A stretch of DNA of 64,000 nt from Erysipelothrix tonsillarum DSM 14972 (GTDB taxonomy: Bacteria > Bacillota_I > Bacilli_A > Erysipelotrichales > Erysipelotrichaceae). The translations under genes and the position numbers were made by a program. Below are positions 1 to 64,000 of the stretch, one piece after another. Positions within the stretch are counted from its first letter, which is position 1, and each line of letters starts with the position of its first letter. Below the pieces are notes generated by a model that saw nothing but the letters and a program-made list of their open reading frames with translations, was not told where the DNA came from and searched no databases. The stretch lies in the NCBI RefSeq assembly GCF_000373785.1, contig NZ_KB892377.1, forward strand, positions 522,934-586,933, given 5' to 3'.

Positions 1-1177
1 TTCTGTATTTTTACTTGTTGCGTCATTCCCTGTTAAAGCATGGACTGATTTCTTAGGGGATAAACGCTGGGTCATTGCAGCCGCATCGGGAGTTGGAACC
101 GGCTTTATCGCACTCTACACAGTAATTACTACATCATATGGATTAGTAGAATTCTATAACAAACAACGAGGCGAAAATCACGATATTGTTCAACCGATGA
201 TTCTTGCTGTTGCATCATTCTTACTTTTAAATCCAGCACAAACTGTGACGACAATGGTCGATGGTGTTGAAGGTAAGTTTACCGGTGTTCCATCAACCTA
301 TATGGGAGCACTTGGTGTCTTTGCAGCACTGATTGTAGCAATTATTACAGTTGAAATTTACCGTTTCGTCGTTAATAAAAAACTTGTTATTAAAATGCCA
401 GAAGGTGTTCCACCAATGGTATCACAATCATTTATTGCTTTAGTACCAAGTTTCTTTGTAATCTTATTCTGGTGGTTACTTGGACATGTATTCCAATTAA
501 ACATTCCGGAATTGATTGCAGGCGTCTTCAAACCTTTAGTTGCTGTTGGTGATTCACCTGTTGTTGTGATGATCGCAACATTGCTTAACCGTATTTTATG
601 GGCTGTTGGTATTCACGGGTCAAACATTGTAAACTCAGTAGGTGGTACCTTCTGGGGTCAAATGTCTCAATTAAACTTAGCAGCTTTTGAAGCTACAGGA
701 AGCCTTGTAAACTTACCTCATACATATACATCTGTATTTATGGATAACTATATTTGGACGGGATTATTCCCATTAGCATTATGCTTAATTATGTCCAAAT
801 CACCACGTTTAAGTGGACTAGGTAAATTAGCACTCGCTGCTTCACTCTTTAATATTGGTGAACCTTTAATCTTTGGTCTTCCAATAATGTTAAACCCACT
901 CATGATGATTCCATTTATCTTGAGTTACCTTGTACTTGCGCTTGCAGCAATTATTCTTACTTCATTAGGTGTAATTCCTGTACCTGCATTGATGATTTCA
1001 TGGATTACACCCGCACCAATTAAAACATACTTAGCAACAGCCGGAAGTATTCCCGCTACAATCTTTGTATTATTAGGTTGGGTATTTATGTTCCTTTGCT
1101 TCTACCCATTTGTTAAAGCAATGGAGAAAAATGATCTAGCAGAAATGGCTGCAGCTGAAAAAGCTGATCAAGCCTAG
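1..1177 (+). CDS. PTS sugar transporter EIIC, lactose/cellobiose family (5' partial)
   Basis: Membrane subunit of a phosphotransferase system that imports and phosphorylates a sugar. The frame is open from base 2, so the gene starts left of the window; about 391 codons are visible. Most of the protein is hydrophobic membrane segments. The EIIC signatures GIHGSNIVNS and FNIGEPLIFGLPIMLNP, which contribute to the sugar site in this family, are both present. The substrate cannot be read from the sequence, but the downstream genes (MupG, MurR, MurQ, AnmK homologues) imply MurNAc or a MurNAc-containing disaccharide. No EIIA or EIIB domain is seen in the visible part. It is followed after 3 bases by the mupG-like gene, probably in one transcript. 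Confidence 0.9.
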   Translation, partial: SVFLLVASFPVKAWTDFLGDKRWVIAAASGVGTGFIALYTVITTSYGLVEFYNKQRGENHDIVQPMILAVASFLLLNPAQTVTTMVDGVEGKFTGVPSTYMGALGVFAALIVAIITVEIYRFVVNKKLVIKMPEGVPPMVSQSFIALVPSFFVILFWWLLGHVFQLNIPELIAGVFKPLVAVGDSPVVVMIATLLNRILWAVGIHGSNIVNSVGGTFWGQMSQLNLAAFEATGSLVNLPHTYTSVFMDNYIWTGLFPLALCLIMSKSPRLSGLGKLALAASLFNIGEPLIFGLPIMLNPLMMIPFILSYLVLALAAIILTSLGVIPVPALMISWITPAPIKTYLATAGSIPATIFVLLGWVFMFLCFYPFVKAMEKNDLAEMAAAEKADQA

Positions 1178-1180
1178 TTT

Positions 1181-2218
1181 ATGTTAGGCATTTCAAGTTA
1201 TTTTAAAGACCTAGATTATGCTTATTTAGAGGCAGCTTCTAAGATTGGAGCGAAGTATTTGTTTACTTCGCTTCATATCCCTGAAGAAGACTTATCGAAG
1301 CTAGATCAAGAGATGCCAAAATTTCTAAAAGAAGTCAAACGTCTAGGATTGGAATTAGTACCCGATATTTCACCCGCAACATTCGAAAAATTAGGTGTTG
1401 AAGCAAATGATTATCAGTCACTCAAAGAACTTGGATTTACATCCTTACGACTTGATTATGGTTTTGATGATTTTGAAATTGTTAAAACACTACTGAAAGA
1501 TTTTGATTTGATGTTAAACGCGAGTGTTGTAAACGAACAATATATTCTTGATGCAAAAGCTGCAGGGGTGGATTTTGCTAATATTTCTGTTTTACACAAT
1601 TTTTATCCTAAAACTGAAACTGGATTATCATTAGAATATTTTAAATCAATCAATGAAGTCTTTATTCGTCATGATATTCGTATTATGGCATTTATTCCAG
1701 GCGATGAACTGAAGCGATTCCCACTTTATGAAGGTTTACCAACTGTTGAAAAACACCGTCAATGTAATCCTTATGTTGCCGCAGTAGAATTGATCCATGA
1801 TTGTGGTATCACAGATATTCTGATTGGTGACAGTAAAGCATATTTAGAGACGCTACATTATATTGAAGCGTATATGAAAGATTCAGTGATGCATATTCCA
1901 GCATTCTTTAATAAACAAGCAAGTGATATGTATGATCGTACGTTTGAAGTGAGAAAAGACTTATCAGAAAACGTAATTCGTATGTTAACACCTCGTATTC
2001 CGGAAATTCCAGTTTCTAATAATGGAGCTCGTGTTCGTGGTGCTATCACAATGGAAAATGCATTATCCGGTCGATATAGTGGTGAAATGCAAATTTGTAA
2101 GAAAGCATTTCCGATGGATGCAAGAACTAATGTACTTGGATTTATTCATCCTGATTACGTTGATTTAGTATATGCGATTGATCGTTACACGAAAATAAAA
2201 TTTGTTAGAATAGACTAA
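1181..2218 (+). CDS. mupG: MupG-like 6-phospho-N-acetylmuramidase (DUF871 family)
   Basis: 345 residues matching the DUF871/MupG family, exo-enzymes that hydrolyse MurNAc-6-phosphate-GlcNAc after PTS uptake. The N-terminal part (LGISSYF start, about residues 1-235) fits a TIM barrel and the last ~100 residues fit the cyclophilin-like C-terminal domain. The start codon lies 3 bases after the upstream EIIC stop and has no clear Shine-Dalgarno sequence, which suggests translational coupling. The setting between a PTS EIIC and murQ supports MurNAc-disaccharide catabolism. Family assignment is firm; the exact substrate is inferred from context. Confidence 0.85.
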   Translation: MLGISSYFKDLDYAYLEAASKIGAKYLFTSLHIPEEDLSKLDQEMPKFLKEVKRLGLELVPDISPATFEKLGVEANDYQSLKELGFTSLRLDYGFDDFEIVKTLLKDFDLMLNASVVNEQYILDAKAAGVDFANISVLHNFYPKTETGLSLEYFKSINEVFIRHDIRIMAFIPGDELKRFPLYEGLPTVEKHRQCNPYVAAVELIHDCGITDILIGDSKAYLETLHYIEAYMKDSVMHIPAFFNKQASDMYDRTFEVRKDLSENVIRMLTPRIPEIPVSNNGARVRGAITMENALSGRYSGEMQICKKAFPMDARTNVLGFIHPDYVDLVYAIDRYTKIKFVRID

Positions 2219-2242
2219 GAAGGAGATACTCCTTCTTTTTTA
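2217..2242 (+). terminator. Internal intrinsic terminator after mupG
   Basis: AAGAAGGAG and CTCCTTCTT form a perfect 9-bp stem with a 3-base loop, followed by a run of T. It begins at the mupG stop codon and lies before the second EIIC gene, so it should reduce read-through inside the block. Confidence 0.8.
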
Positions 2243-2290
2243 AAATGATGCACCACATGTGCATTAAATTCAGAGAAAAGGAAGTACATT

Positions 2291-3463
2291 ATGTTTTTAG
2301 AGAAATACGTTACAAAAATACAAGAAAGTCGTTCATTAAATTCGATTAAAGATGCAATTAATAAAATGGCTTATGTCAACATTGCATTGGCACTTTTTAT
2401 TTTTGTTTTTTATCAGTTTGATCAAGCAGGCAAGATTCAGGAGGCGATGCGTACTCAAGCATTAATGATGTATCAATTGTACTGTATTATGTTAGCCGTA
2501 TCTTTATCGTACCTGATCGCGAAAGCGGTGCTTAATGAGACAGTCGACGAGAGTTTTAGAATGAGTACCGTTTTCTTAGCATTGTTACCGGGAATTATTT
2601 TGATACCGAATGGTTTCGCTACTACATTTCCCATTATAACTATGCCTGTTGCCGTAATCTTAGCAATTTTTTTTAATAAACTTGACGCATTTAAAATTCA
2701 AAGAAAAAGGTTGCCACAAGCTGTCGTTGATTATTATAATCGTTTATGGCCAGTTTTTGTTATGATGGCGTTTATGTTTGTTTTTATTTTTATCTTTAAT
2801 CGATCGTTTATTTACCTAGCAAATGGTATTATTATAGTAACCAATGCACTCAGTGGTATTGTTGCCATACTGATACTCATTGTAATCATTTGTATGTTCT
2901 GGGTTTTAGGGATTCATGGTGTCGGTGTCATTGGAACTCTAATGCGTCCTTTTTGGTTTCATATGATGATTGTTAATGGGTATATGATACTTGGCGGAGC
3001 GTTACCTGTTTATCTTGGAACTGAAACGTTCTTTGGTTGGTGTGTCTGGATTGGCGGTTCAGGGTGTACCCTTGGTCTTACAATCAACATGTTGATGGCG
3101 AAGAGTAACCACTTAAAACAATTAGGTAAGGATTGCGCTCCATCAAACATTTTCAATATTAACGAAAATATTATTTTTGGAACACCAATTGTTAATAATA
3201 AGTATTTTACCATTCCATTCTTTTTAGCTCCAATTTTAACAGGAATTGTTGCTTATAGTTCAATGAAATTAGGATATGTTTCAGTTCCTAGTATTGTCGC
3301 ACCTTGGGTAATTCCAATGCCATTAGGACTTTTTATCTCAACACTCGGTGATTTCCGTTCACTGATTTTAGCGTTTGTTCTAATTGCAATAACAACACTT
3401 ATTTATTACCCATTCTTTAAGATGTATGATCGGTCATTGGTTAAAGAAGAATTTGAACATTAG
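2291..3463 (+). CDS. Second PTS EIIC, lactose/cellobiose family
   Basis: 390-residue polytopic membrane protein. GIHGVGVIGTLMRPFW and FNINENIIFGTPIVNN are the two conserved EIIC signatures; the usual NEPIIFG glutamate-proline pair is NENIIFG here. It is shorter than the family's usual ~430 residues and has no fused EIIA or EIIB. AAAGGA lies upstream of the ATG. It sits after an internal terminator and 24 bp before the RpiR regulator. It is probably a second transporter for a wall-derived or related sugar; specificity is unknown. Confidence 0.85.
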   Translation: MFLEKYVTKIQESRSLNSIKDAINKMAYVNIALALFIFVFYQFDQAGKIQEAMRTQALMMYQLYCIMLAVSLSYLIAKAVLNETVDESFRMSTVFLALLPGIILIPNGFATTFPIITMPVAVILAIFFNKLDAFKIQRKRLPQAVVDYYNRLWPVFVMMAFMFVFIFIFNRSFIYLANGIIIVTNALSGIVAILILIVIICMFWVLGIHGVGVIGTLMRPFWFHMMIVNGYMILGGALPVYLGTETFFGWCVWIGGSGCTLGLTINMLMAKSNHLKQLGKDCAPSNIFNINENIIFGTPIVNNKYFTIPFFLAPILTGIVAYSSMKLGYVSVPSIVAPWVIPMPLGLFISTLGDFRSLILAFVLIAITTLIYYPFFKMYDRSLVKEEFEH

Positions 3464-3487
3464 AATAATATAATAGGAGGAAATGTA

Positions 3488-4330
3488 ATGAGTTGTATTT
3501 ATAGGATTAAAGAAAACATGCACACATATACAGATACTGAAAAACGTATTGCAGAGTATATTCTTGAAAATAAGGATGATGTCGTTAATTTTTCTTCTCA
3601 ACATTTTGCGAAGGAGATTAATTCTTCAGCTGCTGCGATTGTGCGTTTTTCCAAAAAAATTGGATATAACGGTTTTACGCACCTAAAAGTTGAACTTGCT
3701 CGCGATCATAGTGAGGAAGAACAATCCTTTGATAAACTAATCAAAGAAGAAGATACGATCGAAACAATGGTTCGTAAATCTCATTACAGCAATCACCGAA
3801 CTTTTGATAACACTTATAAACTGTTAAATCTTGAAACATTAGATGCTGCAATTGAAGCAATTAGTTCCGCCCGTCGAATCTATTTATTAGGTATTGGTGG
3901 TTCAGGCATTGTATGTCAAGATTTGTATCATAAGTTTGTTCGTATTGATGCAGACGTTGTTTATTTTGATGATTTTCATTTAGAGATGTCTTCATTAACA
4001 CACATCACAGAGAACGATGTGACCATTGCATTGTCTTATTCAGGGCATACCCGTGAAGTAATCATGGCTCAGAAACTTGCTCAAGAAAAAGGAGCAACAA
4101 CAATTGCCATTACACAAGTGGGTCGCAATGAACTTGTAAAGTGTTCGGACTTTGTAATAAACATTCCTAAAGAAGAATCAGAAGTGCGTTTGGGTTCTAT
4201 TGCCTCTCGTTTTTCAATGTTTGCAATTTCGGATTTATTATATCTCGGTGTTGCTAAAAATAACATTGAAGAAACAAGACGTAAGATTGTAAATACACGA
4301 GAAACAATCAAGTCAATTCGTAGTCTATAA
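3488..4330 (+). CDS. MurR-type RpiR-family transcriptional regulator
   Basis: 280 residues with an N-terminal RpiR helix-turn-helix (about residues 1-77; recognition region near 33-62) and a C-terminal SIS domain that binds phosphosugars (about 113-245, beginning YLLGIGGSG). AGGAGG precedes the ATG. Members next to murQ (MurR in E. coli) sense MurNAc-6-phosphate. The palindromic promoter immediately downstream, before murQ, is a good candidate target. Family and role class are clear; the effector is inferred from neighbours. Confidence 0.87.
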   Translation: MSCIYRIKENMHTYTDTEKRIAEYILENKDDVVNFSSQHFAKEINSSAAAIVRFSKKIGYNGFTHLKVELARDHSEEEQSFDKLIKEEDTIETMVRKSHYSNHRTFDNTYKLLNLETLDAAIEAISSARRIYLLGIGGSGIVCQDLYHKFVRIDADVVYFDDFHLEMSSLTHITENDVTIALSYSGHTREVIMAQKLAQEKGATTIAITQVGRNELVKCSDFVINIPKEESEVRLGSIASRFSMFAISDLLYLGVAKNNIEETRRKIVNTRETIKSIRSL

Positions 4331-4356
4331 AAATATTTCAAGATAAACTTAATTAG

Positions 4357-4386
4357 TTTGAAATATCATTTCAAAGAAGGTATAAT
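4357..4386 (+). promoter_or_regulatory. murQ promoter with overlapping palindromic operator
   Basis: TTGAAA (4358-4363), a 17-bp spacer and TATAAT (4381-4386) make a strong sigma-A promoter 28 bp before the murQ ATG. TTTGAAAT-ATC-ATTTCAAA (4357-4375) is a perfect 8-bp inverted repeat covering the -35 element and spacer. A further half-site TATTTCAA lies at 4334-4341. The position fits a repressor site for the RpiR regulator encoded just upstream. Confidence 0.8.
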
Positions 4387-4414
4387 AGAACTATAGTGAA
4401 ATGAGGATATAGAT

Positions 4415-5317
4415 ATGAAAATCGATTTATCAAAAATTGGAACTGAACGTCAAAATTCCAATACAACGAATATCGACCGACTTGATACTGTTGAGATGGT
4501 GGCATTAATCAATGCTGAAGATCAACGCGTCATTGATGCTGTTGGCGAGCAAACACATGAAATCGCTGCAGCAATTGATGCAACATATGATGTTATTACG
4601 CACGGAGGTCGACTTGTTTACATTGGTGCGGGGACATCTGGACGCCTCGGAGTCTTGGATGCTTCAGAATGTTTACCTACTTTTGGTGTAGGGGAAGAAG
4701 CAGTTGTAGGTATTATTGCCGGAGGTGATACGGCGCTACGACACCCAGTCGAAGCAGCAGAAGATAATGATGAAATGGTTATTAAGGACTTGCAAGACAT
4801 TCAATTTTGCGAGAAAGATATCCTATGTGCAATTGGTGCTTCGGGACGTACACCGTACTGTATTGGTGGTCTCAAGTATGCTAAAGAAATTGGTGCACAA
4901 ACCATTTCCGTAGCTTGTGTTGCAAACAGCGAAATGGCGAAATATGCCGATCATCCAATTGAAACCGTTGTTGGCCAAGAAGTTATTACTGGATCTACTC
5001 GCATGAAATCTGGATCTGCAACGAAAATGGTTCTTAATATGATTTCAACGGGCGCAATGATTAAGTTAGGGAAAGTTTATGGAAATCTCATGGTTGATGT
5101 CAAAGCCACAAATGCCAAGTTAGTCGAACGTGCTCGTAATATTATTATGAATGCTACCGGTTGCGACTATAATCGCGCCGCTGATTTGCTTGAACTGAGC
5201 GATCAAAACGTCAAAGTTGCGATTGTTATGGAAATGTGTAATAGAGATTACAATGCGGCTCAAACACTTTTAGAAGAAAATCAAGGTCGTATTGCGCTCG
5301 CATTAGAAAATAAATAG
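4415..5317 (+). CDS. murQ: N-acetylmuramic acid 6-phosphate etherase MurQ
   Basis: Cleaves the lactyl ether of MurNAc-6-phosphate to give GlcNAc-6-phosphate and D-lactate in the cytoplasm. The 300-residue length is typical. The SIS-domain signature GAGTSGRLGVLDASE (ending at E85, the expected catalytic glutamate) and the VEAAED segment (near residue 113) are intact, as is GSTRMKSGSATK. It has its own promoter and sits between the RpiR regulator and anmK, 8 bp from the latter. Confidence 0.97.
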   Translation: MKIDLSKIGTERQNSNTTNIDRLDTVEMVALINAEDQRVIDAVGEQTHEIAAAIDATYDVITHGGRLVYIGAGTSGRLGVLDASECLPTFGVGEEAVVGIIAGGDTALRHPVEAAEDNDEMVIKDLQDIQFCEKDILCAIGASGRTPYCIGGLKYAKEIGAQTISVACVANSEMAKYADHPIETVVGQEVITGSTRMKSGSATKMVLNMISTGAMIKLGKVYGNLMVDVKATNAKLVERARNIIMNATGCDYNRAADLLELSDQNVKVAIVMEMCNRDYNAAQTLLEENQGRIALALENK

Positions 5318-5325
5318 AGGTCGTT

Positions 5326-6492
5326 ATGGTCAAAAAATATGCAGTCGGACTGATGTCTGGTACATCTTTGGATGGGATCGATGCAGCTTTGGTAGAAATC
5401 GAAGGTTCGGGAGTGAAGACGAAATGTCGTTTACTCCATTTCAGTTCGATTGATATCCCTGTAGCAATGCGTCACCGCATTATTGAGGCATGCAATCCGC
5501 AAACTTCCCGTATCGATGAAATTTGTTCACTAAACTTTGAACTTGGAAAAAAATTCAGTGAAGCTGTTACGTACGTTCTCAAAGAAGCTCAATTTAAAGG
5601 TGCTTTAGATTTTGTAGCTTCACACGGACAAACGATTTATCATTTGCCCAATCCAGGTCAAAACCATGTAAAATCGACGCTCCAAATTGGCGATCCGTCT
5701 GCGATAGCATATGAACATCGTGTACCCGTAATATTTAATTTCAGAAATATGGATATCCTTGATGGCGGAGACGGTGCACCACTAGTTCCTTATCCTGAAT
5801 TTATACTTTATCGCGAAGAATTTGAAACGGTTCTGCTTCAAAATATCGGTGGTATTGGTAACGTTACAGTCATACCACAACATGCTAATTTGGATGATGT
5901 TTTTGCATTTGATACAGGACCTGGCAACATGATGATGAATGCTGCCACTAAATATTTTTACAACGAGCTCTATGATAAAGATGGTAAGCATGCATCAAAA
6001 GGGTGTTTAATCGATCCATTATATCAATCCTTAATTGAGCATCCTTACCTTAAAATACTTCCACCCAAATCTACAGGCAGAGAAATGTTTGGTGAAGATG
6101 TCGTTCAAGATATATGTAACCAGTATCCATGTGCTGATGATGTGATTTATACACTCACTAAATTTACTGCTTATTCCATTACTCAAGCTTATAAAGAGTT
6201 TATAATGAACAAGCATACGATACATAAAGTAATTCTGGGCGGTGGTGGCGCCTATAATCCCGTTTTAATCCATGAAATTCGCCAGATCCTTCCCAAAACG
6301 ATTACGGTCGTTACCCAAGAAGATCTCGGATTTTCCAGTGACGCAAAAGAGGCGATTGCATTTGCCATTCTTGGCAACGAAACCCTCGAAAGTAATCCAA
6401 GTAATGTTCCTTCATCAACTGGTTCACGCCACCAGATGATTCTCGGACAGATATGTCCCAATCCCTGGCCATCAAAAACAGAATCACATTGA
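5326..6492 (+). CDS. anmK: Anhydro-N-acetylmuramic acid kinase AnmK
   Basis: ATP-dependent kinase that opens and phosphorylates 1,6-anhydro-MurNAc to MurNAc-6-phosphate, the MurQ substrate. 388 residues, near the usual length. The N-terminal phosphate loop GLMSGTSLDGID, the FDTGPGNMMMNA motif and the C-terminal LGGGGAYNP ATPase motif are all present. Its stop codon lies inside the right arm of the transcription terminator, so it is the last gene of the block. Confidence 0.96.
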   Translation: MVKKYAVGLMSGTSLDGIDAALVEIEGSGVKTKCRLLHFSSIDIPVAMRHRIIEACNPQTSRIDEICSLNFELGKKFSEAVTYVLKEAQFKGALDFVASHGQTIYHLPNPGQNHVKSTLQIGDPSAIAYEHRVPVIFNFRNMDILDGGDGAPLVPYPEFILYREEFETVLLQNIGGIGNVTVIPQHANLDDVFAFDTGPGNMMMNAATKYFYNELYDKDGKHASKGCLIDPLYQSLIEHPYLKILPPKSTGREMFGEDVVQDICNQYPCADDVIYTLTKFTAYSITQAYKEFIMNKHTIHKVILGGGGAYNPVLIHEIRQILPKTITVVTQEDLGFSSDAKEAIAFAILGNETLESNPSNVPSSTGSRHQMILGQICPNPWPSKTESH

Positions 6493-6505
6493 TTCTGTTT
6501 TTTTC
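6474..6505 (+). terminator. Terminator of the MurNAc block
   Basis: AAAAACAGAATCA (6474-6486) pairs perfectly with TGATTCTGTTTTT (6490-6502) around a CAT loop and runs into more T. The anmK TGA is the first three bases of the right arm. Confidence 0.88.
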
Positions 6506-6540
6506 TTTCTTAACAATTACTGAAGAGATACACCTCAATA

Positions 6541-6569
6541 TTGAATCTAACAGTGCAAAATGATATAAT
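6541..6569 (+). promoter_or_regulatory. Promoter of the capsule operon
   Basis: TTGAAT (6541-6546), 17-bp spacer, TATAAT (6564-6569). The first gene starts at 6763, so the mRNA would have a leader of roughly 190 nt. That leader contains an 11-bp inverted repeat (6613-6623 with 6641-6651, 17-nt loop) but no T run after it. Confidence 0.65.
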
Positions 6570-6762
6570 TGACAAGGATAAATAGGTTATCTACTGTGTT
6601 TTTATATAAAATAATTCCATTGAATGATTATTTAAAGAACTCAATGGAATTTCTTACGAAAACACTTTATCTATAACGTATTTGATTACTAAAAATATAA
6701 AAAGTTTCTGTATGAAAACGAATTTGTGTTTTGCTTGTAGTAGTTAATAATTAGGAGAAAAT

Positions 6763-8091
6763 ATGAGTAAAAATCTAAAGTCATTATTAATTGTGGCTCT
6801 AAAGGGATTTATCTTTGTGTTTTTAGCAATGGTATTTTTCCACCTCTTTGGTAAAGAAAATATCGCGCTACAGAATTGGTCAAGAACTGCGGTAATTACA
6901 GGTTCCACGTTTGTCTTGATTGGGATTTTAATGTTAAAAGTTTATGGTCCGTTTGAAATTGGTGTAAAAAAAAGCAAGCCAATTATCTATAATTCAACCA
7001 TCGCAATTATCCTTACTGATATTGCAACTTTTTTTCAATTAATGGTTATGAATACCAATCCCAATAATAACCATCAGTTTAAAATTGAACAAGTGGATCT
7101 TCTATTCTTTACAATCGTAATCCAGATTATCATTATTATCGTCTTTGCTTACTTAGGTAATTATATTTATTTTAAAATGTATAAACCTTCACGTACGATA
7201 ATAGTCTATGATGAAAACAATAAAGAAAGTCTAGAAAAAGTAAATCACTATTTGAAACGTTTTAAGCTTCAGTATGATATTTTGGGATGTATCGCGATTG
7301 ATGATTCCAATTTAGAAGCAATGCTTTATAATGTAGACTATGTTGTGATTCTAGAAACACCTGTACATCAGCGTAAATGGCTCGTTGATCAGTGTTATAA
7401 ACATCGTCTTAACTTTATGTTTGCACCTGCGATTTCTGATATTGTTGAATTATCAGGATTTTCGACAATGGTTGATGATAAGACAATGGTCGAAGTTAAT
7501 GTTCAGGGATTATCATTTGAGCAACGTGTTTTAAAACGATTGCTTGATATTTTTGTAGCTCTTGTCGGAGCTATTATTTCCTCGCCTATTTGGATTGTTT
7601 CGGCTATTGCAATTAAGCTAAACGATGGAGGAAGTATCCTTTTCAAACAAAAGCGCGCAACCATTGATGGTAAAATTTTTGATGTTTATAAATTTAGAAC
7701 GATGAAGGAAAATGTTGATAATTATTCCGCTACAGAAGATGATGACCGCATTACCAAAGTAGGTAAGGTTCTTCGTAAAATTAGAATGGATGAGTTGCCA
7801 CAATTGATCAATATCTTAAAAGGTGAAATGAGTATTGTAGGTCCACGACCTGAAATGCTCGAAAATGTCGATTCGTATCAAAAAGCATTACCTGAATTTG
7901 CCTATCGGTTAAAAGTAAAAGCAGGGTTAACAGGTCTTGCTCAGATTGAAGGGAAATATAATACATCTCCAAAAGACAAACTTCTGATGGATCTCATGTA
8001 TATTGAAAACTATTCTATCTGGACAGATTTTAAATTAATTCTTCGTACAGTTGTAGTTATATTTAAAAAAGATAGCACTGAAGGATTTTAA
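6763..8091 (+). CDS. Polyprenyl glycosylphosphotransferase (capsule priming sugar transferase)
   Basis: Transfers a sugar-1-phosphate to undecaprenyl phosphate to start the repeat unit. 442 residues: hydrophobic N-terminal half with about four membrane segments, a Rossmann-like middle domain (VYDENNKESL, VDYVVILETP), and a C-terminal bacterial sugar transferase domain from about residue 250 with LFKQKRA, VYKFRTMK, DELPQLINILKGEMSIVGPRPE and the KAGLTGLAQ motif. AGGAG precedes the ATG. It is the first gene of the polysaccharide operon. The primed sugar is unknown; FucNAc-related or GlcNAc-type sugars are possible. Confidence 0.92.
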   Translation: MSKNLKSLLIVALKGFIFVFLAMVFFHLFGKENIALQNWSRTAVITGSTFVLIGILMLKVYGPFEIGVKKSKPIIYNSTIAIILTDIATFFQLMVMNTNPNNNHQFKIEQVDLLFFTIVIQIIIIIVFAYLGNYIYFKMYKPSRTIIVYDENNKESLEKVNHYLKRFKLQYDILGCIAIDDSNLEAMLYNVDYVVILETPVHQRKWLVDQCYKHRLNFMFAPAISDIVELSGFSTMVDDKTMVEVNVQGLSFEQRVLKRLLDIFVALVGAIISSPIWIVSAIAIKLNDGGSILFKQKRATIDGKIFDVYKFRTMKENVDNYSATEDDDRITKVGKVLRKIRMDELPQLINILKGEMSIVGPRPEMLENVDSYQKALPEFAYRLKVKAGLTGLAQIEGKYNTSPKDKLLMDLMYIENYSIWTDFKLILRTVVVIFKKDSTEGF

Positions 8092-8159
8092 AGCATCATA
8101 AGTCTTAAGGAGGGAATCTTTAAGGCTTATTATTTTATATCATTTTATTGGAGGTCATT

Positions 8160-9935
8160 ATGTACTATTTCGCACTGCTTTTCCCGTTTATCGTTAATTT
8201 CATTCCGAAATTGACTAAAAAACAAAAGTTCTACTTGGCAACATTACCACTCTTTATTATTGTTATTTTTAGAGTAGGAGTAGGTACTGATTATTTTTCT
8301 TACGAATATCTTTATAATTTACAAAATGTAACAACATTTGGTAAAATGTTAGATCATCAAACCAATATTGAATTAGGTTTTAGATTTTTTATTTTTATTT
8401 TTAAATCTATTGGGTTACCATTCCAATTTTTCATTAGTTTCTTTGGTGTAATAACTCTTGGGTTTTTTATAAAATGGATTGATGAAACCTCAGATTCATC
8501 ACTTATCTCATTAATTCTATTTATTGGAATGTTTTTCTTTGTATGGAATTTAAGTGCAATTCGTCAAGGTTTAGTAATGGCCGTTGCATCTTATTATTTC
8601 TTTAATCCACAAAAAAATCTATCTCGAAAACAATCACTACTATTAGTATTCGTTTTATGCCTATTCCACATTTCGGCAATTTTCTATCTTCCTATTGTTT
8701 TCGTTTCGAAAAATATTAAGTGGACAAAGAAATCACTATTCATCATTTTGGGAATTTCATTCTTGTTTGCATTTATACCTTGGCAACGTATCTTAGCAAA
8801 CTTAACTTTCATTCCTGGGTATAATAAAATAACAAGTTATATTGATCCTCAAACCCACGTTTTAAACTTTGCGGGAATTGTCCGCATACTTTTTACCACC
8901 GTTATTATATATCACTATGAAGAAATTACAGATTCTGTGTTTAAAAAGTATATTGTTGATGCAACGCTTTTAGGGTTTGCATTATATTTTTGTCTTAAAT
9001 TCTCTGAAATAATTGCTGGTCGTACCACAATTTACACATTTATTTTATGTGTTATTGTATTTAAGTACATCCTTGATTTCTACTTTTTAAAAGAATCAAA
9101 AGTTTTAAACGGATTTATTTATACAGGACTAATATGTTTTACAGGAATGTTTTTATATAAAGATATTAATGGATATATGCATCAATCTGGTTATGCTGGT
9201 AATGACTCGTTTTTGAAATTTAATTCAATTTTTAATCGACCTGATTACAATCTTTACAATAATCGATTCACATACCTTACAACTCGTCATAAAGACTGTA
9301 AAGTAGAACGTGATGCATTCCTTGAAATACAAGAAACATATCCCACAACTGATACTTATAATCCTGATTTAACGTATTATCCAATGTGGGATGAAGGTCA
9401 AAAAGCATATGGAATTTTAGGATCCGACCACTCATGGATCATTGAACCTTATTTTAAACGGAAACCAACTGTATATGGTTCATTAGTTGCATATAATAAA
9501 AATGATGAAATAAAGGATGTTTTTAAGCAGACACATTACCTTGATTTATCTGGCGAACCACTAACGGATACACGAATTCAAGACGCAATAAGACTCGAAG
9601 CTGAAAATCGGCAAGAAATTGCATTACAACCATTTGAAGTGAAATCTTATGCTATTGAAAATTTATCAGAAAACATTACTACTTTATTCCCATTTAAAGA
9701 AGAAATTGTTAAGGTGGATTACATCGAATTTGAAAAACCTTATGCTTATAAAATTTTCGATATAGAATACATAAATTATCACTATTTTGTCTATGTAAAC
9801 GAGTCATTTGAACCAATCGTACCCGTTGTAAGTAATGAATTCTATCGTATTAGTCCCGAAGGTGTCATCACTGTAACGACATACTGTAATCAACGTTTAT
9901 ACAATAAAGATGGTTCTTTATTGTGGCAATATTAA
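8160..9935 (+). CDS. EpsG-like capsule polymerase with extra C-terminal domain
   Basis: Probable Wzy-type polymerase. The first ~340 residues are polytopic with the EpsG-family pattern: GVGTDYFSYEYLY after the second helix and IRQGLVMAVASYYF in the middle. The ATG at 8160 is chosen because GGAGG (8150-8154) lies five bases before it; an upstream in-frame TTG at 8148 overlaps this site. EpsG proteins are usually near 360 residues, but this one has 591. The extra ~240 residues are mostly soluble, rich in Tyr and Asp, and match no domain recognised here. Expected to act at the outer face of the membrane. Confidence 0.8.
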   Translation: MYYFALLFPFIVNFIPKLTKKQKFYLATLPLFIIVIFRVGVGTDYFSYEYLYNLQNVTTFGKMLDHQTNIELGFRFFIFIFKSIGLPFQFFISFFGVITLGFFIKWIDETSDSSLISLILFIGMFFFVWNLSAIRQGLVMAVASYYFFNPQKNLSRKQSLLLVFVLCLFHISAIFYLPIVFVSKNIKWTKKSLFIILGISFLFAFIPWQRILANLTFIPGYNKITSYIDPQTHVLNFAGIVRILFTTVIIYHYEEITDSVFKKYIVDATLLGFALYFCLKFSEIIAGRTTIYTFILCVIVFKYILDFYFLKESKVLNGFIYTGLICFTGMFLYKDINGYMHQSGYAGNDSFLKFNSIFNRPDYNLYNNRFTYLTTRHKDCKVERDAFLEIQETYPTTDTYNPDLTYYPMWDEGQKAYGILGSDHSWIIEPYFKRKPTVYGSLVAYNKNDEIKDVFKQTHYLDLSGEPLTDTRIQDAIRLEAENRQEIALQPFEVKSYAIENLSENITTLFPFKEEIVKVDYIEFEKPYAYKIFDIEYINYHYFVYVNESFEPIVPVVSNEFYRISPEGVITVTTYCNQRLYNKDGSLLWQY

Positions 9936-9944
9936 GGAGGCTCT

Positions 9945-11150
9945 ATGAAAATACTATATTTGAGTTCAACTAATTCTGGTATGCATCGACACAGTATTTA
10001 CTTTGATTTATTGACAGAGTTTAAAAATAATGGGCATGATGTCACGATAGTCTATGCACGCGAAAAGCGCCTAAACCAAGCCACTGAATATTATGATCAA
10101 TTTAGAATGCATTATTTAGGAGTTAAAACCGGTAATTTAACAAAAAACAGTAATCTGATCGATAAAGGAATTGCTACTTTACGCATTGATTCTCAATTCA
10201 AGCGTGCTATAAAGAAACATTTATCACACGAAACTTTTGATTTAGTGCTTTATTCTACACCACCAATAACGCTCTTAAAAACAGTGAAATATTTAAAGAC
10301 TAAGAACCCTGATTCTGTTCTTTATTTAATGTTGAAGGACATTTTCCCTCAAAATGCAGTTGATTTGGGGTTCATGAAACAAAATGGACCGATTCATCGT
10401 TTTTTCTCATTTAAAGAGCGTAAATTGTATACGATGTTTGATGTAATTGGAACTATGTCACCGGCAAATTTAGAATATATGAAGAAACAACATCCTTCGA
10501 CAACGAATAAACTTGAAATTCTTCCTAACGCGCTTGCTATCAATCCCGATAATACCCTAGAAGAGCCGGTTTCGATTCGTGAGACTTATTCAATTCGAGA
10601 TGACCAAACAATTTTGCTATATGGCGGTAACTTAGGAGCACCACAAGCGATTCCATTTGTAATTGAATGCATCGATCGAATTAAAAATGATTCGCGAATT
10701 ATCTTTCTAATCGCTGGATCTGGTGCGAAAGCAGACATGATTACTTCATTTATTCAAGAAAACAATATTTCGAATACACTTTTTCTAGGGCAACTTGAAA
10801 GTAAGGTATATAATAGTCTTGCAAGTCAGTGCGATATCGGTCTAATTTACTTAGATTATCGTTTTACCATACCCAATTATCCGCAGCGACTCTTAACATA
10901 CTTGGAAGCCGCAAAGCCAATTGTTTGTGCGACGGATGTTGTTACAGACATTGGAAAGATTGCTGAGGCGAATAACTATGGTATGCGTGTTGAAAGCAAT
11001 GATGTCGAAGCATGGTACCAAGCAGTTGATACCTTAGTATCAGATAGTGATTTACGGAAAAAAATGGGTGCAAATGGTCATCATTATTTAATGAATCATT
11101 ATACTGTTGCACATGCATATAACATAATTATAAAACACATGGGAGCGTAA
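9945..11150 (+). CDS. GT4-family glycosyltransferase, WbuB-like
   Basis: 401 residues with GT-B fold features: N-terminal KILYLSSTNSGMHRHS and NNGHDVTIVYAR, and a C-terminal donor domain with YGGNLGAPQAIPFVIE and YPQRLLTYLEAAKPIV. It resembles WbuB-type enzymes, which are commonly found beside fnlABC/capEFG genes and add FucNAc. It lies 9 bp after the polymerase and 3 bp before capE. Donor and acceptor are not provable from sequence. Confidence 0.88.
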   Translation: MKILYLSSTNSGMHRHSIYFDLLTEFKNNGHDVTIVYAREKRLNQATEYYDQFRMHYLGVKTGNLTKNSNLIDKGIATLRIDSQFKRAIKKHLSHETFDLVLYSTPPITLLKTVKYLKTKNPDSVLYLMLKDIFPQNAVDLGFMKQNGPIHRFFSFKERKLYTMFDVIGTMSPANLEYMKKQHPSTTNKLEILPNALAINPDNTLEEPVSIRETYSIRDDQTILLYGGNLGAPQAIPFVIECIDRIKNDSRIIFLIAGSGAKADMITSFIQENNISNTLFLGQLESKVYNSLASQCDIGLIYLDYRFTIPNYPQRLLTYLEAAKPIVCATDVVTDIGKIAEANNYGMRVESNDVEAWYQAVDTLVSDSDLRKKMGANGHHYLMNHYTVAHAYNIIIKHMGA

Positions 11151-11153
11151 AAT

Positions 11154-12167
11154 ATGTTTAAAGATAAAGTATTACTCATTACAGGCGGAACAGGTTCATT
11201 TGGAAATGCTGTTGTGCGTCGTCTTCTAAAAGAAGAAATAAAAGAAATTCGAATTTTTTCACGAGATGAAAAGAAACAAGATGATATGCGAAAATTTTTC
11301 AATGATGATCGCTTAAAATTTTATATTGGTGATGTCCGCCAAAAAGAATCCTTAATACATGCAGTTCGTGGTGTTGATTATATTTTCCATGCTGCTGCAT
11401 TAAAACAAGTTCCTTCTTGCGAGTTCTTCCCAATCGAAGCGGTAAAAACTAACGTGATTGGAACGGATAACGTCTTAGAAACTGCAATTGATTGTGGGGT
11501 TGAACGTGTTGTCTGTCTTTCAACTGATAAAGCCGCATACCCAATCAACGCGATGGGGATTTCAAAAGCAATGATGGAAAAGACCTTTGTAGCTAAAGCA
11601 CGTATTGCCAAAGAAACGAATACGGTAATTTGTGGTACTCGTTATGGAAATGTTATGGCATCACGTGGATCAGTAATTCCATTGTTCTTAGAGCAAATTC
11701 GTAATGGTAAAGAACTAACCATCACAAATCCACATATGACACGATTCTTAATGAGTCTAGATGAGGCTGTCGAATTAGTACTGTTTGCTTTCGAAAACGG
11801 TGAACCAGGAGATTTATTTGTTCAAAAATCACCTGCGAGCACCATTGAAGATTTAACTCAAGCAATTGTAGAATTAACAGGTTATGAAAAAGGCACCCGC
11901 ATTATTGGAACACGTCATGGTGAAAAACTTTACGAAACACTTCTTACAAAAGAAGAATTTGAAAAAGCTGAAGATTTAACGGATTACTATCGTGTTCCTA
12001 TGGATCAACGTGATCTTAATTATGATAAATACTTTATGGAAGGTGAAGAAATCCATGAAGAACGAGAATATAACTCACACAATACTTATAGACTCAATGT
12101 AGAAGAAATCAAGGCTAAGTTAGTTAATCTTTATGAGATTAAAGATGAATTGAAGGATATGATGTAA
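11154..12167 (+). CDS. capE: UDP-GlcNAc 4,6-dehydratase/5-epimerase, CapE (FnlA) family
   Basis: First step toward UDP-L-FucNAc: 4,6-dehydration and 5-epimerisation of UDP-GlcNAc. 337 residues, an extended SDR with the NAD loop ITGGTGSFG (near residues 9-17), the AALKQVPSCEFFPIEAVKTNV segment typical of FlaA1/CapE proteins, and the NAMGISKAMMEK active-site region with Lys in place of the classical YxxxK context. It is followed with no gap by capF and then capG, the standard three-gene order. Confidence 0.93.
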   Translation: MFKDKVLLITGGTGSFGNAVVRRLLKEEIKEIRIFSRDEKKQDDMRKFFNDDRLKFYIGDVRQKESLIHAVRGVDYIFHAAALKQVPSCEFFPIEAVKTNVIGTDNVLETAIDCGVERVVCLSTDKAAYPINAMGISKAMMEKTFVAKARIAKETNTVICGTRYGNVMASRGSVIPLFLEQIRNGKELTITNPHMTRFLMSLDEAVELVLFAFENGEPGDLFVQKSPASTIEDLTQAIVELTGYEKGTRIIGTRHGEKLYETLLTKEEFEKAEDLTDYYRVPMDQRDLNYDKYFMEGEEIHEEREYNSHNTYRLNVEEIKAKLVNLYEIKDELKDMM

Positions 12168-13277
12168 ATGAAAATTTTAATTACAGGTGCTTCAGGTTTT
12201 GTTGGGAAAAATTTAAGTGCAACATTAAAGTACTTAGGTCATACGATACTATCGTTTGATCGCGACAACACAATCGAAGATTTACATGAGTACTCACGTC
12301 AAGCTGAAGTCGTGATTCATTTAGCTGGAATTAATCGTCCCAAAAATCCCGAAGAATTTACAAAGGGGAATGTTGGGTTTACAGAAACCTTGTGCAATGC
12401 TTTAGCAATGCACCAAAATGATGCCCCCATCTTCGTATCATCAAGTATCCAAGCTACTCTTGACAATGAATATGGTAAAAGCAAACGTGAGGGTGAAACG
12501 GTTTTAATCAAACATATGGAAGCTACTGGTGCTAAAGTTTGGATTTACCGCTTTTCAAACTTATTTGGAAAATGGTCCCGTCCAAACTACAATTCAGTCA
12601 TTGCAACATGGTGTCATGCTATAGCACGTAATGAACCGATTCAGATCAATGATCGTGCGATAACTCTTAATCTTATGTACATTGATGATGTTGTGCTTGA
12701 ACTTGTTCGTGCAATTAATGGCACACCATCCATTGAAAATGGTATCTACTGTACGGTTCCTACATCTTACAATGTTACTTTAGGGGAGATTGCAGATTTA
12801 CTTGAATCTTTCAAAACTTCACGCAGTACCTTATATGTACCTAATCTAAGTGATGGCTTCGAAAAAAAATTGTATAGTACTTATTTATCCTACTTACCCA
12901 AAGATAATTTTAATTATTTTCTTGATATGAAATGTGATGATCGAGGATCATTTACAGAATTTCTGAAATCACCCGAGCGAGGGCAGGTAAGTGTCAATAT
13001 TTCCAAGCCAGGTATTACTAAAGGGAATCACTGGCACCATAGTAAAAATGAGAAATTTCTAGTAGTATCCGGAAGTGGCTGCATCCAGTTTAGAAATATT
13101 TTCGATTCAGAAATTATTGAATATCATGTATCCGGGGATAAACTTGAAGTCATTGATATCCCAACAGGATATACGCACAATATTATTAATACTGGTGAAA
13201 CAGATCTTATTACTGTAATGTGGGTTAACGAACCGTTTAATCCCGATGAACCAGATACGCACTATTTGGAGGTTTAG
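12168..13277 (+). CDS. capF: CapF (FnlB): SDR reductase with C-terminal cupin domain
   Basis: Second enzyme of UDP-L-FucNAc synthesis, which acts on the 4-keto intermediate and uses NADPH. 369 residues: N-terminal SDR with ITGASGFVGKNL, and a C-terminal cupin (about residues 255-369) with the metal-site residues GNHWHHSKNEKFLVVSG and the YTHNIINTG strand. This two-domain arrangement is specific to CapF/FnlB. It abuts capE and capG directly. Confidence 0.93.
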   Translation: MKILITGASGFVGKNLSATLKYLGHTILSFDRDNTIEDLHEYSRQAEVVIHLAGINRPKNPEEFTKGNVGFTETLCNALAMHQNDAPIFVSSSIQATLDNEYGKSKREGETVLIKHMEATGAKVWIYRFSNLFGKWSRPNYNSVIATWCHAIARNEPIQINDRAITLNLMYIDDVVLELVRAINGTPSIENGIYCTVPTSYNVTLGEIADLLESFKTSRSTLYVPNLSDGFEKKLYSTYLSYLPKDNFNYFLDMKCDDRGSFTEFLKSPERGQVSVNISKPGITKGNHWHHSKNEKFLVVSGSGCIQFRNIFDSEIIEYHVSGDKLEVIDIPTGYTHNIINTGETDLITVMWVNEPFNPDEPDTHYLEV

Positions 13278-14402
13278 ATGAAAAAACTAAAAGTTATGAC
13301 TGTAGTGGGTACGCGACCCGAAATTATACGCTTATCCGCTGTTATTAATCGACTTGAATCAAGCGAAGCAATTGAACACATTCTTGTTCATACAGGTCAA
13401 AATTATGACTATGAATTAAATGAAGTATTTTTTAATGATTTCAAACTTAAAAAGCCAGACTATTTCTTGAACACTGCGACAGGAAAACCAATTGGAACAA
13501 TCGGTAATATCCTGATTAATATCGAACCAGTTCTCGAAGAAGTAAATCCAGATGCTTTTCTAGTATTAGGTGATACGAATAGTTGTCTATGTGCAATTGC
13601 TGCGAAACGTAAACATATTCCGATTTTTCATATGGAAGCCGGTAATCGTTGCTTTGATCAACGCGTTCCAGAAGAAACGAACCGAAAAATTGTCGATCAC
13701 ATTTCAGATATTAATTTAACGTACAGTGATATAGCACGTGAATACCTCCTTCGTGAAGGCTTATCTGCTGACCGTATCATCAAAACAGGGAGCCCAATGT
13801 ACGAAGTCATTAATACACGTCGTGAGGATATCGCCGCAAGCACAATTCTTGAATCTTTGGATTTAACCAAAGGGCAATACTTTGTCGTTTCTGCGCATCG
13901 TGATGAAAACATTAATTCTGACAAAAACTTTTTAAATCTTGTTGAAAGTCTTAATGCTGTGGCAGAAAAATATCAAATGCCTGTTATTGTAAGCACGCAT
14001 CCACGTACTAAAAATATGATTGATGCTAAAGGTGTTTCTTTCAATCCTCTGGTTAAGATTATGAAACCGATGGGTTTTAATGACTATGTTAAGCTACAGG
14101 TAGATTCAAAAGCGACACTCAGTGATAGTGGAACGATCAGTGAAGAATCATCAATTCTTGAATTCAAAGCCTTGAATCTTCGTGAAGCACACGAACGTCC
14201 TGAAGCCATGGAAGAAGCCTCAGTTATGATGGTTGGTCTTGAAAAAGAACGTATACTACAAGGACTTGAAGTTCTCGAAACACAAGAACCTTCAACATTG
14301 CGACACGTTGCTGATTACAGCATGCCTAATGTATCTGAGAAAGTTCTACGGATTATTATCTCTTATGTTGATTATATAAACCGTACTGTTTGGAGTAAAT
14401 AA
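13278..14402 (+). CDS. capG: UDP-N-acetylglucosamine 2-epimerase family, CapG (FnlC)
   Basis: Last enzyme of UDP-L-FucNAc synthesis, a C2 epimerase. 374 residues; VVGTRPEIIRLSAVI at the N-terminus, HTGQNYDYELNEVFF, MEAGNRCFDQRVPEETNRKIVDHISD and SDSGTISEESSI are the hallmarks of the WecB/CapG fold. The stop overlaps the next start codon by one base. Confidence 0.93.
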   Translation: MKKLKVMTVVGTRPEIIRLSAVINRLESSEAIEHILVHTGQNYDYELNEVFFNDFKLKKPDYFLNTATGKPIGTIGNILINIEPVLEEVNPDAFLVLGDTNSCLCAIAAKRKHIPIFHMEAGNRCFDQRVPEETNRKIVDHISDINLTYSDIAREYLLREGLSADRIIKTGSPMYEVINTRREDIAASTILESLDLTKGQYFVVSAHRDENINSDKNFLNLVESLNAVAEKYQMPVIVSTHPRTKNMIDAKGVSFNPLVKIMKPMGFNDYVKLQVDSKATLSDSGTISEESSILEFKALNLREAHERPEAMEEASVMMVGLEKERILQGLEVLETQEPSTLRHVADYSMPNVSEKVLRIIISYVDYINRTVWSK

Positions 14403-15574
14403 TGAAAGTACTATTTGTTAACTCAGTATGTGATTACGGAAGTACTGGTAAAATTGTACGTGATTTAGCGAATGGTCTCAAAAAGCAAGGTCACGATGTT
14501 TTGATATGTTATGGTCGTCATCAGGCAAAAGATGATATCGATACTTTTTATATCGGCGATAAAGTCGCAACGTATAATCATGTATTGATGACACGGCTTT
14601 TCAACCGTCATGGCTTGCATTCAAATCGTGCCACTCGAAAGCTAATTCAAAAAATCGAAACATATCAACCCGATATTATCCATTTGCATAATATCCATGG
14701 ATACTATTTAAATGTCAAAATGCTATTTGATGCTTTAAAAAACTATGAGGGAAAAATATACTGGACATTCCATGATTGCTGGCCAATTAGTGGAAGCAGT
14801 GCCTATTTTGATTATAATGGATGCAAAAAATGGGATGATGGGTGTGTTGAATGTAATTCAACGCGAGATTACCCCGAGGCATTATTTATAAAGCGTCAAA
14901 AACAAAATTTCAATTGGAAAAAACAATCGTTCAGTGGTTTTACTAACCTAACTTTAATCACACCTTCTGCATGGCTAAAGGATTTATTGGCCCTAAGTTT
15001 TCTAGCGGGATATCCATGTGAAGTGATTCATAACGGAATTAATACGCAATTATTTAAGCCAACAGAAGATGCAAAGCTTACTGAAAAATATCAAAATAAA
15101 CGAGTTTTACTTGGTGTTGCAAGTATTTGGGAGCAACGAAAAGGTTTGGAAGACTTTATTAAATTGAACGCGATGATCATTGACGAAGAAAAGATTGTAC
15201 TTATTGGTTTGAGTGAAGAACAGCTTAAAACACTTCCCGCATCAATGGATGGTGTTTTAAGAACTGACAGTGCCGAACAACTTGCTGCTTATTATACCTT
15301 AGCACATCGCTTTTTAAACCCAACGTATGAAGATAATTATCCAACGACAAATGTCGAAGCATTGTGTTGCCACACTCCCATCATCGCTTATGATACCGGA
15401 GGAAACAAAGAAGTTGCCACAGAACCCTATATGACAATTGTTCCTAAAGGCGATGTGAACGCACTCTATCAAGCAATTAAATCCGACTCAGAAGTATGCT
15501 TTGATGATTTTGACCATTTAAAGTATGATTCCAGCTTGTTTGTAGAAAAAACACTTAAGTTATATCAAAAGTAA
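14402..15574 (+). CDS. GT4-family glycosyltransferase, WcaC/WbuB neighbourhood type
   Basis: 390 residues, GT-B fold. VFGTG-type N-terminal region reads FVNSVCDYGSTGKIVRDLANGL; HLHNIHGYYLN and the WTFHDCWPISGSSAYFDYNGC segment are typical of colanic-acid-like GT4 enzymes, and FLNPTYEDNYPTTNVEALCC carries the EX7E-like donor site. Its start overlaps the capG stop (ATAATG), so it is translationally coupled. It is the last gene before the terminator-like repeat that precedes the phosphocholine genes. Confidence 0.9.
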   Translation: MKVLFVNSVCDYGSTGKIVRDLANGLKKQGHDVLICYGRHQAKDDIDTFYIGDKVATYNHVLMTRLFNRHGLHSNRATRKLIQKIETYQPDIIHLHNIHGYYLNVKMLFDALKNYEGKIYWTFHDCWPISGSSAYFDYNGCKKWDDGCVECNSTRDYPEALFIKRQKQNFNWKKQSFSGFTNLTLITPSAWLKDLLALSFLAGYPCEVIHNGINTQLFKPTEDAKLTEKYQNKRVLLGVASIWEQRKGLEDFIKLNAMIIDEEKIVLIGLSEEQLKTLPASMDGVLRTDSAEQLAAYYTLAHRFLNPTYEDNYPTTNVEALCCHTPIIAYDTGGNKEVATEPYMTIVPKGDVNALYQAIKSDSEVCFDDFDHLKYDSSLFVEKTLKLYQK

Positions 15575-15577
15575 TTG

Positions 15578-15633
15578 AAAAACCTCTGTTCAAATGTTAG
15601 AATTAGTATATAAAACTGAACAGGAGGTTTTTT
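15578..15633 (+). promoter_or_regulatory. Inverted repeat combining capsule terminator, lic promoter and lic RBS
   Basis: AAACCTCTGTTCA (15580-15592) pairs with TGAACAGGAGGTTT (15617-15630), with one bulged base, and a T run follows. This can terminate the upstream transcript. The 24-base loop contains a -10-like TATAAA (15609-15614) and the right arm contains the AGGAGG ribosome-binding site for the gene starting at 15635. RNA reading through would hide that site; RNA starting near 15621 would not. The two-way behaviour is an inference. Confidence 0.6.
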
Positions 15634-15634
15634 T

Positions 15635-17380
15635 ATGTTTTCAAAATTTTATATTCTTAGGTCTTTATTAGAACAAAAAATTTCATCACAACGGGAATTA
15701 AGTAAAGTTACAAATTTTTCATTAGGTAAAGTTAACACGTTATTGAATGATTGTATCAATCTTGGTTATGTAAATGAATTTACAATAACACAAAAAGGAA
15801 TCGATTTTTTAGAAGATTACAAAGTTGATAATGCCATTATTATGGCCGCGGGATTTGGTTCACGATTTGTTCCTTATACATACGATACTCCAAAAGGGCT
15901 AATGGAAGTTCATGGTGAGCGCATGGTCGAGCGCCTTATCAAACAGCTTCAAGAAGCGGGAATTCAAACAATTTATGTTGCGGTAGGGTATCTTGAAGAA
16001 AAATTCGAGTATCTCGTTGATAAATTTGGTGTGGAACTTATTAGAAATCCGGATTTCAACCGATATAATAATATTTCAACCATATATCATGCACAAGATG
16101 TAATGCGGAATACGGTTATTATGCCCTCAGATATTTATATTACTCAAAATATCTTTCATAAGTACGAATTTAGATCATGGTATGCAACCACTCGATTTGA
16201 AGGTTACACCGATGAATGGACTGTTTCTACAGGTCAAAATCAGTTGATTACGGAAATTGAAATTGGTGGTACCGATGCTTTGGGCCTTTATGGACCAACA
16301 TTTTTTGATGCCAAAACTTCTGAACAACTTATCGAAGCTGTAAATCAAGATATTAAAATTGCTGGAAAAGAACAATATTATTGGGAAAATTCTTGGTTAG
16401 ATCGTTTGAATAAAATCCATATTCACTCTAATGAATTCGGACCGGATACGATTTATGAATTTGAGTGCATTGAAGAGTTACGCGTATTTGATACATCATA
16501 CATCACCGAAACGAATAATGAAATGATTAAGATTATCTGTGAAGTATTTAATATATCATCTAATGAAATCACCGATATAAAATCTATGAAAAAAGGAATG
16601 ACGAATGATTCATTCATCTTCACAGTAGATAAAAAAACCTACGTTTTTAGAGCTCCAGGTAAGGGTACTGACAAACTCATTAACCGACGTCAAGAAGCAG
16701 AGGTATATAAAGCAATTGCGCCTCTAAAATTGTCAGACAAAATTTACTATATCAATCCTGACAATGGATACAAAATATCACGATACTATGATAATTGTGA
16801 ATCTATCGATGAACATGATATTCCAAAAGCATTCGAAATTCTAAGAAAACTCCACAATAGCAATATTAAAGTTGATCATTCATTTGATTTAGAGGAACGG
16901 ATTAACCATTACATGCAGCTGTGTAAAGATTCAAACGCAATATTTTTTGATGATATTGTTGAGGTTCGAGCACTGATTGATCAAGAATTATCTTATCTCA
17001 AGTCACTATCGCGCCCTAAAGTCCTTTGTCATATTGATCCAGTAGAAGTTAATTTTGTAAAATTATATGATGGTTCTTTACGCCTTCTGGATTGGGAATA
17101 CGCAGGGATGGCTGATCCTATTTTAGATATCGCTATGCATTCAATCTATTCAGGTCACCAAGAAACACGCATTCTAGAATTATTGGAATTATATTTACAA
17201 CGAAAACCAACAGAACAAGAATGTAAGGTGCTCTTTATGTATGTGAGTCTATCCGGTTTCTTATGGGCACTCTGGTCCCAGTTTAAACAAGCGAGCGGGG
17301 AGTCTTTCGGAGCTTATGCCTTAGAACAATATCAATATGCACAAAAATACGCATATTTAGCATTATCAATGGAGGACTAG
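15635..17380 (+). CDS. licCA: Winged-helix / LicC cytidylyltransferase / LicA choline kinase fusion
   Basis: 581 residues in three parts. Residues 1-66 look like a MarR-type winged helix (LEQKISSQRELSKVTNFSLG). Residues 67-290 are a nucleotidyltransferase (IIMAAGFGSRFVPYT, DTPKGLMEV) fitting LicC, which makes CDP-choline. Residues ~300-575 are a LicA-type choline kinase, with LCHIDPVEVNF (Brenner-like catalytic loop) and LLDWEYAGMADPILDIA (metal-binding). AGGAGG precedes the ATG but lies in a hairpin arm. licD and licB follow. The fused protein would carry out two consecutive steps from choline to CDP-choline; the winged helix may bind DNA or only aid folding. Confidence 0.9.
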   Translation: MFSKFYILRSLLEQKISSQRELSKVTNFSLGKVNTLLNDCINLGYVNEFTITQKGIDFLEDYKVDNAIIMAAGFGSRFVPYTYDTPKGLMEVHGERMVERLIKQLQEAGIQTIYVAVGYLEEKFEYLVDKFGVELIRNPDFNRYNNISTIYHAQDVMRNTVIMPSDIYITQNIFHKYEFRSWYATTRFEGYTDEWTVSTGQNQLITEIEIGGTDALGLYGPTFFDAKTSEQLIEAVNQDIKIAGKEQYYWENSWLDRLNKIHIHSNEFGPDTIYEFECIEELRVFDTSYITETNNEMIKIICEVFNISSNEITDIKSMKKGMTNDSFIFTVDKKTYVFRAPGKGTDKLINRRQEAEVYKAIAPLKLSDKIYYINPDNGYKISRYYDNCESIDEHDIPKAFEILRKLHNSNIKVDHSFDLEERINHYMQLCKDSNAIFFDDIVEVRALIDQELSYLKSLSRPKVLCHIDPVEVNFVKLYDGSLRLLDWEYAGMADPILDIAMHSIYSGHQETRILELLELYLQRKPTEQECKVLFMYVSLSGFLWALWSQFKQASGESFGAYALEQYQYAQKYAYLALSMED

Positions 17381-18220
17381 ATGAACCAGTTACAACAAGA
17401 AGAATTAAATATTCTTATTGAATTCGATCGTATTTGTAAAAAACACGATATCATATACACACTCTCTTCTGGTACACTCTTAGGGGCAATTCGTCACCAA
17501 GGTTTTATTCCTTGGGACGATGATATTGATGTTAATATGTCACGCAGTGAGTTCAAACGGTTTGAGGCTGTTGTAAAAGATGAACTGAATTCAGATTTTT
17601 TTTATCAATCGTTTGAAACTGAAAAAGATCACTATCACGCATTTCCTAAAATTCGAAGTAATAAAATTGAACTAGTTGAAAAGTCTACAGATTATCTGAA
17701 CATTAATCATGGTGTTTGGATTGATATTTTTCCTTATGATAATATCCCAGATGATTTAACACTACGTAACCAACAAAAGAAAAAAGTGGAACATTACAAT
17801 AAACTTATCTCACTCTTTGTTTATACTTTTGTGACCGATGCAGATACTGGAAAAAAACGTGTCATCAAATCAATCTTTTATCAATTGAATCGTATTTTTT
17901 ACCGTATTAATTTTTTATTGCCATCTTTGTACAAGAAGCGTCAAAAGTGGATTGAAAAATATAATGATCAGAATACTGAATACGCCAATATGTTGGTATT
18001 TAACTTCAATGATGATGTATATAAACAAACACTAATTCGTAATGCAATTTTGGATGATGTCACAACAGGTTCTTTCGAAGGACATGAGTTCTTAATTCCA
18101 AAAGCGTTCGATGAAATTTTAGAATCGAATTATGGTGATTACATGAAGCTACCTCAAGAATCTGAACAAGTTTCGAATCATGAAATTGTATTAAAGGTTG
18201 TGACAAATAATGAAAAATAA
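17381..18220 (+). CDS. licD: LicD-family phosphocholine transferase
   Basis: Transfers phosphocholine from CDP-choline to a surface glycan. 279 residues with the LicD signature SGTLLGAIRHQGFIPWDDDIDVNMSR (near residues 30-55), whose DDDID supplies metal ligands, and HGVWIDIFPYDNIP further on. It begins directly after the licCA stop and its 3' end overlaps licB by 11 bp. In E. rhusiopathiae phosphocholine is known on the capsule; the acceptor here is inferred to be the polysaccharide encoded upstream. Confidence 0.92.
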   Translation: MNQLQQEELNILIEFDRICKKHDIIYTLSSGTLLGAIRHQGFIPWDDDIDVNMSRSEFKRFEAVVKDELNSDFFYQSFETEKDHYHAFPKIRSNKIELVEKSTDYLNINHGVWIDIFPYDNIPDDLTLRNQQKKKVEHYNKLISLFVYTFVTDADTGKKRVIKSIFYQLNRIFYRINFLLPSLYKKRQKWIEKYNDQNTEYANMLVFNFNDDVYKQTLIRNAILDDVTTGSFEGHEFLIPKAFDEILESNYGDYMKLPQESEQVSNHEIVLKVVTNNEK

Positions 18221-19160
18221 GGGTACCTTAACAGGTCTTTTCTCGGGCCTTTTCTGGGGGCTTGATACGGTTCTTATTGGTGTTGTGCTTGGCTCAAGCT
18301 TATTTCTAACTTTTGGGACTAAAGCACCGCTTATTTCCACATTTATTCATGATGGTGCTTCATTTATTTTCCTTTTTATTCTTGTTCAATTACAAGGACA
18401 GTTTAAACAATTAGGTAAAATTCTTTTTTCAAAATCAGGGTTGGTAATCGCTTTAGCAGCCTTACTTGGTGGACCAATAGGAATGGGTGCTTATATTCTT
18501 TCTATTAATCATCTTGGTCCTTCAATTTCAGCAAGTATATCAGCTGTATATCCTGTTTTTGGTGCTGTTTTAGGTTTTCTTGTTCTTAAAGATAAACCAA
18601 ATAAACGAACAATTTTCGGACTTTTTGTTGCCATTACTGCAATTATCTTGATGGGTCTTACCGGTACATCGGGTGTATCAAATTTAAAATATGGTCTCAT
18701 CTTTATCGCAGTATGTATCGTTGGATGGGGGAGTGAAGCGGTCATTATTAGTGCTGCACTCAAACAAGATGTGCCTTCACATATTGCGTTAACGATTCGT
18801 CAACTCGTATCCTTTTTAACTTATGGATTCGTTGTGATGCCTATAATTGGTGGTTATCACCAATTGAATGGAATACCAATGGGGCAACCTATATTTTGGC
18901 TCATTATTATTAGCGGAATTGTTGGATCCATCTCGTATTCTTTCTATTACCGATCCATTTCATTAATTGGTCCAAGTAAAGCAATGGGATTAAATATTAG
19001 TTATCCTGCATGGGCATTCTTTTTTCAGTTTTTAATTGACCAAACCTTTGATTTGAAAAACTTTATTCTCGTAATTTTTGTCATAATAGGGTCAATGTTA
19101 TCTTCAGATAACCCAAAAGAACTTTTAGAACTCTTTAACCCCCGCAAAAAAAGTAAATAA
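18210..19160 (+). CDS. licB: LicB-like choline transporter (DMT/EamA family)
   Basis: 316 residues with about ten hydrophobic segments in two EamA-type repeats, including GLFSGLFWGLDTVLIGVVLG at the N-terminus, which resembles LicB. Imports choline for the LicA kinase. It overlaps licD by 11 bp and ends just before a terminator, so licCA-licD-licB form a complete phosphocholine operon. Other DMT substrates are possible but context is strong. Confidence 0.88.
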   Translation: MKNKGTLTGLFSGLFWGLDTVLIGVVLGSSLFLTFGTKAPLISTFIHDGASFIFLFILVQLQGQFKQLGKILFSKSGLVIALAALLGGPIGMGAYILSINHLGPSISASISAVYPVFGAVLGFLVLKDKPNKRTIFGLFVAITAIILMGLTGTSGVSNLKYGLIFIAVCIVGWGSEAVIISAALKQDVPSHIALTIRQLVSFLTYGFVVMPIIGGYHQLNGIPMGQPIFWLIIISGIVGSISYSFYYRSISLIGPSKAMGLNISYPAWAFFFQFLIDQTFDLKNFILVIFVIIGSMLSSDNPKELLELFNPRKKSK

Positions 19161-19169
19161 ATACTATCG

Positions 19170-19206
19170 ATTGGTTTCTTTCACCAGAAAGGGACCAATT
19201 TTTTCT
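19170..19206 (+). terminator. Terminator of the lic operon
   Basis: ATTGGTTTCTTTC (19170-19182) pairs with GAAAGGGACCAAT (19187-19199), using two G-U pairs, followed by TTTTTTC. Confidence 0.85.
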
Positions 19207-19268
19207 ATATTAATATTTAAATAACATAATAACCTTTTAATATTGAACTATAAATGACCTGTATTCGC

Positions 19269-19308
19269 AATATTCTATCATATTTTAAAATGAATATGAT
19301 AGAATATT
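19269..19308 (+). promoter_or_regulatory. Perfect 16-bp inverted repeat upstream of the ACT/DUF711 operon
   Basis: AATATTCTATCATATT (19269-19284) and AATATGATAGAATATT (19293-19308) are exact reverse complements with an 8-bp spacer. The right arm ends a few bases before the GAGAGGTG ribosome-binding site of the gene at 19324. Candidate -10 boxes (TATGAT 19295-19300, TAGAAT 19300-19305) lie in the right arm without a good -35. It could be an operator or a hairpin in the leader. The surrounding gap 19205-19323 shows nothing else clear. Confidence 0.6.
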
Positions 19309-19323
19309 AACGAGAGGTGACAT

Positions 19324-19593
19324 ATGAAAGCAATTATAACTGTAGTAGGAAAAGATAAGGTCGGAATTATTTCCGGTGTATGCAATTATTTATCAAATGC
19401 AACTATAAATGTGCTCGACATCAGTCAAACAATCGTCGATGCCTATTTTAATATGCTAATGATCGTGGACTTATCACAATGTGATTTACCCTTTGACGCA
19501 TTAACGCACGGTCTTGATAACCTTGCGCAAGAATTAGGTGTAAATATTACGATGCAACGCGAGGATATCTTTACCTCGATGCATCGAATTTAG
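19324..19593 (+). CDS. ACT-domain protein (UPF0237 family)
   Basis: 89 residues consisting of one ACT domain ([35 protein letters not shown]). ACT domains bind amino acids or similar small ligands and regulate partners. The pair with a DUF711 protein 8 bp downstream is conserved in streptococci and other Firmicutes, where the ACT gene has been labelled gcvR-like. GAGAGGTG precedes the ATG. The ligand is unknown. Confidence 0.88.
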
Positions 19594-19601
19594 GAGGATT
19601 T

Positions 19602-20960
19602 ATGCTTAATCATTTAGAAATTCAAGAAACTCAAGAAATGATTTCAAATCAAAACTTGGATGTAAGAACAATTACAATGGGAATTAGTCTACTAGACTGT
19701 GCTGATTCCGACCTAGACCGTTTTAATGAAAAAATCTATCAAAAAATTGTTACACATGCAAAAGATTTAGTAAAAGTGGGCGATGAGATAGCACATGAAT
19801 TTGGAATCCCAGTCGTAAATAAACGCATTTCGATCACACCGATCGCCATTGCTGCATCAGGATGCAAAGCGACTTCATACGTATCAACCGCAAAAATACT
19901 TGATAAAGCAGCTAAAGAAGTTGGAGTTGACTTTATTGGTGGTTTTAGTGCTATCGTTCAAAAAGGTTGTACATATTCTGACCAAGTACTTATCGATAGT
20001 ATTCCTGAAGCACTTGCTGTTACAGATCGCGTTTGCGCAAGTGTCAATATCGGAACGAGTCGAAATGGTATAAATATGGATGTTGTCAAACAGTTGGGGC
20101 AAACAGTTCTTGATTGTGCGCGTTTAACGGGAGACCGAGAGTCAATTGGTTGTGCGAAACTCGTTATTTTTTGTAACTCTGTGGAAGATAATCCTTTTAT
20201 GGCAGGCGCATATCATGGGGTTGGTGAAGCAGATACGGTTATCAATGTTGGTGTAAGTGGTCCTGGTGTCGTAAAATGTGCACTCGAGTCCGTTCGTGGT
20301 CGTGATTTTGAGACATTGTGTGAAGAAATTAAGAAAACAGCATTTAAGATTACTCGAGTTGGGCAGTTAATCGCTCAAGAAGCTTCAAAAAGACTCGGAT
20401 ATCCTTTTGGGATCATTGATTTATCTCTTGCACCAACACCTGCAATCGGTGATAGTATTGGGGAAATATTCCAAGAAATGGGTCTTGAAGAACCTGGTGC
20501 ACCCGGAACAACACTTGCACTTGCCTTATTGAATGATAATGTTAAAAAAGGTGGCGTAATGGCATCATCCTACGTTGGAGGACTGAGCGGTGCATTTATT
20601 CCTGTAAGTGAAGACCACGCAATGATAGCTGCAGTCGAAAAGGGAGCTTTAACCCTTGAAAAACTGGAAGCAATGACCTGTGTGTGCTCTGTAGGACTCG
20701 ATATGGTGGCAATCCCAGGTGATACACCTGCATCGACCATTTCAGGTATCATCGGTGATGAAGCAGCTATTGGTATGGTTAATAACAAAACAACGGCTGT
20801 TCGTATTATTCCAGTTTATGGTAAAGGGGTAGGCGAAACAGTTGAATTTGGAGGTCTATTAGGTTATGCTCCTATAATGAAGGTTAATCCTTTTAGCTGT
20901 GAACGCTTTATAGATCGTGGTGGCCGTATTCCAGCACCAATACACAGTTTTAAAAATTAG
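19602..20960 (+). CDS. UPF0210/DUF711 (PFL-like) protein
   Basis: 452 residues of the conserved UPF0210 family, of unknown function. Visible family features are the [12 protein letters not shown] start, the glycine-rich [12 protein letters not shown] and the [16 protein letters not shown] segment, and a C-terminal half with [35 protein letters not shown] precedes the ATG. It is always found with the small ACT protein upstream in related genomes, suggesting the two work together. No function is claimed. Confidence 0.9.
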
Positions 20961-20972
20961 TAGGAGTTTATA

Positions 20973-21338
20973 ATGAATCAAAAATTAGATTTTATGTCTG
21001 TTAATAATATTGAATGTATTGAAGTTAAAGAAGATTATGCGAAGTGTATCGTTAATATTACGGATGCGTCGATGAATTACTATGGTTATGTGCATGGTGG
21101 TTTATACTTTAGCCTAGCGGATTCTACTGCTGGTTATACTGCAAGTAGTCGTGGCGATAACTATGTTACATTAAACGCTAATATAAACTATATGTCTGGT
21201 ATTCAATCTGGAACGCTTACATGCATAGGAACTGTCCTAAGTCGAACTCGTAAAACCTGTGTTGTAGATATTAAAATATACGATGATGCAGAACGACTAT
21301 GTGATAGTGGCACATTTACCATGTATCGCGTTAATTAA
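20973..21338 (+). CDS. PaaI-like hotdog-fold thioesterase
   Basis: 121 residues with the hotdog-fold pattern of PaaI-type acyl-CoA thioesterases: MNYYGYVHGGLYFSLADSTAGYTAS, where the HGG-D segment holds the usual catalytic and substrate-binding residues, followed by the strand-rich SGIQSGTLTCIGTVLSRTRKTCVVDIKIYD. TAGGAG lies before the ATG and the gene is 12 bp from the DUF711 gene. Substrate unknown. Confidence 0.87.
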   Translation: MNQKLDFMSVNNIECIEVKEDYAKCIVNITDASMNYYGYVHGGLYFSLADSTAGYTASSRGDNYVTLNANINYMSGIQSGTLTCIGTVLSRTRKTCVVDIKIYDDAERLCDSGTFTMYRVN

Positions 21339-21345
21339 GGAGTCT

Positions 21346-21666
21346 ATGATGAATGTTATCTTTCATTTGAATCAGTTAGAACGTTTTGATCACTGTTATG
21401 CAAATATCAAAAATTTGAGAACTGAATTTATTGGTATTGTGGAATTATTAATCAATGGTGATGCAATTCAATTACTCATACGTGATGATGTATCTAAAAT
21501 AACCGACTTGTTGAATCACGGTACAAAAATAAGTGCATGTGCGAACTCATTACGTGCACATGGTATTGACAGCAGCATTTTACCGCAAGGCGTTGTGGTT
21601 GTCCCAACTGGTGTTTTTGAACTTATTAAAAAACAGAATGAAGGATTTTCTTACATTAAACCTTAA
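21346..21666 (+). CDS. DsrE-family protein
   Basis: About 106 residues resembling small DsrE/YchN-like proteins: IELLINGDAI-type N-terminal strand, ACANSLRAHGI (a conserved Cys region) and VVVPTGVFELIKKQNEGFSYIKP at the C-terminus. Two ATGs are adjacent (21346, 21349); AAGGAG at 21337-21342 favours one of these over the longer upstream reading. Possibly involved in sulfur or redox chemistry, but nothing here proves it. Last gene of the four-gene operon. Confidence 0.8.
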   Translation: MMNVIFHLNQLERFDHCYANIKNLRTEFIGIVELLINGDAIQLLIRDDVSKITDLLNHGTKISACANSLRAHGIDSSILPQGVVVVPTGVFELIKKQNEGFSYIKP

Positions 21667-21714
21667 TTTTTTAACGAAAATATAGAATAACCTAGAACAT
21701 TACAGTTAAAACAT

Positions 21715-21748
21715 AAAAAACTCAGAAGCTATATATTCTGAGTTTTTT
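21715..21748. terminator. Bidirectional terminator between convergent operons
   Basis: AAAAAACTCAGAA (21715-21727) and TTCTGAGTTTTT (21736-21747) form a stem with A and T runs on both sides, serving the + operon and the - adenine deaminase gene. Confidence 0.88.
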
Positions 21749-21796
21749 ATAATAATCTCCGTTACTTCGCATAATGTATATTATGTAAAATTCAAC

Positions 21797-23473
21797 TTAT
21801 TCAAATATAGGTTTAATTTGTTGCGTTCGTACATCAACATAACCTTTATCTGATATTTTAAGACTTGGTGATACAAGCAGTCCTAATACCGAGAAACTCA
21901 TCAATTCATTTTCCGCCACATAACCTAAATCACTTAAATCCGTGCGAATTTGACTAACTTCTTCAGCAAGTGTTTCCATGCTATCAACTGATATAATTCC
22001 ACCATAGGTCAATGGTACCCGATTTACTGTATGACTTATACTTGAAACGATACCGCCTTGCATCTCAATGACTTGATTTACAGCAGTTACAATTTCATCA
22101 ATTGAAGTTCCCATTACGAGAATATTATGATGATCGTGTGTCCATGACGTTGCTACTGCGCCACATTTCGTAAATCCATTATCTACAAAGCCAACGGTGA
22201 TCGGATCATTATGGCCATATCGCTCAATAACAGCTATCATTGATAATCCTACTTCTTCCCATTGTAAGACCCCTTCCCTTACTGGTACATCAATTATTTT
22301 TTCATCTGTAAAAGTATTGCTGATTTCACGATGCATGACACGTACTCGTTGGCGTTCACTGGTTAAACCAGAAATTTGAGAAGTGAAATCAGATTCTTTT
22401 ACATAGTTTCGACAAATTGTGTTGTAAATATAAGATTTATTGAAGTTAAACTTTTCTTCAGGTAAAGAACTCACATTTCTTCCCTTTTTGTAGACCGAAC
22501 TAATCTTAAAAGTATCCAATTCATCAAGAATGATAATATCAGCTATCTTTCCAGGTGATAAAACACCTCGATCAAACAAGTTCATGCGTTGTGCAGCAAC
22601 ATAAGTAGCCGCATAAATTGCATCTTCACAAGGCATACCACAGGCAATTGATCGTTTAATAACATGATTTAAATGTCCCTTATTCAAGAGATCATCCGGC
22701 ATCACATCATCGGTAACAAGACAGAAACTACCGTGTAAATTATAATTACAAAGTGTAGCTATCGTTTCTCGATTAATTGATTTCTCTTGCATTTGAACTA
22801 AAATACCCAAGCGGGTTCGTTCTAAAATTGATTCTTTTGTTTGAAGTGTATGATCAGAGCCGATTCCTTCTTGAATGAAACGTGAAAGTTCTAACCCCGA
22901 AATCCGTGGTATATGACCTTCAATCGGAGCCCCTGGATTGCACTTTTTAAAAGTTTCAATAATACGACGAGTTAATGTTGATTCTTCTGCAATAACATCC
23001 TTAAAGTTCATGATTTCTCCTAAGGCAATCACTTTTGGATGTTTTGAAAGCTTAATAACTGTTTCTTCATTCACAAGACCACCAGTTGTTTCAAGATTTG
23101 GGTTGGTTGACGGAACAGAAGATGGTATTGCATAAAATATATCGAGGTTTGTTTTAAAATCCATAAAATCAACGAGTCCTTCATAACCAAATACATTACC
23201 GACTTCATGGGCATCTGCAACAACGGTTGTTGTTCCCATTGGAAGCACAGTTTTGGAAAACTCAACTGGATTTGTCATCGAACTTTCAATATGCATATGA
23301 ATATCAATTAAGCCCGGCAAAATCCACTTCCCCTCTGCATTGACCTCATAATCCGCAATAATATCAGCCTCACCAATGTGGTAAATTATTGCATCTTTAA
23401 TGTAGAGATCACCTTTCTCAAATCGACGCTGCGATGTGTTATATAGGTTTGCACCTGTAAATTTTGTAATCAT
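21797..23473 (-). CDS. ade: Adenine deaminase
   Basis: Converts adenine to hypoxanthine and ammonia. 558 residues of the Ade family: amidohydrolase metal motif LIDIHMHIESS, MGTTTVVADAHEVGNV, GLELSRFIQEGIGSDH, and the C-terminal domain with GFVDNGFTKCGAVATSWTHDHHNI. Its ATG overlaps the stop of the solute-binding protein gene by one base, so it is co-translated with the transporter. Position behind guanine riboswitches fits a purine salvage role. Confidence 0.95.
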   Translation of the reverse strand: MITKFTGANLYNTSQRRFEKGDLYIKDAIIYHIGEADIIADYEVNAEGKWILPGLIDIHMHIESSMTNPVEFSKTVLPMGTTTVVADAHEVGNVFGYEGLVDFMDFKTNLDIFYAIPSSVPSTNPNLETTGGLVNEETVIKLSKHPKVIALGEIMNFKDVIAEESTLTRRIIETFKKCNPGAPIEGHIPRISGLELSRFIQEGIGSDHTLQTKESILERTRLGILVQMQEKSINRETIATLCNYNLHGSFCLVTDDVMPDDLLNKGHLNHVIKRSIACGMPCEDAIYAATYVAAQRMNLFDRGVLSPGKIADIIILDELDTFKISSVYKKGRNVSSLPEEKFNFNKSYIYNTICRNYVKESDFTSQISGLTSERQRVRVMHREISNTFTDEKIIDVPVREGVLQWEEVGLSMIAVIERYGHNDPITVGFVDNGFTKCGAVATSWTHDHHNILVMGTSIDEIVTAVNQVIEMQGGIVSSISHTVNRVPLTYGGIISVDSMETLAEEVSQIRTDLSDLGYVAENELMSFSVLGLLVSPSLKISDKGYVDVRTQQIKPIFE

Positions 23474-24501
23474 TATTGATTCATCAATCGATTATAGCGG
23501 TCAATCCATTGAGGCATTAATGGGTTGATGATTTCGTAATTAAGCGTTTTAGCATGTTCCGCAATAATTCCATATGTTTTATTTTGCGCAACATCATCGG
23601 TTAATACTACATTTTTATTCACTGGAGCTTCATTTAGTGCACCCGCAGTTTTTTCTTGTAATTCTTGACTTAAACGCCAATCGACAAATTTGTATGCTAA
23701 ATCTTTATTTTTGGAATTTTTATTGATTTCAATGGTATTAAAATTTGCATAAGTTCCGGTTGTTGGAAAAACAAGTTTTGCACTCGGAACTGATTTCTTG
23801 ATGACATCAAATCCGAAATCCCCAACTACTGCGACATCAATTTCCCCCGTACTCATCATTACCGATAAGTCAGATGATTTTTTATAGGTTTTCTTAATAT
23901 TTGGTTTTAGTGTTTCAAGACCTTTAAACGCTGCTTCCCCTTGGTCATTTACTAAATCTCCACCTACATAATCATTAGCCATTTGAACCATTGATGGTCC
24001 AAAGGTCGATGATATTTCTGGAATTGCAACTTTATCTTGTAGATCAGATCGCCATAAATCAGCCCAATTATTGATTGGTTCACTAACAGTCTCTTCATTG
24101 TACACAATACCAATACTGTTAATTGTGTAGGGAACGCCATAACCTCGACGCGTTACTTCTTGTGCTGCATCAATGAGGGCATCGAAATTTGAAAGTTTTG
24201 ATGGGTCTAATTTTTCAAAAAGATCTGCTTGATAACCATCATCCGCTGCTTTTTGTGATAGTTCAATAACATCGATATTACTGTTATCACCACTGCTGAA
24301 TTTTGAGTAGCGTTCAGATGTACTACCGCTATCCAATACGATTTTCAAATTATTTGCCTCTTCAAACGGTTTATAAACTTCCGTACGTAAGATGTCTTCA
24401 CTTAATCCCCATGATGAAACAACGAGTTCTTTTGTTTCGTTATTGCTTGAACACCCTCCTAAAACTAAAAGTAAAACTAATAAATATATTGTTTTTTTCA
24501 T
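23473..24501 (-). CDS. Extracellular solute-binding lipoprotein, PotD-like (probable purine-related ligand)
   Basis: 342 residues. The N-terminus MKKTIYLLVLLLVLGGCSS is a lipoprotein signal with cleavage before C17. The mature protein has the type of fold used by iron/polyamine-binding proteins: SSWGLSEDILRTEVYKPFEEANNLKI, YGVPYTINSIGIVYN, and VVGDFGFDV. PotD-type sequence suggests polyamines, but the guanine riboswitches and the coupled adenine deaminase favour a purine base or related compound. AGGAGG lies before the ATG. Confidence 0.85.
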   Translation of the reverse strand: MKKTIYLLVLLLVLGGCSSNNETKELVVSSWGLSEDILRTEVYKPFEEANNLKIVLDSGSTSERYSKFSSGDNSNIDVIELSQKAADDGYQADLFEKLDPSKLSNFDALIDAAQEVTRRGYGVPYTINSIGIVYNEETVSEPINNWADLWRSDLQDKVAIPEISSTFGPSMVQMANDYVGGDLVNDQGEAAFKGLETLKPNIKKTYKKSSDLSVMMSTGEIDVAVVGDFGFDVIKKSVPSAKLVFPTTGTYANFNTIEINKNSKNKDLAYKFVDWRLSQELQEKTAGALNEAPVNKNVVLTDDVAQNKTYGIIAEHAKTLNYEIINPLMPQWIDRYNRLMNQ

Positions 24502-24510
24502 CTTTTCCTC

Positions 24511-25518
24511 CTAGATAACAATAATGGCTTCAGGATCCAATCGAAATGGAACTGAAGATTTAAGTTCGAACTTATCTTTAACACATATCTTAAACTCACC
24601 GTAAGATGAGCTGATTCGATATTGATAACAACTTCCTAAATATGAGATTGTTTCGACTATCCCCTCAACTTCATTTATTCCGCGACCGATTTTAATATCC
24701 GTCGGACGAATACAGAAGGTTTCAAAATCACTTTGATCACATTCGGTAATCAATCCCCTTCCGTTATTCAGTGTAGCCATTGATGAAATAGACTTAATGT
24801 TCTCAAAACCAACAAATTCCGCAACGTACTGGGTTTTAGGTTTTGAATAAATAACTTCTGGGGTATCCAATTGCTCTATTTTTCCATGATTCATGATTGC
24901 GACACGATCACTGATTGCAAAGCATTCATCTTGATCATGTGTTACAAAAATTGTCGTTATTTTAAGTTCTTGTTGGATTCGGCGAATTTCTTCACGCATC
25001 TGTACTCTAAGTTGTGCATCAAGATTGCTTAAAGGTTCATCTAATAGAAGTAACTTTGGTTTAATGACTAATGCACGGGCCAAAGCAACACGTTGTTGTT
25101 GTCCACCGGAGAGTTGATTTGGAAAGCGGTCTAATAAAGCTTCTAGACCACAAGTTAGGGCCATTGCATCAACTTCTTTTTGAATGAGCTCAGTATCCAT
25201 TTTTCGCTGTTTTAAGCCAAATGCTATATTTTCGCGAATATTTAAGTGTGGAAATAGCGCATAGCTTTGAAATACCATTCCAAAATCACGTTCATTCACC
25301 TTAACATCATTCATGATTGTATCCGCAACCTTGAATACACCCGATTTAATTGGATTAAATCCAGCAATTGTTCTTAGGGTTGTCGATTTACCACATCCTG
25401 AAGGACCTAAAAGCGACAACAACTCCCCTTCATGGATGGCTAAATCTAAATTATGTAAGATGTCATTCTTACCATCATATGAAACACTGATTTGATCTAA
25501 AACTGCAAAACTTATCAT
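24511..25518 (-). CDS. ABC transporter ATP-binding protein, PotA-like
   Basis: 335 residues with Walker A LGPSGCGKSTTLRTIAG, signature LSGGQQQRVALARALVI, Walker B LLLLDEPLSNLD and the H-loop FVTHDQDE. The last ~100 residues form a TOBE-type regulatory domain. It overlaps the upstream permease by 4 bp and is followed 9 bp later by the binding protein. It powers the importer on the cytoplasmic face. Confidence 0.92.
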   Translation of the reverse strand: MISFAVLDQISVSYDGKNDILHNLDLAIHEGELLSLLGPSGCGKSTTLRTIAGFNPIKSGVFKVADTIMNDVKVNERDFGMVFQSYALFPHLNIRENIAFGLKQRKMDTELIQKEVDAMALTCGLEALLDRFPNQLSGGQQQRVALARALVIKPKLLLLDEPLSNLDAQLRVQMREEIRRIQQELKITTIFVTHDQDECFAISDRVAIMNHGKIEQLDTPEVIYSKPKTQYVAEFVGFENIKSISSMATLNNGRGLITECDQSDFETFCIRPTDIKIGRGINEVEGIVETISYLGSCYQYRISSSYGEFKICVKDKFELKSSVPFRLDPEAIIVI

Positions 25519-26297
25519 GATTTTGCTCCTCTTCTGCTAAAACCTTTGTCCATAACTACCATTAAGACGACTGTAAATATCATTAATATCACAGACAATG
25601 CACTCACTATAGGGTCAAAATTATACTCGATATGGTTCATCAGTGCTCCCGGTAACGTATTCATACCTGGTCCTTTAAGAAACATAGAAATCGGCAAATT
25701 ATTAAATGAATTGATAAAACCCATAATGCTTGCAGATAGAATTGCGTCTTTGATATTTGGTAGTACAACTTTCATAAATCCTTCTAATGGCCCACAACCA
25801 AGTATTACTGAAGCTTCATGAATACACATATCAAAGTCATTGAGTGATGCACATATGATACGAATTGTGTAGGGAAATACGATAAGCATATGTCCTATAA
25901 TTAGTGCGACATTGAGCGGCAATTTCATTCTAATTATGAGAAATTGGAATAGTGCATATGCCAGTACAATTGAAGGTATTAAGGATGGTGATAAGAATAT
26001 TTCTTTAATCCGTTCACAGACCTTTCCATGGTTCACAACAAGTGCATATGATGCTGGAATAGCGATGATTAAACATAAAACTGTGGCACATACTGATATT
26101 TTTAAACTCAAACCAAAACTATCCATAAACACGCTTGATTGAAATACTTCGATAAACCATTTAAAGGTAAATCCTTGTATTGGAAACTCGATGATTGGTG
26201 CACTACCAAATGCTGTAACAGTAATTACAATAAGTGGTAAAGCAATAAATGTAAGCCCAAGATAAGCAAACACATTTAGCGTCTTATTATTCTTCAT
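25515..26297 (-). CDS. ABC transporter permease, PotC-like
   Basis: 260 residues with about six hydrophobic segments and the inner-membrane coupling motif EASVILGCGPLEGFMKVVLPNIKDAI (EAA loop). It overlaps the preceding permease gene by 11 bp and the ATPase by 4 bp, showing a tightly packed operon. Confidence 0.9.
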   Translation of the reverse strand: MKNNKTLNVFAYLGLTFIALPLIVITVTAFGSAPIIEFPIQGFTFKWFIEVFQSSVFMDSFGLSLKISVCATVLCLIIAIPASYALVVNHGKVCERIKEIFLSPSLIPSIVLAYALFQFLIIRMKLPLNVALIIGHMLIVFPYTIRIICASLNDFDMCIHEASVILGCGPLEGFMKVVLPNIKDAILSASIMGFINSFNNLPISMFLKGPGMNTLPGALMNHIEYNFDPIVSALSVILMIFTVVLMVVMDKGFSRRGAKS

Positions 26298-27123
26298 TGC
26301 TCAACCCTCTCTTATCTATAAGATGACTTAAAGAAGTCATGATTTTCATAATACCCGCAGATAAGACAATCATAATTAAAGCAAATACGCTTGCAGCATT
26401 CCAATTCATAAGTTCATTTGCTTGTTGATACAATAGTGTCGAAAGCATCATGTTTTTATTGCCTCCAAGTAATGAGGGAGTGACATAGGCACTAATTGTA
26501 CCTGTAAAGACTAACACCGCTCCAAGAACGATTCCTGGAAATGCGAGGGGCAAGATAATTTCTTTAAATATTGATCGACTACTCGCTCCCAATGTTTGTG
26601 CAGCTTCAATCAGTTTCCCGTCAATTTGTGAAAGTACAGAAACTAAAGTATTTACCATCACTGGTAAAAACAAATATACGGATCCAACAATGATAGAAAA
26701 TTCTGTATACATAAATCCAATTGGTTCCTGGATTATTCGAAGTCCTATCAATATTTGATTAAAAAAACCATTCTTCCCTAAGATGGTAATCCAAGCAAAA
26801 CCTCTAATCACTGCATTTGTAAATAAAGGGAATAAGACTAACGCCATGGTGATTTTACGACGTAACTCTGATCCAGATATAATAAAATAGGCAGTTGGAA
26901 ATCCCAGTACCAAACAGATTCCTGTGGTAATGAGACCGATTCGAATTGTTCGTATCAAAATACTCTGATAGAACGGATCCGAAAGAATTGATGTATAGTT
27001 TTGAAGTGTAATTCCATTATTGAAAAATGTGGGAACAATAATCATTACAAGTGGGACCACCATGCAAAGTAAAACAAGAATCAGTCCCGGCAACACATAC
27101 ATCGGTTGTTTAAAACGTTTCAT
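26287..27123 (-). CDS. ABC transporter permease, PotB-like
   Basis: 278 residues, about six membrane segments, with the EAA loop EAAQTLGASSRSIFKEIILPLAFPG. TAGGAGG lies 7 bases before the ATG. It is the first gene behind the two riboswitches and pairs with the PotC-like permease as the membrane channel. Confidence 0.9.
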   Translation of the reverse strand: MKRFKQPMYVLPGLILVLLCMVVPLVMIIVPTFFNNGITLQNYTSILSDPFYQSILIRTIRIGLITTGICLVLGFPTAYFIISGSELRRKITMALVLFPLFTNAVIRGFAWITILGKNGFFNQILIGLRIIQEPIGFMYTEFSIIVGSVYLFLPVMVNTLVSVLSQIDGKLIEAAQTLGASSRSIFKEIILPLAFPGIVLGAVLVFTGTISAYVTPSLLGGNKNMMLSTLLYQQANELMNWNAASVFALIMIVLSAGIMKIMTSLSHLIDKRGLSNEE

Positions 27124-27137
27124 GAACGCCTCCTAGC

Positions 27138-27172
27138 AAAATAAAAGCTTTCTATCAACATGATAGAAAGCT
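27138..27172 (-). terminator. Terminator of the gene-proximal riboswitch
   Basis: On the - strand AGCTTTCTATCA and TGATAGAAAGCT form a 12-bp stem with a 3-base loop, then TTTTATTTT. The 3' strand of the aptamer P1 (27186-27192) is also complementary to the left arm, which allows a competing antiterminator. Confidence 0.85.
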
Positions 27173-27185
27173 AAAAAACACTCTC

Positions 27186-27250
27186 TATCATAGTCTGACA
27201 TTTACGGTATCAGGTAGAAACGTGTCTCCTTATTAGACACATATATGATA
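27186..27250 (-). ncRNA. Guanine-type purine riboswitch (gene-proximal)
   Basis: On the - strand, P1 is TATCATA/TATGATA, P2 GTGTCT/AGACAC with loop AATAAGG, J2/3 GTTTCTACC, and P3 CTGATA/TGTCAG closed by the canonical loop CCGTAAA. The L2 GG and L3 CC can make the usual loop-loop pairs. J3/1 reads GACTATG, giving C at position 74, the guanine/hypoxanthine specificity base. A terminator follows, so ligand binding should switch the transporter genes off. Confidence 0.93.
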
Positions 27251-27271
27251 AAAAAGATTCTATTTTAATAT

Positions 27272-27304
27272 AAAAAAAGTTTTTACCAATAGGAAAAAAA
27301 CTTT
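27272..27304 (-). terminator. Terminator of the distal riboswitch
   Basis: On the - strand AAAGTTTTT (27304-27296) pairs with AAAAACTTT (27284-27276), followed by TTTT. An overlapping alternative hairpin ATAGGAAA/TTTTCCTAT can form with the aptamer's 3' flank, providing the antiterminated state. Confidence 0.7.
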
Positions 27305-27307
27305 CCT

Positions 27308-27376
27308 ATCGTAGTCCGAAATTTTCAATGGTATCGGCTAGAAACTATCACTCCATATTAGTGATGATATACGATT
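27308..27376 (-). ncRNA. Guanine-type purine riboswitch, variant P3/L3 (distal)
   Basis: On the - strand P1 is ATCGTA/TACGAT, P2 ATCACT/AGTGAT with loop AATATGG, and J2/3 GTTTCTAGC. P3 begins CCGA/TCGG but its loop region is CCATTGAAAA, three bases longer than the canonical CCGTAAA, though the CC needed for loop-loop pairing is kept. J3/1 reads GACTACG, again with C at position 74. It is the first element transcribed from the operon promoter. Confidence 0.82.
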
Positions 27377-27391
27377 CGTAAAAACAAGGAT

Positions 27392-27419
27392 ATTATAGCA
27401 TGCATTACTGTTTAATCAA
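27392..27419 (-). promoter_or_regulatory. Promoter of the riboswitch/ABC transporter/ade operon
   Basis: On the - strand TTGATT (27419-27414), a 16-bp spacer and TATAAT (27397-27392), with TGC before the -10 making it an extended -10. It lies about 16 bp before the distal aptamer. Confidence 0.8.
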
Positions 27420-27430
27420 GTGTTATTAAG

Positions 27431-27464
27431 AAAATAAAAAAAAACAAGACACGAAGGTCTTGTT
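27431..27464 (-). terminator. Terminator of the TPR-protein gene
   Basis: On the - strand AACAAGAC and GTCTTGTT form an 8-bp stem with a 6-base loop and a long T run. The stem includes the gene's stop codon. Confidence 0.88.
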
Positions 27465-28374
27465 AATGAATGTTATTACTGAGTTGATTAAGATTTAAAA
27501 GGTATGATTCTAACTCATGATTATTGTACGCATATAGCATCTGTTCAATCCCTTTCGGATTTAGATAAACTAATGCAACAACTCGATTCTCACTGTCATA
27601 CCCTACAATAGCCTCACCTTCCTCAGTATTAGCCCATTTCCGTTCGACATGGCTACAAAATTGGCTAAAAACATCCTGAGCTTTCATTGCAAAAAACTCT
27701 CGGTCACGCTTATACGACTCTACAGTATCCACAGGGACATAATAGGCATCTACAAGAACCATGTCATCCATATATATGGGAAACTCATTACCATTGATGA
27801 GTTTGAATTCTATAGAACGCACGTAGTCCAAAGCTTCTTCTGTTTCATCAATTAAATCCAACTGATTGTTCGACATACGTAAGTCCAGCGCTTTCTCGAA
27901 ATATACCTGTGCCTGTGTAAACTCATTAATTTCAAGCAAACATTTCGCGCGCTCATGATAAACATTGCTAAGGAGTCTATCTTGATTCGTATCGTTAATT
28001 TTTGTTTCAATAACATTAAAAAGCTCGATTGATTTTTCGTAATGTTTTAAACACTTTAAGAGAATCGCTTTATCAATTAGATTTGAAATTAACAGCGCAC
28101 TCTCGGTTGTACCATGAGCATAATCAATACATTTTTCTGTGTAATAAAGAGCGTCTTGATATTTGTGATCAATGCGATAAAGGTATGCGAGATTGTAATT
28201 AAGTTGATATCGCTCTTCTACATTCAAATCCGCAACAAAAATACGCTCACCCTCTCGAATTAGATTCGCTAATGATTCAGGATTATAAGCCTGTTCACGC
28301 AGATTTTGAATAGGATCATAGAGGACATAACCTTTAATTACATTTACAGCATCGCAAAACTCTAAAATATTCAT
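27463..28374 (-). CDS. TPR-repeat protein of unknown function
   Basis: 303 residues. Residues ~45-205 consist of TPR-like helical pairs (NLAYLYRIDHKYQDALYYTEKCIDYA; NVYHERAKCLLEINEFTQAQVYFEKALDLR). The last ~100 residues are non-repeat, with VDAYYVPVDTVESYKRDREFFAMKAQD and VALVYLNPKG, and match nothing recognised. No signal peptide or membrane segment. GAGGTGGG precedes the ATG. It lies between the deoB terminator and its own terminator, so it is a separate unit; no clear promoter was found. Confidence 0.75.
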   Translation of the reverse strand: MNILEFCDAVNVIKGYVLYDPIQNLREQAYNPESLANLIREGERIFVADLNVEERYQLNYNLAYLYRIDHKYQDALYYTEKCIDYAHGTTESALLISNLIDKAILLKCLKHYEKSIELFNVIETKINDTNQDRLLSNVYHERAKCLLEINEFTQAQVYFEKALDLRMSNNQLDLIDETEEALDYVRSIEFKLINGNEFPIYMDDMVLVDAYYVPVDTVESYKRDREFFAMKAQDVFSQFCSHVERKWANTEEGEAIVGYDSENRVVALVYLNPKGIEQMLYAYNNHELESYLLNLNQLSNNIH

Positions 28375-28391
28375 AAACCCACCTCTTTTTT

Positions 28392-28415
28392 TAAAAAACG
28401 CCAGTTACCTGGCGC
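28392..28415 (-). terminator. Terminator after deoB
   Basis: On the - strand CGCCAG (28414-28409 read in complement) and CTGGCG form a GC-rich stem with a 4-base loop, followed by TTTTTT. It ends the long nusB-to-deoB operon. Confidence 0.9.
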
Positions 28416-28419
28416 TTAA

Positions 28420-29607
28420 TTATTTAAGTTGATCTAGGACTGATTTTCCATAAGCAGTTGGTTTTGCTCCGAAATTATCAACTATTGTTGCACCCAAATC
28501 TGAGAATGTTTTGTTCTTTTCTAAGAGTCCACTTCCTTCGAGAGAAGGTGAATAGTAAAGCACCGGAACTTCCTCACGGGTATGGTCTGAACCAGTATGA
28601 GTTGGATCATTTCCATGATCAGCAGTGATGATTAATAGATCACGATCACCGATGTATTGTAGTAATGTACCTAATTGAACATCAAAGGCTTCCAATGCCT
28701 CCCCATAACCGATTGGATTGCGACGATGACCATACATGGCATCAAAATCAACAAGGTTAACAAACATAAAGCCATTAAAATTATGATCCTTTGTGATGCG
28801 GATTGTTTCTTCCATACCATGTTGGTTGCTCTTTGTACGGAATGCTTCTGTAATCCCTTCCCCATCAAAAATATCAACAATCTTACCCACGCTGATTACA
28901 TCATTACCATTTTCTTTTAGTGAATCAAGTGCAGTTTTTCCAAATGGTTTAAGAGCATAATCATGACGATTTGATGTGCGTTGGAAAGCACCCTTGCCAG
29001 TTCCAATAAACGGACGCGCAATAACACGACCAACTTTCCATTCATCTTTCATAGTCAATTCACGTGCAATTTCACAGCAACGGTAGAGTTCATCAAGACC
29101 AAAAACATCTTCATGAGCAGCAATTTGTAATACAGAATCCGCAGAAGTGTAGACAATCATTTTTTTTGTTGCCATGTGTTCTTCACCAAGTTCATCTAAA
29201 ATCTCAGTACCACTTGCGGCTTTATTACCAATGATACCGTAGCCTGTGCGTGCTTCAAGTTCATCCAAAAGTTCTTTTGGAAAACCTGATTCTGTAAAAG
29301 TAATAAATGGATTTTCGATATAGAGACCCATCATTTCCCAGTGACCGGTCATTGTATCTTTTCCATTAGATGCTTCAATCATTTTTGTGTAATATGCGGC
29401 AGGAGCATCGACCTTATCAACACCTTTAATATTATGTAAATTTCCTAAACCGAGTTTTTGCATATTCGGCATATTCAATCCATTCATTGCATCGGCAATG
29501 TGGCCTAATGTATCGGTTCCCACATCACCAAATTTATCAGCATCATGTGCTGCACCGGCTCCAACTGAGTCCATAACTACTGTAATAATTCGATCAAATT
29601 TCTTCAT
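28420..29607 (-). CDS. deoB: Phosphopentomutase DeoB
   Basis: Interconverts ribose-1-phosphate and ribose-5-phosphate (also the deoxy forms) in nucleoside salvage. 395 residues. Metal-site motifs of the alkaline-phosphatase superfamily are seen: [34 protein letters not shown] with the phosphorylated Thr, and [23 protein letters not shown]. The start at 29607 is chosen because AAGGAGGG stands ten bases before this ATG; an upstream in-frame start falls inside xerD. Overlaps xerD by 14 bp. Confidence 0.96.
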
Positions 29608-30508
29608 CTCTATTCCCTCCTTGATTCGAAAAACCACCTTTTAAAAATTGATCATACTCACGTTTTAATGTCGTTTTATTAACATGGGTATAAATCTGGG
29701 TTGTTGAGATATCTTGATGACCGAGGAGTTCTTGAATAATACGCAAGTCTACGCCTGTGTCTAAGATAGCTGTTGCGAAACTGTGTCGCAAAGTATGTGC
29801 TGAAATAGGTGTCATAATCCCCATCTCTTTACATCTAGATTTTATCATAGAATCAATGTATTGTCTTGAAATTACCTTGCCTTTTGCGTTAATAAAAATG
29901 TGTTCTGTTTGTTGAATGGACCACTGTGGGCGAATCACATCGATATATTCATTAATTGCACAAAGTGCATCGGATGCAAGCGGAATCATACGTTCCTTAT
30001 TTCCTTTGCCCAGAATACGCAACCATTGTTGATCTCGGTATAATTGCGAAAATTCTAAATTTACACATTCAGAAACACGAAGTCCACATCGGTATAATAA
30101 CATTAGAATTGCATAATCAAGATAGTCTTTTCCCTCGCGACGTTCAAAAGAAAACAGAATATTGATTGTTTCCTCAGATACGGTATTTGGAAGCCTCGTA
30201 CCTTTATTTTTCAGCGAAATAAAAGTCGTTGGATCATGATTAAGCTGACCACTGTTTAATAGATATTGATGAAATTGTCTTACTACAACAATTTTATGTT
30301 GAATCGTAGACATTGCATAGTCTTCTTTAAGCTCATGAATGTATTTTCTAATGGTTTGTGCTTCAACGTCGTTAAGGGTTTCAACTTCATTTTTGTTCAA
30401 GTAGTTGATGTAATGATTTAAATCATTACGATAAGAAGCAACCGTAAGCGTTGATTTGGGATCGATAAATTGAATATAATGAATAAAACCATCTACTTTA
30501 TTCTTCAT
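29594..30508 (-). CDS. xerD: Tyrosine recombinase XerD-like
   Basis: 304 residues, the size of chromosomal XerC/XerD. N-terminal SAM-like DNA-binding domain (about 1-90) and catalytic domain with [12 protein letters not shown] (first Arg), [12 protein letters not shown] (Lys), [11 protein letters not shown] (His-x-x-Arg), [16 protein letters not shown] (His and nucleophilic Tyr). Neighbours are recN and dinB, not a mobile element, and the recN-xerD-deoB proximity suggests the housekeeping dimer-resolution recombinase. Overlaps dinB by 11 bp. Confidence 0.88.
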
Positions 30509-31670
30509 GAATTTGCTCCTTTAAAACGGAACGTGTTGTTTTAAATAAATCTTGTTTAAGCTCCTTATTAAGACGTTGAATGATATCATTGACAGTAATT
30601 TCTTCCAAATCGTCAAAAATATTGAGTTGCTCAATAACTTCATCTTGCGGCATTAAATTTGCCATTGTAACTGCAATGAATGTAACACCACCGGCGCCTT
30701 CAAACTCATCATAGAGACTCATAATTCGTTCAAACATCATATTTTTGTCAGATATATAGTTTTCAAACGTATAGGATCGAGCAGCTGTTTTATAGTCATC
30801 TAAACGAATTGATAAAGAGATTGTCTTTCCAAGCATACCCCGCTTTTCCATCCGCCTAACTACCTCATCGAGTTCATTTAAAATCGCAGTTCGAATTTCA
30901 TCAAGATCAGTCATCGGATCTTTAAATGTTTTAGATTGGCCAATTGACTTCATCATTATATCCGTATCAATTACAGAGTAGTCATAACCTTTTGCTTTCT
31001 CTACAAAACTCACAGCATTAATACCCAAAATAGATTTTAAGTGATCCGGATTTTGACTTGCTAAATCCCCAATGGTATTAATTCCAAGCGTTTTTAATCG
31101 TGGAACAGTTTTTTTACCGATACCGTGCATCGCTTCAATGGGCATCGGCCATAGCTTTTGCGGCACTTCTCGAATACGTAAAACTGTGATACCACGTGGT
31201 TTCTGCATATCACTCGCCATTTTCGCTAAAAACTTATTCGGTGCAACTCCGATAGAAATGGGAAGACGTAATGCTTCCCAAACTTTTTTTTGAATTTCAA
31301 CGGCTAAATCAAGTGGTTTTTCATATCGTTGAATCACTTCGGTCATATCAACATAACATTCATCAATACTTGCCGGTTGCATCATAACTGAATAGGACCG
31401 AATGATGTTCATAAATTTGACAGAAAGATCTTGATATAACGCGAAATCAACTTCTATGACTTCTAATTGCGGACATAAGCGCTTTGCATGGGCCAAGGGC
31501 ATTGCAGAGTTAACCCCGTAAGCTCTTGCTTCATAAGAGGCCGTTGTAACTACAGAACCGCGTTGATTACTGCAGACAGCAACAGGCTTTCCATATAAAG
31601 TAGGATCTGTGATTAGATGTGCGCTTGCATAAAAAGCATTAATATCAATATGAAAAATCACTTGTGCCAT
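30498..31670 (-). CDS. dinB: DNA polymerase IV (DinB, Y-family)
   Basis: Error-prone translesion polymerase. 390 residues with the catalytic IDINAFYASAHL and PASIDECYVDMT metal motifs (usual SIDEAYLD), SIGVAPNKFLAKMASDMQKP and the HhH segment MHGIGKKTVPRLKTLGI. The C-terminal little-finger domain is complete. Starts 13 bp inside recN. No LexA-type site was seen upstream, so it probably follows operon transcription. Confidence 0.93.
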   Translation of the reverse strand: MAQVIFHIDINAFYASAHLITDPTLYGKPVAVCSNQRGSVVTTASYEARAYGVNSAMPLAHAKRLCPQLEVIEVDFALYQDLSVKFMNIIRSYSVMMQPASIDECYVDMTEVIQRYEKPLDLAVEIQKKVWEALRLPISIGVAPNKFLAKMASDMQKPRGITVLRIREVPQKLWPMPIEAMHGIGKKTVPRLKTLGINTIGDLASQNPDHLKSILGINAVSFVEKAKGYDYSVIDTDIMMKSIGQSKTFKDPMTDLDEIRTAILNELDEVVRRMEKRGMLGKTISLSIRLDDYKTAARSYTFENYISDKNMMFERIMSLYDEFEGAGGVTFIAVTMANLMPQDEVIEQLNIFDDLEEITVNDIIQRLNKELKQDLFKTTRSVLKEQIHEE

Positions 31671-33313
31671 TTTAATAATTGCCCTTCTTTTAAGAGTTCA
31701 TTAGCGGAATTCAAAGAAGCTTGTGTGTCATTACCCGACATGATTAAAGCCATTTGGCGAACACGTTCCGTTTCAACAATCTCATTAATGTCTGTAATGA
31801 TATCATCATGCATCTCTTTTTTAGAAATTAAGAAATGATGATCAGCACACGCGGCAACTGCAGCTAAATGCGAAATCGTTAAAACTTGAGAACTTTGGGA
31901 TAATTGACTCATTTTAGCACCGATTTTTAAAGCTACTCGTCCACTTACTCCAGTATCAATTTCATCAAAAACAATTGTCGAGACACCGTAAATAGAACTA
32001 AATATAACTTTTAAACCTAACATCAAACGCGAAAGTTCCCCTCCACTTGCAACACGTTCCAAGGGTGCTGGAGGAACACCTTTATTCATTGAAACGTTGA
32101 AATGTACAGTTTCTGCACCATCCTGATTGAACACCGATTCTTTGATTTCAACTTCAAATTGAGCTTGTTCTAATAATAAATCACGAAGCTGTTCAATCAC
32201 AGCTTTTTCCAACTTATTCTTAGCATCGAAACGTGTTTGGGTCAATGCTGATGCCGCGATTTTAAGACGATCATCAATCTCTTTTAGCTCATTTTCTAAA
32301 TCAATTTTGATATCATCAAAATGTTCTGCTTGATTTATCTGCGTTATTAAAAGTTCTTTTTTATTAAAAATGCCCTCAAGTGATCCATATTTACGGATTA
32401 ATTGATCATATTGATATCCACGGTTTTGCAAATTATTGAATTCAAATTCATCAAAAATAAGAGTACTGTTATACTTTACAAGTTCATCACGAATATCTTC
32501 CACTTCGTAATATACATTTTTATAACGATTCTCAAGTTCCTCATTTCGAATCGATTGTATCGTATCGAGATATTGGTACAACGTACCTACAACACCCTGA
32601 TTACCATCTAATATATCCTCTAATTCAGTCACAAATGATTTTGTTTTTTCAAAATGTGATAACGTTTCCAATTGATTGTTTATTTGTTCATAATCCTCAA
32701 AACTTGGATCTAATTCTTGGATTTCTTGAAGTTGAAAGCGTGCAAACTCGATTTCGTCAGGATTGATACTGCTATGATTAAGATCTTCAATACGTTTTAA
32801 GGTTTGATGATATTCCTTAAGAATCTCTCGATAAATTGTGCGTTCTTTATCATTTTGCGCATACGCATCAAGTAGATGTAAATGGTTTTTGGGATTTAAG
32901 AGATATTGTGTTTCATGTTGTGAATGAATATCCAACACACCATCAAGAACGTGTTTAACCGTCGAAAGATTAACAACACGTTGGTTAATTTTACATACAC
33001 TTCTTCCCTCTTCATTCATCTCACGTGAAAAGACCGCATACTCTTCCTCAGGATCATACATATCAAGCGCTGCAAGTTTATGTCTTAAGTTCGTTGCTTT
33101 AGAAAGATCAAAAGCAACTTCGACACGCGCACTCTTTCCATGCTTACCAACAATACTCGCACCACTACGTTGACCTGATACAAAATTCATTGCATCAACT
33201 AGTAGTGACTTACCAGCACCTGTTTCACCCGTAAACACGTTAAACTTATCCGAAAAATCAACCGAAATATGTTGTATCAAAACAAAGTTATTGATTGTTA
33301 AGTGAGTTAGCAT
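31658..33313 (-). CDS. recN: DNA repair protein RecN
   Basis: SMC-like ATPase for double-strand-break repair. 551 residues: Walker A FTGETGAGKSLLVDAMNFVSGQ near residue 30, a central coiled-coil region, and the C-terminal ATPase half with ERVASGGELSRLMLGLK (signature) and TIVFDEIDTGVSG (Walker B). TAGGAGG precedes the ATG. In many Firmicutes argR and tlyA lie between dxs and recN; here both are missing and recN directly follows the dxs-like gene. Confidence 0.96.
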   Translation of the reverse strand: MLTHLTINNFVLIQHISVDFSDKFNVFTGETGAGKSLLVDAMNFVSGQRSGASIVGKHGKSARVEVAFDLSKATNLRHKLAALDMYDPEEEYAVFSREMNEEGRSVCKINQRVVNLSTVKHVLDGVLDIHSQHETQYLLNPKNHLHLLDAYAQNDKERTIYREILKEYHQTLKRIEDLNHSSINPDEIEFARFQLQEIQELDPSFEDYEQINNQLETLSHFEKTKSFVTELEDILDGNQGVVGTLYQYLDTIQSIRNEELENRYKNVYYEVEDIRDELVKYNSTLIFDEFEFNNLQNRGYQYDQLIRKYGSLEGIFNKKELLITQINQAEHFDDIKIDLENELKEIDDRLKIAASALTQTRFDAKNKLEKAVIEQLRDLLLEQAQFEVEIKESVFNQDGAETVHFNVSMNKGVPPAPLERVASGGELSRLMLGLKVIFSSIYGVSTIVFDEIDTGVSGRVALKIGAKMSQLSQSSQVLTISHLAAVAACADHHFLISKKEMHDDIITDINEIVETERVRQMALIMSGNDTQASLNSANELLKEGQLLKWHK

Positions 33314-33328
33314 GGTAAGCCTCCTATT

Positions 33329-35107
33329 CTATGAAAAATGATCAAATACGTCGTTTATGTGCATGTTTTGCGCTGATTTTACATCCTTAGATGTTTTATC
33401 GAGGTGAAGCCATTCAATATGCATATCAATACACTCATTTTTCGCATTATGATCTCTAAGTTTGCGAACAATGTTTTGATAGAGAATCCCATTTGTACTT
33501 TCGACATCATAAATAACCATTTTGAGATTTAAATCAATGATTTGTTTAAATATATCGGCACTCACAGATGTAATTTCAGAACAATTAATTAAACCTACAT
33601 CCAACTGATTCGTAAGAATCCTTTGTCTGAGAATCTTGACGGAAGGACCAAATGATAAAATAACACCTTTACTGGATTCGCTAAAAGCATGCTCTACATG
33701 CCATGATTCAACCGGTTCAAGAATTGTATCGGGTTCAACATACTCAAGTCCAGACGGAATTCGGAGAATACTCATTTCATGAGCCAGTACCGCATGCTCC
33801 AAAATTGAAATTGTATCAACAATTGATTTTCCCATATACACTTTAAAGTGTGCAAGATTGCTGCATAATCCTAAGTCAAAGACACCTTGTTTATAGAGAT
33901 CCCCTTCAGGATTTAACCCTGCTTCATTAATAATTATTGTAATGGGACATTGCTTCAGTGCAAATTGATTTCGTAATTGCATAACAACCCCATCAAACTG
34001 CGATGCATGAATTGAAAGAACGACACGTTTTCCATCATGAATCAGCCCATGTGCCATGGTAACCAGTGCTTGAGTTGAGCCAGAAGTGGCAATGAATCGT
34101 TCTGGACAGGTTAAGGCAAAAGTTGGTAGATAATCCTTCAGTTTAAATGCATCTGCAAGAACGTATAAATCGGGATCATCTTGTGCAATATCGGTGAGTT
34201 GATAATCAATCGCCTCCAAATAAGAATGATAATTCTCTGCACGATCATGATCTGTTTTAAACGTAGGAAACTCAAGTTTTCTTTGCTTCTTATTTTTAAG
34301 TCGCGTTTGTACATGAATTACGTGAGGTCCTTTATATTTTTTTGATAATTCAAAAACACGGATTAACTCTTTTAAATTTTGTCCATCAATGGGTCCTTGA
34401 TAGTCTACACCAAATTGTTTAAATATGGTTGGTTCCAACACAGTTTCTTTCACCGCATCGCGGATTTTTGTCAGTGTTGTTAAGATTGGACGACTTATTG
34501 GATTTGAATCTAAAAGAGATTTCATATCTTTTTTTAAACCAGTATATGTCTTGCTTATCCGAATGGATTTAATCAGTGCATCCATAGAGCTATAGTGACG
34601 CAGGAGCGATTGTTGTTCATCTATTAGAATAATCGTTAAATTGGGTTTAAAACGACTTATTTGAACCAAAGATTCATACGTAACACCATAATTTAAAACA
34701 TAATCATTCATAATAATGACGTTATTCACATTAGGATGTTCAATCGCATAACTTAAAGCGACTCCCAACCCTTCTCCAGGCTTCCCACCACTATATCGAT
34801 CACATTCTTTATGGTCATCAAGGTACATCGACCCCGAGTTCCTTAATAAAAGTTCATCAGAACGACCTGTTAAGATTTTATGAACCATAACTTGTTTACC
34901 ACCGTCAAAAATAATATTATCACGATGCCAGTCAAATACATGGTGCAAAGCGAGCGTTGTTTCAAGTACATTGATATTTTCGATAATTGTATCAACCTCA
35001 TAACGTGTCTCTGACGCAAGAAAAACAGCGATTTCATCACCCAGTTTTTCTAATTCATCAATTGTTAGAGTATTAAAATCATACGATTCGTTAAATTGTT
35101 CAAACAA
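33329..35107 (-). CDS. Degenerate DXS-like protein lacking thiamine-diphosphate motifs
   Basis: 592 residues that align along the whole of 1-deoxy-D-xylulose-5-phosphate synthase (HKILTGR at 76-82, GPIDGQNLKEL at 238-248, FDLGL at 410). The catalytic equipment is gone: DVGHQ is DGGKQ (68-72), the GDG of the ThDP/Mg site is MND (133-135), NDNE is IDEQ (162-165), the catalytic Glu of IAEQHA is Thr345, DRAG is NEAG (394-397) and THQG is YKQG (405-408). It sits in the classical dxs position after ispA. Starts at a TTG with AGGAGG eight bases upstream. The frame is intact, so a non-enzymatic or altered role is likely. Confidence 0.88.
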   Translation of the reverse strand: MFEQFNESYDFNTLTIDELEKLGDEIAVFLASETRYEVDTIIENINVLETTLALHHVFDWHRDNIIFDGGKQVMVHKILTGRSDELLLRNSGSMYLDDHKECDRYSGGKPGEGLGVALSYAIEHPNVNNVIIMNDYVLNYGVTYESLVQISRFKPNLTIILIDEQQSLLRHYSSMDALIKSIRISKTYTGLKKDMKSLLDSNPISRPILTTLTKIRDAVKETVLEPTIFKQFGVDYQGPIDGQNLKELIRVFELSKKYKGPHVIHVQTRLKNKKQRKLEFPTFKTDHDRAENYHSYLEAIDYQLTDIAQDDPDLYVLADAFKLKDYLPTFALTCPERFIATSGSTQALVTMAHGLIHDGKRVVLSIHASQFDGVVMQLRNQFALKQCPITIIINEAGLNPEGDLYKQGVFDLGLCSNLAHFKVYMGKSIVDTISILEHAVLAHEMSILRIPSGLEYVEPDTILEPVESWHVEHAFSESSKGVILSFGPSVKILRQRILTNQLDVGLINCSEITSVSADIFKQIIDLNLKMVIYDVESTNGILYQNIVRKLRDHNAKNECIDMHIEWLHLDKTSKDVKSAQNMHINDVFDHFS

Positions 35108-35119
35108 GAGACGTGCCTC

Positions 35120-35959
35120 CTATAATTCGCGACTCATCATTTCATCAATAATTATTTTCAGATTTCCATTTTCAATTTTCATTTCAGCTAGTAAATCTTT
35201 AATTCGTACAAAGTATGTTTCGGTGAGGTCTTGGGCACCTTCAATTCCCAATAAACTCACAACTGTAGTTTTATTTCGATCAGCATCACTCAAATTACTT
35301 TTACCAATTTCTTCCGAAGATTTTGTCACCTCTAATAAGTCGTCTTGGAATTGAAAAGCAACACCTAGAGTATATCCGAGGTCATGGGCTAAATGCTGAT
35401 AAGTAGCTTTGCCCGCAATTACTGCTGCCATTTCAAATGCAGCAGCAAATAAACATCCTGTCTTAAGTTGATAACAAGCGATTAAATCATCAATATGATC
35501 AATTCGATCATGAATATCCAGTTCTTGGCCTAGAATCATACCAATTGCGCCAGCATTTCGCGCCAAGATTTCAAGACACATAGCTTTGGTGTCCGAATCG
35601 AGTTGCGACTGAGACAAGGCCGTAAAGGCACCCGTTAAGAGTCCATCGCCCGCGAGAATCGCAACCCCTTCACCAAAAACTTTATGGTTCGTTGGTTTAA
35701 AACGTCTCACATCATCATCATCCATGGCCGGTAAATCATCATGAACCAGTGAATATGTATGAATCATTTCCAATGCGCAAGCAGGATACAACCCCTTTTT
35801 ATAATCCATTTCAAAATCATTTAACATTGCTAAAAGAAGCTGAGGACGCAATCGTTTCCCGCCACTCATAAGTGAATAAGTCATCGCCTCACGTACAATC
35901 GAATTTATTGGGTAGTAATCCATAATTGTCGCTAATACAGCATCTAATTCTCTAATCAT
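35120..35959 (-). CDS. ispA: Polyprenyl (farnesyl/geranylgeranyl) diphosphate synthase
   Basis: Condenses isopentenyl diphosphate with allylic diphosphates for lipid carriers. 279 residues; GGKRLRPQLL, the first aspartate-rich motif HDDLPAMDDDDVRR and the second FQFQDDLLE are intact. The residues before the first motif (MIHTYSLVHDD) fit a short-chain farnesyl-type enzyme. Overlaps xseB by 8 bp and is 12 bp upstream of the DXS-like gene. Confidence 0.94.
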   Translation of the reverse strand: MIRELDAVLATIMDYYPINSIVREAMTYSLMSGGKRLRPQLLLAMLNDFEMDYKKGLYPACALEMIHTYSLVHDDLPAMDDDDVRRFKPTNHKVFGEGVAILAGDGLLTGAFTALSQSQLDSDTKAMCLEILARNAGAIGMILGQELDIHDRIDHIDDLIACYQLKTGCLFAAAFEMAAVIAGKATYQHLAHDLGYTLGVAFQFQDDLLEVTKSSEEIGKSNLSDADRNKTTVVSLLGIEGAQDLTETYFVRIKDLLAEMKIENGNLKIIIDEMMSREL

Positions 35960-36161
35960 TGTTTTCCCCTTGGTGTTTCTGAACTAATTCTTTTACCTGG
36001 TTTTCATACCCGCTTAAGCGTTCTTGACATTGTTTCGATAAATTTAAGCCCTCTTCAAAAAGGGATATTGCCTTATCGAGGGGTAAACTATCTTTTTCTA
36101 ATTCATTTGCAATTTCAGCAAGACGTGCCATTGCAGTTTCGAAATTAAAATCCTTATTCAT
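35952..36161 (-). CDS. xseB: Exodeoxyribonuclease VII small subunit
   Basis: 69 residues of the XseB family: FETAMARLAEIANELEKDSLPLDKAISLFEEG, two helices that bind XseA. Overlaps xseA by 8 bp upstream and ispA downstream, so stoichiometry is probably set by coupled translation. Confidence 0.95.
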   Translation of the reverse strand: MNKDFNFETAMARLAEIANELEKDSLPLDKAISLFEEGLNLSKQCQERLSGYENQVKELVQKHQGENND

Positions 36162-37644
36162 CTTTGGACTCCTTACTAATGACCTGTGTTGTCACAATAC
36201 CGTCTTTAAATTCAAGTAACATCTCATCATTAATTTCAATAGATTCAGCTCGAAGTATATGTTCATTTCCAATACGCGGAATCACATAACCTTGATTTAA
36301 ATTCCTTTGGATTACATCGAGGGGTGAGCGATACTTTAATGACTTAAGTATATCGTTTAAACGCTCTTTTTTCAAGTTAATAACACGGGTTGCCTGTGCT
36401 AGAAAACGTTCATCAAACATTACAATCGAGCTTTCCACTTGATCAATATTTCGTTGAATAAACTGAGAAATCAAATCAAATCGCGAATCAATAGCATCCA
36501 TTTGGTGTTGTGATTTCACGACGCTTTGTTGAACCTGTAACGCAGATTCCCTTAGATTTTGATCGATTAAATTCTTTGCGTTGGTTATTCTCAAAATTAG
36601 GGAATTTTCCATCTGTTTATTGACAAGGTATAATGTTCTTTTTGATTCATCAAAAAGAACTTGCTGATGTGTTACCCGCATTGTTAATGTATCGAGTTTT
36701 TGTTGTTTACGTTCGATTAATAGTAATGGATCTTTGAGGGAACTGCTTTGAATTAAATTCGTTAAATCACCGAGACGACGAATATATTTATTACGGACTG
36801 CTAGATAGTATTGATTTTTATAATCGCGAATCACACCACTCAATTCAATCCAGTTTGGTGTTGCAGCTACTGCCGCAGCAGTCGGTGTAGCTGCACGATA
36901 GTCTGCAACAAAGTCAGAAAGCGTAACGTCACTTTCATGTCCGACCCCTGAGATAACAGGAATGTTACTTGCGAAAATAGCTTCAACAACCTCGGGCGTA
37001 TTAAAAGCCCACAAATCTTCAATCGATCCGCCCCCACGTCCAATTATGATCGTATCGACGCTTTCTGCTTGCGCTCTATGAAGTTGTTGAACTAAACTTT
37101 GTGTCGCAAATTCACCTTGCACATAAGCTAAGAGATCAACTTGTTGAGCAAGTGGCCAACGTTCATGTAAAGTCCGTGATATATCCGCATAAGCAGCACT
37201 ATTAGCGCCCACTATTACCGCAATACGATTCGGATATTTGGGAAGTGTTTTTTTATGTTTTACATCAAAATATCCACGATTCTCATAATCTTTTTTGAGT
37301 GCCTCAAATTGAATATAAAGATCTCCTAAGCCATCTAGATTCATCTTATCTGCATATATTTGTACAGTTCCTGTATCAGTATAAACTTCACAACGTCCAA
37401 AAATGACGACTTTATCGCCATCTTTTGGTTTAAACAAGACCTTACTTGCACTTCTTCGAAACATCGCACAATTTATTCTACTTTTGTCATCCTTTAGAGA
37501 AAAATAAAAATGCCCACTATGATGTGCTTTAAAATTCGAAAGCTCACCGACTAATGCGACATTCTTAAAAGAAGGATGTTGATCAATAACACCTTTTAAT
37601 TCATTAACAAATTCTGTAACCGTAATTACATCCTGAGTTATCAT
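36154..37644 (-). CDS. xseA: Exodeoxyribonuclease VII large subunit
   Basis: 496 residues. N-terminal OB-fold (about 1-100: VALVGELSNFKAHHSGHFYFSLKDD), a catalytic domain with IIIGRGGGSIEDLWAFN and ISGVGHESDVTLSDFVADYRAATPTAAA, and a long C-terminal coiled coil. Degrades single-stranded DNA together with XseB. Its start overlaps the nusB stop by 4 bp. Confidence 0.96.
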   Translation of the reverse strand: MITQDVITVTEFVNELKGVIDQHPSFKNVALVGELSNFKAHHSGHFYFSLKDDKSRINCAMFRRSASKVLFKPKDGDKVVIFGRCEVYTDTGTVQIYADKMNLDGLGDLYIQFEALKKDYENRGYFDVKHKKTLPKYPNRIAVIVGANSAAYADISRTLHERWPLAQQVDLLAYVQGEFATQSLVQQLHRAQAESVDTIIIGRGGGSIEDLWAFNTPEVVEAIFASNIPVISGVGHESDVTLSDFVADYRAATPTAAAVAATPNWIELSGVIRDYKNQYYLAVRNKYIRRLGDLTNLIQSSSLKDPLLLIERKQQKLDTLTMRVTHQQVLFDESKRTLYLVNKQMENSLILRITNAKNLIDQNLRESALQVQQSVVKSQHQMDAIDSRFDLISQFIQRNIDQVESSIVMFDERFLAQATRVINLKKERLNDILKSLKYRSPLDVIQRNLNQGYVIPRIGNEHILRAESIEINDEMLLEFKDGIVTTQVISKESKDE

Positions 37645-38045
37645 AATGCATCAATGACCCCATTTATCAATTTATATGATTCTTCATCTGAAAAATCCTT
37701 AGCGAGATTAACCGCCTCGTTAACAATAATAACTTTTTCTTGATAGCCGAGTTCTAACTCTGCACAAGCCATTAGAAGAATCGCTTGTTCAATGTACCCT
37801 AAACGATCGAAACGCCATTTTGTTAAATAGTGGTCGATTGCTCGTGAGTATATATCCTTTCGGGTTTCAACACTCATGACGACTTCTAACATTTCGTCTT
37901 TCAGATTGAAATGCGGGATAAATGTTCCCACTTCTGAAACAAATCGGTTATCTTCAAGAACTTCTTGCATCGGTTGCTCTCTCAAAAGATGAATATAAAT
38001 TGCTGACATTGCATTTTGTCGTTCGTTATATCGCGACATTACCAT
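37641..38045 (-). CDS. nusB: Transcription antitermination factor NusB
   Basis: 134-residue all-helical RNA-binding protein: RNERQNAMSAIYIHLL-like N-terminus (SRYNERQNAMSAIY), AILLMACAELELGYQEKVIIVNEAVNLAKDFSDEESYKLINGVID. The C-terminal motif is typical. GGAGGG is positioned seven bases before the ATG at 38045; an ATG two codons later is also possible. Works with NusA and NusE in rRNA antitermination. Confidence 0.93.
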   Translation of the reverse strand: MVMSRYNERQNAMSAIYIHLLREQPMQEVLEDNRFVSEVGTFIPHFNLKDEMLEVVMSVETRKDIYSRAIDHYLTKWRFDRLGYIEQAILLMACAELELGYQEKVIIVNEAVNLAKDFSDEESYKLINGVIDAL

Positions 38046-38083
38046 AAAAAACCCTCCACAGTAAAAGAAGCAGAGTCCTGCTT

Positions 38084-38413
38084 CTAATTAAACTTAAATC
38101 CAACAACATTGATATTGATTGAAGTATTACTAAAATCAACCATAAGTTCAATGTTACGTTGTAAATCGGTTTGTAGTGCTCGACATACTCGTTCCACATC
38201 TTTACCATATTTTACGCGTACTTTAAGATCTACATTTACATGACCATTTTCATTTGAAACGATCAATGATTTTTTCCCTGATCCATCTTCAAAGAAGATA
38301 GCATCATTTTCATTCACTGTAATCTGAACAATATGATTAATAACATTGTTCGAAATTGCAATTTGACCGAGACCCGTTGCCTCGTTTTGAATTAAGACAT
38401 ATTCATTTGACAT
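38084..38413 (-). CDS. Asp23/Gls24 family protein, YqhY-like
   Basis: About 109 residues of the alkaline-shock/Gls24 family (GQIAISNNVINHIVQITVNE, then VDLKVRVKYGKDVERVCRALQTDLQRNIELMVDFSNTSININVVGFKF). The ATG at 38413 has AGGTG seven bases upstream and is preferred over the GTG at 38422. It is first in the nusB operon, the place of yqhY in Bacillus, where the gene is tied to lipid homeostasis. A second family member lies at 58597. Confidence 0.9.
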   Translation of the reverse strand: MSNEYVLIQNEATGLGQIAISNNVINHIVQITVNENDAIFFEDGSGKKSLIVSNENGHVNVDLKVRVKYGKDVERVCRALQTDLQRNIELMVDFSNTSININVVGFKFN

Positions 38414-38433
38414 ATTTATCACCTACTAAACTA

Positions 38434-38444
38434 ATTATAACAGA
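38434..38444 (-). promoter_or_regulatory. Extended -10 promoter of the nusB-deoB operon
   Basis: On the - strand TGTTATAAT is a perfect extended -10 (TGn plus TATAAT at 38439-38434). No good -35 was found. The start would give a 5' leader of only ~15 nt before the YqhY-like ATG. Confidence 0.65.
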
Positions 38445-38488
38445 AAAAAAATCTAAACAAAAGCATGAACACTGAAAGGATTGTCTAA

Positions 38489-38671
38489 AATCAATTTGAA
38501 AGAACTAATTTAGATATTTCAGTGAAAGCTTTAGTACCTAAAATTCAATTCCAATCCTATTTTAACATATTGATACACATTCCGGTGATGCAATCACGAT
38601 TGCATGATGAAATCGATAAAATGACACAAGCTTTACTACAGACTCAAGATATCTTTACGAACTCGCCTTAA
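38489..38671 (+). pseudogene. Possible decayed coding remnant, 60 open codons on the + strand
   Basis: Between two - strand genes lies a 60-codon stretch open on the + strand, ending with TAA at 38669-38671 and overlapping the DUF4303 gene end by 17 bp. It reads like protein (LVPKIQFQSYFNILIHIPVMQ, then an amphipathic DEIDKMTQALLQTQDIF), but has no start with a ribosome-binding site and an upstream stop. Family not recognised. It may be chance. Confidence 0.25.
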
Positions 38672-39188
38672 CGTTTAATTTCTTTCGTTCAATTTTTTGC
38701 ATTCTTTGAAGCGAGGTAAGATAAGTATCGTCTTCAGATTTACATAGAACAGTAAACATAGAACATTTAGGGATTTTTCTAAATTGTTGTGTTGTTTTAA
38801 AATCTAACAAAATCATTGCGATTGTTTCAAGATATAATTCATAGTTATTAACGAAATAATGATTATAGAGTGTTTCATCTAACGGACACATTGAGGCAAA
38901 AGCCTGATAATGCCATTCGCTTGTGGTAAATCGCAAAGCTTCTACAGCTTCAGGTTCATCAAAACGATTATCATCAGCTTGATTGCGGTATTGTAATAAC
39001 TTTTTCTTAAAATCAAAATAAGTATTCAAAGAAAGACTCAACATTCCTGATAACGGATTCACATCGATGGCTAGAGCATAAAATTCCATGCCAGGATTGT
39101 CTTCTAAAAAATGATCGAGATTATTTTCTAAAAATAATACTGTTTCTTTTTTTAAATTTGCAATTGCAGTCCGTTTACTTACAACCAT
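38655..39188 (-). CDS. DUF4303-like protein
   Basis: 177 residues, soluble, no signal peptide. The pattern EFYALAIDVNPLSGMLSLSLNTYFDFKKKL and the EWHYQAFASM segment resemble DUF4303 proteins, some of which are predicted immunity or polymorphic-toxin-associated proteins. No toxin gene is adjacent. GGAGGGG lies before the ATG; the gene follows rsmF by 18 bp and probably ends that operon. Function unknown. Confidence 0.55.
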   Translation of the reverse strand: MVVSKRTAIANLKKETVLFLENNLDHFLEDNPGMEFYALAIDVNPLSGMLSLSLNTYFDFKKKLLQYRNQADDNRFDEPEAVEALRFTTSEWHYQAFASMCPLDETLYNHYFVNNYELYLETIAMILLDFKTTQQFRKIPKCSMFTVLCKSEDDTYLTSLQRMQKIERKKLNVKASS

Positions 39189-39206
39189 ACAACCCCTCCT
39201 CTTTAC

Positions 39207-40502
39207 TTAATAACGATCAAATTTATTTCGTAAACCTTTTGGATAACGGTTATTGCCTTTTTTTCCGTCTCCCTTAACAAAGCCCAGTGCATGACCCTCA
39301 AATGTCACACAATGAATGCCTCGAATTGGTGTTTCAATAGGATGACCATATAGGTAACGATATGCTGTTTCTAAGTCAACTTCAATATGCTCGAAATCAT
39401 GATAAAAACTTACCGATTGTGCCAATGTATGACTATATTCAATACGGTTTTTCTTGAGTTCTCCCATAAAGACACCATCGCGTGTGATGCGAAGCGGAAG
39501 ATCTAAAAAGCCACGATTTTTTAATCCATAGAGCTTATCGCCTCTCTCGACAATATTACACATTATCTTACGATCAAAGCAATCGTATTTTCGAGGTTGA
39601 TGCGGTGTAAATTTCAAGTGATTACGCGTGCTATCTGCTTTGTGAATTCGTATTCGAGCAATAAAGTGGCCTTCACCATCGGCGGAAGGAAAATAACGAG
39701 CAACCTTGTTTGTCAGGCCTTGATAACCATCATTTTTTTGTAGCAAATCAACCGGTTCCAAACTACACTGAGGGTGATTTTCTAAAAAATCAAGAATCAC
39801 CGCTTCATTTTCATGGAAATTCAAGGTACAGGTAGAATAAACAACAACGCCACCATCGACACATGCTTTAAAAGCATTTTCAAGTAACTGTTTCTGAAGC
39901 GTACTTAATCGAATTGCTTCAGTAGATTTATACTCCAAGGCAAAATCTGGCGTGCGACGATAGAGTCCTTCACCACTACAAGGTGCATCCAAAAGAACTT
40001 TATCAAAAGTATTTTCAAGAATTTGAACCAGGTCATCAGTATCCATTTGTGTAACAGCACCGCGTTCGGAACCCCACCGATCATAGTTATGTTGTAATTT
40101 AATGTTACGCTTACCGTCAATCTCATTACTAATAAGAAAACCGGATTCCAAATTACTCAATATTTGGGTTGTTTTCCCCCCCGGTGCAGCACACAAATCT
40201 AAAACAATGTCACTTGGGGAAACACTCAAAGCTGTAACGGGTGTTGTAGCAGTTGGATCTTGAATATAATAGCATCCCGCATGACTCAAAGGATGTGTAA
40301 CCGTTTTTGCATAGTCATCCGGTATCAGTAGTGTTGGATCAATTCGAGAAGGTACACCCGAAAATGGAAGCACACATGGCTTGAGCGGGTTTAATCGCAG
40401 CCCGTGAACCGATTCCATGGTATAAGCCTCAACAATTTTTTGATATAAATCTTCACCGAAAGATTCAATGAGCATTTTTTTGTAATCATCGGTTAATTTC
40501 AT
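39207..40502 (-). CDS. RsmF-like rRNA cytosine-C5 methyltransferase (RsmB/NOP family)
   Basis: 431 residues. SAM motif VLDLCAAPGGKTTQIL, LLDAPCSGEGLYRR (first catalytic Cys), YSTCTLNFHENE (second catalytic Cys). The C-terminal ~150 residues fit the PUA-like RNA-binding part of RsmF proteins (GIHCVTFEGHALGFVKGDGKKGNNRYPKGLR). Overlaps ribF by 17 bp with only a weak ribosome-binding site, so translation is likely coupled. Confidence 0.92.
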   Translation of the reverse strand: MKLTDDYKKMLIESFGEDLYQKIVEAYTMESVHGLRLNPLKPCVLPFSGVPSRIDPTLLIPDDYAKTVTHPLSHAGCYYIQDPTATTPVTALSVSPSDIVLDLCAAPGGKTTQILSNLESGFLISNEIDGKRNIKLQHNYDRWGSERGAVTQMDTDDLVQILENTFDKVLLDAPCSGEGLYRRTPDFALEYKSTEAIRLSTLQKQLLENAFKACVDGGVVVYSTCTLNFHENEAVILDFLENHPQCSLEPVDLLQKNDGYQGLTNKVARYFPSADGEGHFIARIRIHKADSTRNHLKFTPHQPRKYDCFDRKIMCNIVERGDKLYGLKNRGFLDLPLRITRDGVFMGELKKNRIEYSHTLAQSVSFYHDFEHIEVDLETAYRYLYGHPIETPIRGIHCVTFEGHALGFVKGDGKKGNNRYPKGLRNKFDRY

Positions 40503-41424
40503 CTAATATTTTTCTCGCTTCTCTTACATCTTGGTGCATTTGTTCAACAAGTTCATCAATTGAATCAAATTTTAATTCATCACGTAAACGCTTAATAAAA
40601 GATTGCTTGATGATTTCACCATAGATCACTTCATCAAAATCAAGAATATATGTCTCAATCGATAAATGTTCAGTTGTGTTAAATGTTGGATTGTGACCAA
40701 TATTCATGACAGATTGGTAAATCTTCCCTTTCACTTCAACATAGCCTGCATACACACCTTGTTTTGGAATAACATACTCATCGACAACATCCATATTTGC
40801 AGTGGGAAATCCAATCTCTCGCCCACGATGTTGTCCGCCAATGACAAAGCCGCTAATAGTATAGGGGCGGCCTAACAAATGGTTTGCTTGTTCGATATTC
40901 CCATTCAAAATGGCCTGTGTAATGGCAGTAGTTCCGATTTTTTGTTCATTCACACGGTCTAAAGCTACCACGTGAGTATCAAAATAATAATGTCCATATT
41001 TTTTCAAATCCTCAATAGTTCCCTTACCTCGATAACCAAATTTATAATCTGCGCCACAAATGAGCGTTTTAACATTCAAAGGGACTAGAATTTTTTCAAT
41101 AAAATCAACGGGTGAAAGTTTTGATAAGTCTTTGGTGAATTCAATCGTAATTAAATAATCTATTCCAAGTGACTCAGCAAGACGAACTTTTTCTTTGATG
41201 GGTGTAAGATGCTTCACGTGTGTTTTGTTATGAATTACCGTCCACGGATCGGGATCAAACGTAATCAAAGCGGTCTCAAGTTCTTTTTCAGCCGCAATCT
41301 TTCTTGCCTCTTCGATCAAAATTTGGTGACCACGATGTAACCCATCAAAATAACCAATACATGCTGCTAATTGATGTTCATTGCGATACAGTTGTAAATA
41401 ATCTCTTATTGTTATTTGTTTCAT
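40486..41424 (-). CDS. ribF: Bifunctional riboflavin kinase/FAD synthetase RibF
   Basis: 312 residues. N-terminal FAD synthetase with the nucleotidyl transfer motif IGYFDGLHRGHQILIE and ICGADYKFGYRGKGT; C-terminal kinase with RPYTISGFVIGGQHRGREIGFPTANM. Makes FMN and FAD from riboflavin. ATG at 41424 overlaps the truB stop (TAATG), and AGAGGA lies eight bases before it; an upstream TTG is less likely. Confidence 0.95.
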   Translation of the reverse strand: MKQITIRDYLQLYRNEHQLAACIGYFDGLHRGHQILIEEARKIAAEKELETALITFDPDPWTVIHNKTHVKHLTPIKEKVRLAESLGIDYLITIEFTKDLSKLSPVDFIEKILVPLNVKTLICGADYKFGYRGKGTIEDLKKYGHYYFDTHVVALDRVNEQKIGTTAITQAILNGNIEQANHLLGRPYTISGFVIGGQHRGREIGFPTANMDVVDEYVIPKQGVYAGYVEVKGKIYQSVMNIGHNPTFNTTEHLSIETYILDFDEVIYGEIIKQSFIKRLRDELKFDSIDELVEQMHQDVREARKILDEINR

Positions 41425-42257
41425 TACCAAAGTCCTCTAATTGATTTAAATGTAGTTTCTTTTTCACGTTCGTATACAGCATAGTACGTTCCAGTATCAA
41501 TCAGTACGCGATCTTCATCTATACTCAATTTCAACCTTTTACCATTTTTAACATAATCTTCCATACGAGGGTTCACAATTTTAGGTAACGCAATGGTATC
41601 CTTCACAGATATCAATGGGATATCTGGAGTTAAACTTTCTAACGTATACGCATCTTCAATCCGATACGGACCTACTTGCTCACGCTCTAACGAGGACATC
41701 GTGCCGATAGTTCCCAATTGTTCACCAATATCTTCACAGAGGGTTCGGATATAGGTCCCATTCGAGACAAATGCTCGAAACTCAATTTCATCACCAACAA
41801 TACTAAGCAATTCAAGTTTATAAATCGTTATCTCTGTATAAAGTTGTTTCACTTCTTCTTGATTGAATACATATTCATACGATTTTTTACCATCGATTTT
41901 TTTGGCAGATACTTTCGGTACACGCTGCGTTTGCGGACCCATCAAGCGTTCAAAACATTCCAGCACATCTTTCTCCGTAAAATCGGGTACCGCCGCCTCT
42001 TGCTCAACCAAACCCCATATATCGCCGGTTGACGTTTTGATTCCAAGTTTACATTTACCCCGATACGTTTTGTCATCGAGTCCTAAGTAAGGAAGTGCCT
42101 TGGTTGCCTGATTAATAGCCAACACTAGTACGCCCGTTGCCATTGGGTCCAAGGTGCCACTATGCCCTACTTTTACTTTTAATAATTTTCGCACTTTCGC
42201 TACCACATCAAAGGATGTCATTTCCTGTGGTTTATTGATACATAAGATACCGTTCAT
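41424..42257 (-). CDS. truB: tRNA pseudouridine-55 synthase TruB
   Basis: 277 residues. GILCINKPQEMTSFDVVAKVRK, the catalytic GHSGTLDPMATGVLVLAI (Asp nucleophile) and TYIRTLCEDIGEQLG are intact. Modifies U55 in the T loop of tRNAs. First gene of the truB-ribF-rsmF-DUF4303 operon. Confidence 0.96.
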   Translation of the reverse strand: MNGILCINKPQEMTSFDVVAKVRKLLKVKVGHSGTLDPMATGVLVLAINQATKALPYLGLDDKTYRGKCKLGIKTSTGDIWGLVEQEAAVPDFTEKDVLECFERLMGPQTQRVPKVSAKKIDGKKSYEYVFNQEEVKQLYTEITIYKLELLSIVGDEIEFRAFVSNGTYIRTLCEDIGEQLGTIGTMSSLEREQVGPYRIEDAYTLESLTPDIPLISVKDTIALPKIVNPRMEDYVKNGKRLKLSIDEDRVLIDTGTYYAVYEREKETTFKSIRGLW

Positions 42258-42280
42258 AAGAACCTCATTTCTACCTATAA

Positions 42281-42308
42281 ATTATATAGGTTTTTCACAA
42301 TTAGTCAA
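42281..42308 (-). promoter_or_regulatory. truB operon promoter
   Basis: On the - strand TTGACT (42308-42303), 16-bp spacer, TATAAT (42286-42281). It is back to back with the promoter of the lysine riboswitch, with 8 bp between the two -35 boxes. Confidence 0.85.
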
Positions 42309-42316
42309 AACCAAAC

Positions 42317-42344
42317 TTGACTTAATTTCACTGAGTGATATGAT
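42317..42344 (+). promoter_or_regulatory. Promoter of the lysine-transport operon
   Basis: TTGACT (42317-42322), 16-bp spacer, TATGAT (42339-42344) with TGA before it, an extended -10. It lies about 15 bp before the riboswitch. Confidence 0.85.
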
Positions 42345-42357
42345 TAATCTATTAAAA

Positions 42358-42523
42358 GACAATATTAGAGGTAGCGATGCAGATTAGTATGTATTGGAGC
42401 TTGCAAGCTTTGAAGGTACAAAAAGGCAACCATCGCCGAACGGCACAAACCGCAAGTTTTTGCTGTGGGGTTATAGGGAACACCTATGACACTCCTTCCT
42501 TCGTGAAGTGGAGCTAGACTATC
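42358..42523 (+). ncRNA. Lysine riboswitch (L box)
   Basis: The conserved blocks of the L box occur in order: TTAGAGGTAGCGATG, AGTATG, AAAAAGGC, ATCGCCGAA, TTTGCTGTGGGG, ATAGG/CCTAT, TGACACTCC, GTGGAGCTAGACTATC. GCGATG (P2 5' strand) pairs exactly with CATCGC. GCTAGA near the 3' end (42513-42518) is complementary to TCTAGC (42543-42548) inside the terminator hairpin, which provides an antiterminator. Lysine should reduce transcription of the transporter genes. Confidence 0.9.
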
Positions 42524-42536
42524 CTTATTTCAATTT

Positions 42537-42560
42537 GGGACCTCTAGCGTGGGTCTTTTT
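42537..42560 (+). terminator. Riboswitch-controlled terminator
   Basis: GGGACC (42538-42543 region) pairs with GGGTCT (42551-42556) followed by TTTTATTTT. The stem is short and contains G-U pairs, as expected for a conditional terminator. Confidence 0.65.
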
Positions 42561-42585
42561 ATTTTATATTAGGAGGAGACATGTT

Positions 42586-44199
42586 ATGAAAAGCAAAAAC
42601 ATGAAAAAGACATTGATTTTTTTCTTAGCACTTTTAGCCTTAACAGGTTGTAGCAGCACCGGTCATCGACAGGATGATTTAGTAGTAGGAATGGAATGTA
42701 ATTACGCACCTTTTAACTGGACACAATCAAGCCAGACAGAATTTACAGAACCCCTTCCCGATGGGAATAGTTACTGTGATGGATATGATGTACAAATGGC
42801 ACGTCATATTGCTAAAGAACTTGATCGAAATTTAGTCATCAAAGATCATGCAGTTTTTAAAGGCTTATTAGAATCTGCAAAAGTTGGGGATATTGACTTG
42901 ATCATCGCCGGAATGACAAATACTGAAGAACGTCGTCAGGAAGTCGATTTTACGGATGTTTACTATACAAGTCAAATGGTTCTTGTAACTAAAAAAGATA
43001 GTCCTTATGCCAATGCTACATCACTTAATGATTTAGAGGGTGCCCATGTTTCCGCTCAAATCGGAACCATGCATGACCAACTCGTCGATCAAATTCCATC
43101 TGTTAAACATGGTGTGCCGCTTGAATCATTCCCATTTTTAACAACAGCAGTAAATAATAATGCTATTGACGCGTTTGTATCTGAAAAACCAGTGGCGCTT
43201 GCGATCACAAGCAGCAATCCCAATTTATCTATTATTGAATTTGAGGAAAATTATGGTTTTATCGTAGATGAAGAAGAAGTTACTGTTTCTATAGGACTTG
43301 CCAAAGGGAATGATGAATTGTTAAATCAAGTGAATGATGCTCTTAGCAAAATCACTCCAGAACAACGTGACATCATGATGGCTGAAGCAATTCAACGTCA
43401 ACCAAGCTCAAGTGAGGATTCAAGTAAGTTAATGCCCAGCGGGTTCTTTGCTGGTGTTGGTTTTTTAATTAAAAATAATTGGAAGTTATTCCTAAATGGT
43501 TTGGGAGTTACCCTGCTCATTGCACTAACCGGTACGACATTCGGTTTAATTATCGGACTATTTATCGCCGGCTTACGCCAAGTTAAAATAACACCACGCG
43601 ATAATGGCATCACTCGCATCCTGAAACGCACAATGAATTTCATCGTTTCCGCCTATGTACAATATCTACGTGGTACACCAATGATGGTTCAAGGTATTTT
43701 AATCTACTACGGTTTACGTGGATTAGAGGTAGCAATTTCACCTTTAACCGCCGGGATTATTATTATATCAATTAATACATCTGCCTATATGTCCGAAATT
43801 ATTCGTGCCGGAATTCAAGCAATCGATAAAGGACAAAATGAAGCAGCACGATCATTAGGTATGACTGAGTCTCAGACATTGAGATACGTAATTTTACCTC
43901 AAGCGATTCGAAACGCAATCCCTGCTATCGGGAATGAATTCGTAGTTAATATTAAAGATTCATCCGTACTGAATGTAATTACTGTATCTGAACTTTTCTT
44001 CCAAGGTAATCGCCTTACTGGAATATACTATCGTCAGATGGAACCGTTCTTTATTGTATCGCTGATTTATCTTGTTCTAACAATTTGTTCAACGCAAATA
44101 TTAAATCTTATTGAAAAACGTATGGATGCACCCAAAGGAAGTTATCCTGCATCGGTAACTCACAAAATTCACTTTGAGAATAAAGAAGGAGGTAACTAA
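42586..44199 (+). CDS. Lysine-type ABC transporter: substrate-binding domain fused to permease
   Basis: 537 residues. Lipoprotein signal with lipobox LALTGCSS (cleavage before C22), then an SBP_bac_3 binding domain (about 30-290: [38 protein letters not shown]), then a HisM-type permease domain with about five membrane segments and the EAA loop [28 protein letters not shown]. The ATG at 42586 follows AGGAGG by nine bases; an upstream start at 42508 falls in the riboswitch and is rejected. Lysine is inferred from the riboswitch; family members also carry other polar amino acids. Confidence 0.88.
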
Positions 44200-44201
44200 T
44201 C

Positions 44202-44936
44202 ATGAGTTTTTTATCAATATCACACTTAAATAAGTCATTCGGAGAACTTCAAGTTCTTAAAGATATTAATCTTGAAATCAAAAAAGGTGAAGTTGTTTCC
44301 TGCATTGGTTCAAGTGGAAGTGGTAAATCGACGCTCTTACGTTGCATTAACCTCCTTGAAACCTTTGATAATGGCGTAATAACTTTTAATAACGAGGATG
44401 TAACAGATCAAAAAATGGATATCAATAAATACCGTTCAAAGGTCGGAATGATCTTTCAATCCTTCAATTTATTCTCAAATAAATCTGTTTTAGAAAATTG
44501 CACACTTGCACCGATAAAAGTTCTTAATATAGACCCTAAAGAGGCTGAAATTGAAGCTTTAAAAAATCTAGAACGTGTTGGCATGTCAGAATTTAAAGAT
44601 CAAAATGTTAAACAACTTTCAGGGGGACAAAAACAAAGAATTGCAATCGCACGTGCTCTCTGCATGAAACCTGAATTTTTACTACTAGATGAGCCGACAT
44701 CGGCACTTGATCCTGAAATGGTCGGTGATGTTTTAGAAGTTATAAAAGACTTAGCCAAAGAAGGCTACACCATGTTTATTGTTACACATGAAATGGATTT
44801 TGCACGTGAAGTAAGTGACCGAATTCTATTTATGGATAGTGGCATTATTCTTGAGGAAGGATCACCAGAAGAACTCTTCCTCCACCCTAAAGAAGAGCGA
44901 ACAAAACAGTTCTTAACTCGTTTTATGAAAGTTTAA
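44202..44936 (+). CDS. Polar amino acid (lysine) ABC transporter ATPase
   Basis: 244 residues, GlnQ/HisP-like: Walker [21 protein letters not shown], signature [17 protein letters not shown], Walker [15 protein letters not shown] and H-loop [14 protein letters not shown] precedes the ATG, 2 bp after the fused transporter gene. It supplies energy for the upstream fusion protein, making a two-gene importer resembling the LysXY arrangement reported under lysine riboswitches. Confidence 0.9.
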
Positions 44937-44977
44937 TACTAAAAAAAAGGTGTCGATATATAAATCAGCACCCTTAG

Positions 44978-45012
44978 AAAAAAGACCAGTGAATTATCAC
45001 TGGTCTTTTTTT
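44978..45012. terminator. Bidirectional terminator between convergent operons
   Basis: AGACCAGTGA (44983-44992) and TCACTGGTCT (44997-45006) form a perfect 10-bp stem with a 4-base loop, with A run upstream and T run downstream. Confidence 0.92.
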
Positions 45013-45352
45013 AATCTTTATCTTTAATTGATTCTAAAATACCATCGATTTTAGCACCATATTCTGCGGATTCGTCAAGTTTGAAGATTAGTTCAGGTGT
45101 ACGACGAATACTTAATGCCTTACTTACTTCAGTACGAAGCATGCCTTTTGCTTTATTTAAAGCATCCATTCCTGGTTGCTTTTTAGCTTCTTCTAAAAAA
45201 CTCACATAAATTGTAGCAAATGAGAAATCATTTGTTACGTCAACATCCGTTATAGTTACGAATTTTAAACTTGGATCATTTAATCTGTTTTGAATAACTG
45301 GAGCAAGATCTCGCTTAATAATAGATTCAATGCGTTCTTTTTTTACTGTCAT
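45011..45352 (-). CDS. rbfA: 30S ribosome-binding factor A
   Basis: 113 residues of the RbfA KH-like fold (RIESIIKRDLAPVIQNRLNDPSLKFVTITDVDVTNDFSFATIYVSFL; LRTEVSKALSIRRTPELIFKLDESAEYGAKID). Assists 16S rRNA 5'-end maturation. Follows infB by 6 bp, as in most bacteria. Confidence 0.95.
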   Translation of the reverse strand: MTVKKERIESIIKRDLAPVIQNRLNDPSLKFVTITDVDVTNDFSFATIYVSFLEEAKKQPGMDALNKAKGMLRTEVSKALSIRRTPELIFKLDESAEYGAKIDGILESIKDKD

Positions 45353-45358
45353 TTTTGA

Positions 45359-47212
45359 TTACCTCTGTTCTACTTCAATTTCACCGAATGACTCAATAAC
45401 ATCGCCATCTTTAATATCATTAAAGTTTTCAATTGTAATACCACATTCAAATCCTTGTGAAACTTCTTTTGCATCATTTTGGAATCGTTTCAATGAAGCC
45501 ATTTGTCCTTCATAGATCACGACACCATCACGCATTAAACGAACACCGGATTCTTTTAACATCTTACCATCTGTAACCATACAGCCGGCAATTGTTCCCA
45601 CTTTAGAAACTTTATAGATTTCACGTACTTCAGCTTGTCCGAAGATTTTTTCTTCAAAGACAGGTGCTAACATACCCTTCATCGCTGCTTCCATTGCTTC
45701 GATTGCTTTATAGATAATGTTATAAAGTCTAATTTCAATACCCTCTTCTTCAGCTTTTTTACGAATTGCAGCTGTAGGACGAATATTAAACCCAATAATA
45801 ATTGCATTGGATGCGGATGCTAACATAATATCGTTTTCTGTAATACCACCAACTGTTGCGCGGATTACATTAACACGAACATCATGACCATCTCCCACTT
45901 CAATACGTTCAAGAGCAGCTTTTACTGCTTCTGCAGATCCTTGAACATCCGCTTTTAAGATAACATTAATATCTTGGATTTCACCATCAGCGATTTGTTG
46001 TGATAAATCATCAAGACTTAATGCACTCGTTTGGTTTCGATCCGCTAAAATACGCGCTTGATTACGCTTATCAGCAACAGCTCGAGAACTCTTTTCATCA
46101 TCAAATGCTCGGAATGAATCACCAGCGATAGGAACATCACTTAAACCAATGATTTCAACTGGCATTGATGGTAACGCTTCTTGTAACTCACGTCCACGGT
46201 TATCAACCATTTTACGAACACGTCCAAATGTAGTTCCAACTACAACTGGATCTCCATGACGTAAGGTACCTTTTTGTACCAGCAAGGTTGCTACAGGACC
46301 ACGACTCTTGTCAAGTTTAGCTTCTATTACAGTTCCGAATGCAAGACGATTTGGATTAGCTGTCAATTCTTCAAGTTCTGCGGCAACAAGCACTGTTTCA
46401 AGTAATTCTTCAATACCTTCACCCGATTTAGCAGAAATCTTAACAAATACTGTATCGCCTCCCCATTCTTCAGCAACGACACCAAGGTCGCTAAATTCAG
46501 AATAGACACGATCAATATTAATATTTGGTTTATCAATCTTGTTGATTGCAACAATTAACGGAACATTTGCTGCGCGAGCATGATCTACCGCTTCACGTGT
46601 TTGAGGCATAACACCATCATCTGCCGCAACAACAACAATTACAATATCCGTTACACTTGCACCACGTGCACGCATGGCTGTAAAGGCCTCATGACCTGGT
46701 GTATCTAAAAATGTAATTTTTTTACCTTTATGGGTAATTTGATAAGCACCAATATGTTGTGTAATACCACCAAATTCATCTGCAACAACATCTGTATTAC
46801 GAATCGTATCAAGTGTTGTTGTTTTACCGTGGTCAACGTGTCCCATGATTGTTACAATTGGAGGACGTTGCTCAAGCGTTTTCGGATCATCTTTTTCTTC
46901 ATCCTCTAACGTTAATTCATCAACAGGCTCGACGCGTGTTGCTTCAACATCATACTCCATACAAATCAATTGAACCGTTTCTTCGTCAAGTGATGTATTG
47001 ATTGTCACCATTGTTCCCATCATAAAGAGAAGCTTGATAACTTCGGCAGGACTCTTGTTTATTTTTTCTGATAGATCCTTAACCGAAATACCATCAGTAT
47101 ACTCAATCTCCGAAATCACGACGTTATCTTTCGGTTTAAAGTTGTCCTGAGCGGGACGCTTATTACGGTTTTGTCTGTTTTTATTATTTCTTTGTCTTCT
47201 TTTATTACTCAC
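45359..47212 (-). CDS. infB: Translation initiation factor IF-2
   Basis: 617 residues, a short form with a trimmed, Arg/Asn/Gln-rich N-terminus. IF2_N domain ([24 protein letters not shown]), G1 motif [13 protein letters not shown]3 DTPGH, G4 NKID, and the C-terminal IF2-C2 fMet-tRNA-binding part. Starts at GTG 47212, with GAGGTG nine bases upstream, overlapping the ylxQ stop. Confidence 0.96.
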
Positions 47213-47531
47213 TTATTACGTCACCTCTTTCTACTAAGTAAGATTTAAATACTTTACTAAATCCTCGATCGTTTACCCCTACGGCAACACGATTGGTCAT
47301 TCCTATAGACCAAGATAATTCTTCGCGAGTCACACCACCAATAACGGGTATTCCTGCAGTATTGCATTTATCTTGAATCTGTTTTTGAGTTCGATCGGAC
47401 GCATTATCCGCTAAAACTACAGCATAAACTTTGTTTTTTGTAATCGCTGGAAGTAATTCATCACCATAGACTAATTTACGACCGCGTTGACATAAACCCA
47501 GTGTATTTAACATTTTTTGTTTATCGAACAT
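47205..47531 (-). CDS. ylxQ: L7Ae-family RNA-binding protein YlxQ
   Basis: 108 residues of the L7Ae/L30e fold ([42 protein letters not shown]). Binds kink-turn-like RNA. The ATG at 47531 is preferred: GAGGAG lies upstream and the longer reading runs through ylxR. Overlaps ylxR by 11 bp and infB by 8 bp. Confidence 0.9.
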
Positions 47532-47775
47532 AATTTTTGAGCTCCTCATAAATTTCGATAGGAACCTTTGATTTAAGTGCACGTTCAAGCGCACGTGATT
47601 TTTGTGCCTTCTCAATGGTCTCTTCCGTAACATATAAATATGCTCCACGACCATTCTTTCGGCCACTTGGGTCAATTTCAACATTGCCCTCTGGTGTTAA
47701 AACTACCCGAAGTAATTCTACTTTCGGATGTTGTTCACCAGTAACTACACATTTGCGTAATGGAATTTTTTTCAT
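47521..47775 (-). CDS. ylxR: YlxR/DUF448 RNA-binding protein
   Basis: 84 residues with the YlxR signature IPLRKCVVTGEQHPKVELLRVV and the GRKNGRGAYLYV motif. The ATG at 47775 has GGAGG about seven bases upstream; an earlier in-frame start lies in the nusA region. Part of the conserved nusA-ylxR-ylxQ-infB group. Confidence 0.93.
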   Translation of the reverse strand: MKKIPLRKCVVTGEQHPKVELLRVVLTPEGNVEIDPSGRKNGRGAYLYVTEETIEKAQKSRALERALKSKVPIEIYEELKNYVR

Positions 47776-47791
47776 CACACACCTCCAAAGA

Positions 47792-49378
47792 CTATTCGGC
47801 GTCGTAGTATTCATCAAATTCATCAAAGTCGATTTCTTCTTCTAACCATGAATTTGATTCAGCTGCCTGTTGTTGCTCAATTTGTTTAAGCTCCTCCGGT
47901 GAATACTCAGGAAGAATTTCATATTCTTTTTCTTTCAGAAGTTCACTTGTATTAACAGGTTTATCTTCCTCACGTTCAGGTTTGCGTCTACGACGACGTA
48001 AGTCTTGTTCTTCTTTACGTGACGCATCCGCAAGTTGTTCAAATTTTGATACATAATCTGTACGGGGTTTGAATACTTCTTTACGATCAAGTTTGATGGT
48101 TTCTTCAGCTTCTTCAGGTTCATCCACTTCAACGTTCTCTGATACTTCGATGTTTTCAGCTTTTACTTCTACAACTTCTTCTTGAGTTTGTTCAATTATT
48201 TCTTCAGCTGTTGATTCTTCAACTGCCTCAATTGTTTCTTCAACAAGCTCCACAGGTTCAATCACTTCTTCTTGAACTTGTTTAGAACGGATTTCAGCTT
48301 CATAAGCTGCCATCAATGCAACATAGTCAATGCCATCTGCTTGCGCTTCTGATACTGACTTAATATCAATGCGTTGTTTTGTTAAACGAACAGCTAGACG
48401 CGCATTCTTACCACGTTTACCAATTGCAAGTGATAATTGATTGTCATCAACAATAACCACAAGACCCTTGTTATCAGCATTTGGATAAACTGCAATAACT
48501 TCAGCCGGTGCGAGTGCATTATTGATTAACTCAATCATATTATCGCTCCACTCAAAGATATCAATTTTTTCGCCTTTAAGTTCTTCAATAATTGCTTGAA
48601 CACGACTTCCGCGAGGTCCAATACATGCCCCAATCGGATCAATATCAGAATCGTGAGAATAAACGGCAATTTTGGTACGTTCGCCCGCTTCACGAGCAAT
48701 CGCTTTAATTTCTACTTGTCCTTCGAAAATTTCCGGTACTTCGTTTTCGAATAATCGACGTACAAGCATTGCATCTGCACGAGACACTAAAATTTGAGCG
48801 CCCTTCGTATCACGATTTACATCAGTAATAACAACTTTTAAAGTTTGCCCTTCACGGTATGTTTCCCCTTCGATTTGCGCAGCTCGAGGCATTACCGCTA
48901 AAGATTTCCCTAAATTAAGAACTACAAACTTTTCTTCAACACTTTCAACCATGGCCATAATCATTTCGCCAAGTTGATCAATGTATTCATCGTAAACCGC
49001 TTGTTTTTCTGCTTCACGAATTTTTTGTTTAATAACGTTTTTCGCAAGTGTTGCTGCAGCACGACCCAATTCAACAATAGGCTCTTCAATCATGTAGTAA
49101 TCCCCTACTTGAAGTCCTTCAGCACCTTCAGGAAGTTCTGTTATTCCTACTTCTAATTCATCATCCATAACTTCTTCTACGACAAGGAATTTATGAAATA
49201 ATTTCATTTCTTGGGTTCTTTCATCAATGATTACATCAACAAGAGCATCCGGAACACCGATTTGTTTGCGATACGCTTTAACCAATGAATCCTGCAATGC
49301 ATCAATAATAATCTCTTTTGAAATATTGCGATTATCTTCAATTTCTTGCATCGCTAATATAACATTTTTAACGTTCAT
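47792..49378 (-). CDS. nusA: Transcription termination/antitermination factor NusA with acidic C-terminal extension
   Basis: 528 residues. N-terminal RNA polymerase-binding domain, S1 domain (EEKFVVLNLGKSLAVMPRAAQIEGE), KH1 (DPIGACIGPRGSRVQAIIEEL) and KH2 (SLAIGKRGKNARLAVRLT) make up the ~360-residue core seen in Bacillus. The remaining ~150 residues are a low-complexity Glu/Val-rich region with a basic RRRRRKPE patch and an acidic end (EEEIDFDEFDEYYDAE). AAGGAG precedes the ATG. Second in the rimP operon. Confidence 0.95.
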   Translation of the reverse strand: MNVKNVILAMQEIEDNRNISKEIIIDALQDSLVKAYRKQIGVPDALVDVIIDERTQEMKLFHKFLVVEEVMDDELEVGITELPEGAEGLQVGDYYMIEEPIVELGRAAATLAKNVIKQKIREAEKQAVYDEYIDQLGEMIMAMVESVEEKFVVLNLGKSLAVMPRAAQIEGETYREGQTLKVVITDVNRDTKGAQILVSRADAMLVRRLFENEVPEIFEGQVEIKAIAREAGERTKIAVYSHDSDIDPIGACIGPRGSRVQAIIEELKGEKIDIFEWSDNMIELINNALAPAEVIAVYPNADNKGLVVIVDDNQLSLAIGKRGKNARLAVRLTKQRIDIKSVSEAQADGIDYVALMAAYEAEIRSKQVQEEVIEPVELVEETIEAVEESTAEEIIEQTQEEVVEVKAENIEVSENVEVDEPEEAEETIKLDRKEVFKPRTDYVSKFEQLADASRKEEQDLRRRRRKPEREEDKPVNTSELLKEKEYEILPEYSPEELKQIEQQQAAESNSWLEEEIDFDEFDEYYDAE

Positions 49379-49390
49379 TTCACTATCTCC

Positions 49391-49822
49391 TTAAACTTTA
49401 ACTGCTAAACGTAGCATTTTAATATTTAAACGTTCAATTGCAATTTTCTTTAATGCTGTTTTTTGTCTATAAGATACAACAACCTCGTTTTCGTCTACGG
49501 ATATTACTGTTCCTTCTACATAGTCAGCACCTTGTATTGGATTTTTAAATTTGATTAAAACATATTGATCAACAACATTGCCATAATCTTCTTCAAGCAT
49601 GACACGTTCTGCGCCAGCTGATCCAACATCCAGACCAATTTCATAATCCAATGCTTCACCAAATGCCTCACCAGCTTTTGCACATAGCTCTAAGTCTACA
49701 GGGTTGAAGTCTTTACGAGCAATACTCAACTCAAGCAAATCTTTATTTATGAGTTCTGCGTCAATAATATCAAGTCCCAATGCCTCAGCAGTTGGTTTAA
49801 TTTTCTCTAAATACTTTTCCAT
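49391..49822 (-). CDS. rimP: Ribosome maturation factor RimP
   Basis: 143 residues. N-terminal domain with EALGLDIIDAELINKDLLELSIARKD and the SAGAERVMLEEDY segment (equivalent of the SPGxxRPL motif); C-terminal SH3-like domain (YVLIKFKNPIQGADYVEGTVISVDENEVVVSYRQKTALKKI). TAAGGAG before the ATG. First gene of the rimP-nusA-ylxRQ-infB-rbfA operon. Confidence 0.94.
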   Translation of the reverse strand: MEKYLEKIKPTAEALGLDIIDAELINKDLLELSIARKDFNPVDLELCAKAGEAFGEALDYEIGLDVGSAGAERVMLEEDYGNVVDQYVLIKFKNPIQGADYVEGTVISVDENEVVVSYRQKTALKKIAIERLNIKMLRLAVKV

Positions 49823-49846
49823 AATCGCTCCTTAGACAATATATAA

Positions 49847-49865
49847 GGAGTGGCTTAACCACTCC
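49847..49865 (-). terminator. Hairpin in the rimP operon leader
   Basis: GGAGTGG and CCACTCC form a 7-bp GC-rich stem with a 5-base loop between the promoter and rimP. The T run after it is interrupted (TTATATATTGT), so it may be an attenuator or a leftover polC terminator. Confidence 0.5.
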
Positions 49866-49886
49866 TCTGTTTCAAAGTATATGCAT

Positions 49887-49915
49887 ATTATACACTTAAA
49901 CCTACGTAAAAGCAA
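49887..49915 (-). promoter_or_regulatory. rimP-nusA-infB operon promoter
   Basis: On the - strand TTGCTT (49915-49910), a 17-bp spacer and TATAAT (49892-49887). The expected start lies upstream of the leader hairpin. Confidence 0.8.
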
Positions 49916-49969
49916 ATTTATGCACTGAGTTTCAGCGGTTAAAAAATAGATTATTTTCCTTCTCTAGAT

Positions 49970-52900
49970 TCAAAATAAGCTCATCTGATTACTATCTTGA
50001 AGATGGCTTGTAACACCAAGTTCATCAAGTTTTTTCACGGAGGTAGAACTGATGCCTCCCCGTGTCATTAGATCCTTTTTGGAAATAAAGGGCTGCTCTT
50101 CTCGCGCTTTAACCAGTTGACGGGCAACGTTATCACCGAGACCATCAACCACATTGAACGGAGGCAGAATTGCCTTATCATCACGCGGATCCAAACAAAA
50201 TTCAGTGGCTTTCGAGAGTTCCAAGTCAATTGGACTTACATGATAACCACGGCTTTGAAGTTCCAATGTAACTTCAAGCGTATCAATTAGATTCTTTTCT
50301 TTAATTGATACGTCTTTTTTGGTTTCATAACTTTTAAGACGCATATTGATTGAATTTAATCGACTCGCAACAATTTCTTGGGTTGCACACATCGTTTCAA
50401 TTTCATAAGCATTTACTCTAAGGGTAAAATACACAGCGTAATAAGCACGTGGATAATATACTTTGAACCACGCCACTCGGATTGCCATCATAACATATGC
50501 CACCGCATGGGCTTTCGGGAACATGTATTTAATTTTAAGACATGAATCAATATACCATTCTGGCACATTGTTTTTCTTCATTGAAGCAATCCATTCATCT
50601 TTAAGTCCGCGTCCTTTACGGACACTTTCCATAATTGTAAAAGACTCTTTGGCTTCAAGTCCATATTGCATCAAATCAACCATAATATCATCACGACAAC
50701 CGATTACTTTATCAAAAGCGAGCCCTTGTTTAATAAGTTCCTCCGCGTTGTTTCGCCAAACATCCGTTCCGTGTGAAAGTCCAGAAATCCGAACTAAGTC
50801 CGAAAATTTACTTGGGCGCGTGGCTTCGAGCATACCCCGAACAAATGGTGTTCCAAATTCTGGCAATCCCAAACCACCAGTAACTTCATGATATTTACGT
50901 TCATCAACCTCAAGTGCTTCAGTAGAGCCAAATAAGGACAAGGTCCGCGCATCATTCATAGGCACATCATGGATATCAACACCGGTTAAACGTTCTAACA
51001 TTTTCATCGCTGTTGGATCGACATGACCTAGAATATCAAGTTTTAAGACATTGTCATCAATATCGTGAAATTCAAAGTGCGTTGTATACCAGGATGAATC
51101 TGGGTTATTAGCAGGATATTGGATTGGTGTAAAATCATGAACATCCATATAGTCAGGAACAACGATAATCCCGCCGGGGTGCTGTCCGGTAGTTCGTTTT
51201 ACCCCTTCAGCACCCACTGCTAGATATGTATTCCATGCATTATTACTATTTGTTATATTCATGCTTTCATGATAACCCAACACATACCCAAAAGCTGTTT
51301 TTTGAGCGACCGTTGAGATTGTTCCTGCCCGATAGACATACTCCTCACCAAAAATCTCTTTGGTGTAGGCATGAGCAAATTCTTGATAATCACCTGAAAA
51401 GTTTAAATCAATATCAGGGACTTTATCACCCTCAAACCCTAAGAATGTTTCAAATGGGATATCTTGACCTTCGCAATGTAAATCTTTACCACAGTTCGGA
51501 CATTTCTTAGGCTCTAAATCAAACCCCGAAGAATATTCTCCACCAAGGAAAAACTCATTGTAATGACATTGATCACAAACATAGTGTGGCGCCAGCGGAT
51601 TCACTTCAGTAATCTCAGCCATCGTTGCCACAAGTGATGACCCTACCGAACCCCGTGATCCAACTAAGTAACCATCATCCAGTGATTTTTTAACAAGCAG
51701 ATGTGAAATATAATAAATAACCCCATAACCGTTACCGAAAATCGATTTCAATTCTCGTTCAAGTCGTGCTTCAACAAGATCCGGTAACGGCGTTCCATAA
51801 AGATTATGCGCGTTGCGATAAACAATTTCTTTCAATAATTCATCACTGTTGTCCAGATGTGGTGTAAAGAGTTCTTTCTTCTTTGGCGAAACATCTTCAA
51901 TCTCATTAAGCAGTTTTACAGGATTCTTTACAACATATTCATAAGCTTTATCTGCACCTAAAAACGCAAATGCATCAAGCATTTCATCAGTACTTCTAAA
52001 ATGCTGATTAGGTGCTTCAAAAGCCATACGACGTTGCTCATTAAAGATATAAAGTGGGTGTCGAGCACCCCCAATTCCTTGAGAATGAATATAAACATCC
52101 CGAATGACTTTTTCACTTGGATGGTTATAGTGGACATTCCCTACAGCAAGAATAGGTTTATTAAGTTGAGTTGCCGTCGTAATAATGCGATTGATTATAT
52201 CCAAAAGTCTTGCTTCACTTTCAATCGCTTGACTTTCTAATAAAGGTCCATATAAATCAAGCGGCATAATTTCTACATAATCATAAAATGCAATACATCG
52301 TTCCAAGTCTGCTTGACTCTTATTCATTGCAATCTCAAACAATTCAGAATTGGTACAGCCAGCGCCAATCAGTAAATTCTCACGGAAACGCTCTAATTCA
52401 GTACGAAGAATTCGAGGTTCTGCCATGACAGCATCTCCTTTTGAAGTTTTACCAAAAAAAGCGAGATATTTTGTATGCGAGAGTGAGATCAATTGATATA
52501 GGTCTTTGATACTTGATTGTGTTTTCGCAATCACGGTACAATGACTTTTACGCAATTTTTTAAAACTCTCCTCATTATTCAATGACTGTAAGTCATCAAT
52601 ACACGTCATTTGGCTTAATTCGTCACGGCGTAGTATTTCCAAAAAGACTAAAGATAATACTTCCGCATCATAATCAGCACGGTGAGCGACACCTTCGTCA
52701 TAACCAATACGCAGGAATCGCGCAATACTACCAAGACGATATGAACGACGGTTATCAAAAAGAGCTCGAGATAAATCTAAGGTATCAATAACAGCATTTT
52801 TGATGGGCTCTCGACCCATTCGACGTAATGTTTCTTGAATAAAATCAATATCAAATTGTGCATTGTGGGCAACAAGGACATGATCTCCTAAGAATTCTAA

Positions 52901-54271
52901 AATTTGATCCATCGCTTCTTCAATAGTCGGTGCATTTTTAAGATCATTATCCGTAATATTGGTTAACTCTTGAATAAATGGACGTACTGGAACGGGTGCT
53001 TTAATAAATGTTTGCATTTTTTTAACAACGCGACCATTTTCAATGAGCACGCCACCAAATTCAATAATGTGGTCATAATAATTAGATAATCCTGTAGTTT
53101 CCAAGTCAAATGATACGTAAGATCCCGTTTGTAAAGGTTCTCCGTGAGCATTGGAAACAATTTTAAGTTCAGCATCGACCATGTTCATTTCAACACCATA
53201 ACCGAGTTTAAATTGATGATCAGGATACTTGGCACGAAGTTTCTTAAGGTTTCCATATGCCTTTGGAAATCCTTGAACCCCTACATGATCTGTAATGATC
53301 ATCCCTGGGTGGCCCCATTCAAAAGCTTGAGCCATATATTCTGACGCATCATTAATACCATCCATTTCTGAAAATTTAGTATGTAAATGAAACTCAACAC
53401 GTTTCTCATCCGCAGTATCAAAGCGACGGAAGATATCATCGATTTCTTCATAACGGTCCATTTTGAAGATAAAGTCTCGTTCATATTTCGCATCAAATAC
53501 ATAGGTACCAAATACCCGAATACAAATCCCTTTCGAGATAATTTCTTCTTCTGTATCTGCAAAATCAACCACGCATATCGCCGATTCCCCATCACTCAAG
53601 TAATACTTGGCAATAAATTTTCCTGTTCGTGTTTCACGCACTTCAACATCGAATACTTTTCCGGCCACTGAAACATCCCGAGCTTCATCGGTGAGCATAC
53701 TCATTTTCACGGGATTATAATTTCCTTTACCATTACGTCGTTTCGGAACTCTCGAAACAACTTTACGTTCCATCATTTCCACACGTTCCGGTTTTGGTAC
53801 TTCTGATATCTCGTCAGCCAGATTTTCAACAGATATTTCTGCACAGACATCTAAAACAATCCCTAATGCATTTAAAGCTTTACAATATGCATCACATTCT
53901 CGATGCGTCGCTTCACGATGACGTTCATCTATACACAGTAATTTTAATCCTTCGTCCACAAGTTGGAGGGAAGCTTCTTTAATCGCTGATAAATTATGCA
54001 TTCGAACAACCATGTCTGAATATTGACTGATATTTAAAAAATCAAGATCTGATTGCGATGCCTCTACCAATAACTCAACATTTGTTTTCGTGTAGATTTT
54101 TAATTTTTTTACAACCTCTCGATAGACTGAAAAAGGTAATGATTTCATTACCTTTAAGTTAACAACTAATTTCTTATGTTCTGGATTATACTTACATGAG
54201 ATAATGTCCGCATCCTCAAAATGAAATGAATAGTTTTTATTAATTCCAAGTTTATCAAATATTTCGGTCAC
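49970..54271 (-). CDS. polC: DNA polymerase III PolC-type alpha subunit
   Basis: Main replicative polymerase of Gram-positive bacteria. 1433 residues, normal length. OB-fold near residue 210 (VAGKVFDVEVRETRTGKFI), PHP domain (RVEFHLHTKFSEMDGI), inserted 3'-5' exonuclease (FDLETTGLSNYYDHIIEFGG, VAHNAQFDIDF), zinc-binding CDQCHYN...CPNCGKDL region, and the polymerase core with GSRGSVGSSLVA and DIDLNFSGDYQ. Follows rnc by 13 bp. Confidence 0.97.
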   Translation of the reverse strand: MTEIFDKLGINKNYSFHFEDADIISCKYNPEHKKLVVNLKVMKSLPFSVYREVVKKLKIYTKTNVELLVEASQSDLDFLNISQYSDMVVRMHNLSAIKEASLQLVDEGLKLLCIDERHREATHRECDAYCKALNALGIVLDVCAEISVENLADEISEVPKPERVEMMERKVVSRVPKRRNGKGNYNPVKMSMLTDEARDVSVAGKVFDVEVRETRTGKFIAKYYLSDGESAICVVDFADTEEEIISKGICIRVFGTYVFDAKYERDFIFKMDRYEEIDDIFRRFDTADEKRVEFHLHTKFSEMDGINDASEYMAQAFEWGHPGMIITDHVGVQGFPKAYGNLKKLRAKYPDHQFKLGYGVEMNMVDAELKIVSNAHGEPLQTGSYVSFDLETTGLSNYYDHIIEFGGVLIENGRVVKKMQTFIKAPVPVRPFIQELTNITDNDLKNAPTIEEAMDQILEFLGDHVLVAHNAQFDIDFIQETLRRMGREPIKNAVIDTLDLSRALFDNRRSYRLGSIARFLRIGYDEGVAHRADYDAEVLSLVFLEILRRDELSQMTCIDDLQSLNNEESFKKLRKSHCTVIAKTQSSIKDLYQLISLSHTKYLAFFGKTSKGDAVMAEPRILRTELERFRENLLIGAGCTNSELFEIAMNKSQADLERCIAFYDYVEIMPLDLYGPLLESQAIESEARLLDIINRIITTATQLNKPILAVGNVHYNHPSEKVIRDVYIHSQGIGGARHPLYIFNEQRRMAFEAPNQHFRSTDEMLDAFAFLGADKAYEYVVKNPVKLLNEIEDVSPKKKELFTPHLDNSDELLKEIVYRNAHNLYGTPLPDLVEARLERELKSIFGNGYGVIYYISHLLVKKSLDDGYLVGSRGSVGSSLVATMAEITEVNPLAPHYVCDQCHYNEFFLGGEYSSGFDLEPKKCPNCGKDLHCEGQDIPFETFLGFEGDKVPDIDLNFSGDYQEFAHAYTKEIFGEEYVYRAGTISTVAQKTAFGYVLGYHESMNITNSNNAWNTYLAVGAEGVKRTTGQHPGGIIVVPDYMDVHDFTPIQYPANNPDSSWYTTHFEFHDIDDNVLKLDILGHVDPTAMKMLERLTGVDIHDVPMNDARTLSLFGSTEALEVDERKYHEVTGGLGLPEFGTPFVRGMLEATRPSKFSDLVRISGLSHGTDVWRNNAEELIKQGLAFDKVIGCRDDIMVDLMQYGLEAKESFTIMESVRKGRGLKDEWIASMKKNNVPEWYIDSCLKIKYMFPKAHAVAYVMMAIRVAWFKVYYPRAYYAVYFTLRVNAYEIETMCATQEIVASRLNSINMRLKSYETKKDVSIKEKNLIDTLEVTLELQSRGYHVSPIDLELSKATEFCLDPRDDKAILPPFNVVDGLGDNVARQLVKAREEQPFISKKDLMTRGGISSTSVKKLDELGVTSHLQDSNQMSLF

Positions 54272-54284
54272 GTTATCATCTCCT

Positions 54285-54965
54285 TTATTTTACTAATTTT
54301 TCAAAAGCATCCTTTGCCGCCATTTGTTCTGCCTTCTTTTTAGACAAGCCTTTTCCTTGTCCGAAAATTAACTCATCCAGTTTTACAACTACTTCAAATT
54401 CTGGCGCATTCGACGGTCCAACGACGTTGATTACTTCATAACTTACAGATTTTCGCGAATCGGCTTGTATATATTCTTGTAATTTTGTTTTATAATCCGT
54501 GATGCTTAACGATTCTAATTCGTTGAAGGCTTCACTCATCACTTGATCAAGAATAATATTTACACTATCAATACCACTATCAAGGTAAAGAGCACCAATA
54601 AAACTCTCAAATAAGTCAGCTATAATGGATGCTCGTACACGACCACCATTTTTTTCTTCACCCATACCTAACATGAGGTAATCATTGAGTTTTAGCTTTA
54701 AACTATATTGCGCCAAAGCTTCTTCACAAACTAACTTAGCGCGATATAATGTCATATCTCCCTCATTAAAATGATCCTTATGTTTAAATAAACGTTCTGA
54801 AACACAAATTTGTAAGACTGCATCACCCATGAATTCAAGGCGCTCGTTGTCTTCTAAACGTTCTTCTACTTCATTTACATATGAAGAATGAATAAACGCA
54901 TTATCAATTAAATCTTTATTAATATATGGAATCTGTAAAGAATCCAATAAATCCCATTTTGTCAT
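54285..54965 (-). CDS. rnc: Ribonuclease III
   Basis: 226 residues. Catalytic signature NERLEFMGDAVLQI with Glu/Asp metal ligands, second acidic cluster ADLFESFIGALYLD, and a C-terminal double-stranded RNA-binding domain (YKTLLQEYIQ-type: YKTKLQEYIQADSRKSVSYEV; GKGLSKKKAEQMAAKDAFEKL). AAGGTGA precedes the ATG. A TATAAT near 54980 might provide an extra promoter but lacks a -35. Confidence 0.96.
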   Translation of the reverse strand: MTKWDLLDSLQIPYINKDLIDNAFIHSSYVNEVEERLEDNERLEFMGDAVLQICVSERLFKHKDHFNEGDMTLYRAKLVCEEALAQYSLKLKLNDYLMLGMGEEKNGGRVRASIIADLFESFIGALYLDSGIDSVNIILDQVMSEAFNELESLSITDYKTKLQEYIQADSRKSVSYEVINVVGPSNAPEFEVVVKLDELIFGQGKGLSKKKAEQMAAKDAFEKLVK

Positions 54966-54992
54966 GTTATCACCTTATAATATTATACACCA

Positions 54993-56951
54993 TTATGTCG
55001 TTTTAAAATACTGTCGGCGGTCGACATCCGCAATTATTTCTTGGTAATCCTCATGATTTAGATTTTCTGCAATTTTTTCCGCATCAATCTTAGCCTGTTT
55101 AAGGATTTTTTCATCTTTTACAATATCACCCAGGATAAAGTTCGGCAACCCTGATTGACGTTGCCCTAAAACATCTCCAAAACCACGGAGTCGCATATCC
55201 GTCATGGACAATTCGAAACCATCATGTGACGAAACCAGAGCACTCAATCGCGCCTCAGTTTCTTCACTCTCATTACTACTCAGTAAATAACAGATTCCTT
55301 GAACACTTCCCCGGCCAACGCGACCACGGAGTTGGTGCAGCGTTGCTAGGCCAAATTGTTCAGCATTATAGATAATCATCGTGTTTGCATTATGCACATC
55401 CAACCCGACTTCAATAACACTTGTACTAATCAGTATATCAATCGTCCCGTCGGCAAACCGTTTCATTTTTTCGTTTTTAATTTCGCTCGGCATTTTCCCG
55501 TGAACATAATCAACATTGTAGGATGCGAAAACAGGTTTTAAGTTTTTACATATCGTTAGTACATTCTTTACACCAGGTCGCTCGCCCTCATCAATTGCAG
55601 CACACACAATATAGATTTGCTCTTTTCGTTCAAGTCGCTCATAAATCGTAGTCATAATGGATCGCAGTGAATTTTCGCGAATCCATTCTGTTTTAATTGT
55701 TTTTCGATGACTTGGATATGTCGCAATCGTAGAAACATCTAAATCAAAAAATAAACTTGAGGCTAAGGTTCTTGGAATCGGAGTTGCGGAAAGCATCAAG
55801 GCATCAACTTTTTCCCCTTTTGTAATTAACGCCCTGCGTTGGTCAACACCAAAACGATGTTGTTCATCAATAACCACCAGCCCCAGATTGCGAAACTGCA
55901 CATCTTTTTGAAAGAGCGCGTGCGTTCCAAAAATAAATTGCACTGAGCCCTCACGAATTGCCGATAAGCCTTCATCACGATCTTCGATACCTTGCGATAT
56001 AACAACACAATCAACTTCTGGAAACAAACGCTTGAAGGTCTGAACATGTTGCATCAACAACAATTCAGTAGGAACCATCATCGCAACTTGATAACCCGAT
56101 CGATACACAGCATATGCCGCTAATAGGGCAACAACCGTTTTACCACTCCCTACATCACCCTGAAGCAAACGATTCATTTGTTTGCTACTTGACAGATCAC
56201 TTAAAATATCATGAAGTGATGTCATTTGATCTTCAGTAAGTTTAAAAGGAAGGGTGTCTAATATCGAAAGTGCATCCGCAATCATAAAAGGTTTGGGAAC
56301 TCCAAAATCACGTGTTCCATTATTCATAGCGATCGAGAGATGATACGCCAAAAACTCCTCATATTTAAGCGTTCTTAAACCAAATTGAAGCTCACGTTCA
56401 CTTTGAGGTTGATGCATTGATTTAATAGCATCGAAACGATCTAAAAGATGATACTGTAATTGGAACTCGTTGGGAATTATATTAGGTATGGTTACGTCCG
56501 CTATAATTTTATGAATTAATCGCTCAATCTCATATTGTTTAATACCCGATTTTTGGCTATAGATTGGTTTAATTCCTACGATTTCTTCAATGTTTTTATT
56601 ACTTACCGTTTTAGCGGTAACCCTACCATCTGTACCAACGACACCGACGACAACAATACCATGATCGTAATGACGTGCATTCAGAAAACGTCGATTAAAA
56701 ATCGCTACACCAACGATTTCATCATCAACCACGACTTTAAAATTTGTGACCGATTGATTTTTACGAAAAGTAAAATGTTTAAAACCACCCAATAATCGAC
56801 CCGAAAAAACAACCGTATCGCCAGGCTTCCATTCCCCATGGGGTTTTGATTCAAGACGCTCATAACGATAAGGAAAAACCATCAAAAAAGCTTCTGGTGT
56901 CTCAGCACCATAGGCTTGCATGATTTTTGTTTGTTTATCCGTTAGTTTCAT
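54993..56951 (-). CDS. recG: ATP-dependent DNA helicase RecG
   Basis: 652 residues. N-terminal wedge/OB domain, helicase domain with LLQGDVGSGKTVVALLAA (Walker A), VVIDEQHRFGVDQR (DEAH-like box) and ATPIPRTLA, then QLRGRVGRGSVQG and the C-terminal RDGFELSMTDMRLRGFGDVLGQRQSG-like segment. Repairs stalled replication forks. The ATG has no Shine-Dalgarno sequence and is directly preceded by a terminator-like hairpin. An internal ATG at 56921 also lacks one. Confidence 0.94.
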   Translation of the reverse strand: MKLTDKQTKIMQAYGAETPEAFLMVFPYRYERLESKPHGEWKPGDTVVFSGRLLGGFKHFTFRKNQSVTNFKVVVDDEIVGVAIFNRRFLNARHYDHGIVVVGVVGTDGRVTAKTVSNKNIEEIVGIKPIYSQKSGIKQYEIERLIHKIIADVTIPNIIPNEFQLQYHLLDRFDAIKSMHQPQSERELQFGLRTLKYEEFLAYHLSIAMNNGTRDFGVPKPFMIADALSILDTLPFKLTEDQMTSLHDILSDLSSSKQMNRLLQGDVGSGKTVVALLAAYAVYRSGYQVAMMVPTELLLMQHVQTFKRLFPEVDCVVISQGIEDRDEGLSAIREGSVQFIFGTHALFQKDVQFRNLGLVVIDEQHRFGVDQRRALITKGEKVDALMLSATPIPRTLASSLFFDLDVSTIATYPSHRKTIKTEWIRENSLRSIMTTIYERLERKEQIYIVCAAIDEGERPGVKNVLTICKNLKPVFASYNVDYVHGKMPSEIKNEKMKRFADGTIDILISTSVIEVGLDVHNANTMIIYNAEQFGLATLHQLRGRVGRGSVQGICYLLSSNESEETEARLSALVSSHDGFELSMTDMRLRGFGDVLGQRQSGLPNFILGDIVKDEKILKQAKIDAEKIAENLNHEDYQEIIADVDRRQYFKTT

Positions 56952-56953
56952 AT

Positions 56954-56980
56954 AAAAAATAAAAGGGCTAAGCCCTTTTA
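56954..56980 (-). terminator. Terminator-like hairpin between fakA and recG
   Basis: On the - strand AAAAGGGC and GCCCTTTT form an 8-bp stem with a TTA loop followed by ATTTTTT. It overlaps the fakA stop codon, and the T run ends two bases before the recG ATG. Confidence 0.82.
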
Positions 56981-58597
56981 TTCTACTCCAATGATGTACG
57001 AATAAACAGGTTGTTCACCGCGGTGAGACTCAACTTCCACATCATATGTAGATTCAATATAGTCTACAACTGCAGCTGCTTCTTCAACGGATACATCTTC
57101 ACCTGCAATCAAGGTCACAAGTTCACTCTCGTCATCAATTAATTGTGCACAAAGTGCTTTTGTAGTTTCGAAACGATTTGGGTTTGTTACAACGATGTCT
57201 TTTTCAAGAATACCCATGAAATCATTTTGTTTGATTTCAATGGACTCAAACATTGTATCTTTAATAGCGTAAGTTACTTGACCAGTTTTCGTATTAGCAA
57301 CTGCATCAAGCATTTCACCTAAATTATCCTCAACATCAACATCAGGATTAAACATCACACATGCTGATAATCCTTGAGGAATTGTCTTAGTTTCAATAAC
57401 GTGAATATCTTTATCATCGCAAATATCTTGTGCCTGTTTAGCGGCCATAATAATATTTGAGTTGTTAGGTAGGATAAAGATATGGTCTGCATCGATACTA
57501 TTGATAAGAGCTACAAAATCTTCAGTTGAAGGATTCATTGTTTGCCCACCACTAATAATATATTCTGCACGTAGTTCTTTAAACATATCAACAACACCTG
57601 ATCCGGCAGCTACTGCAACAATTGCATATTTACTATGCTTATTTTGAGTTGCTTTTTCTTCAGCATCTAGGATTGTATTATGTTGTTCTGACATATTTTC
57701 AATTTTTAATTTAACAAACTCACCATAGCGTTGGGCTAGGTTTAATGCGTTCCCAGGTTTAAGTGTATGAACGTGCACTTTTACAAGGTCTTCATCAGTT
57801 ACCACAACAAGTGAATTTCCTAATGCTTCAAGTTGAGCTCTAAATTTATCTTCGTTATAGCGATTTGTTGATTCTTCATCAAGACGAACTATAAATTCTG
57901 TACAGTAACCAAATTCATCGTGTTCAAAATCTGACGCAGCAGCGTGATTTGATTCATCACTGTCTTCAAGTTCAATTGGTGAACCTTTAAGTTCAGCTAA
58001 AAAACCTTCCAATACAGTTACATAACCCTTACCACCACTGTCAACAACACCGACTTCTTTAAGAACAGGTAACAATTCAGGGGTTCCATCGAGAGATTTG
58101 TTTGCTTCTACAACAAGACATTCAAAAAATTCAATAATTGAAATTTCAGGATTTTTAAGAACATATTCATAAGTAGCTTGTGAACTTTCACGTAAGACTG
58201 TTAGAATCGTACCCTCAACAGGTCGCATAACAGCTTTATATGCAACTTCTTTTCCCATTTGGAAAGCTTCAGCTAGATCCATTACACTTGCTTCTTGTAA
58301 ATTCTCAACCGATTGTGCAAATCCACGGAATATTTGAGAAAGGATAACGCCTGAGTTACCGCGAGCACCCATTAGAAGACCTCGAGATAATGTTTTAGCT
58401 AATTGACCTAAATGTGATGTCACAGCTTTCTTAGAATCGGTTAAACCACTTGTAAATGTAAGATTCATATTGGTTCCTGTATCACCATCGGGCACAGGAA
58501 AAACGTTAAGAGCATTGATTTCATGATGCTTATTTGTTAGATTGTTGGCACCACTTTGAAGCATCTTCAAAAAGATATCGCCATTAATAGTATTCAT
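56978..58597 (-). CDS. fakA: FakA-like fatty acid kinase (DAK2/YloV family)
   Basis: 539 residues. N-terminal DAK2/DhaL kinase domain (ALNVFPVPDGDTGTNMNLT, metal-binding Asp residues; GARGNSGVILSQIFRGFAQ), a middle domain and a C-terminal DegV-like part (YIISGGQTMNPSTEDFV, ILPNNSNIIMAAKQA). FakA phosphorylates fatty acids delivered by FakB, allowing use of host lipids. No fakB lies in this window. It starts one base after the YloU-like gene ends. Confidence 0.92.
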   Translation of the reverse strand: MNTINGDIFLKMLQSGANNLTNKHHEINALNVFPVPDGDTGTNMNLTFTSGLTDSKKAVTSHLGQLAKTLSRGLLMGARGNSGVILSQIFRGFAQSVENLQEASVMDLAEAFQMGKEVAYKAVMRPVEGTILTVLRESSQATYEYVLKNPEISIIEFFECLVVEANKSLDGTPELLPVLKEVGVVDSGGKGYVTVLEGFLAELKGSPIELEDSDESNHAAASDFEHDEFGYCTEFIVRLDEESTNRYNEDKFRAQLEALGNSLVVVTDEDLVKVHVHTLKPGNALNLAQRYGEFVKLKIENMSEQHNTILDAEEKATQNKHSKYAIVAVAAGSGVVDMFKELRAEYIISGGQTMNPSTEDFVALINSIDADHIFILPNNSNIIMAAKQAQDICDDKDIHVIETKTIPQGLSACVMFNPDVDVEDNLGEMLDAVANTKTGQVTYAIKDTMFESIEIKQNDFMGILEKDIVVTNPNRFETTKALCAQLIDDESELVTLIAGEDVSVEEAAAVVDYIESTYDVEVESHRGEQPVYSYIIGVE

Positions 58598-58959
58598 TAT
58601 TGAACAACCTTAATACCTTGAACATAAACATTAATCGTATTAAAGTTTTGTTGAAGTGTTTTTTCTAACATGTATTTCGCTTTCTTTTGAACTTCGAGTA
58701 CTACTTCTGAAATCTTAACGTTATAACTTACAATTATATATAAATCCAAATCAAAACCGTTATCGCCTTTTCGTACAATAACACCTTTTGAATAATTTTC
58801 ACCTTTTAACAATTCTGCAAGACCATCTTTAAAAACTTGCTGAGAGGCCATTCCAACAACACCATAACATTCTGTCACGACACCGCCAGCTAGCATTGCG
58901 ATTGCTTCGTTTGAAACATTGATTTTTCCAAATTCATTGGTTTTTTCAATCGCCATCAT
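58597..58959 (-). CDS. Asp23/Gls24 family protein, YloU-like
   Basis: 120 residues: GKINVSNEAIAMLAGGVVTECYGVVGMASQQVFKDG, then VIVRKGDNGFDLDLYIIVSYNVKISEVVLEVQKKAKYMLEK. Two ATGs are adjacent (58959, 58956); GAGGAGG gives better spacing to the second. Pairing with fakA is the standard yloU-yloV arrangement. It may assist membrane or envelope functions; the mechanism is unknown. Confidence 0.9.
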   Translation of the reverse strand: MMAIEKTNEFGKINVSNEAIAMLAGGVVTECYGVVGMASQQVFKDGLAELLKGENYSKGVIVRKGDNGFDLDLYIIVSYNVKISEVVLEVQKKAKYMLEKTLQQNFNTINVYVQGIKVVQ

Positions 58960-58992
58960 TTCTCCTCCTCTTTCTTATATTTAATAATATTT

Positions 58993-59805
58993 TTATGATC
59001 CACACGCTTTCACTACAGCAGACTGTGTTTCTTCTGTTGGGCCATACTCAATAAACTCGATACATCGAGCGCTTGGATCAGCCCCACTTATAATAGTAGC
59101 ATATTTATTGAGTTGTGGTAAAGTTTCTACATTTGTAAATACAAAGTAGTCATTATTCATCACAATACGCATGTAATCCGGTTCAACTTTTGTTGGTTCG
59201 AAATGAATCTCCGAAACCGACGCCATAGAACCATCATCAATCGTTGAAAGTGCGGTTAACAATGCTTCTGTAATCGAATCATCATTAAACCCAACTAGTA
59301 AGGGTAACCGCTCAATAACAGTTGGGTCAACTGTTTCAAATTCTTTATAGTATCCATCTTCAAAATAAACTCGAATCGAAGGTTCTAAAGTATACCCGAC
59401 TGCTTTTTTTTCAGTAACGTTGAGATTGACAATACCTTGTCGATAATAAACATGTGTATCGACCGTATCCAGTCCTTTAACGGACTTTCCTTTTTGATTT
59501 AAGATACCCTTATACGTTAAATAAATACGTTGATTTTCATGAACTTTTAACGATTCTTTGATTTCATCATCAGTGAGAACAACATTACCATTCACCCGTA
59601 CTTGTTGGATACGAGATGCGTCACTTTTATCAAAGAAATAGATGCCGATAACAATCCCAACCACAACCATCAATTGAACAACTCGAAATGCGATACGACG
59701 TCTTTTTTTGCGACGTATCGTTTTTTTCTTTTGATCAATAGTAGCCTTTATTTTATCGATAGGCTCACGTTCATCATTTAATTCTGGATTAGTGCGCCGC
59801 GTCAT
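58993..59805 (-). CDS. divIB: Cell-division protein DivIB/FtsQ
   Basis: 270 residues. A basic cytoplasmic segment (RRKKRRRIAF) is followed by one membrane helix (VVQLMVVVGIVIGIYFF), then a POTRA domain (IQQVRVNGNVVLTDDEIKESLKVHENQRIYL) and a beta domain. Part of the divisome. The ATG at 59805 is preferred over an upstream TTG within the murG end, giving a 17-bp overlap with murG. Confidence 0.9.
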   Translation of the reverse strand: MTRRTNPELNDEREPIDKIKATIDQKKKTIRRKKRRRIAFRVVQLMVVVGIVIGIYFFDKSDASRIQQVRVNGNVVLTDDEIKESLKVHENQRIYLTYKGILNQKGKSVKGLDTVDTHVYYRQGIVNLNVTEKKAVGYTLEPSIRVYFEDGYYKEFETVDPTVIERLPLLVGFNDDSITEALLTALSTIDDGSMASVSEIHFEPTKVEPDYMRIVMNNDYFVFTNVETLPQLNKYATIISGADPSARCIEFIEYGPTEETQSAVVKACGS

Positions 59806-60880
59806 GAAGTCCCACCACCTTTTCAACTAAATCAGCAATATCTGAAACAGCATTGGGTGTCGCACGTTTTCGTGCATTTTCACCAAGTTGTAGTAAACGT
59901 TCTTCATTTCGAATTAATTTAAACACGCGATCATTTAATACGTTCTCATTGATATCTTCTTCTAAGAGCATATCACATGCATTTTTATCAAATAACGATT
60001 TCGCATTGTAGTATTGATGATTATTCGCAACATAAGGACTTGGTATCAATAATGAGGGTAAACCAAATGATTCAATCTCTGCGACCGTCGAAGCGCCTGA
60101 GCGACATACAATTAAGTCTACAACCGGAAGCAATGCTTTTTGATCGACAAAACCTTCCAAATGAATATTTGGGTGAACCTCACCTACAGTTTGTTTGAAC
60201 TTTTCGATATGCAAAGGTCCTGTAACAATGATGACTTGGGTTTCCGAATCATTATAATGACGAACATACGATTCAAACTTTTTATTCATTGCCGTTGATC
60301 CTTGAGATCCCATGACCATGAGCACCGTTTTTAGATTAGGATTTAAATTCAACCGTTTCACTTCTGCTGTGCTATCAATTGTTTCATTAATCAATGAAGC
60401 ACGTGGATTCCCTAAATAATAGACATGATCGCGACCCTCAAACGCTTCTTCATAACATGTAATAATCGCTTTCGCTGAATCCGCAACCATTTTATTTGCT
60501 TTACCAGGATATGCATTTTGCTCATGAAGAATGATTGGTATTTTAAGTGATTTTGCCGCAAAAGTAACGGGACCACAAACATAACCACCAAAAGCAAATA
60601 CCACATCCGGTTTGATAGTTTTTAAATGTTTTTTAGCAGTACGATAAGCACCAAATTGAGAGAATACAGCTTTGATTTTATCCAAAGCACTTCCTTGAAG
60701 GCCTTGATTGTGGATAGGGAAAAATGGATAGCCCGCTTCCGGAACAATCCAAGATTCCATCTTATGGTCATTTCCAATAAATACAACCTCAGAATTGCGT
60801 TTGTTTTTAATAAAATCAGCATAGGTAATTGCAGGGTAAATATGTCCCCCACTACCACCGGTAACAATACATACTTTCAT
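59789..60880 (-). CDS. murG: UDP-GlcNAc:lipid I GlcNAc transferase MurG
   Basis: 363 residues. GT28 glycosyltransferase making lipid II at the inner membrane face. N-terminal VTGGSGGHIYPAI, the HEQNAYPGKANK segment, and the C-terminal CRSGASTVAEIESFGLPSLLIP with NHQYYNAKSL are conserved. Lies 9 bp after ruvB and overlaps divIB. Confidence 0.96.
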   Translation of the reverse strand: MKVCIVTGGSGGHIYPAITYADFIKNKRNSEVVFIGNDHKMESWIVPEAGYPFFPIHNQGLQGSALDKIKAVFSQFGAYRTAKKHLKTIKPDVVFAFGGYVCGPVTFAAKSLKIPIILHEQNAYPGKANKMVADSAKAIITCYEEAFEGRDHVYYLGNPRASLINETIDSTAEVKRLNLNPNLKTVLMVMGSQGSTAMNKKFESYVRHYNDSETQVIIVTGPLHIEKFKQTVGEVHPNIHLEGFVDQKALLPVVDLIVCRSGASTVAEIESFGLPSLLIPSPYVANNHQYYNAKSLFDKNACDMLLEEDINENVLNDRVFKLIRNEERLLQLGENARKRATPNAVSDIADLVEKVVGLHDAAH

Positions 60881-60889
60881 ATTCTACCT

Positions 60890-61900
60890 CTATTCAAATA
60901 GCCTTTGATTAACATCAATTTTAAGATGTTCATAAGCCTTCGTTGTCACAACACGACCTCGGGGCGTACGATTAATGAAACCAAGTTGTAATAAGTATGG
61001 TTCATACACATCTTCTAAAGTCATCGTTTCTTCAGATATTGAAGCGGCTATAGCTTCAATGCCCACCGGACCTCCGTCAAAACGTTCGATAATCCCTCTT
61101 AAATATCGTAAATCAACATCATCAAGTCCTAAATCATCAACTTTTAATTTATTTAAAGCTAATTGAGTAATTGGAAAATCAATCACGTTATCATTGAGAA
61201 CTTGTGCAAAATCACGCACCCGTCTGAATAAACGGTTAGCAATTCGCGGTGTTCCACGAGAGCGCTTTGCAATTTCACTTACTGCATCATGGTCAATGCT
61301 TGTATTTAAAACACGACTGGTACGGGTTACGATGGTTTCTAATTCATCATGACTGTAATATTCTAGTTTTGAAATAATACCGAAACGGTCTCTTAACGGT
61401 GACGATAAGTCCCCTGCCCGTGTTGTTGCACCAATTAATGTAAACGGTGGTAAATCAATTTGGATGCTTCTTGTTGATGAGTCTTTACCAACAACAAGAT
61501 CCAATGTGAAATCTTCCATCGCGGGATATAAAACTTCTTCAACCGCTTTAGGCATCCGATGAATTTCATCAATAAAAAGAACATCACCCGGTTCAAGACT
61601 CGAAAGAATCGCAGCTAAATCACCACTGCGTTCGATACTCGGACCACTTGTCACCTTAATACCAGTTTGCATTTCATTTGCAATAACGTGCGCTATGGTC
61701 GTTTTACCAAGTCCTGGAGGACCGTAAAACAGTAAATGATCGAGTGCTTCATTGCGCGATTTCGCCGCTTCAATAAAGATTTTTAAATTTTCTTTTAATC
61801 CTTCTTGACCTACATATTCGCGTAGCGTTTGAGGACGTAGATTTTCTTCGTAATCTTGTCCCGAAGCAATTTGCTCACCTGACATCAGACGTTCTTCCAT
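60890..61900 (-). CDS. ruvB: Holliday junction branch-migration ATPase RuvB
   Basis: 336 residues. [27 protein letters not shown], Walker [21 protein letters not shown], Walker [11 protein letters not shown], arginine-finger region [18 protein letters not shown], and the C-terminal winged helix ending with [18 protein letters not shown]. Starts directly after ruvA with no gap. Confidence 0.97.
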
Positions 61901-62488
61901 CTACACCCCTCGCTTTCTTGAATGCAACAGTTTCAATCCTGCTTTAATAAATTCATCTACAGAATCCAAATTTAGCATCGCCAGTTCATTTTTAATATTA
62001 TTCAATTCTGCTTTCTTAAACCCTAAATCACCCAATGCATCCAAAGCTTCTTCCAACTGCGGGATTGCCGCACTCTTTGAAACCCCTGTTTGCGTTGCTA
62101 CAAATTTCCCTTTAAGGTCTAACATCATTTGAGAAGCCATTTTAGGGCCTACTCCCGGCAGTTTCTTTAAAAAGGCCATATCTTCTTGGTCAATCGCCCT
62201 TACGATGTCATCGCCGCTAAAACGGCTTAAAATGGTTATGCCCGTTTTAGGCCCAACCCCTTTTACCGTTATTAGTTGACGAAATATATCTAGTTCTCGT
62301 TTTTCAACGAAACCAAATAAAATGATTGCATCTTCTCTCACATGTTGATAAGTGTGAAATATTATGCTCTCATTTAATGTCACCATCTCTGGATTCCCAC
62401 AAAATACTTGATAACCAATACCATGGTTATCGACCACAACATAATCGATTCCTCGATCCACTGCAACACCTGAAATAAATGCAATCAT
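61901..62488 (-). CDS. ruvA: Holliday junction DNA-binding protein RuvA
   Basis: 195 residues. OB-fold N-terminus (MIAFISGVAVDRGIDYVVVDNHGIGYQV), two helix-hairpin-helix motifs (ITVKGVGPKTGITIL; LKKLPGVGPKMASQMMLDLKGK), and a C-terminal domain (LDALGDLGFKKAELNNI) that contacts RuvB. Confidence 0.96.
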   Translation of the reverse strand: MIAFISGVAVDRGIDYVVVDNHGIGYQVFCGNPEMVTLNESIIFHTYQHVREDAIILFGFVEKRELDIFRQLITVKGVGPKTGITILSRFSGDDIVRAIDQEDMAFLKKLPGVGPKMASQMMLDLKGKFVATQTGVSKSAAIPQLEEALDALGDLGFKKAELNNIKNELAMLNLDSVDEFIKAGLKLLHSRKRGV

Positions 62489-62502
62489 ATTATCACCTAT
62501 TA

Positions 62503-63786
62503 TTATTCTACCATACCTTCTTCAAAAACAAATTGAATATCTGCAACAATTACAACATCATCATCTTTAACACCCGCATCACGGAGTGCTTGATCAACAC
62601 CTAGACGTTTCATAGCGAGACCAAATTGAATGGCAGATTCTTCAGTATCAAACTCATATTGACGTAATTGACGGTCAATAATATCGCCTGTAACACGCCA
62701 TTTTGTTTGATTAATTTGTTCTATATCAAAGTTTCGTTTTGGAGCTTCATATTTATAAACTACCGATTCACTTTGTTCTTCGATACGTTCTTCAACATGA
62801 GCATCAAGAATATCAGCAAGACGGTACAATAATGAATCAATCCCTTCACCAACCATGGTTACAAGCTCAAAGACTTCAAGTTCCGGATAAGCCGCTTTGA
62901 ATTTTTCTAAGTTTGCAGGTGCTACTTCAAGATCCATCTTATTCGCAACCACTACCATCGGTTTTTTTAGTAAATCTTCATTATATTTTTCAAGTTCCAT
63001 ATTAATGATCCGATAATCTTCAATAGGATCACGACCATCTTCCGAACCCATATCGACAACATGTACTAAAACGCGACAACGTTCGATATGTTTTAAGAAA
63101 ACATGTCCAAGTCCTTTACCTAGATGGGCATCTTCAATTAACCCAGGTAAATCGGCAACTGCAAAAGATCTGCCATCCGGGCTACTTGATATTCCCAAAT
63201 TTGGAGCTATTGTCGTAAAATGGTAATCCGCAACCTCAGGTTTAGCACGAGATATTACAGATAATAACGTTGATTTCCCAACAGATGGGTAACCAATAAT
63301 TCCAACATCAGCAAGCAGTTTTAACTCGATTGTAATATCAAGTTGTTGACCCAATTCGCCTTTTTCCGAAAAAGTAGGAGCAGGGTTATTTGCTGTTGCA
63401 AAACGTGCATTTCCTCTTCCGCCGCGTCCACCGTGAGCGACAACCTCGCGTTGTCCAACTTCTGTTAAGTCAGCAATAACAATTCCTTTTTCATTGTCGA
63501 TAACCATTGTACCTACAGGAACTTTTAAAATGACATCTTGTGCTCCTGCACCATGCATTTTTTTGTTCTTCCCAGGCGTACCATGTGAAGCTTTAATAAC
63601 ACGGTTATATCTTAAATCAAGCAATGTAGACTTATTTGAATCAGCAACAAAAACAATGTCGCCACCTTTTCCACCATCGCCACCATAAGGTCCACCAAGT
63701 GGAACAAAGGCCTCACGACGGAAAGAAGTCATTCCATCACCACCGTTACCGGCTATTACTTTTATATTTACGCGATCTACAAACAT
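62503..63786 (-). CDS. obgE: Obg-family GTPase
   Basis: 427 residues. Glycine-rich Obg domain (VIAGNGGDGMTSFRREAFVPLGGPYGGDGGKGGDIVFV), G1 IGYPSVGKSTLLSVISRAKPEVADYHFTT, G3 DLPGLIEDA, G4 NKMD, and the OCT domain in the last ~80 residues. Ribosome-associated GTPase needed for growth and stress responses. Lies just after rpmA, separated by a terminator-like hairpin. Confidence 0.96.
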   Translation of the reverse strand: MFVDRVNIKVIAGNGGDGMTSFRREAFVPLGGPYGGDGGKGGDIVFVADSNKSTLLDLRYNRVIKASHGTPGKNKKMHGAGAQDVILKVPVGTMVIDNEKGIVIADLTEVGQREVVAHGGRGGRGNARFATANNPAPTFSEKGELGQQLDITIELKLLADVGIIGYPSVGKSTLLSVISRAKPEVADYHFTTIAPNLGISSSPDGRSFAVADLPGLIEDAHLGKGLGHVFLKHIERCRVLVHVVDMGSEDGRDPIEDYRIINMELEKYNEDLLKKPMVVVANKMDLEVAPANLEKFKAAYPELEVFELVTMVGEGIDSLLYRLADILDAHVEERIEEQSESVVYKYEAPKRNFDIEQINQTKWRVTGDIIDRQLRQYEFDTEESAIQFGLAMKRLGVDQALRDAGVKDDDVVIVADIQFVFEEGMVE

Positions 63787-63810
63787 TAAATCACCCTTTC
63801 CATTTCAATT

Positions 63811-63832
63811 AAAAACCCCCTATTTAAGGGGG
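63811..63832 (-). terminator. Terminator-like hairpin between rpmA and obgE
   Basis: On the - strand CCCCCT and AGGGGG form a GC-rich stem with a 5-base loop, followed by TTTTT. It should cut part of the transcription from the ribosomal protein genes into obgE; only ~25 bp separate it from the obgE ATG. Confidence 0.85.
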
Positions 63833-63839
63833 CTTCAGA

Positions 63840-64000
63840 TTAAGCTACTGGATAAACTGAAACACATTTGCGAGTTTTGCTAATGCGTTCGAATTTAACA
63901 ACACCATCCACTTTAGCGAATAAAGTGTCGTCGCCACCACGGCCTACGTTAACACCTGGATGAATCTTTGTACCACGTTGGCGGTATAAGATTGAACCTG
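63840..64000 (-). CDS. rpmA: 50S ribosomal protein L27 (5' partial)
   Basis: The last ~52 codons are seen: [45 protein letters not shown] and the C-terminal VYPVA with TAA at 63842-63840. The start lies right of the window. The gene order L27-Obg is the usual one. Confidence 0.95.

Follow-up and report, generated by a model that had tools for sequence, protein, structure and literature searches.

In DXS, a mobile loop borders the entrance of the active site. For the DXPS of M. tuberculosis, crystallography revealed that this loop (residues 190–234) is non-conserved and disordered; its replacement by seven glycines changed the activity little, and its truncation was suggested to ease access (PMC9068908). 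Apart from DXS itself, the protein described here belongs to a common fold family with the DXPS-like subfamily of ThDP enzymes (PDB 9kpq) and the DXS-like proteins of PRK12315. While those are described as ThDP enzymes or score against their own model, our protein, here called pseudo-DXS, is devoid of the catalytic residues. With pseudoenzymes in general, i.e., inactive homologues that persist as regulators or scaffolds, it has in common a retained fold, lost catalytic residues, and purifying selection; unlike in these, the death of the enzyme recurs in one gene slot across several lineages. The open-access papers searched revealed no pseudoenzyme derived from DXS and nothing relevant on isoprenoid synthesis in Erysipelothrix.

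The window analyzed in this study comprises 64,000 nucleotides of the genome of Erysipelothrix tonsillarum DSM 14972, in which all genes discussed below lie on the minus strand. Homology, fold, and orthologues identified the pseudo-DXS gene (33329..35107, stop codon included), which starts with TTG and encodes 592 aa in one frame of 592 codons without internal stops. It is preceded by the ribosome-binding site AGGAGG (35116..35121), evident from the sequence and kept in orthologues, which start with TTG, ATG, or GTG and again display an AGGAGG-like site. The gene occupies the dxs slot in the order nusB-xseA-xseB-ispA-dxs-recN, with ispA (35120..35959) as its upstream and recN (31658..33313) as its downstream neighbor, an order that is conserved in relatives. 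The intact 592-codon frame with a good ribosome-binding site and the classical order nusB-xseA-xseB-ispA-dxs, already described in an initial annotation made from the sequence alone, were both seen again, the latter in the window as well as in relatives. An assembly or frameshift artefact was ruled out by intact frames in 13 independent genomes. The AGGAGG of recN is located just past the pseudo-DXS stop codon (window positions 33313–33331) and the intergenic region measures 15 bases, so that recN and the dead dxs may be translationally linked.

Similarity to DXS spans pseudo-DXS from end to end. The Pfam model PF13292 (DXP_synthase_N) yielded 155.5 bits, above its cut-off of 21.2, while the DXS equivalog TIGR00204 remained at 183–184 bits, far from its cut-off of 466, and PRK12315 scored 133 bits, far under its cut-off of 510. 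An AlphaFold2 model (pLDDT 81), in which the loop is modelled at low confidence, matched the DXS crystal structures 6ouv and 6xxg with a Z of 34 and an rmsd of 3.3 Å over 522 residues, thus predicting a DXS fold. Pseudo-DXS resembles the enzyme in its full-length fold, its slot, and its PF13292 score, but differs in its score below the equivalog cut-off, in the missing remainder of the MEP pathway, and in the loss of the catalytic Glu, His49, His299, Arg398, His431, and the contacts to the ThDP diphosphate.

These losses were located by aligning pseudo-DXS to E. coli DXS and 25 live DXSs of related genomes; in general, alignments at 20–30% identity can misplace single residues. Threonines occupy the positions of the catalytic His49 (T40, 34988..34990) and Glu370 (T345, 34073..34075). 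The former DVGHQ is now DGGKQ (residues 68–72, 34892..34906), GDG is N134-D135-Y136 with the Asp kept (34700..34708), and NDN(x) is IDEQ (162–165, 34613..34624), in which Glu164 replaces Asn as second metal ligand; further downstream in the protein, DR(A/S)G became NEAG (394–397, 33917..33928) and TH(Q/H)G became YKQG (405–408, 33884..33895). In addition, GHSST is exchanged for GKPGE, Y392 for H367, and YPRG for IPSG; of the KGKG...WHG stretch, which has been either deleted or replaced, nothing recognizable is left. Among H49, E370, H431, R398, D152, and N181, only the equivalent of the metal-ligand D152 is retained (D135, kept in 12 of 13 Erysipelothrix orthologues), whereas N181 is Glu (E164) in 11 of 13, the exceptions being two deep Erysipelothrix MAGs. 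The same losses are common to all 13 Erysipelothrix orthologues, which argues against chance. The initial annotation had proposed a search for such orthologues and had claimed that all ThDP and catalytic motifs were lost; its listed losses hold, but the claim is slightly overstated because of the kept metal-ligand Asp, and what it read as MND in place of GDG is N134-D135-Y136 in our alignment.

The kept Asp and the acidic residue at the second ligand position would be in line with a ThDP enzyme that still catalyzes another reaction and dispenses with the catalytic Glu, in the manner of glyoxylate carboligase. However, H49, H80, K289, H299, Y392, R398, H431, and R478, which belong to the diphosphate, pyruvate, and GAP sites, are gone, and their positions are mostly unconserved among the orthologues, which makes this very improbable.

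Matches of the genome-contig scan were confined to eight Erysipelothrix loci and are thus uninformative on dead DXSs in other phyla; all named relatives were Erysipelothrix. Regarding the isoprenoid pathway, no dxr was present in any of the 13 Erysipelothrix genomes, while 225 of the 273 genomes of the family contain this gene, and ispH was absent from all six Erysipelothrix genomes tested. Of the 13 Erysipelothrix genomes, all encode HMG-CoA synthase and 12 encode HMG-CoA reductase; in the genome of the window, the genes of mevalonate kinase (MVK), diphosphomevalonate decarboxylase (MDD), phosphomevalonate kinase (PMK), and type 2 IPP isomerase (IDI2) form a single operon (MVK-MDD-PMK-IDI2). 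A second DXS was not found in this genome; the search for one yielded only a 659-aa ORF of transketolase length and a protein of 326 aa that is similar to an E1-beta or split-transketolase subunit. A leftover MEP pathway is ruled out by the missing dxr and ispH. Since these genes are absent, mevalonate genes are present, and the window's genome has no other DXS, gene content indicates that the mevalonate pathway supplies the isoprenoids of Erysipelothrix and that pseudo-DXS is not needed as DXS.

To what extent selection acts on the gene was assessed in the two closest Erysipelothrix pairs, for which pseudo-DXS revealed dN/dS values of 0.039 and 0.049 at unsaturated dS (0.26 and 0.56). In the same pairs, values were 0.035 and 0.034 for IspA, 0.084 and 0.068 for XseA, and 0.087 and 0.100 for RecN, so that pseudo-DXS is similar to IspA and below XseA and RecN. 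The frame is free of stops in 13 of 13 Erysipelothrix genomes. A decaying pseudogene, its frame open by chance or for translation into recN, would fit the fast evolution of the slot in some other lineages (31% identity between the slot copies of G177 and G186 versus 68% for their IspA) and its loss in relatives. Yet for Erysipelothrix, we give this explanation hardly any credence: dN/dS values of 0.04–0.05 exclude decay, and likewise a frame kept solely for translational coupling, which preserves a frame and not amino acids; moreover, one segment is extremely conserved. A fresh pseudogene is ruled out by the same values. The initial annotation, which had named orthologues riddled with stops or a dN/dS near 1 as findings that would speak against it, thus proposed a pseudoenzyme in the dxs slot rather than a fresh pseudogene in agreement with the intact frames, the low dN/dS, and the exchange of the MEP pathway for the mevalonate pathway; for the latter, it had suggested a search elsewhere in the genome.

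The conserved segment lies inside the protein, a shift of constraint that could not be seen in the window alone. Residues 175–226 (34430..34585) correspond to the DXS loop that is disordered and not required for catalysis, as concluded from PMC9068908 and from the truncated K. pneumoniae DXS 8a8y, in which just this part is missing (the alignment covers 10–174 and 227–415). In 31 live DXSs of family and order, this segment is the least conserved (31% mean identity), whereas in Erysipelothrix it is the most conserved, with 67% among 13 species and 72% among eight diverse ones, followed by residues 227–270 (64–70%). In contrast, the pyrimidine domain, formerly harboring Glu370, Arg398, and His431, displays 33–35% identity in Erysipelothrix versus 55% in live DXSs. 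Taken together, identity, entropy, and dN mark residues 175–270 (34298..34585), i.e., the mobile loop and the GPxDG region, as the most constrained part in Erysipelothrix, with a close-pair dN of 0.026 compared to 0.080, 0.137, and 0.247 in the other segments. Because the loop is conserved in Erysipelothrix and dispensable in M. tuberculosis DXPS, the dead protein preserves a segment that is not required for catalysis.

Homology to an enzyme whose essential catalytic residues are lost, together with long-term purifying selection, characterizes pseudo-DXS as a probable pseudoenzyme, a former DXS with a non-catalytic task that would be maintained by selection and exerted by binding. Catalysis would have been lost and DXP no longer made, while gene position and fold were retained. 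As judged from the constraint, the N-terminal domain and the loop may form a putative binding surface for another macromolecule, so that the protein, as a scaffold or regulator, most likely acts through this region by binding a putative partner. IspA, encoded next door, is a candidate for this partner only. The suggestion of the initial annotation that pseudo-DXS has a regulatory or scaffolding role in isoprenoid or DNA-repair functions receives no direct support, since the arrangement of the genes goes back to the ancestor of the entire family and is thus uninformative on a new partner. A new ligand or cofactor, the latter also suggested there, retains some probability.

The main rival to such non-catalytic binding is a rebuilt cofactor cavity that binds another ligand, perhaps a metal at D135 and E164, with the protein sensing this ligand or acting as a new enzyme and the conserved loop serving as its lid. 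Conserved residues specific to Erysipelothrix at or near the former active site, namely T40 (formerly H49), N139-Y140 (after GDG), D319 (formerly the Pro of TPAM), and G343, are consistent with this, as are the retained D135, the acidic E164, and the position of the loop at the active-site entrance. On the other hand, the pyrimidine-side half (361–420) is now the less conserved part, the positions of H80, H431, R398, and R478 are freely variable between orthologues, and E164 is missing in the two deep MAGs mentioned above, so that we consider a rebuilt pocket unlikely.

A dead and yet retained slot is not confined to Erysipelothrix, which was likewise invisible from the window. We read the slot in roughly 50 genomes from the family and the order, chosen mainly for the lack of dxr plus some relatives, so that the frequencies of its states outside Erysipelothrix are not estimates; many of these assemblies are incomplete and dS is saturated in most pairs. 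Three kinds of content were identified: a live DXS, an interval between ispA and recN that is empty or harbors an unrelated ORF of about 240 aa, and a full-length dead DXS homologue. The last kind occurs in about eight lineages besides Erysipelothrix, i.e., in G021 (614 aa), G259, seven g68 genomes, G298, G177/G186 (g3), G228/G044 (g33), G167, and G079. In a phylogeny built from NusB, XseA, XseB, and IspA, nine changes are required to explain the dead state, at least seven of them on well supported branches. A single ancestral death of all dead copies is not favored, as live copies interrupt the dead ones and at least seven changes are forced; for example, the congeners G207, G227, and G014 are live, in contrast to the dead G021, G228/G044, and G177/G186. 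Genomes of g68 harbor a dead slot copy and a live dxs beside dxr in another operon. At the g68 loci L155, L156, and L157, this live dxs directly follows dxr and precedes a gene similar to RseP-type (site-2) proteases, away from the ancestral slot.

The nine dead lineages largely agree in which of the live-invariant residues they kept and which they lost (variance of 7.34 versus 2.04 ± 0.26 after shuffling), a pattern that also holds with seven lineages. Lost residues are those of the active site, while N44, L79, E145, R183, Y188, F229, Y236, G238, P239, G242, H265, G487, and D516 tend to be kept. Only R183 and Y188 of these thirteen lie within the loop; the others may represent the fold core. 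Residues 175–270 again showed the lowest dN in the dead pairs of g33 and g3, and the slow segment was not seen in the g68 pair. A dead g68 copy has a good predicted fold (pLDDT 84), with the loop at low confidence as well. Some dead copies outside Erysipelothrix, in lineages with a fast-evolving slot, may be decaying, and the slot is deleted in several relatives, in which its role is therefore dispensable.

The deleted slots include those on L101, L102, and L103 (G037, G285, and G288), with no ispA recognized between xseB and recN on L102. Further genomes differ in their isoprenoid genes. G021, with its dead slot DXS at 5127–6971 of L039, is without dxr; HMG-CoA reductase and ispH are present along with only two GHMP kinases, and its whole genome revealed no convincing HMG-CoA synthase. 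In G037, G285, G025, G177, and G231, ispH was detected and neither dxr nor a DXS above the cut-off was found; these may use a type II DXR and obtain their DXP from elsewhere. The two g33 genomes, G044 and G228, keep the dead full-length DXS and IspA, while dxr, ispH, and HMG-CoA reductase were not found; they may rely on isoprenoids from outside, or their assemblies may be incomplete.

As dead copies persisted in separate lineages and their retained residues largely coincide, we infer, less firmly than the binding surface, that DXS may already have had a non-catalytic role beside catalysis in this family. In its extended form, this would mean that DXS of the family has a second role seated in the mobile loop and GPxDG, which keeps the gene when the catalytic part, once unneeded, dies, and that this happened independently about seven to nine times. 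The acquisition of a mevalonate pathway or a second dxs, or the loss of isoprenoid synthesis, would be the triggers. We put this forward tentatively, as a possibility somewhat short of probable.

For the genus, the metabolic annotation is corrected, as a dxs match in Erysipelothrix does not equal an MEP pathway. Should the proposed role hold, a drug-target enzyme that has been studied well can have a task besides catalysis that persists once catalysis is lost, and this task would reside in a segment so far regarded as dispensable (175–270 here; the loop of about 190–234 in M. tuberculosis DXPS). With its dead, live, and deleted slots, one bacterial family offers a natural series for seeking this second function.
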